This document shows, one piece after another, positions 1 to 21,964 of a stretch of DNA of 21,964 nt (position 1 is its first letter; each line of letters begins with the position of its first letter). The notes below the pieces were generated by a model. That model was not told the DNA's origin and did no database searches. It worked only from the letters and a program-made list of their open reading frames with translations. Both the position numbers and the translations under genes were made by a program. Location: positions 1 through 21,964 of the IMG/VR virus record IMGVR_UViG_3300029787_000380; one strand, given 5' to 3'. The DNA is from a virus.

Positions 1-131
1 CCCGCAACGACCGAGCCGAGCTGTAGAGCTTTAGAGCGTACCGAGTCGATACTCCCTTCAAACTCTTTAGCGCCCTTCTGGTCTACGTTGAAACCTAGGC
101 CGACTAGAAAACTACTAATTACTTTTGACAC
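1..131 (-). CDS. tail tape measure protein, N-terminal fragment
   Basis: This is an open frame on the minus strand from a GTG at 131 to the left edge, giving 43 complete codons with no stop. The peptide contains FLVGLGFNVDQKGAKEFEGS followed by a SKALQLGSVVAG segment. That matches the usual opening of tape measure proteins, which set tail length and later serve in DNA delivery. The GTG is preceded by AAGGG about 10 nt upstream and overlaps the end of the frameshifted chaperone by 17 nt. The position straight after the tail chaperone is the standard place for this gene. The rest of the gene lies outside the window, so the call rests on a short N-terminus plus strong synteny. Confidence 0.75.
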   Translation of the reverse strand, partial: MSKVISSFLVGLGFNVDQKGAKEFEGSIDSVRSKALQLGSVVA

Positions 132-677
132 TTTCCGCCGCCCTTATCATTTCATCGAGTGTGATATTGAACCGCATTACGTCCGCGATTGAATACGTGC
201 CGTCTTGTAGCTGCGACCATGTGCAAAGCGGTGGACATAAATTTGTCACACCTACACATGGTCGCATAAAAAACCAATCGACTAATTCGTCGTCGTTGGT
301 CTTTCGCTCGCTCGCCTTTCGGCTCTGTCGGCGTCGAGCCATGTAAAAAAATCGTTCAGGTTAAACGCCACGGCTTCTGCAACAAGCGTGAAGTATTCAA
401 CCATACCACCCTGAAACGAGTGTATATCGATTGGTGTTTGCGCACCCGATAAAAACGTTTTGTACAATACGATGTTTGATACTTTGTCGAATGTCTCTTC
501 GGGTAACGTCATTAACGCACCGACGAGTAATTTCACATTGATATCAGCGTCCGCAGCGTTAGAGTTAAACGCTATCTTACCACCAAGTAACAACATGAGT
601 CGCTTTTGCTCAAGCGCTGGGGCTTGAGCAACGTTAAACGTTTTTGAGTTTATAGTGACTGACTTAATTTGTGACAT
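115..677 (-). CDS. tail assembly chaperone, -1 frameshift extended form
   Basis: This is the predicted fusion, like lambda gpGT. Translation starts at 677, reads to 345, steps back one base and continues in the -1 frame to the TAG at 115-117, giving about 187 residues (111 zero-frame plus 76 shifted). The shifted part is a well-formed sequence with acidic and aromatic segments and no start codon with a convincing ribosome site of its own; the only internal ATG (342) has no Shine-Dalgarno. The end of the shifted frame overlaps the tape measure start. In the lambda system the extended form binds the tape measure protein and the short form coats it. The existence of the fusion is inferred from sequence layout. 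Confidence 0.72.
282..677 (-). CDS. tail assembly chaperone, short (unshifted) form
   Basis: This 131-residue protein lies between the tail tube gene and the tape measure gene, where the lambda gpG-type chaperone is found. Such proteins coat the tape measure protein during tail assembly and are not in the mature virion. I chose the ATG at 677 because it overlaps the tube gene stop by one base (TAATG) and has AAGGG upstream; the frame stays open further upstream only through a weak TTG. The C-terminus becomes low-complexity and basic/polar after residue 111, as expected for the tail of a zero-frame product past a slippery site. No family was recognised from sequence alone; the call rests on position and on the adjacent overlapping -1 frame. 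Confidence 0.75.
   Translation of the reverse strand: MSQIKSVTINSKTFNVAQAPALEQKRLMLLLGGKIAFNSNAADADINVKLLVGALMTLPEETFDKVSNIVLYKTFLSGAQTPIDIHSFQGGMVEYFTLVAEAVAFNLNDFFTWLDADRAERRASERPTTTN
345..351 (-). other. programmed -1 frameshift slippery site T TTT TTT
   Basis: The minus strand reads GA-T-TTT-TTT-ACA with the zero frame split as T|TTT|TTT, a valid X XXY YYZ heptamer. A slip by -1 leads straight into the open -1 frame that ends at 115. The zero-frame stop lies about 60 nt further on. I did not find an obvious strong pseudoknot by eye, although the GC-rich CGACGCC...GGCGAGCG segment just downstream could pair. Confidence 0.7.
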
Positions 678-1090
678 TACGCACCACCCTTCATAGCGTT
701 CCAACCGTTAAATTCTAACGTGTATTGGTCGTCTGAAATTGTCGAACCCGCACGGTTGTTCGCCGCGTCATTTGTTACAACGCCTTCAGTACCCACAGCG
801 CTTTCAAGCGTGCCGACTTGTTGATAACTCAACGTTACCTCAGTACGAGCTGTAAATAGTGATTGTAAATAAGCGCTATCAGCCGAACCAGGGTTTAAAT
901 ATAACTGTACCGTTCGACCGGGTTTTATACGATCTAAACGTACAGCACCACCACCTAAACCCTGTCGTAGTTGGCTAGCTGGGTTGATCGGTGCGTCTTG
1001 AAACGGTGAAGCGGTCTCACCGAAGTCTGTAATCACACGACTGTTTATAGATAGAACAAACGAGTCAGTACCATAATTTTGCAAGGCCAT
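677..1090 (-). CDS. tail tube protein, DUF3277 family
   Basis: This 137-residue protein starts at an ATG preceded by AAGGAG about 9 nt upstream. It has the DUF3277 pattern: an N-terminal MALQNYGTDSFVLSINSRVI stretch, a central LGGGAVRLDRIKPGRTVQLY strand region and a C-terminal EFNGWNAMKGG end. Members of this family are found next to DUF3383 sheath-like genes and are taken to form the inner tube of contractile tails. Synteny agrees: the sheath gene lies 12 nt upstream and the chaperone start overlaps its stop. It should self-assemble into stacked hexameric rings within the tail. The assignment is firm as to family; the tube role is family knowledge. Confidence 0.82.
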   Translation of the reverse strand: MALQNYGTDSFVLSINSRVITDFGETASPFQDAPINPASQLRQGLGGGAVRLDRIKPGRTVQLYLNPGSADSAYLQSLFTARTEVTLSYQQVGTLESAVGTEGVVTNDAANNRAGSTISDDQYTLEFNGWNAMKGGA

Positions 1091-1102
1091 TTTAATGACT
1101 CC

Positions 1103-2245
1103 TTAATAAACAGAAATGTCAACAGGTACAGAATGTATCGCACCTTTACGGAATACACGGATACGTAACGGTGCTGATTCACGGTCGTCACGTTGCGCGT
1201 CGGTTAGATTTAAAATCTCTTCGGGTTGCGTTAAGATCTCGTAACCTTCGGTATATTTTTCGATACCATCGTCAGGGTCGGTGTAATTACGCGGACCTAA
1301 GTAACCGTTACGAATGTAAAGTTCACATATAGCTTTAGCCGCGCCGATAAGTACCGATTGACCTACAACGTCTTGGCCGAGTTTAGTCGGTTGGTTAAAC
1401 ACTGTGTTATACAGTTGCACACCAATCGCATTTACAAATGCTTCAAGATTGATCACATCATCCATAAATTCACCGAACGAACTATGTGACCATGTGTTAA
1501 TTACACGCCCTAAGTCTACCGAACCTTTATTCTCTACTCGCGTATAGAATTGACATTTTTTAGTCGGTAGATTCATCGCTGCGTACGCTGTACCCGTCAA
1601 GTCTTCACCCGCAACACCACTCAACACTTTACCTTCACCGGTAATCGTTGAGTTTGTAACGTTGTAATTAACCTTAGCGAATAGTTTACATAGTGCGATA
1701 CCGGCGTAAGGGTCTGTAGCGTGCGCAAGCGTACCGGCGAATCGATAACCTGACGTAGTGAACGCAGTGGCAATGTCTGTATCGTCGCTAATATCACGTA
1801 TCGCCGTAGAGTTAGCGCCCGTCTGACAGTTTTGAAACCATGACGAATTGTCGTTACACCACGTTGCAACTTCCGTAGCGTCTGTAACAGATGCGTAAAC
1901 GTCAGCAGTTACGAAGGTGTAAAACCACCAAAACTCGTTACGCGCTTTGTTAAGAGTAGTCGCCCAGTCTGCGTCGGTTGAGTCGACACCGTAAACAGTT
2001 AACTCGTTCATAGAAGGTGTACCACCCAACCATTTACTAGCCGCTTGGTACGTTTCGGTTGTGCTCGCGAAGTCCACAGATAAATCTGATAGCGATGTGT
2101 AAACGCGTCGGGTATCTGTATCGAAACCGACTGGTAATTCTGACTCAGGAGCGAATAGTGTTGCACTCCCAAAATTAGCAGTACCTAAACCGGTCGGGGA
2201 AATCGACACGTTGATAGGTACAATGTTATTTATATCGTATGACAT
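1103..2245 (-). CDS. tail sheath-like protein, DUF3383 family
   Basis: This 380-residue protein is predicted to form the contractile sheath. The N-terminus (MSYDINNIVPINVSISPTGL), the FGSATLFAPE segment near residue 27, the SKWLGG and NELTVYGVD segments in the first third, and the C-terminal RIRVFRKGAIHSVPVDISVY end are all typical of DUF3383 proteins. These occupy the sheath position in several myoviruses. The start is an ATG with AGGAG about 11 nt upstream. It begins a new unit after the tail-spike gene: a hairpin and a TATACT element lie in the 70-nt gap upstream. The tube gene follows after 12 nt. Confidence 0.83.
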   Translation of the reverse strand: MSYDINNIVPINVSISPTGLGTANFGSATLFAPESELPVGFDTDTRRVYTSLSDLSVDFASTTETYQAASKWLGGTPSMNELTVYGVDSTDADWATTLNKARNEFWWFYTFVTADVYASVTDATEVATWCNDNSSWFQNCQTGANSTAIRDISDDTDIATAFTTSGYRFAGTLAHATDPYAGIALCKLFAKVNYNVTNSTITGEGKVLSGVAGEDLTGTAYAAMNLPTKKCQFYTRVENKGSVDLGRVINTWSHSSFGEFMDDVINLEAFVNAIGVQLYNTVFNQPTKLGQDVVGQSVLIGAAKAICELYIRNGYLGPRNYTDPDDGIEKYTEGYEILTQPEEILNLTDAQRDDRESAPLRIRVFRKGAIHSVPVDISVY

Positions 2246-2268
2246 TTTAAAATGCTCCTGATTGCAAT

Positions 2269-2295
2269 CACCTAACAGTATACAACTGTTAGGTG
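2269..2295 (-). other. hairpin between tail spike and sheath genes
   Basis: A perfect 10-bp inverted repeat, CACCTAACAG / CTGTTAGGTG, has a 7-nt loop. No T-tract follows on either strand, so a simple rho-independent terminator is doubtful. The TATACT element at 2277-2282 lies in the loop and the adjoining stem. Confidence 0.75.
2277..2282 (-). promoter_or_regulatory. putative late promoter core TATACT before sheath gene
   Basis: TATACT on the minus strand lies 32 nt from the sheath ATG, in line with the other late units. No -35 hexamer is visible at 16-18 bp. Confidence 0.4.
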
Positions 2296-2315
2296 TGTAG
2301 CGCTAGTGTTAGGGT

Positions 2316-3884
2316 TTATTCAACTTTCAAAAACACATCGAAACTAGTACCTGAAACTATTGTCGTGTTTGAAGTGTTGGTAACTCTTATTATTATCTCG
2401 TTTTCAACGTTTATCGAGTTTGAGTAAGCTGAAAAAGATAGTGAGTAAGGCTTTATCGCTGCCTGCTTTATATCAATATAGCTGTCCGCCCTACCTCTAG
2501 AATTCACCCCTTGACCTCCCAGCAATACATGGTAAGCATAATATGTAGTTGTCTGTCCTGGCGCCATATCCCCAACACTAGTAAACCTAACTAAAGACTC
2601 CCCGCGGTCAAGGTGGAAACCTGAGTTAAATCCGTTCGGATTTGACGAATTTTCCGCTGTTATCGGAGTGTTTGCTAAGTCCATTCTTGTTTTTAACTTT
2701 ATATTGTTCTGTCGTCCGCTGAAATAAATCCATTCTTTCATTATTTGCTGAACAGGGGAAAGTTCAATACTTGATTGGTTAAACTCGCCCTCTATTATTT
2801 TAGGGCTTACGCCATCAAAACCACCAAGCCAAGATTCAACCTTAAATGAAAGTCTTGGTACACCAAAGGATGATTCATTAACTAATAACCTTTGAACATC
2901 CAACCCTAAAGGGTCAAATGCCTGTATCTGGACTTTATTACTGTCCCAATCAGCTTGTTGGGTGTGTGGGGTTGTATCTTTGAATATGCAAGCATTATTA
3001 GTTTGGGTAATAAAGTTTACATAAACTTCATTACCCTGCATTACATTTTCATGGCTGTCAGACTCCCATAATATAGCGTTTTCACAGGTAGCGATAAACA
3101 TTACGTCAATTCTTGAGTCTAACAGCTTGGAGTTCTCAAAGGTGTCAGACGTTGTTTTCAGCTTTATTGCGTTTTTACATCTTGCTATCCTGTTTATTTT
3201 CATATCGGCCAGATTAGACCCGTACAAAGTAATCGCAGACCCCTCACTAAAATCAGTAATTCTAGGTAAAGTTATAGCGGAGCTAAACCCAGACTCAATA
3301 ATAACACCGTCCCCTGAAAAACCAGCGTTAGGAGTTATCACTGCTTCACTCATAGTTTCACACTTAAATCCTGCGCTTAAAATTAACGGACCGCTTGTTG
3401 AGTGATTTATATTGTCAAATATAAATGTTTTACCTCTATTATTTGCCGCCAAAATACAACTCATGTACTCGGAGAAATCATCACCGTCATAGTAACCAAT
3501 AGAAGCAGCAGAGAATCTAGAGGAGGATAACTCCCAAACAGCGCCATCAGAATCGGTAAACTTAGCGTCGCCTAACTGTGCTGGTGTTTGACTAGATGTG
3601 TCAGTGTCAGCAGTCTTAACCCATTGAGCATCACCACCGTCACCCGATTCGTAAAAACCCACTGTGGTGATGGACTTACCGACGGCGAAAGACGATAAGT
3701 CCGACGCGATTAAGTCTTCAGTCGTGGCGTTACGCTCAACGATATTACGTAGTGAACCAATAAGTACACGCTTATCAGTACCGTCGGGTCCTGCTGTCTG
3801 GTCGCTAACGTCAATATATAAAAGCTCGTCGTCGTCAGCTATGTCCGTACCGAGCGGTAAGTTTGTGATTTTAATATCGGCCAT
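2316..3884 (-). CDS. tail spike/fibre-like protein with predicted beta-helix
   Basis: This 522-residue protein starts at an ATG with AGGAG about 11 nt upstream. Residues 1-60 (MADIKITNLPLGTDIADDDE onward) look like a virion-attachment segment. Residues 60-120 contain a VGFYESGDGGDAQWVKT segment like the head-binding part of many pectate-lyase-type tail spikes. Residues 125-400 are Asn/Ser/Ile-rich repetitive short strands, as in right-handed beta-helices. Expected roles are receptor binding or polysaccharide degradation. No catalytic residues can be assigned. Its place between the tail terminator and sheath genes is unusual. By eye, codon use from about 2330 to 3500 is AT-richer and poorer in CG than in neighbours, while the first ~100 codons look native. 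This suggests a swapped receptor-binding part on a conserved anchor. Confidence 0.7.
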   Translation of the reverse strand: MADIKITNLPLGTDIADDDELLYIDVSDQTAGPDGTDKRVLIGSLRNIVERNATTEDLIASDLSSFAVGKSITTVGFYESGDGGDAQWVKTADTDTSSQTPAQLGDAKFTDSDGAVWELSSSRFSAASIGYYDGDDFSEYMSCILAANNRGKTFIFDNINHSTSGPLILSAGFKCETMSEAVITPNAGFSGDGVIIESGFSSAITLPRITDFSEGSAITLYGSNLADMKINRIARCKNAIKLKTTSDTFENSKLLDSRIDVMFIATCENAILWESDSHENVMQGNEVYVNFITQTNNACIFKDTTPHTQQADWDSNKVQIQAFDPLGLDVQRLLVNESSFGVPRLSFKVESWLGGFDGVSPKIIEGEFNQSSIELSPVQQIMKEWIYFSGRQNNIKLKTRMDLANTPITAENSSNPNGFNSGFHLDRGESLVRFTSVGDMAPGQTTTYYAYHVLLGGQGVNSRGRADSYIDIKQAAIKPYSLSFSAYSNSINVENEIIIRVTNTSNTTIVSGTSFDVFLKVE

Positions 3885-3895
3885 GTGACCAGCTC

Positions 3896-4441
3896 CTAAT
3901 CTGTTGAACCAGACGCCACAATTTGAGCGTCTTCGTTTTGTATTTCCCAGCTAGCCGACTCGATAGAGTTAATCGTAGCTTGTGAAGTTGTTTCGTAATA
4001 TAAATAGATGTAACACTGTGCGCGTTGTTCAGGGTTTCCCGACTGCATACGTGTGAGGTTGTTCGGCGTACTTACACGTTGCCAACCGACACCGTTCGCT
4101 CGTAACGCGTTTGATACGTCAGGGAGCTTGTTACACTCTATGAGGGATTCTACGCGACTAATGGCGTCAACACCACGATAAACGTTTACGTCGGCTTCTA
4201 CGATGATTTGAGCGCGTACGCTAACGTCTAGCGATTGCGCTGTCGATGAGTTGGTTCGATAGATGTTAGCTTGACCACGTTGCGAAACGGATTGTTTCGG
4301 CTCAATCGTGATGTACTCACCCGACGGGGAAGTAATACCTGTGCCGTCCGAGCGCACTTGATTAGCGAGTATGACCTCACTTACACCCGTCACACTACGG
4401 ACGATTGGTAGCAGTATATTGAATAGCTCTAAACGATTCAT
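3896..4441 (-). CDS. tail terminator / neck protein (LIC_12616-like)
   Basis: This 181-residue protein starts at an ATG that overlaps the previous stop (ATGA). It begins MNRLELFNILLPIVRSVTGV, followed by a VILANQVRSDGTGITSPSGE segment and a GEYITIEPKQSVSQRGQANI segment. This pattern of an N-terminal helix, then polar strands on a conserved 'surface' motif, is that of the phage neck protein family often annotated LIC_12616. Its members sit at the tail-terminator position between connector genes and tail sheath genes. The protein would cap the tail tube and join it to the head. The call comes from recalled family signature and synteny; the C-terminal 50 residues are not recognised. Confidence 0.6.
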   Translation of the reverse strand: MNRLELFNILLPIVRSVTGVSEVILANQVRSDGTGITSPSGEYITIEPKQSVSQRGQANIYRTNSSTAQSLDVSVRAQIIVEADVNVYRGVDAISRVESLIECNKLPDVSNALRANGVGWQRVSTPNNLTRMQSGNPEQRAQCYIYLYYETTSQATINSIESASWEIQNEDAQIVASGSTD

Positions 4442-4683
4442 GAAGTACGCTCGCAACCCGACAAACGTAAATTGTGAGTTCTATAAATCGTTTTGAAGTA
4501 CATTTTTACGATTGGTAAAAACGCTTGTTTGAATGTCACACCTTCTCGTAAGTTACGAGCGACCCAAATTGTGTCACGACTAGCCCAAAATACGCAGATA
4601 CCTAAATGCTTTAACATTTTATATATCGCCGTACAAATGGTGAGTAAACCAACCAACAGTATAATATCTAAAAGTACACTCAT
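4438..4683 (-). CDS. small membrane protein of unknown function
   Basis: This 81-residue protein starts at an ATG at 4683 and ends by overlapping the next ATG by four bases, suggesting translational coupling. Residues 3-22 (VLLDIILLVGLLTICTAIYK) form a single hydrophobic helix, followed by a basic and aromatic cytosolic-type tail containing KMLKH, RNLREG and KMYFKTIYR. There is no clear Shine-Dalgarno sequence. A TATACT element lies 33 nt upstream, so it appears to be the first gene of a unit that continues into the terminator and tail-spike genes. It could be a holin-like or superinfection-related membrane protein, but nothing in the sequence decides this. Confidence 0.6.
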   Translation of the reverse strand: MSVLLDIILLVGLLTICTAIYKMLKHLGICVFWASRDTIWVARNLREGVTFKQAFLPIVKMYFKTIYRTHNLRLSGCERTS

Positions 4684-4715
4684 AATGTGTTACACGCATT
4701 AGTAATAATATTCAC

Positions 4716-4721
4716 AGTATA
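4716..4721 (-). promoter_or_regulatory. putative late promoter core TATACT before 4683 gene
   Basis: The minus strand reads GTTATACTGTGAATAT, with TG one base ahead of the hexamer (extended -10 form). It lies 33 nt from the ATG at 4683. The 15-bp string TTATACTGTGAATAT is shared exactly with the site before the minor head gene at 14914. Confidence 0.45.
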
Positions 4722-4741
4722 ACACCACGTAACGCTGTACG

Positions 4742-5101
4742 CTATTGGTTATCGATTCGACTAACCACAGCTCGACAGTAGTTACGCCAATAACGGTTAT
4801 CTAACTCGTGGCATTTGTAACGTTGGTCGTTAAATTCCCAAACGTCTGAGGGTGATATACTCGCGTCGATTCCGTCGTTAATATGTAACACGCGAGCGTC
4901 TTTGATACGTTCACCGCCTTTTTCAAGCGCTTCGATTTCTCTGTCCGTTGCGGGTTGTATGTTCACAGTGTGTGGCGTTGTGGACTCTACACCCTCTTGA
5001 TAAATCCCGTCAACGTAACCACCACCCGTTTTAGACGTGCGTGTCGCTGGTATCGATGTGAATACAGGGTCTACAAAACCCATCATGTCTAAACTGCTCA
5101 T
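4742..5101 (-). CDS. head completion / stopper-like connector protein
   Basis: This 119-residue protein starts at the ATG at 5101; an upstream TTG at 5110 is in frame but sits too close to the GAGGAAG ribosome site. The sequence has features of stopper-type connectors: a VNIQPATDREIEALEKGGER segment near residues 45-65, a SDVWEFNDQRYKCHELDNRY segment near residues 85-105 and a short C-terminal strand. In comparable phages this gene lies between the connector (DUF4054) and terminator genes, as here. It would seal the portal channel after DNA packaging. Position and motif style support the role, but the family is diverse and the call is moderate. Confidence 0.5.
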   Translation of the reverse strand: MSSLDMMGFVDPVFTSIPATRTSKTGGGYVDGIYQEGVESTTPHTVNIQPATDREIEALEKGGERIKDARVLHINDGIDASISPSDVWEFNDQRYKCHELDNRYWRNYCRAVVSRIDNQ

Positions 5102-5154
5102 ATCGGCCAATCTTCCTCGTTCGTGATAATAGGTTCATAGTCGTCGTTAATCAT
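5101..5154 (-). CDS. possible 17-residue coupled peptide
   Basis: An ATG at 5154 opens a very short frame (MINDDYEPIITNEEDWPI-type acidic peptide) whose stop overlaps the ATG of the stopper-like gene. It may serve only to couple translation. It shares the DDYEP string with the 38-residue peptide at 6165. No ribosome site stronger than TTGGAT/GTAAAAAT is visible upstream, so its translation is uncertain. Confidence 0.3.
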
Positions 5155-5299
5155 GATTTTTACAATCCAAGTAGGGTAATGATTCGTAGATAGACTCAAC
5201 CATAGAATCAGCACTAGAAAACCCAATAAATAAAATCAACGCAGAGAATGCCGCTGACACCAAAATAAATATTAAAAATTCTTTATCGTCTTCACTCAT
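5147..5299 (-). CDS. small single-pass membrane protein, unknown
   Basis: This 50-residue protein starts at an ATG with GAGGTGAT about 8 nt upstream. Its start overlaps the stop of the gene before it (CCATGA), and its own end overlaps the next tiny frame. Residues 8-27 (FLIFILVSAAFSALILFIGF) form a clear transmembrane helix, preceded by acidic SEDDKE and followed by a polar tail with ESIYESLPYLDC. No family is recognised. It lies within the connector genes and might be a lysis, exclusion or regulatory micropeptide of the late operon. Confidence 0.6.
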   Translation of the reverse strand: MSEDDKEFLIFILVSAAFSALILFIGFSSADSMVESIYESLPYLDCKNHD

Positions 5300-5454
5300 G
5301 GTCCAATCACCTCGGATGAATACGGTTTACTAACAACCATACAGAATTTAGGCACGTAAGGTTTGAAACCAAACGTAACGAGCGGGATATTGATTAACTT
5401 AATAAACCATATGTGACGTACTGAAACGTCCACTTTAAATTCACTCATAGCCAT
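5296..5454 (-). CDS. hypothetical 52-residue protein
   Basis: The ATG at 5454 has GAGGG 8 nt upstream, which lies in the end of the preceding gene; a second in-frame ATG at 5448 is possible. The protein is strand-rich and basic (FKVDVSVRHIWFIKL, then FGFKPYVPKFC) and ends by overlapping the next start by four bases. Tight overlaps on both sides indicate a translated gene. The amphipathic 'VSVRHIWFIKLINIPLV' segment resembles a membrane-surface helix. Function is unknown. Confidence 0.55.
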   Translation of the reverse strand: MAMSEFKVDVSVRHIWFIKLINIPLVTFGFKPYVPKFCMVVSKPYSSEVIGP

Positions 5455-5455
5455 T

Positions 5456-6052
5456 TTACAAACCCTCAGTTGGTTTAGTTGATGTAACTTTATACGTTAC
5501 GCTTTGTCTCAGTGCGCCGCTGTCGATTAGCGGGTTAGACGACCCTTTCGCTTTAATCGTGCTCGGCGCGTTTGGTGGGGTCTTTAAGTCAGTCATGTAC
5601 TTTTGAACCATGCCGACCGCTACGACTCCGATTTGTTCGAGCGCCTTGTCGAGCGGTTCACCCGACGCGATTACACGCTCTATAATTTTTAAATACTCTT
5701 CGTCACCTGACGCTACGCCAGGGTTAAGCCACGGTCGCGCAGGGATACTTACCGTATGTGGTCCAGTTACACCAAGCTCCATGTAACCGCTACCCGATTT
5801 TAAAAACCTAACTTCGTTTCGATTCGCTGCGGCTTTCGACGCGTAACCGTAAGACGTACCGCCCGGGTGATTAACCTCTGCGCCGAACTCATGTATCGCA
5901 CCTAACGACGCGTTTGTAATATCGTCGCTGTCGTGGTTTCCGGCGTCTTCGTGTATTCCGACCGTCACGAACTTATCAACTTTGAGTTTTTCAAGCTCGC
6001 GAGTTATTTGGGCGATGGCGTCGTCTGCGCCTGTTACGGTAGTTTTTATCAT
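5456..6052 (-). CDS. neck/tail completion protein, HK97 gp10-like / virion morphogenesis
   Basis: This 198-residue protein starts at an ATG that overlaps the stop of the 38-residue peptide upstream (ATGA). Features typical of phage virion morphogenesis/gp10-like proteins are present: an N-terminal VTVGIHEDAGNHD strand, ASLGAIHEFGA near residue 50, the IPARPWLNPG motif near residue 107 and the C-terminal LIDSGALRQSVTYKV motif. The 'ARPFLRP...LIDTGxLRxS' pair is diagnostic for the group. It would work at the head-tail junction or tail completion stage. The position between DUF4054 and terminator genes agrees with this. Confidence 0.7.
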   Translation of the reverse strand: MIKTTVTGADDAIAQITRELEKLKVDKFVTVGIHEDAGNHDSDDITNASLGAIHEFGAEVNHPGGTSYGYASKAAANRNEVRFLKSGSGYMELGVTGPHTVSIPARPWLNPGVASGDEEYLKIIERVIASGEPLDKALEQIGVVAVGMVQKYMTDLKTPPNAPSTIKAKGSSNPLIDSGALRQSVTYKVTSTKPTEGL

Positions 6053-6165
6053 TTCGATGGTGTGCGTTCGACCATGATGCGGCGTGTTACTTCGCGTAAT
6101 AGTGCGTCTATATCTTCACATATCTGTAAAGCTTCTCGTAAAAGTGGTTCGTAGTCGTCAGTCAT
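6049..6165 (-). CDS. hypothetical 38-residue acidic peptide
   Basis: The ATG at 6165 has a good ribosome site (GGGAG, 7 nt away), and the TGA overlaps the next ATG. The peptide begins MTDDYEPLLREALQICED and forms a likely amphipathic helix up to REVTRRIMVERTPSK. It is the first gene of a late unit with TATACT 29 nt upstream. It may be a real small structural or regulatory peptide, or mainly a coupling leader for the neck gene. No family is recognised. Confidence 0.55.
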   Translation of the reverse strand: MTDDYEPLLREALQICEDIDALLREVTRRIMVERTPSK

Positions 6166-6193
6166 GTTAAATCTCCCATGGTCACTAGTGCTT

Positions 6194-6199
6194 AGTATA
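6194..6199 (-). promoter_or_regulatory. putative late promoter core TATACT before 6165 gene
   Basis: The minus strand reads TGTGAATATACTAAG, closely like TGTGGATATACTGAG at 21011. It lies 29 nt from the ATG at 6165. No -35 hexamer is visible. Confidence 0.45.
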
Positions 6200-6495
6200 T
6201 TCACAATTTAGGGTTGTTGCAATCGACCCCGTTTAAATACTTCCGGGGTGACGGTGCGGGGTTGTCCTAAGTCCTTGATACTTATAATACTATACACTCT
6301 TTACCCCTTTACCCCTATAAATATAAGAATAGATAGTAGAGAGCATAACAGTAATATATAGGTATATATCATAATCATAATAATAATATTGAGAGTATTA
6401 CTAAGAGAGTGAGAAAGTTCGGGATTTTACCCGTTTTCGGGGTATCGCTTTAAATTCAAATACTTACAACACCCTACACCCACCCCATTAAATAC
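6200..6495. other. AT-rich divergent intergenic region A
   Basis: No plausible gene is present between the late unit starting at 6165 and the island starting at 6555. From left to right the region holds a GC-rich patch with GGGGTGACGG, repeat element A (6256-6343), a run of TA/AT-rich sequence (6344-6405), a CCGTTTTCGG patch, and a C-rich segment (ACACCCTACACCCACCCC) before the plus promoter. The same order recurs in the region at 21017-21350. It may be a divergent control region or a replication origin. Confidence 0.6.
6256..6343. repeat. long noncoding repeat element, copy A
   Basis: This starts at GCGGGGTTGTCCTAAGTCC, runs through a TATA-rich core and TACCCCTTTACCCC, and ends in AAATATAAGAATAGAT-type purine-rich DNA. 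It matches 21084-21171 over about 88 nt with scattered substitutions and a short indel. Both copies lie upstream of a plus-strand island, facing a late unit on the other side. Confidence 0.8.
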
Positions 6496-6524
6496 TTGAC
6501 GTAACCGTCACTAAGCGTTACACT
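6496..6524 (+). promoter_or_regulatory. sigma-70-like promoter P1 with internal operator
   Basis: TTGACG, 17-bp spacer, TACACT. The 18-bp operator TTGACGTAACCGTCACTA occupies 6496-6513 and contains the dyad TGACG-TAAC-CGTCA. Transcription would start just upstream of the Fis-like gene at 6555. Confidence 0.75.
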
Positions 6525-6554
6525 TTCCGTACAGTAAAATTGTGGAGATAGAGA

Positions 6555-6743
6555 ATGACAACGGAACAATTACGAGCGTTCATCGTAGCGAACGAAGGTG
6601 ACGCGCTGGACGTTATGAAACGTAAAATGTACGACGCTGCATTAATAGAGTGTTACGGTAACGTATCGAAAGCGGCTAGAATGTTAGGTATTAGTCGTAG
6701 TAAACTAAGTAATTACGCTAACCAATGGGAACCAAAGCGATGA
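6555..6743 (+). CDS. Fis-like helix-turn-helix DNA-binding protein
   Basis: This 62-residue protein starts at an ATG with GGAG 8 nt upstream. Residues 27-57 (DAALIECYGNVSKAARMLGI and SRSKLSNYANQW) form a Fis-family HTH: a helix, the KAARMLGIS turn and a recognition helix. The N-terminal half is a short helical segment. It is much shorter than sigma-54 activators and resembles small phage regulators. It is the first gene behind promoter P1, whose operator is shared with other islands, so it is a candidate binder of that operator. That link is inference. The next gene starts within its stop codon (ATGA). Confidence 0.75.
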   Translation: MTTEQLRAFIVANEGDALDVMKRKMYDAALIECYGNVSKAARMLGISRSKLSNYANQWEPKR

Positions 6744-7042
6744 GTAGATACAATCTAGATGGTGATTCGGCGGCGATACATCGTAAAGTAACTGTCAATA
6801 AAATGACGAAAGAAGAGTGTCAAAAACTCGACATACCCGTTTATTTCCACGTGTGTAAACATGGTCATAAGTTACGTTACGTGTCGAATGATAAGTGTGT
6901 CGATTGTTCAGTGGCGAGAAGTCGCGAACATAAAGCAAACGCGAAACGTGTCGCGATTAAAAAGCGTCTCGACGAACTCGAAGCACGTCGAGAGCTTGAA
7001 GCGCTATACAGCGCGAGCACCCATGCCCGCACGGCGTCTTAA
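6740..7042 (+). CDS. small zinc-ribbon protein
   Basis: This 100-residue protein starts at the ATG at 6740 that overlaps the previous stop; a weaker in-frame ATG at 6725 lies inside the upstream gene. Residues 36-55 hold CKHGHKLRYVSNDKCVDC, a C-x2-G-H...C-x2-C metal-binding module. The rest is a highly basic coiled-coil-like tail (REHKANAKR, KKRLDELEARRELE). Such proteins are common phage early genes, and the module is nearly identical to the N-terminal zinc ribbon of HNH endonucleases, including the one at 13206-13889. The nuclease domain is absent here. The 3' end overlaps the convergent DUF4054 gene by 39 bp. Confidence 0.7.
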   Translation: MSRYNLDGDSAAIHRKVTVNKMTKEECQKLDIPVYFHVCKHGHKLRYVSNDKCVDCSVARSREHKANAKRVAIKKRLDELEARRELEALYSASTHARTAS

Positions 7043-7435
7043 GCGAAGATATTGAACACCGTAGTTTGTGAGGCTCAAATAATCATCCTGTGTCGACTGG
7101 ATTGCACCGACCCTGAACGTAACAGACTCGTCACGTATTGACTTAGCAGCAACGTTTAAACGCGCTGTGGCGTTAATTGCGGTCGGGTCTGTTGCAGCGT
7201 TACCTGTGTTATATGTAACACTTAACCAGTGCGCAGCGAATAAGAACACGCCGCGACGTTTAAAGTTCTGACAATCTGTCACGTCAAACGCGCCCCAACC
7301 GCGACCACCGCATTCAGGGAACGCTTCACAAAACGCCTTACGTATCACACTGTCAGGCCATTTCGTAACATCACTAAACGCTGGTTCGTCATCGCGAAAC
7401 GCGTCGATTATTTCTTGTGTAATTTCCACACTCAT
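7004..7435 (-). CDS. head-tail connector protein, DUF4054
   Basis: This 143-residue protein begins MSVEITQEIIDAFRDDEPAF and contains the DUF4054 pattern: FSDVTKWPDSVIRKAFCEA, then FKRRGVFLFAAHWLSV, RDESVTFRVG and the C-terminal LSLTNYGVQYLRLRRRAG. The family forms the adaptor ring below the portal, comparable to HK97 gp6. The start ATG overlaps the stop of the gene before it by three bases. Its last 12 codons are overlapped by the plus-strand zinc-ribbon gene. Confidence 0.85.
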   Translation of the reverse strand: MSVEITQEIIDAFRDDEPAFSDVTKWPDSVIRKAFCEAFPECGGRGWGAFDVTDCQNFKRRGVFLFAAHWLSVTYNTGNAATDPTAINATARLNVAAKSIRDESVTFRVGAIQSTQDDYLSLTNYGVQYLRLRRRAGMGARAV

Positions 7436-8010
7436 AGTAAGTCACCATTCGGTAAATCTAAACCACCCTCGTAAAACTCGATACGCGCTGCAACGTCTTG
7501 TTCCGCTGCGTCGAGCGATTCGAAGGTTAATAGATAAGCTGTGTTAGGTTCTAAAATTCGATTCGTTGCGTGAGCTGTTGTGCTCGCACCGGTCGTCTGG
7601 TTTGTGTCGGGCCCAATCGCGTAAATAGGCGCAGCGCACTCTACACCGTTATCAGTCAACGTAAAACCAGTAAGGAGCTTAGTTTCTGGTAAGCCACCCG
7701 ACGTGTTAAGGTTATATAACGCGTCTTCAGTACCACCAGTGTATGTCGGGTTTTTATAAACACGCGCTACGACACCCGCTTTACGATACGCAAATTCGCG
7801 CTTTTTTAAATCCACAGTTTGTGAACCAGTGAGTAATATCGACGTCGCTGCCTCACCCGAAGCGAGCGTAACGAGTCGAGACGCTTCCCACTGTACAGAT
7901 TGCTTTTTATTCGCTTCATCATACGTCTGAGTACATAAAGCGCGACGACCGTTGATAATCTGTAAAATCATCGCATCGGTCGATTTAATATTTCGCCAAT
8001 CAGGGATCAT
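7432..8010 (-). CDS. hypothetical virion-module protein, 192 residues
   Basis: The ATG at 8010 overlaps the preceding stop (ATGA) and has GGAGCG about 8 nt upstream; a TTG further up is unlikely. The protein begins MIPDWRNIKSTDAMILQIIN and contains beta-rich segments (SRLVTLASGEAATSILLTGS and FTLTDNGVECAAPIYAIGPD). It ends with a FESLDAAEQDVAARIEFYEG segment. No family was recognised. Tight coupling to the DUF4054 gene and the next gene upstream suggests a virion or assembly protein, perhaps a decoration or head-fibre component. Confidence 0.6.
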   Translation of the reverse strand: MIPDWRNIKSTDAMILQIINGRRALCTQTYDEANKKQSVQWEASRLVTLASGEAATSILLTGSQTVDLKKREFAYRKAGVVARVYKNPTYTGGTEDALYNLNTSGGLPETKLLTGFTLTDNGVECAAPIYAIGPDTNQTTGASTTAHATNRILEPNTAYLLTFESLDAAEQDVAARIEFYEGGLDLPNGDLL

Positions 8011-8630
8011 TCTAATACGCTCCAAACGTCAATGTTATAATTAGGCATGGTTGCGTTAACATTACCGACACTGGCTAGTTGACTCGCACCTTGTTCTTTA
8101 TTGTTAAGTGGTATTGAATGAGTTACGACACCATTAACCTCAACTTCAAATTCAAACACAGAACCTTTTAAGAAGTAAGTCGGTGTACCGTCACGAGAAC
8201 CGATGTCTTTTACGTAATACGTGTCATTTACTGTTAGTTCAACTTGGTGAACTAGTCCGTCTAACGGATACGATTCATTCATATCGACACCGTCGACAGT
8301 ACCTACCACATCACCTTTAGCTTTTATGTAAGGTGGTCTTGAGTCAGCAGCGCTCAGATATAATCTTGTCCTCACCGTTTCACTTTCGTTTTCACCGAAA
8401 AGTATTTCAGAGATGTATGAAACCTCAGTCACACCAACCATTTTAAAACGTATTTTAGCGCCCGAAGGGATTGTGATTGTTTCAGTTAATAACCACCATT
8501 GGTTATCACCGTTAAGATTAGCGACATGGTTGACTATTTCAGGTGTTGACGGGTCTGACGTTACAATATCACCTAACGCGCCAAACAATACTTTATCGCG
8601 GTTCGGTACGACTCCAGGTAGGAAAGCCAT
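8007..8630 (-). CDS. hypothetical virion protein, 207 residues
   Basis: The ATG at 8630 overlaps the previous stop (TGATG) and has GAGG about 9 nt upstream. The protein is strand-rich: MAFLPGVVPNRDKVLFGALG at the start, then WWLLTETITIPSGAKIRFKM, a YYVKDIGSRDGTPTYFLKGS region and a VFEFEVEVNGVVTHSIPLNN region. This jelly-roll-like composition suits a capsid-surface or fibre protein. I do not recognise the family. It is translationally coupled with both neighbours in the late unit. Confidence 0.6.
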   Translation of the reverse strand: MAFLPGVVPNRDKVLFGALGDIVTSDPSTPEIVNHVANLNGDNQWWLLTETITIPSGAKIRFKMVGVTEVSYISEILFGENESETVRTRLYLSAADSRPPYIKAKGDVVGTVDGVDMNESYPLDGLVHQVELTVNDTYYVKDIGSRDGTPTYFLKGSVFEFEVEVNGVVTHSIPLNNKEQGASQLASVGNVNATMPNYNIDVWSVLE

Positions 8631-8902
8631 CACACAACCTCGGTAACTTGTACAGCCCCGCCGGTAATGCTCCACGCCCAAAGACCCGAATCACCTTGTG
8701 TATTTTCACCACTCTGACCGGGTACGAGTAACCCTGAACCCGAAACACCTAGCGTCGGCTCTGTTGCGCCAACGTGTACACGTACGTCACCGCTCGTCAA
8801 GTTTTGAACGTTAACTTGCGTACCGACCGTTATACCCGTTGCGGCGTATAAATCCACAGGTGTTTTAGCGGGTAGCGTTACGTCTGGTAAAGTATCAGCC
8901 AT
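8630..8902 (-). CDS. small virion-module protein, 90 residues
   Basis: The ATG has GGAG 10 nt upstream. The short beta-rich protein contains LPAKTPVDLYAATGITVGTQ, then VNVQNLTSGDVRVHVG and GDSGLWAWSITGGAVQVTEV. This pattern is common for small phage structural proteins next to capsid genes, but no named family can be given. A rho-independent terminator lies just upstream, so the gene begins a new unit or is served by readthrough. Confidence 0.6.
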   Translation of the reverse strand: MADTLPDVTLPAKTPVDLYAATGITVGTQVNVQNLTSGDVRVHVGATEPTLGVSGSGLLVPGQSGENTQGDSGLWAWSITGGAVQVTEVV

Positions 8903-8920
8903 TTTACAATCTCCAAGTAT

Positions 8921-8945
8921 AAAAAAGGGCTACATATAGCAGCCC
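8921..8945 (-). terminator. rho-independent terminator after the 123-residue gene
   Basis: The minus strand reads GGGCTGC-TATAT-GTAGCCC followed by TTTTTT. The 7-bp stem has one G-T pair. It lies 24 nt past the stop of the 8969-9340 gene. Confidence 0.8.
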
Positions 8946-8968
8946 AACAGTCAGTCAACTATGAGTTA

Positions 8969-9340
8969 TTACTCGTCCGCAGCTTCAAGCTTAGCGACAA
9001 GGTCGTTCTTAGTGTCACGTGAACCTACTTCAATGTCACGCGCTTCACACTGTGCAACTAATTGCGCTTTGTCGAAGTCTGTATATAACGATTCACCGCT
9101 GTCAGTATCGTCAAGCGCTTTAGGTTTCGGTAAGTCCGGTTTAGTTGGGTTAGCTAACACCTCAACCGAACCAGATTGTACGATTAACGAACCATTGTTG
9201 ATTAACGATTTAACGAAATCAGATTTACACAACTCGCAAGGTACTTCAACCGCAGGGTTTTTACCAGGTAAGATGTCGTACTTAACGTCTAATGATTTGT
9301 TAACAGTAATTAAACGTGCTGAATTATTTTTCAATAACAT
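8969..9340 (-). CDS. small protein with C-terminal HeH/SAP-like domain
   Basis: This 123-residue protein starts at an ATG with GAGGG about 9 nt upstream. The N-terminal part (residues 1-65) has strand-rich LITVNKSLDVKYDILPG and a CELCKSD pair of cysteines. A Pro/Lys linker follows, then residues 89-121 form a helix-extended loop-helix (DKAQLVAQCEARDIEVGSRD, KNDLVAKLEAAD). Such HeH/SAP-like tails occur on small head-module proteins and may bind DNA or another virion protein. It lies right after the major capsid gene, in its own short unit between a hairpin and a terminator. It may be a minor head or head-closure factor. Confidence 0.65.
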   Translation of the reverse strand: MLLKNNSARLITVNKSLDVKYDILPGKNPAVEVPCELCKSDFVKSLINNGSLIVQSGSVEVLANPTKPDLPKPKALDDTDSGESLYTDFDKAQLVAQCEARDIEVGSRDTKNDLVAKLEAADE

Positions 9341-9365
9341 GATATTAGCCCTCGACCCGATGATT

Positions 9366-9371
9366 AGTATA
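9366..9371 (-). promoter_or_regulatory. putative late promoter core TATACT before 9340 gene
   Basis: The TATACT hexamer lies 26 nt from the ATG at 9340 and overlaps the outer base of the hairpin at 9371-9417. Confidence 0.4.
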
Positions 9372-9417
9372 ACTCGCTGCGGTGTGGCGGGCCTTCCACG
9401 TGAGTCCGCAGCGAGTT
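9371..9417 (-). other. long hairpin after the major capsid gene
   Basis: Perfect 12-bp arms AACTCGCTGCGG / CCGCAGCGAGTT are separated by 23 nt that include a GTGG/CCAC inner pair. It lies 9 nt past the capsid stop. The stem is strong but no T-tract follows on the minus strand. It may trim or protect the 3' end of the abundant capsid mRNA, or act as an attenuator. Confidence 0.8.
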
Positions 9418-9426
9418 AATTAGTTT

Positions 9427-10449
9427 TTACACCGCGTCGCGGTAAGCACCTGAGAACGGGAAGCGGAACTCAACACCCGACATTTTATATTCACAATCTA
9501 CAGCGATGTTCAAACCTTGGATTTGAGGCGCTGTTTGACGGAATGGGATCGGATTAGCTAAAGCTAAATTTTGTGGATTCATCTCGTAAGCCATCATACG
9601 GTCTTTACCACCGTTACTAACACCGGCAGCAGCTAGTTCAGCGGCTTCAAGTTGGTAACGTGGCTCGATCATAATGTCGCGTTTAGTACGAGTAGTGTAC
9701 AAATTATTTCGCATAAAGAACTGTAAAATAGTTGTATCAGTACCCGAATCCATGCGGCGACTAGATAGAATCGCGTAACGGTCTGGGGTCATTACTAGCG
9801 TGTTAGGTAGGTGAATCGATTTAGAACCAGTCCACACTTTAATTAGTAAACTGTTCATGTCGTCAACGATTTCTTGACCTGTAGCAGTATCCCAATCAAC
9901 AACCGAGTTATCTAGCGCTAAGTTAGGGTTGTTAAACAGACCTGTCATACCACGAGATTCATCACCGAAGTAAGCCACACGTTGTTGGTGCTCCTGTGCA
10001 CCACGTAGAGCAACCTGCGCTTTAGTAGTGTCGATAGGCATACGCAACTGTGCGGTTTTACGTAACTCATCAAGTGAGAAGTCGTAACCAATACCAGCAT
10101 AACCGATTGGAACCTTACTTTTAACAGGATTAACTGTAACACGTGGTAAGTCTTTCGCGCTCGAACCGATGAATTTACCCATCGTTACAGCATCGTAAGA
10201 AATATAATTCCACTCGTCTGCCCACTCTGGTACGTCAGTCATGAACGGTACGAGCGTTGCGTAGTCGATGGCCGCGTAAGGTGTTTCGTAGAGTGTAGAC
10301 TCTAAGTGTGCAAGCTGTGAAATGTAAAAACCGATACCGTCATCCATAGTCGGGATTGTCGAATCGAAGCTTACTTGTGTTTTACCACCTAACCATACTG
10401 GTTGCTTGAATTGAGTGTCAAGCGTCACTGTAACTTTGTTAGTGTTCAT
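9427..10449 (-). CDS. major capsid protein, DUF2184 family (HK97 fold)
   Basis: This 340-residue protein starts at the ATG at 10449 with AGGTGG about 6 nt upstream; a GTG three codons earlier is less well placed. The family signature includes an early DDGIGFYISQLAHLESTLYE stretch, IPIGYAGIGYDFSLDELRK-type text near residue 120, an AYFGDESRGMTGLFNNPN region near residue 170 and the C-terminal NLALANPIPFRQTAPQIQGL end. DUF2184 proteins form the icosahedral shell. Its neighbours (protease-scaffold, cement, HeH protein) agree. A strong hairpin follows the stop. Confidence 0.88.
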   Translation of the reverse strand: MNTNKVTVTLDTQFKQPVWLGGKTQVSFDSTIPTMDDGIGFYISQLAHLESTLYETPYAAIDYATLVPFMTDVPEWADEWNYISYDAVTMGKFIGSSAKDLPRVTVNPVKSKVPIGYAGIGYDFSLDELRKTAQLRMPIDTTKAQVALRGAQEHQQRVAYFGDESRGMTGLFNNPNLALDNSVVDWDTATGQEIVDDMNSLLIKVWTGSKSIHLPNTLVMTPDRYAILSSRRMDSGTDTTILQFFMRNNLYTTRTKRDIMIEPRYQLEAAELAAAGVSNGGKDRMMAYEMNPQNLALANPIPFRQTAPQIQGLNIAVDCEYKMSGVEFRFPFSGAYRDAV

Positions 10450-10450
10450 G

Positions 10451-10936
10451 TTATCCACCTAACCCTAGTGAGATTTTAACCAAGTCGCCAGCATCACCAG
10501 CGGTTAAGAATTTTGCGTTTGGTAAAAGCACACCCGCAGTGTCACCAGTACCTGCGATACCTGAGAAGTCACCCGCGTCTGTAGCGCCCACACGTAAATA
10601 CACAGGTGCGTCTTTAGCAACTGTGTCAAGCACTGTAACCCAGATAACACCTTCTGTAACGACAGTCATGTCGTACTTAGGTAACGCACCTTGCGGGTCT
10701 GCGTCAGTGTGTGCGCGGTTTAACTCGCGTTTTAACACGCCGTTGAACTGCGCAGCAGTTGAAGCTGGTACAGGTAGTTTTGCGCCGTCTTCACCGTCAG
10801 ACACTAAACCTTTACCAAATAAAATGTTGTCAGTACCTTTGTTAACTCGTGAAACAGAGTTAAGTAACTGACCGTCCGCAACCATACCAGCATACGCTGC
10901 GTTATGATTTAATGTATATCCACCTACGATAGCCAT
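10451..10936 (-). CDS. capsid cement/decoration protein (Gp24-like)
   Basis: This 161-residue protein starts at an ATG overlapping the protease-scaffold stop by one base, with GGAGCG about 6 nt upstream. Its sequence begins MAIVGGYTLNHNAAYAGMVA and holds the segments NGVLKRELNRAHTD, VVTEGVIWVTVLDTVAKDAP and PNAKFLTAGDAGDLVKISLG. These are features of the structural cement (Gp24/DUF2190-type) proteins, which are beta-rich trimers on the capsid surface. It lies immediately before the major capsid gene, as in related phages. Confidence 0.78.
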   Translation of the reverse strand: MAIVGGYTLNHNAAYAGMVADGQLLNSVSRVNKGTDNILFGKGLVSDGEDGAKLPVPASTAAQFNGVLKRELNRAHTDADPQGALPKYDMTVVTEGVIWVTVLDTVAKDAPVYLRVGATDAGDFSGIAGTGDTAGVLLPNAKFLTAGDAGDLVKISLGLGG

Positions 10937-11478
10937 TAGATACGCTCCGATTGTTTGTAAAGTTTCTGTGCGTAAGCTTGGTCACGCGTTAATTGTGGAG
11001 CTTCTTGCTGCCCTGTACCGTTCGCTGCATCTTGTGCGAGTAACGCGTGTTGTTCGGTCGGTTTATGTGCTGGGGTCGCTTCAGCGTCCGCAACGGCCAT
11101 GTCGAAAGCGGCTTGTACATACGCTTCGGCTTTTTCAGACCAGTCAACACTGTCACGCACAACTTTAAGCGCTTCGCGTTGAATCGTTAATGTGTCCACA
11201 CTTTCACATGTGAATTTATCACCCGCAACTTTACGCGCTTGAGACTGCACGCTCGCAACGTCTGCAACGCGCTTGGCGATTGCTTCGTCGCTTGTAGCTA
11301 GTTCAGCGGCTGTAAGTTTCTCGGCGATAGTGTCACGCTCTGCGGTTGCTGCGTCGATAGCGGCTTGAGCATCGGTGACTTGTTTCTCTAATCGTGCAAT
11401 CGAATCTGTAACGAGTGCGGCAACCGCAGCATCTTCAATCTCGATTGAGCGACCAGCGTCAAGTGTTACCTTGTTCAT
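10936..11478 (-). CDS. capsid scaffold protein from nested internal start
   Basis: An in-frame ATG at 11478 inside the protease gene has GGAG 8 nt upstream (11487-11490), a better ribosome site than that of the full gene. It would yield a 180-residue protein starting MNKVTLDAGRSIEIED. The middle is an Ala/Glu/Lys-rich coiled coil (about residues 20-75) and the end is Gln/Ala-rich, as in scaffolds. This mirrors lambda C/Nu3, where the scaffold is expressed from within the protease gene. Whether both products are made is inference. Confidence 0.6.
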   Translation of the reverse strand: MNKVTLDAGRSIEIEDAAVAALVTDSIARLEKQVTDAQAAIDAATAERDTIAEKLTAAELATSDEAIAKRVADVASVQSQARKVAGDKFTCESVDTLTIQREALKVVRDSVDWSEKAEAYVQAAFDMAVADAEATPAHKPTEQHALLAQDAANGTGQQEAPQLTRDQAYAQKLYKQSERI

Positions 11479-12042
11479 GGTTTTTACTCCGTGGTTGTCG
11501 AATAATCTGGCCTGTGCTCCCGCTCTTGCACGGTCACATATGGCCACATGGTTAATTTTTATATCTCGTTGTACAAAATCGTAATTTTGCCCGTCGTCCG
11601 TAACACCCTTTTCTTCACTGTAAACAGCTGTGTAACCGGCTGATAGTTGTACTTTACCAGACTCAACGGCTTTTATCGCGTCTTTCGACTTAACAATTAT
11701 GTTAGCTGTTACGAAATCGCCGTCCCGATAAGCTGCGCCATGCACTAAACCCACAGTTGTGGAATTATAGTTATCGGCGTTAACCATCTCGTTAGGATGT
11801 TCTAACGTTACGTCGCGCGTATCGTATGACGCTAGTGAATCGGGGTTGAATACTTCTTCAGGTGGGCGGTAAACGTTTACGATTTGGTTAGGTGTTCTAT
11901 CAGTTAAACCTAACTCGTTAGCAAGGTATTGTTGTATACCTATACGAGCGACACGACCAGGTACGGAAAGGAAACCTTCATCCGTATAAGTTCGTTTAGT
12001 TATGGAATAACTAACTTTGTCGTTAACTTGTACTCTCAACAC
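10936..12042 (-). CDS. prohead protease-scaffold fusion, DUF2213
   Basis: This protein of about 368 residues is predicted to process the scaffold and perhaps the capsid during head maturation. Residues 1-188 carry the DUF2213 protease: VARIGIQQYLANELGL, then VTLEHPNEMVNADNY (His), VQLSAGYTAVYSE (Ser) and INHVAICDRARAGAQARL. His and Ser are the likely catalytic residues. Residues 189-368 are a coiled-coil scaffold. I chose the GTG at 12042 because AGGTG lies about 8 nt upstream and TATACT lies 31 nt upstream. The longer frame from a TTG at 12102 would run through both promoter elements and is unlikely. Confidence 0.82.
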   Translation of the reverse strand: MLRVQVNDKVSYSITKRTYTDEGFLSVPGRVARIGIQQYLANELGLTDRTPNQIVNVYRPPEEVFNPDSLASYDTRDVTLEHPNEMVNADNYNSTTVGLVHGAAYRDGDFVTANIIVKSKDAIKAVESGKVQLSAGYTAVYSEEKGVTDDGQNYDFVQRDIKINHVAICDRARAGAQARLFDNHGVKTMNKVTLDAGRSIEIEDAAVAALVTDSIARLEKQVTDAQAAIDAATAERDTIAEKLTAAELATSDEAIAKRVADVASVQSQARKVAGDKFTCESVDTLTIQREALKVVRDSVDWSEKAEAYVQAAFDMAVADAEATPAHKPTEQHALLAQDAANGTGQQEAPQLTRDQAYAQKLYKQSERI

Positions 12043-12072
12043 TTTCGTATCACCTATAAGTTCATTAGGTAC

Positions 12073-12078
12073 AGTATA
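12073..12078 (-). promoter_or_regulatory. putative late promoter core TATACT before protease gene
   Basis: The minus strand reads GTTATACTGTACC. It lies 31 nt from the GTG at 12042, with the divergent plus-strand promoter P2 starting 19 nt further on. Confidence 0.4.
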
Positions 12079-12096
12079 ACGCGTTAATAATAATAC

Positions 12097-12125
12097 TTGC
12101 AAATTTTTATTATATACCCTATAGT
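12097..12125 (+). promoter_or_regulatory. sigma-70-like promoter P2 with downstream operator
   Basis: TTGCAA, 17-bp AT-rich spacer, TATAGT. The operator lies in reversed orientation at 12122-12139 (TAGTGACGGTTCAGTCAA) and overlaps the end of the -10 and the expected start site. The following AATTAAATAA is shared with P3. Confidence 0.7.
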
Positions 12126-12161
12126 GACGGTTCAGTCAATTAAATAAAGGGTTACAGGACG

Positions 12162-12374
12162 ATGAGCGTCGAACCATACGCGGAACGTTTAATTAAAGAA
12201 CGTGACGAGTTGAAACTTAAAACCGATAAATTAACAGTATTCTTGGATTCAGATAAAATTAAAAATTTCAACGAGGAGGATTTAAAAATGTTACGTACTC
12301 AACTAATATACATGTCAAGTTACTTAATGATATTGAATTTACGTATAGGTCGATACGAAGAGGGTCGAGTATGA
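12162..12374 (+). CDS. small helical protein, crAss001_48-like
   Basis: This 70-residue protein starts at an ATG with AGGAC close upstream. The layout is a charged N-terminal helix (YAERLIKERDELKLKTDKLT), a short FLDSDKIKNFNEED linker and a C-terminal helix with LRTQLIYMSSYLMILNLRIG. The pattern ERLxxERDEL...KLxxFL...LxxQLxYMxxYLxILxxRI recurs in a widespread family of small phage proteins named after crAss001 ORF48. Their function is unknown. It is the first gene of the island behind P2, and its stop overlaps the next start (ATGA). Confidence 0.6.
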   Translation: MSVEPYAERLIKERDELKLKTDKLTVFLDSDKIKNFNEEDLKMLRTQLIYMSSYLMILNLRIGRYEEGRV

Positions 12375-13045
12375 ACAGTCTAGAATTTATTAAACAACAC
12401 GTTACGGAATGGCCGACAACGATGTACCAAGCGAACCATGTTACACTGTACGATGACGGTAATGTTTGTTTCGCCAACCCGACGATACCGTTTTCATACC
12501 ACACTGTAGACCTGTCCGAACATTTCTCACCGGACTACTACGATGGTGAAGTATGGACACACGGAGATTTTGAATTGTGTGGTGATGTTGAGTATCGTTA
12601 CAATGAGTCGTTAACCCACCCGTTATTAAAACGTGAAGATTGCGATTATTACTATCATGACGACGAGAAATGGTGTGAGTATATCATTATAAACATGTCG
12701 GATTGGGAACCCGCTATTAAAATCAGCGATAGTATGGCTGCTAATTATATTAAGCAAGGTGAGTTTGAAGCGTCATCGACAGGTATCGACGCGACAGTCG
12801 AAGAGCGTGGAAATCGTTACGGTACGTTTAAAGACGGTGCGGATATAATGCAAGAGTTGAAAAGCGTGATGCGCTCTACAAGTAACTGGTCGAAACTAAC
12901 ACCGTCACAACGTGAAGCGCTTGAAATGATACAGCACAAAGTGGGACGCATTTTAAACGGTGATCCAAATCACACAGATTCGTGGCACGACATTAAGGGT
13001 TACGCACATCTAATCGAAGAGGAGTTGAACGGTAATGCCAAATAA
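12371..13045 (+). CDS. two-part protein with C-terminal DUF6378 domain
   Basis: This 224-residue protein has its ATG overlapping the previous stop. Residues 1-120 are an acidic and Tyr/Asp-rich unknown region (VTLYDDGNVCFANPTIPF, CDYYYHDDEKWCEY). Residues 143-222 hold the DUF6378 pattern: ERGNRYGTFKDGADIMQELK, then LTPSQREALEMIQHKVGRI, GDPNHTDSWHDIKGYAHLIE. DUF6378 is an all-helical phage domain that looks like a distant relative of MazG/dUTPase-type NTP pyrophosphohydrolases (inference from E/D-rich helix pairs). The N-terminal part may be a separate binding domain. It probably acts in nucleotide metabolism during early infection; certainty is low. Confidence 0.65.
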   Translation: MNSLEFIKQHVTEWPTTMYQANHVTLYDDGNVCFANPTIPFSYHTVDLSEHFSPDYYDGEVWTHGDFELCGDVEYRYNESLTHPLLKREDCDYYYHDDEKWCEYIIINMSDWEPAIKISDSMAANYIKQGEFEASSTGIDATVEERGNRYGTFKDGADIMQELKSVMRSTSNWSKLTPSQREALEMIQHKVGRILNGDPNHTDSWHDIKGYAHLIEEELNGNAK

Positions 13046-13175
13046 AGACTGGTACGTAAAGAAGCGCGACGAAATGTATCGCGCTTATCAAGCGGCTTTA
13101 GAAATGGAAGAGCTAGACGAAGCTGAACGGTTGTTCAAAGAGTACGAAAATTACTCGACGCAGTGTGGACAGTAA
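13035..13175 (+). CDS. small charged helical protein
   Basis: This 46-residue protein starts at an ATG inside the last codons of the DUF6378 gene (11-bp overlap), preceded by GGAG 12 nt upstream. The sequence, MPNKDWYVKKRDEMYRAYQA followed by ALEMEELDEAERLFKEYENY, looks like a helical hairpin. It ends the island, with a terminator 8 nt after its stop. Function unknown. Confidence 0.6.
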   Translation: MPNKDWYVKKRDEMYRAYQAALEMEELDEAERLFKEYENYSTQCGQ

Positions 13176-13182
13176 CTAGACG

Positions 13183-13207
13183 GGGCGCAATAAGCGCCCT
13201 TTTTTTT
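13183..13207 (+). terminator. rho-independent terminator of the P2 island
   Basis: GGGCGC-AATAA-GCGCCC is followed by eight T. The T-tract overlaps the stop codon of the convergent HNH gene. Confidence 0.9.
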
Positions 13208-13889
13208 ATATCAGTTTATCGGACTTAGCTAAATTATCTTTAGCCCACAGTGGTTGTAAGTTTAATAAATCGTTGACCATCGTAGGGTCTGTAACACCGT
13301 TCTTTAACCACCATGATACAGGTACAATGTGATCGATATGCCATTCACCGTGGTTTTCCCACGTCATACCGTCAAGAAATAAAGACTCTAAATACTCTTT
13401 TAATTCTTTTGACGTGTAGCCTACAATATCAGAAGTATTGTTCACCTTCTTTCCACCTGTACTTTTCATTATCCTATAGATCATACTTCTACTATGGTTA
13501 GAAATTTTCCTGATTGGATCGTTTTTGTTCTTTTCATTAACGTAACCTCTAATATATTCACGGTTGTTTTTCGTCCATTCTCTTTGGTATTCTTTTATTT
13601 TTTGAGCGTTCTCAACCTGATATTCTCTTTTAAGTTTAGCTATTCGATTTTTGTTTTTATCGTAATACTCTTGAATTTTATCCTTATTGTTTTCACGGTA
13701 TTTTTTAGCCCTAGCTTTAACCTTTTCTTGATTCTTAGACGCGTATGTTTTATATCGTTTACGTCTGCACGACATACAATCACTATTACTGACTCTACGC
13801 TCATCAACATGACCGTACTTGCAAGGTTCACCAGTGTAATAACGGGTAAGGTTTTTCGCTTTTGCTTCTTTTCTAGATATGATATTCAT
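13206..13889 (-). CDS. HNH homing endonuclease with N-terminal zinc ribbon
   Basis: This protein of about 227 residues starts at the ATG at 13889 (GGTGG upstream; a GTG four codons earlier is possible). Residues 24-46 hold a zinc ribbon, CKYGHVDERRVSNSDCMSC. A long Lys/Glu/Asn-rich helical linker follows (about 50-135). The C-terminal HNH domain has EWHIDHIVPVSWWLKNG, then the LLNLQPLWAKDNLAKSDK segment, with the HID/H...N...K residues intact. Free-standing HNH enzymes of this kind promote their own spread between phages. The gene is AT-richer and Lys/Asn-richer than its neighbours and has no visible TATACT element, which suggests insertion between the minor head and protease genes and expression by readthrough. 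Confidence 0.85.
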   Translation of the reverse strand: MNIISRKEAKAKNLTRYYTGEPCKYGHVDERRVSNSDCMSCRRKRYKTYASKNQEKVKARAKKYRENNKDKIQEYYDKNKNRIAKLKREYQVENAQKIKEYQREWTKNNREYIRGYVNEKNKNDPIRKISNHSRSMIYRIMKSTGGKKVNNTSDIVGYTSKELKEYLESLFLDGMTWENHGEWHIDHIVPVSWWLKNGVTDPTMVNDLLNLQPLWAKDNLAKSDKLI

Positions 13890-13987
13890 TTTAACCACCA
13901 CAGAGTAGTTGCACAGAAATGGAAGGTTTGTGGCGGTCGGTTCTGTGTTCCGATATTCCCCCGCTAAAGGTAGCCACGATGTGTATA

Positions 13988-14884
13988 TTAACGTTTTACA
14001 CTAGGGTTAGTCAAACCTTTACGTTGGTTTTCTGCGACTTCTTCACCACTTATCGGTATAGCTATGCAGCGGCATTGGATCGGTTCACCTGGTAATTGAG
14101 GTGCGTTCTGATCTACTATAGGAGGGTTATCAAATCTAAACACACCCTCGCCGTAAGCGGTTACACGTTCAGACACATGTTTATGTCTATCGCGAACCCT
14201 CTCGTCGTGTGAAGTCTCCCAGCGGAAATACTCGAAACCCGCATTAGTCATTCTCATTTTAGAAAGATTTGAATTGATTTTATTTGACTGGTCTCTCGCT
14301 ATAAGTTTAGCGCGACGCTCTGTAACGCCGAATTGACGCTGGAGCTGTTTCGCTATTGTATTAGGTCTACTGCCGGATCTGACACCCGATAGCACGATAC
14401 TATCGACTTGCGTCAAGTATTGAGCCGGTATCGATTCGATTAAACGAACATTATCATATATCGATGCTTGTACGTAGTCGCGCAACTCTGAGTTGTCGAC
14501 AAACACGTCGATACCCAGGTCGCGTTTAGTACGTTCAGCGTTTGAGTTGTTAGCCGTCGTAACGAACTTACGCGTGATACGAGTCGCAAGTGCGTTAAAC
14601 TGTGGACTTGACCAACGCTCCCTAACGAGTTTTAACGCCCCTGCGATAACGTCGACGTACGAGTCCATAACGACGTGAGTCGATACACCGTCGGCAATGT
14701 ATTCAAAACTTGTCGACTTAACGGCGCTCATCACATGCGTATCGATGTCTTTACGCACTTCACGCACGATACGGCGTAACTCTGTGTGATACGTTGCGCC
14801 CGCTTGTAAGTCTTGCTTAACGCCTTTCGGTTTGCGGCGCTTGCTGGTCGCTAGTTGCTGTTGTAATAGTTCGGCGCTCGTCAT
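13988..14884 (-). CDS. minor head protein, SPP1 gp7 / Mu F-like
   Basis: This protein of 298 residues is involved in head morphogenesis and DNA ejection. The C-terminal Mu F-like domain is clear: RRAKLIARDQSNKINSNLSK, FEYFRWETSHDERVRDRHKH, then PPIVDQNAPQLPGEPIQCRC. The Cys-x-Cys pair and the preceding RWxTSxDERVRxxH signature are typical. I chose the ATG at 14884 because it lies 30 nt from a TATACT element; a TTG 13 codons upstream overlaps that element. The usual location after the portal is kept, although a plus-strand island separates the two. Confidence 0.82.
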   Translation of the reverse strand: MTSAELLQQQLATSKRRKPKGVKQDLQAGATYHTELRRIVREVRKDIDTHVMSAVKSTSFEYIADGVSTHVVMDSYVDVIAGALKLVRERWSSPQFNALATRITRKFVTTANNSNAERTKRDLGIDVFVDNSELRDYVQASIYDNVRLIESIPAQYLTQVDSIVLSGVRSGSRPNTIAKQLQRQFGVTERRAKLIARDQSNKINSNLSKMRMTNAGFEYFRWETSHDERVRDRHKHVSERVTAYGEGVFRFDNPPIVDQNAPQLPGEPIQCRCIAIPISGEEVAENQRKGLTNPSVKR

Positions 14885-14913
14885 GATGCTGCTCGGTTCG
14901 TTGGTATATTCAC

Positions 14914-14919
14914 AGTATA
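14914..14919 (-). promoter_or_regulatory. putative late promoter core TATACT before minor head gene
   Basis: The minus strand reads TGTTATACTGTGAATAT (extended -10 form), 30 nt from the ATG at 14884. It lies 8 nt from the divergent plus promoter P3. Confidence 0.45.
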
Positions 14920-14926
14920 ACAAGTG

Positions 14927-14955
14927 TTGACACGTTGCGCGAGTGTGTATATAGT
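14927..14955 (+). promoter_or_regulatory. sigma-70-like promoter P3 with downstream operator
   Basis: TTGACA, 17-bp spacer, TATAGT. The reversed operator is at 14952-14969 (TAGTGACGTTACAGTCAA), followed by TTAAATAA as at P2. The string is identical to P2 apart from two bases over 28. Confidence 0.8.
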
Positions 14956-14989
14956 GACGTTACAGTCAATTAAATAAGTGAGTAGAAAT

Positions 14990-15175
14990 ATGAAGGTTAA
15001 GACTAGTTATACAAGTTGTGAATATATAACGGCGGGTAAAATTTACCATGTTGAACAGGATGGTGTCGACGAAATAATTATAGACGATGACGGGGACACT
15101 ATTTACATTATGGGACCGTCTTATTCAGCCTGCCCCCATTTGAACGATGAGGGTCACTGGGAGGAAGTGCAATGA
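14990..15175 (+). CDS. hypothetical 61-residue acidic protein
   Basis: I chose the ATG at 14990 because GTGAG lies about 8 nt upstream; the in-frame GTG at 14978 lies inside that ribosome site. The protein has a small beta-rich fold pattern: MKVKTSYTSCEYITAGKIYH, then DEIIIDDDGDTIYIMGPS, ending HLNDEGHWEEVQ. This resembles the short SH3-like 'YTxGKxYxV...DDDGD' proteins common among phage early genes. Function unknown. The stop overlaps the next ATG. Confidence 0.65.
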   Translation: MKVKTSYTSCEYITAGKIYHVEQDGVDEIIIDDDGDTIYIMGPSYSACPHLNDEGHWEEVQ

Positions 15176-15282
15176 AACACACCGCAGCAAAAATAATAGC
15201 GTTTGCCGACTGGCTCGGTCAACAAGACGAAACACTCGTAGAGTGCTACGAGAAACGTTTAAAACTTTGGGGGTTGGTGTGA
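15172..15282 (+). CDS. hypothetical 36-residue peptide
   Basis: The ATG overlaps the previous stop (ATGA) and is preceded by GGGAGG at about 9 nt, a strong ribosome site. The peptide, MKHTAAKIIAFADWLGQQDE followed by TLVECYEKRLKLWGLV, is a likely two-helix amphipathic unit. The stop overlaps the next ATG (TGATG). Tight coupling on both sides supports translation. No family is recognised. Confidence 0.55.
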   Translation: MKHTAAKIIAFADWLGQQDETLVECYEKRLKLWGLV

Positions 15283-15563
15283 TGAACGTAGAGTTATCAC
15301 ACCTAAATATCATGGGTTCGACACCGCCATCTAAGGGTGATGTGCTTGTAATACAGACTCGGAAGAGTGGTGATAAACAATTCTTAACAGTCGTTAAAGA
15401 CGTTGTAAACGGTAATGAAGTAATACTTCAAAAATCGACCAATAGTTTTTACAACCATGACATGTATTACACGGGTACATCATGGGTTAAGAAAATTTGG
15501 AACCTTGGCACCGTTGAATTAACGACAAGCGTTAATAACACCAATCAATTTTATAACAAGTAG
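15282..15563 (+). CDS. hypothetical 93-residue protein
   Basis: The ATG at 15282 overlaps the previous stop, with GGGGG upstream serving as a possible ribosome site. The frame remains open further upstream, but that part overlaps two well-coupled genes in other frames. The protein is beta-rich: STPPSKGDVLVIQTRKSGDK, FLTVVKDVVNGNEVILQKST, then YYTGTSWVKKIWNLGTVELT. It shares its style with small SH3-like phage proteins. It is the last gene of this island and ends next to a hairpin shared with the portal gene end. Confidence 0.6.
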   Translation: MNVELSHLNIMGSTPPSKGDVLVIQTRKSGDKQFLTVVKDVVNGNEVILQKSTNSFYNHDMYYTGTSWVKKIWNLGTVELTTSVNNTNQFYNK

Positions 15564-15578
15564 CCCCGTTACGGGGCT
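15562..15578. terminator. hairpin shared by convergent island and portal ends
   Basis: AGCCCC-GTTAC-GGGGCT forms a strong stem that directly follows the plus-strand stop and includes the portal stop codon. The T-rich run on the plus side (TCATTCTTCTT) is imperfect, so termination on that strand is likely but not certain. Confidence 0.65.
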
Positions 15579-16948
15579 TCATTCTTCTTAACTTGCTCTT
15601 CTGCGTAACGCATCGGGTCGTCTTCAGCACTTGGCATCTCTTCGAACATGTTACCTTCTTCAAGTTCTTCTAATTCTTCAAGCTCGTCGTCATCGTACTG
15701 GTACTCTTCGTTTGCTTGGAGTTCACGCATAACCTGCGACTTCTGTACGATGCCTTCAGCTAAGTACAACGAATGTTTATCGGCTCGCAGCTTCTCAGCC
15801 TGGGCGTGCTCAAGGTCGTTGGGTAGTGCCAGCGGATTCCACACATAGTCGTACTCGTCAGGGAAGCGACCCAACGCGCTACGGACTAACACCTCGTCAA
15901 GTATTCGCATCGGTTCGTGTAGATAGCTAGTCTGTTGAGCGCGAATCGAATTGTTGTAATTCTTGTCGTCACCCTCACCTGTGGCGTTCATGCCTTTAGC
16001 ACTAGTACCAAACATACGTGTGACCGGTATGTCTGCCGCACCTGAAATCCACGTAACGAACTGTTCGATAATCGGCGCAACACCCGACAGGTTTAACGTG
16101 GCTCGTTCAAATTTCTCGGCCGTACCACCACCCGCACCGTCACCACCGTCAAGTAATGCCATTTGTATCGATGACTTCATAAGGCTGAACATCTGGTAAC
16201 GCTTGGTAATCATATCGTCCTGGTCGGTGCTTAACTCGTCTGCTAGGCCGTTACGTGTGATTATATCAATGTTCGCTTCTTGCATCAGCTCAGCGATACC
16301 GTCCTTCGCGGCAACCATATCGGTAATATCTTCGATACACTTACGAAGCGTTGAGTCACCCCAACCTTGCGTTTGTTGCTGCATACGTAGCGGTAAACGC
16401 TCACCGGTGAAACGTGCGAAGTGACTATGATGAATTTGCATCGCACCGCCACGCACCGTGTAGAATTCAGGTTTCAAATAGTTCTCAGCAAGAATGTCCC
16501 ACGTGTTAATCGTACCGGCTTGCATATCGTACCGGTCGAACACTTTAAGACCTTTAAGCCCGTCACGCTTGATTAGCTCGACTCGCAACGGTTTCGTTAA
16601 GTCCTGGTCGGTTAACATCAAGATACCACCACCACCGTACAAACGACCCCAGCTAACAGCCTCTTGCACTTTCGGACGCATCCCAACGCGCGCTTCGTAC
16701 GCTGTGATTTCTTCAGCGCCGTCACACTTGATACGACGCCATTCGCGCGTCATATCCTCGGCGGGTATGTCCACAATTTTACGGGCTATCCAGTTAGACG
16801 TGTAACATGCATCTAAGGTCGAGAAGTCGTTAAACAGCGGGTAGTCCCACTTGTTGTGAGAGCGTTTAGAGTTTGCACCACCTAGACCGGTCATAACGTT
16901 ACTAAGCCCGTCAAGCGTCGGTGGTGGTATTGGTACGATGTCGGTCAT
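15569..16948 (-). CDS. portal protein, DUF1073 family
   Basis: This 459-residue protein forms the dodecameric portal through which DNA is packaged. DUF1073 signatures include LDACYTSNWIARKIVDIPAE with DMTREWRRI (about residues 45-70), SWGRLYGGGGILMLTD (about residues 100-115), the TRMFGTSAKGMNATGEGDDK region near residue 315 and YNNSIRAQQTSYL. The C-terminus is very acidic with a DDDELEELEELEEG run, typical of portal tails. It starts at an ATG with TATACT 35 nt upstream and has its own unit, separated from TerL by a plus-strand island. Confidence 0.92.
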   Translation of the reverse strand: MTDIVPIPPPTLDGLSNVMTGLGGANSKRSHNKWDYPLFNDFSTLDACYTSNWIARKIVDIPAEDMTREWRRIKCDGAEEITAYEARVGMRPKVQEAVSWGRLYGGGGILMLTDQDLTKPLRVELIKRDGLKGLKVFDRYDMQAGTINTWDILAENYLKPEFYTVRGGAMQIHHSHFARFTGERLPLRMQQQTQGWGDSTLRKCIEDITDMVAAKDGIAELMQEANIDIITRNGLADELSTDQDDMITKRYQMFSLMKSSIQMALLDGGDGAGGGTAEKFERATLNLSGVAPIIEQFVTWISGAADIPVTRMFGTSAKGMNATGEGDDKNYNNSIRAQQTSYLHEPMRILDEVLVRSALGRFPDEYDYVWNPLALPNDLEHAQAEKLRADKHSLYLAEGIVQKSQVMRELQANEEYQYDDDELEELEELEEGNMFEEMPSAEDDPMRYAEEQVKKNEAP

Positions 16949-16982
16949 GTTATACGGTACTCAATGAATCGGAATTATTAAG

Positions 16983-16988
16983 AGTATA
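16983..16988 (-). promoter_or_regulatory. putative late promoter core TATACT before portal gene
   Basis: The minus strand reads GGTGATATACTC, with TG one base ahead (extended -10 form). It lies 35 nt from the portal ATG. No -35 hexamer is visible at 17 bp. Confidence 0.45.
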
Positions 16989-17029
16989 TCACCTGAGTGG
17001 AATATTTTAAATTTATTTGTATTTAAGTG

Positions 17030-17058
17030 TTGACCGTACCGTCACTAAGGTGTATTAT
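17030..17058 (+). promoter_or_regulatory. sigma-70-like promoter P4 with internal operator
   Basis: TTGACC, 17-bp spacer, TATTAT. The operator TTGACCGTACCGTCACTA is at 17030-17047. The string ACCGTCACTAAG has the same distance to -35 and -10 as in P1. Confidence 0.75.
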
Positions 17059-17094
17059 TCATTACATCGAAACGAAACAAACAACAGGTGATTT

Positions 17095-17292
17095 ATGCAC
17101 TACCAAACAAAACATGAGTTAATATTCGCTATTATATTCGTCGCAGTATGCGTGTCATTCGTATGGTCGATAAACACTTACGAAGAATGGGTTTGTAACA
17201 ATTACGAAGAGATCACGAGTGTTGAAACTAAGTTCATAGCTTTCGACGGGTGTTACGCTAAAGAACAAAACGGTTGGGTGAAACGTGACTAA
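17095..17292 (+). CDS. small single-pass membrane protein
   Basis: This 65-residue protein starts at an ATG with AGGTGA about 4 nt upstream. Residues 9-26 (LIFAIIFVAVCVSFVWSI) form one transmembrane helix, with a short basic N-terminus (MHYQTKHE) and a C-terminal polar part containing Cys34 and Cys53. The topology may place the tail in the periplasm. No family is recognised. It is the first gene of the island, overlaps the next start by 8 bp, and could be an exclusion or lysis-timing protein. That is only a guess. Confidence 0.6.
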   Translation: MHYQTKHELIFAIIFVAVCVSFVWSINTYEEWVCNNYEEITSVETKFIAFDGCYAKEQNGWVKRD

Positions 17293-17587
17293 CCGTAACA
17301 ACGAAGAGTACACGACAACTGAAATACGTATCATGCGTGAAATGGTCGAAAGTGAAGAGTATTCAATCGCGCAGATAGCGGAGCGACTCGGTAGGACTTA
17401 CAACGCTATCGGCCAGCAAATTCACAGGTATAAATTCCGCATACGTCGAGCGCGTTACACACCTGAAGAGTGTGAACGGATCTTAACGTGTGACGACAAC
17501 GAGCTTCTAGCACGTGAAATGGACCGAACAATTATGATGATTGTCGGTAAACGATACAAACTTAAAAAGGCGATGAGATGCAAATAA
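17285..17587 (+). CDS. DNA-binding protein with Myb/SANT-like HTH repeats
   Basis: This 100-residue protein starts with a GTG inside the previous gene's end. Residues 9-53 (YTTTEIRIMREMVESEEYSI then AQIAERLGRTYNAIGQQIHR) have the pattern of phage Myb/SANT-like domains, in which W/Y-TxxE opens three helices and IAxxLGRTxxAIxxxxxR ends in the recognition helix. Residues 59-96 (YTPEECERILTCDDNELLAR) hold a weaker second copy. It probably binds DNA, either as regulator of the islands or of host DNA. The following gene starts inside its end. Confidence 0.7.
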   Translation: MTNRNNEEYTTTEIRIMREMVESEEYSIAQIAERLGRTYNAIGQQIHRYKFRIRRARYTPEECERILTCDDNELLAREMDRTIMMIVGKRYKLKKAMRCK

Positions 17588-17766
17588 CCGACAACCGAGA
17601 AGCGTACAAAAAGCGTGAACGTAAGTCACGCTTCGAACAACCTATACCGCGATTCGCATATGACACCATGGGTTACTATGAGCGTGTGGCGCGTGGTCTA
17701 TGCTTTCAACATGAATTGCGCGTAACGCGTGAAGTTAAACGACGTCGCGCGCTTAGGGCTATTTAA
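17578..17766 (+). CDS. small highly basic protein
   Basis: This 62-residue protein starts at the ATG at 17578, 10 bp inside the previous gene. It is very basic (KKRERKSRFEQPIPRF, then TREVKRRRALRAI) with a central aromatic segment, AYDTMGYYERVARGLCF. The charge suggests nucleic acid contact. Its end overlaps the TerL end by 8 bp on the opposite strand. Function unknown. Confidence 0.6.
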   Translation: MQITDNREAYKKRERKSRFEQPIPRFAYDTMGYYERVARGLCFQHELRVTREVKRRRALRAI

Positions 17767-20311
17767 CCCAGTCTTTCAACGATGGGCGCTTATGGTCGAG
17801 CATTTGGTCAATAGCGTCAATCATCGGGTCGATTTGGTCATCGTGGGTTTTGAAGTCACTTTGAAGCCCCTCACACTCCGCTAAGAAATCGTTAAGCCAC
17901 GGCGCATCCTTCGGTAATTTCACATAGCCTGATTCAATATAACCCTGCACGTCCATGAAGCGTGTCAACTTATCGGTGTTACGCTGTATCGCCATGACAG
18001 GTATTAACGGTTTTGTGGATTTACGTATCTGTTGTATCAAACCTGTACCGCTCGCTTTGTCCTCGACCATTAACTTACGACACGACAAACCGTGAATGTG
18101 TTTAGCTTTTTGCCAGAACGCGACACATCGTTTCTTCAGCTCGTCGCTTTCCCACTTACCGCGTATCATATCGATGAGATACAAGTACCCGTCATTACCG
18201 AGACCCCAATGTTCGAACACTGAGAAATCGTTTCGTTCTTTCGTCTTCTGGGCCGTATCGCCGATGATGTACGAGAATTTCATCTTAGGGAGTATATCGT
18301 ACTCACCAAACCATTCAGACTTGATGAGTGAACCACCTTTGGCGGTGGGTCGTTGCTGATACAACGCGTTCCATGTGAGCGAGCCTGACGCCTTACACTG
18401 GTCTACGAAACCTTGCGGCATACGCTCAGGGAATAGTATTTCCCCAGGTTGACGTAACGTGTACGTATCCCCGTTGAGCTCGTGGCGCTCTGGTTCGTCG
18501 CTGTCCCACTCCATGGGGAACGAAACGACACGGAGCTCTTCTCCGCCCTCACGCGCTCGTTCAAGTAACTGACCGGCTAAGTCGTTCTTGTGCCAACGCG
18601 TTAAAATGATGATTATCCCGTTGACCTTCGGGTCGCGTCGAGTGTAGAACGTCGTTTCGTACCAATCGATAACAGTCTCTTGGTACGCAGGACTCGACGC
18701 TTCTTTGTAATCTTTTGCGGGGTCGTCAATGATACCGATGTTCATACCTTGACCGGTGATACCACCACCCACGCCAGCCGCACGATACGTACCACCAGCA
18801 AGCGAGCCGTCTGCTTTAATCGTTTCCCATTCGTCTACCGATGTACGGGCATCAGATTTAAGAGTGCCCATTTGAGCGTCGGGGAATACGTCCACATGGT
18901 GCTCTGATTTCACAATGCGTTGTGTATCACGTGACATTTTGAACGCGAGCGGTGAGGCGTACGACGCGGCGATGATGTTCCAGTTAGGATATTTACCGAG
19001 CGTGTAAGCTGGTAGACGTCGTGAAGCTAGCTCACTATTATGCGTTACAACGTGACGCGTACCAACAACGTAGAGCCCATCATCACTGTCAACCTGTATA
19101 CACTTACCTTTCACAGGTTCAACCATTTCAACGGATTTTATAGAAATTCTATTCTGTTTAGCAAACCTGGTCGGAACTTTTCGAGTTAGTCGACACGGCA
19201 CGTGCATTGTAGGTTGAAAACCAACAGTCCAATAAACCTTACGACCCTGTATACCTGATGTTGATAATCTTGGTTGGTGCTCTACGATGTACGGTCGCAT
19301 ACCCAACGACGCGATAAGTTTGTAGGCGCTGTCGATTAACGGACGTTCACAACTTGTAAATATCATTCGTGACTTGTCGTCGATGTGACCATCTGTATCG
19401 ATTAGACCGGCTAACAACTCTAAACGTTGCTCGACGCTACCTAGTAGATATTTATCAGGGATGTGTTTATCTGGTGCGTAACCTCTCGCTGTGTACACGC
19501 CTATGTCACTGAGCCCTCTCGCGAGCTTACCAGCGACACCGACCGTACCTGAGAAGTAAGTTGTTATCACACCCGTGTCAGGATGTACGCGCTGTGCAGT
19601 TATCGGATAACCCGCGTCGACGATAGCTTGTACAACTTCAGTCTCACACGCAGCGTGCGTTAAACATGGTTTAGAACGTGAACCATCACCAAGCCAAGCA
19701 CCTAACACATACGGATCGACTATAAAATCTTTACGTGTGTTTTCGAGACAACCAGCGTTTGGTAACTGGTAGTTATAATGACAACCTCTAACACCTTCAG
19801 TGCCTTGGTACATTGCGCGTTGTCGACCGAATTTATTCTTACCTAAAAACCATCGAGTCTCTTCGGTGCGAGTCTTCTTGCTGGTACGATCGTAAAAAGT
19901 CCATTCGTGGTTTAAATGACATGTTACTTGCTCGCCGTTAGTGAACGTTATTTTCACATTGGCTTTGTCTTCAGGTGATACACCCGTCACTCGTACCGGT
20001 GAACCATCAGGTTTATATACCTCGTCGCCTGGTTGTAACGAACCGTGCTGTACGTAACCGTTCGGAGTCGGTACAAGTGTTCCGTGCGCTAGTAGCTTAC
20101 CTGAGCGCGGTGGTGCGAATATCATAAGGCGTGGGGACTTACCGTCTGCAACGTCTAAAAGGAATTGGTCAAGTTCAGCACATAACAGTTCGTTGAACCA
20201 GCCCGTTTCATACGTTGGGTTTGTGTAGAGCGTGTAACCCATAAGAGATTCACGAGCCTGTTCGATTGCTTCGCGTTTAAGCGTTTCGTAAATCGCTGTG
20301 TTAGTTGTCAC
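17759..20311 (-). CDS. terminase large subunit precursor with intein
   Basis: This 850-residue precursor is predicted to splice to a 497-residue terminase, the motor and nuclease that packages DNA at the portal. Extein residues 1-72 end with Walker A FAPPRSGK; residue 426 Ser continues as SELASRR. Walker B is IGIIDDP (525-531), coupling motif LTRWH (570-574). The RNase H-like nuclease has acidic residues in IIGDTAQK (Asp685), MVEDK (Glu750/Asp751) and HDDQIDP (Asp824/825/828). The start is a GTG with GGGCGG upstream, 11 bp inside TerS. All catalytic residues are present, so activity should depend only on intein removal. Confidence 0.93.
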   Translation of the reverse strand: MTTNTAIYETLKREAIEQARESLMGYTLYTNPTYETGWFNELLCAELDQFLLDVADGKSPRLMIFAPPRSGKLLAHGTLVPTPNGYVQHGSLQPGDEVYKPDGSPVRVTGVSPEDKANVKITFTNGEQVTCHLNHEWTFYDRTSKKTRTEETRWFLGKNKFGRQRAMYQGTEGVRGCHYNYQLPNAGCLENTRKDFIVDPYVLGAWLGDGSRSKPCLTHAACETEVVQAIVDAGYPITAQRVHPDTGVITTYFSGTVGVAGKLARGLSDIGVYTARGYAPDKHIPDKYLLGSVEQRLELLAGLIDTDGHIDDKSRMIFTSCERPLIDSAYKLIASLGMRPYIVEHQPRLSTSGIQGRKVYWTVGFQPTMHVPCRLTRKVPTRFAKQNRISIKSVEMVEPVKGKCIQVDSDDGLYVVGTRHVVTHNSELASRRLPAYTLGKYPNWNIIAASYASPLAFKMSRDTQRIVKSEHHVDVFPDAQMGTLKSDARTSVDEWETIKADGSLAGGTYRAAGVGGGITGQGMNIGIIDDPAKDYKEASSPAYQETVIDWYETTFYTRRDPKVNGIIIILTRWHKNDLAGQLLERAREGGEELRVVSFPMEWDSDEPERHELNGDTYTLRQPGEILFPERMPQGFVDQCKASGSLTWNALYQQRPTAKGGSLIKSEWFGEYDILPKMKFSYIIGDTAQKTKERNDFSVFEHWGLGNDGYLYLIDMIRGKWESDELKKRCVAFWQKAKHIHGLSCRKLMVEDKASGTGLIQQIRKSTKPLIPVMAIQRNTDKLTRFMDVQGYIESGYVKLPKDAPWLNDFLAECEGLQSDFKTHDDQIDPMIDAIDQMLDHKRPSLKDWVK
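19037..20095 (-). mobile_element. class 3-type intein with LAGLIDADG endonuclease in TerL
   Basis: This 353-residue intein lies between Lys72 and Ser426 of the terminase precursor, inside the Walker A GK|S. Its first residue is Leu, not Cys/Ser/Ala, and block A reads LLAHGTLVPTPNGYV. The class 3 W-C-T set is present: Trp65 two residues after His63 in block B (HLNHEW), Cys332 in block F (CIQVDSDDG), and Thr351 before His352-Asn353 in block G (VVTHN). The next extein residue is Ser. The endonuclease motifs are LGAWLGDGS (Asp137) and LLAGLIDTDG (Asp235), both with acidic residues, plus DKHIPDKYL between. Splicing and homing activity are inferred. Confidence 0.9.
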
Positions 20312-20984
20312 GTTTACCGCCCAACTGGTTATGATAACGACCCAACCCTAACGCCTTCAATTTCGCTTCGAGTTCTTCGTCCGGTACGTCTTGAGTTTGT
20401 ATCGGTGCGCCGCCTGGTCCTGAGATTTCACTCTTCGTCGGTGCGTTGTATCCACACATGTCGGCGATTTGTTTACGAGCCGCTAACGAATCGTACAGCG
20501 TAATCTCTAAACCGTTTTTAGTTTGCTTAACGGACTTAATCGCACTGCGAGCGCCTTCGGGTATTTCGTCGATTGATTTCACATGTACCGAAGAGTTATA
20601 CACTTCAAGCCCCGATTCCATGTCAACGCTAGGACGCTCTGTAAAGCTCACCACGTCGTCGATGGTCGTTCGGGCTATGGTCGTAAGACCCATGAGGAGT
20701 TCGTCGCGTGAGAGTACCGCTGAGGCGATTTCAGGTGATGGTTCGACAGCCATTGTCGATAGGAAGTGCTTCACGAGAGGATTAGATAGGATCTGATTAC
20801 CCAAATCTTTACGGTGCGATTCGTTCTTACATTTCCCGCCGCCGATGCGATGCGCTTCGGCCGGTTCGTTTCCAGCAAGTGAAGCAAGCGCAACGCCACG
20901 TTGTAATTTCGTAAGCGCGTCGTAAGCGTTAAGTTGTTCATCGGTCAATTCAACCGACCGTCCTTCCAATTCCACAATCATCAT
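20301..20984 (-). CDS. terminase small subunit
   Basis: This protein of about 227 residues recognises the packaging site. It shows the Terminase_2 pattern: LNAYDALTKLQRGVALASLA (N-terminal helices), NEPAEAHRIGGG, LGNQILSNPLVKHFLS (oligomerisation helices), ELLMGLTTIARTTIDDVVSF, and a C-terminal basic GLGRYHNQLGGKR tail. Two adjacent ATGs (20984 and 20981) are possible; the ribosome site (GGGCTAG) is weak. It precedes TerL with an 11-bp overlap, as usual. Confidence 0.85.
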   Translation of the reverse strand: MMIVELEGRSVELTDEQLNAYDALTKLQRGVALASLAGNEPAEAHRIGGGKCKNESHRKDLGNQILSNPLVKHFLSTMAVEPSPEIASAVLSRDELLMGLTTIARTTIDDVVSFTERPSVDMESGLEVYNSSVHVKSIDEIPEGARSAIKSVKQTKNGLEITLYDSLAARKQIADMCGYNAPTKSEISGPGGAPIQTQDVPDEELEAKLKALGLGRYHNQLGGKRDN

Positions 20985-21010
20985 TCTAGCCCATTTCGTA
21001 ACATACGCTC

Positions 21011-21016
21011 AGTATA
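21011..21016 (-). promoter_or_regulatory. putative late promoter core TATACT before terminase genes
   Basis: The minus strand reads TGTGGATATACTGAG. It lies 27 nt from the TerS ATG. No -35 hexamer is visible. Confidence 0.45.
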
Positions 21017-21083
21017 TCCACAAACGCACAGTCTCGCAACAATCCGTACCACACCCCATACGTACACCCAACGAATCGAAACA

Positions 21084-21171
21084 GCGGGGTTATCCTAAGT
21101 CATTGATATTACTATATACTATACTCTATACCCCTTTACCCCTTTAAATATAAGAATAGAATAGAAGAGAA
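21084..21171. repeat. long noncoding repeat element, copy B
   Basis: GCGGGGTTATCCTAAGTCA through TACCCCTTTACCCC and AAATATAAGAATAGA matches 6256-6343 with substitutions. It lies in the same orientation relative to the flanking late and island genes. Confidence 0.8.
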
Positions 21172-21190
21172 AGAGAGAGTAGAGAAGAAG

Positions 21191-21210
21191 TGTACTGTAT
21201 AGTAAGTACA
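21191..21210. repeat. 6-bp inverted repeat TGTACT/AGTACA
   Basis: TGTACT is followed by 8 nt and AGTACA, within AT-rich DNA. It could be a protein-binding dyad. Confidence 0.4.
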
Positions 21211-21350
21211 ATAAGTATAATAATAATGAGTAATTAATATAAAGAAGTGCGAAACGTGAGGGTTAAATATCTCAAAACGCTGGAACCCGCGTCACCACTG
21301 GTCTGCAACCACACCTAACCCAAAACCCCATCCACCCCAACACTAGGGTA

Positions 21351-21380
21351 TTGACAATATCTACAGTCAAACATTATAAT
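21351..21380 (+). promoter_or_regulatory. consensus sigma-70-like promoter P5
   Basis: TTGACA, 18-bp spacer, TATAAT. The spacer includes ACAGTCAA, the same string as the outer half of the operators at P2 and P3, but the full 18-bp element is not present. Confidence 0.85.
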
Positions 21381-21420
21381 AATAACTCAACGTAACGACA
21401 ATTTATTATAAGGTTTAGAA

Positions 21421-21964
21421 ATGAGATACAACTACAAATTCCCTGACGGTTCTCCTTGTCCACATCCAACGAGCTACGAGCATGCGTGTGAAGTTAAATC
21501 GAGGCTCTACGACAACCGTGAAAAGTGTGAAAAATGTAATTCGCGTTACACTATTCGGTACACCAAGACGCAACAATGTGTTAGTTGCTCGCAATTAAAA
21601 GCTATTTCACTATGGCATTTATACAAAGGCTATACACAATATATATGGACCGATGAGGACGGAAAACACTGGGCGGAAGCTTCAGTTGGTCGCGTACTTG
21701 AGATACCAGACGAGCAAATGCAAGAGATGAAACGCCTCGTCGAAATTGCTAATTCCAGTGTTGATTACACGATAACTGATCAACCGTGTAGAACACATGG
21801 TCACTACGGTATGAAGCGCCTCGGTAAGTGTTACGAGTGCCAGCAGAAACGCACCAAACTAACACCACGACAAGAGGCGTTACATAACGGTGAAACGTGG
21901 TACACACCTGACACTGACTGCCCGCGATGCAACCAGCGAGCGTTACGTAACGTACACAATGGAT
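21421..21964 (+). CDS. multi-zinc-ribbon protein, 5' part
   Basis: The frame starts at an ATG with AAGG about 8 nt upstream and runs open to the right edge (181 codons). It holds repeated cysteine modules: CEKC...CVSC (residues 36-56), CRTHGHYGMKRLGKCYEC (about 126-143) and CPRC (about 172-175). These match the zinc ribbon in the 6740-7042 protein and in the HNH endonuclease. Between them is a W/Y-rich segment with WHLYKGYTQYIWTDEDGKHW. The end is unseen; an HNH or other effector domain might follow. It lies behind the strong promoter P5. Confidence 0.65.
   Translation, partial: MRYNYKFPDGSPCPHPTSYEHACEVKSRLYDNREKCEKCNSRYTIRYTKTQQCVSCSQLKAISLWHLYKGYTQYIWTDEDGKHWAEASVGRVLEIPDEQMQEMKRLVEIANSSVDYTITDQPCRTHGHYGMKRLGKCYECQQKRTKLTPRQEALHNGETWYTPDTDCPRCNQRALRNVHNG

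Follow-up and report, generated by a model that had tools for sequence, protein, structure and literature searches.

Class 3 inteins are defined in sequence by the lack of a nucleophile at position 1 together with Trp at block B position 12 (B:12), Cys at block F position 4 (F:4), and Thr at block G position 5 (G:5) (PMC5222942, PMC5050341), and they require Cys F:4, Trp B:12, and His B:10 (PMC5222942). Inteins of this class, and inteins in the Walker A motif of phage terminases, have already been described (PMC5050341). In that study, five mycobacteriophage terminase inteins were tested and all spliced readily, even in the oxidizing Origami strain, where the precursor rose slightly; two terminase inteins cleaved a partner phage's allele that had no intein. 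The intein described here lies in a virus record of 21,964 bases (the window, i.e., the whole stretch of DNA that was analyzed) and is a fairly ordinary addition to this set. It is very probably a full-length class 3 intein that includes a homing endonuclease of the LAGLIDADG family and rides as a mobile passenger in the Walker A motif of a large terminase (TerL) of the Terminase_6 type, with splicing restoring the terminase.

Results

Anatomy of the interrupted terminase

The extein protein is a Terminase_6-type large terminase with both its ATPase and its nuclease domain matched (Pfam Terminase_6N, PF03237, 2.4e-8; Terminase_6C, PF17289, 3.1e-11; TIGR01630, 2.7e-33; PHROG_38, terminase large subunit, 1.4e-101), and its two parts joined amount to 497 aa. 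The features of the locus are listed here.

20301-20984, minus strand: small terminase subunit, directly upstream of TerL and overlapping its start by 11 bases (Pfam Terminase_2, 1e-7)
17759-20311, minus strand: TerL open reading frame with the intein, 850 aa, GTG start
20096-20311, minus strand: N-extein, TerL residues 1-72, ending in APPRSGK (Walker A as far as Lys)
20096-20116, minus strand: N-terminal part of Walker A, APPRSGK, uninterrupted at this site in contigs L029, L030, L031, and L040
19037-20095, minus strand: class 3 intein, 353 aa, Leu1 to Asn353, TerL residues 73-425
19895-19936, minus strand: block B, GEQVTCHLNHEWTF, with Cys59, His60, His63, and Trp65 (Trp65 codon at 19901-19903)
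19154-19750, minus strand: LAGLIDADG endonuclease domain with approximate ends, roughly residues 116-314 of the intein
19685-19687, minus strand: Asp137, the acidic residue in LAGLIDADG motif 1 (block C, LGAWLGDG), invariant, with PI-SceI as Foldseek match
19391-19393, minus strand: Asp235, the acidic residue in LAGLIDADG motif 2 (block E, AGLIDTDG), invariant, Pfam LAGLIDADG_3
19085-19108, minus strand: block F, GKCIQVDS, in which Cys332 (codon at 19100-19102) is predicted to be the nucleophile that starts splicing
19037-19057, minus strand: block G, RHVVTHN, with Thr351, His352, and Asn353
19034-19036, minus strand: Ser+1, C-extein nucleophile and Walker A Ser once spliced
17759-19036, minus strand: C-extein, TerL residues 426-850, from SELASRR to the stop

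The 353 codons of the insert contain no stop, read from LLAHGT to RHVVTHN, and lie between the Lys and the Ser of Walker A, flanked by APPRSGK and SELASRR. Pfam LAGLIDADG_3 (PF14528, 4.7e-6) is matched by the insert alone, and D137, D233, D235, and Lys210 are invariant in an alignment of 72 relatives. Profile alignment of the same relatives showed Trp65, His63, and Thr351 to be invariant and Cys332 to be at least 90% conserved.

Portal, head, and capsid genes lie downstream of TerL. Between the small terminase gene and a divergent gene at 21421 is an A+T-rich intergenic stretch with purine and pyrimidine tracts (21010-21420). A free-standing HNH/endonuclease VII-like gene (13206-13901, minus strand; PHROG_1035, 1.7e-19), directly downstream of a Mu gpF-like head gene, is probably another homing endonuclease. 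The N-terminal half of its product is zinc-ribbon-like (CKYGH...CMSC) and shares PHROG_1081 with a 105-aa open reading frame on the plus strand (6725-7042), which is also zinc-ribbon-like (CKHGH...CVDC). A search of the window for RNA families and tRNAs found none.

Natural alleles without the intein

A contig search with the C-extein returned L029, L030, L031, and L040, in which the C-extein is 99% identical in protein to that of the window. All of them run from PPRSGK straight into SELASRR, with no insert and zero residues gained or lost, so that the ends of the intein are fixed to the residue and the insert is optional. The nearest named extein relative, Pantoea phage PA-1 (69% identity across the extein parts), is also without the insert. 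The intein-bearing relative L032, with an intein 95% identical to that of the window, comes from the same metagenome (3300019762) as the intein-less L031; intein-plus and intein-minus alleles therefore coexist.

Between the window and L032, dN/dS was 0.04 for the intein (0.028/0.70), 0.06 for its splicing parts (0.040/0.71), 0.03 for the endonuclease (0.019/0.69), and 0.06 for the C-extein, with dS of ~0.6-0.7. The 16 differences between the two inteins all lie away from catalytic residues, and both inteins have kept an open reading frame. The low dN/dS (~0.04) suggests that both the splicing and the endonuclease activities are maintained.

Nucleotide identity to L032 was 87.3% in the intein and 88% in the exteins, and the exteins of the window are closer to those of the intein-less alleles (92-93%), so the presence or absence of the intein does not simply follow the extein tree. 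In a check for co-conversion, the first ~50 nt downstream of the intein lean toward the intein-bearing relative, as do 7 of 410 windows to an equal degree, and no such signal was found upstream of the intein. Because the signal is weak and one-sided, we dropped co-conversion as proof of recent homing, for which the sequence evidence is weak. The intein-less L029, L031, and L040 are natural candidate targets of the endonuclease.

Class assignment and predicted fold

Position 1, as fixed by the empty-site alleles, is Leu and not Cys, Ser, or Thr. The +1 residue is the Walker A Ser, in line with the Ser or Thr of class 3, His63 occupies B:10, and Thr351 occupies G:5 before His352-Asn353, as in class 3 inteins. 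A profile of the 72 relatives matched the class 3 DnaB inteins 6rix (1.7e-29) and 6bs8 (4.9e-29), aligning NHEW with QHQW, GKCIQVDS with VRCVEVDN, and THN with THN, and pairing W65/C332/T351 with W67/C118/T137 of MsmDnaBi1. The single sequence gave E = 3e-7, which, together with the profile values of ~1e-29, excludes a chance match.

In a tree of 84 inteins with the Trp-Cys-Thr (WCT) triplet, including the DnaB type and built with no class 1 outgroup, the window intein belongs to a clade that comprises 62 rows (support 99) and, within it, to a sub-clade of 10 rows (support 98). Among 168 nonredundant related inteins collected, Trp is found in 167 and Thr in 166. The single one with Cys1, L008, has none of the three triplet residues and serves as an internal control; it is a class 1-type intein on a viral contig (L008:3001-4080), retrieved through similarity to the endonuclease part.

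The fold predicted by AlphaFold2 (pLDDT 96.2, pTM 0.92) is a Hint domain with a two-motif LAGLIDADG endonuclease. Its best Foldseek match was PI-SceI (1.6e-18); other intein endonucleases and I-DmoI were also matched, and the class 3 inteins MchDnaB-1 and MsmDnaB were matched at 3e-6 to 7e-6.

These results agree to the base with an earlier note on this DNA as regards the anatomy. It had given 19037-20095 as the coordinates, which the stop-free codons and, independently, the natural intein-less alleles confirm; it had put the insertion between the Lys and the Ser of GKS, a junction that is seamless in the empty alleles; and its complete LAGLIDADG endonuclease is present with both acids (D137 in LGAWLGDG, D233/D235 in AGLIDTDG). 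Trp65, Cys332, and Thr351 are where it had claimed them. The note had held that an alignment in which Trp65 and Cys332 missed blocks B and F would refute it; both fall on these blocks of 6rix and 6bs8, and its assignment to class 3 stands, given the triplet in blocks B, F, and G, Leu1, Ser+1, and the clustering with known class 3 inteins.

The CHxNHEW clade and relatives with Ser at F:4

The 62-row clade is large and mainly phage-borne and consists mostly of terminases interrupted between GK and S or T. Its block B is mostly CHxNHEW, with His at B:7 and an adjoining Cys, whereas most of the class 3 inteins collected have DxxHxW. The assigned hosts of its contigs are diverse (Gordonia, Bacteroides, and Porphyromonas phages; Streptomyces, Endozoicomonas, and archaeal MAG contigs).

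In the 63 nonredundant members of the group sharing His60, F:4 is Cys in 59 and Ser in 4. Ser replaces Cys in three groups (L066/L069/L203/L077/L078/L204; L053/L210, which are one contig retrieved twice; and L228), with block F reading GNSISVD, GHSISVE, ARSIEVD, or GNSITVE. The inteins with Ser at F:4 are at the following positions.

L066, 1157-2164
L069, 224-1231
L203, 2501-3490
L077, 2498-3502
L053, 2495-3529
L228, 1366-2367

All of the Ser F:4 inteins have Thr at +1, a residue found in 2 of the 59 inteins with Cys at F:4. The tree of 84 inteins separates the first two Ser F:4 groups, implying two changes; L228 is outside the tree and was judged a separate group on the grounds that F:4 is Cys in the inteins most like it (e.g., L238). 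The correlation between Ser F:4 and Thr+1 amounts to one or two independent pairs on the tree, which gives it no statistical power and makes it a pattern, not proof. Between L066 and L069, dN/dS was 0.15. Sequence comparison points to class 3 inteins that may be initiated by Ser, in two lineages at least and perhaps in three. In the AceL NrdHF intein, changing Cys to Ser at F:4 abolished splicing (PMC7891396).

The terminase encoded by the L066 open reading frame (1155 codons) is interrupted twice. Its Walker A holds the Ser F:4 intein, and another intein, further downstream in the ATPase domain, looks like class 1 (CLTGDTPIL...VVHN, followed by T).

Discussion

Proposed working of the intein

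The analysis itself shows the anatomy of the intein, its exact ends, the empty alleles, the signature of its class, the fold as predicted, and purifying selection. We infer active homing, and take the splicing chemistry and the order of its steps from characterized class 3 inteins (PMC6195587, PMC5222942, PMC7664689). By analogy with these, Cys332 would attack the Lys72-Leu1 peptide bond, with His63 and Thr351 assisting and Trp65 packing the site, and the N-extein acyl group would be handed to Ser+1. Asn353 would then cyclize with the help of His352, and an acyl shift would re-form the peptide bond, restoring GKS in Walker A and yielding the 497-aa terminase. B:7 is His (His60) here and Asp, Gly, or Ser in the published class 3 inteins consulted (PMC6195587 among the sources), so the details of N-junction activation may differ.

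Since the P-loop is split between Lys and Ser until splicing, the precursor should not use ATP, a point already made in the earlier note and in keeping with what we found; the same loss of ATP use with an intein in the RadA P-loop is cited in PMC6195587. The terminase would use ATP only after splicing, the insert acting as a mobile passenger and not as a regulator. In co-infection, the endonuclease would cut intein-less terminase alleles (e.g., L029) at the same site, and repair would copy the intein in.

Alternative explanations

The earlier note had gone further and suggested that splicing could act as a timing or redox switch. The same class 3 intein would then gate packaging conditionally, with oxidation tying Cys332 to, for example, Cys59 and leaving the terminase inactive. 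Its place at Walker A would suit such a role, H2O2 inhibits the M. smegmatis class 3 intein DnaBi1, likewise at a P-loop, by joining Cys48 to Cys118 in a disulfide (PMC6195587), and the precursor of the tested phage terminase inteins is slightly higher in oxidizing cells (PMC5050341). We rejected the DnaBi1 route because its second cysteine, at the Cys48 position, is Asn46 in the window intein. The sole reason that keeps the idea alive is Cys59, which stands directly beside the catalytic histidines of block B and is present in 46 of the 63 nonredundant His60-group members, but is replaced by Val, Ala, or Thr in the other 17; a redox effect through Cys59 may exist but is unsupported. Moreover, the near-identical phages without the intein, with 99% identity in the C-extein, indicate that this phage group needs no regulation by splicing, and the tested terminase inteins splice readily (PMC5050341). 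The switch was not borne out on these grounds, and we consider it very unlikely.

Splicing of the window intein is itself a prediction, and Arsp-FB24 Arth_1007, which falls in the class 3 clade but has no Cys in block F, is an inactive intein (PMC3196547). A splicing-dead or decaying intein, which would leave the terminase a pseudogene or dependent on complementation from a co-infecting phage, is nevertheless extremely improbable, because the catalytic residues are all intact, none of the 16 differences from L032 is catalytic, the frame is open in both, and dN/dS is ~0.04 in intein and exteins alike; it was on dN/dS that we rejected decay. A Cys at F:4 is present in some class 1 inteins (PMC3196547), which would allow a class 1 or class 2 intein to be misfiled through an incidental block F Cys. 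Here, Leu at position 1 rules out class 1 with its usual chemistry, the Cys is accompanied by both Trp B:12 and Thr G:5, the intein groups with those of DnaB and others that have the WCT triplet, and the lone Cys1 intein collected, L008, has no residue of the triplet. We therefore rejected both classes on position 1, the triplet, the block alignment, and the tree, and give misfiling next to no credence.

A possible shifted branch of class 3 and its significance

Taking the window intein as a mobile class 3 passenger, we tentatively raise a further reading, which we think rather unlikely: that it belongs to a mechanistically shifted class 3 branch adapted to terminase Walker A, marked by a block B His-x-x-His with an adjacent Cys and by an exchangeable initiating nucleophile (Ser F:4 with Thr+1 in at least three groups). 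If so, Ser F:4 with Thr+1 would amount to all-oxygen class 3 splicing, although the window intein itself keeps Cys.

The value of the window intein is modest: it is well delimited, and its intein-less alleles, with 99% C-extein identity, offer both homing targets and a spliced control. The wider set matters more, as a large CHxNHEW class 3 branch at terminase Walker A. The Ser F:4 inteins, seen in relatives only, are a more surprising lead than the window intein; if they splice, the class definition would widen from Cys to Cys or Ser, with cysteine-free splicing tools as a possible outcome.

Comparison with known systems

The closest named counterparts are the terminase Walker A inteins of Gordonia phage ViaConlectus, Bacteroides phage B124-14, and Porphyromonas phage 005b, which occupy the same site between Lys and Ser and resemble the window intein in length class, WCT triplet, and LAGLIDADG endonuclease, at 34-38% whole-intein identity. 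The Gordonia members have VHPRHEW in block B in place of CHxNHEW, and the Bacteroides and Porphyromonas members are without the block D insert found at window residues 205-209.

The mycobacteriophage inteins TerL1-a to TerL1-e (PMC5050341) also lie in large terminases, TerL1-a between the Walker A Lys and Thr, and the class 3 group among them takes in TerL1-c, -d, and -e; five terminase inteins of that set spliced and two were endonuclease-active. They differ from the window intein in having mostly DxxHxW or a similar block B, in that many retain the RPCY cysteine, and in extein type (Terminase_1, against Terminase_6 in the window). The Mycobacterium DnaB-b mini-inteins MsmDnaBi1 (6bs8) and MchDnaB1 (6rix) share the splicing fold, Trp-Cys-Thr, His B:10, and a P-loop site between Lys and Ser, but have no endonuclease and carry Asp at B:7, where the window has His; their redox partner Cys48 is absent in the window. 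PI-SceI, the yeast VMA intein, has the Hint plus LAGLIDADG architecture in common with the window intein and is unlike it in being a class 1 intein with Cys1, hosted by a V-ATPase.
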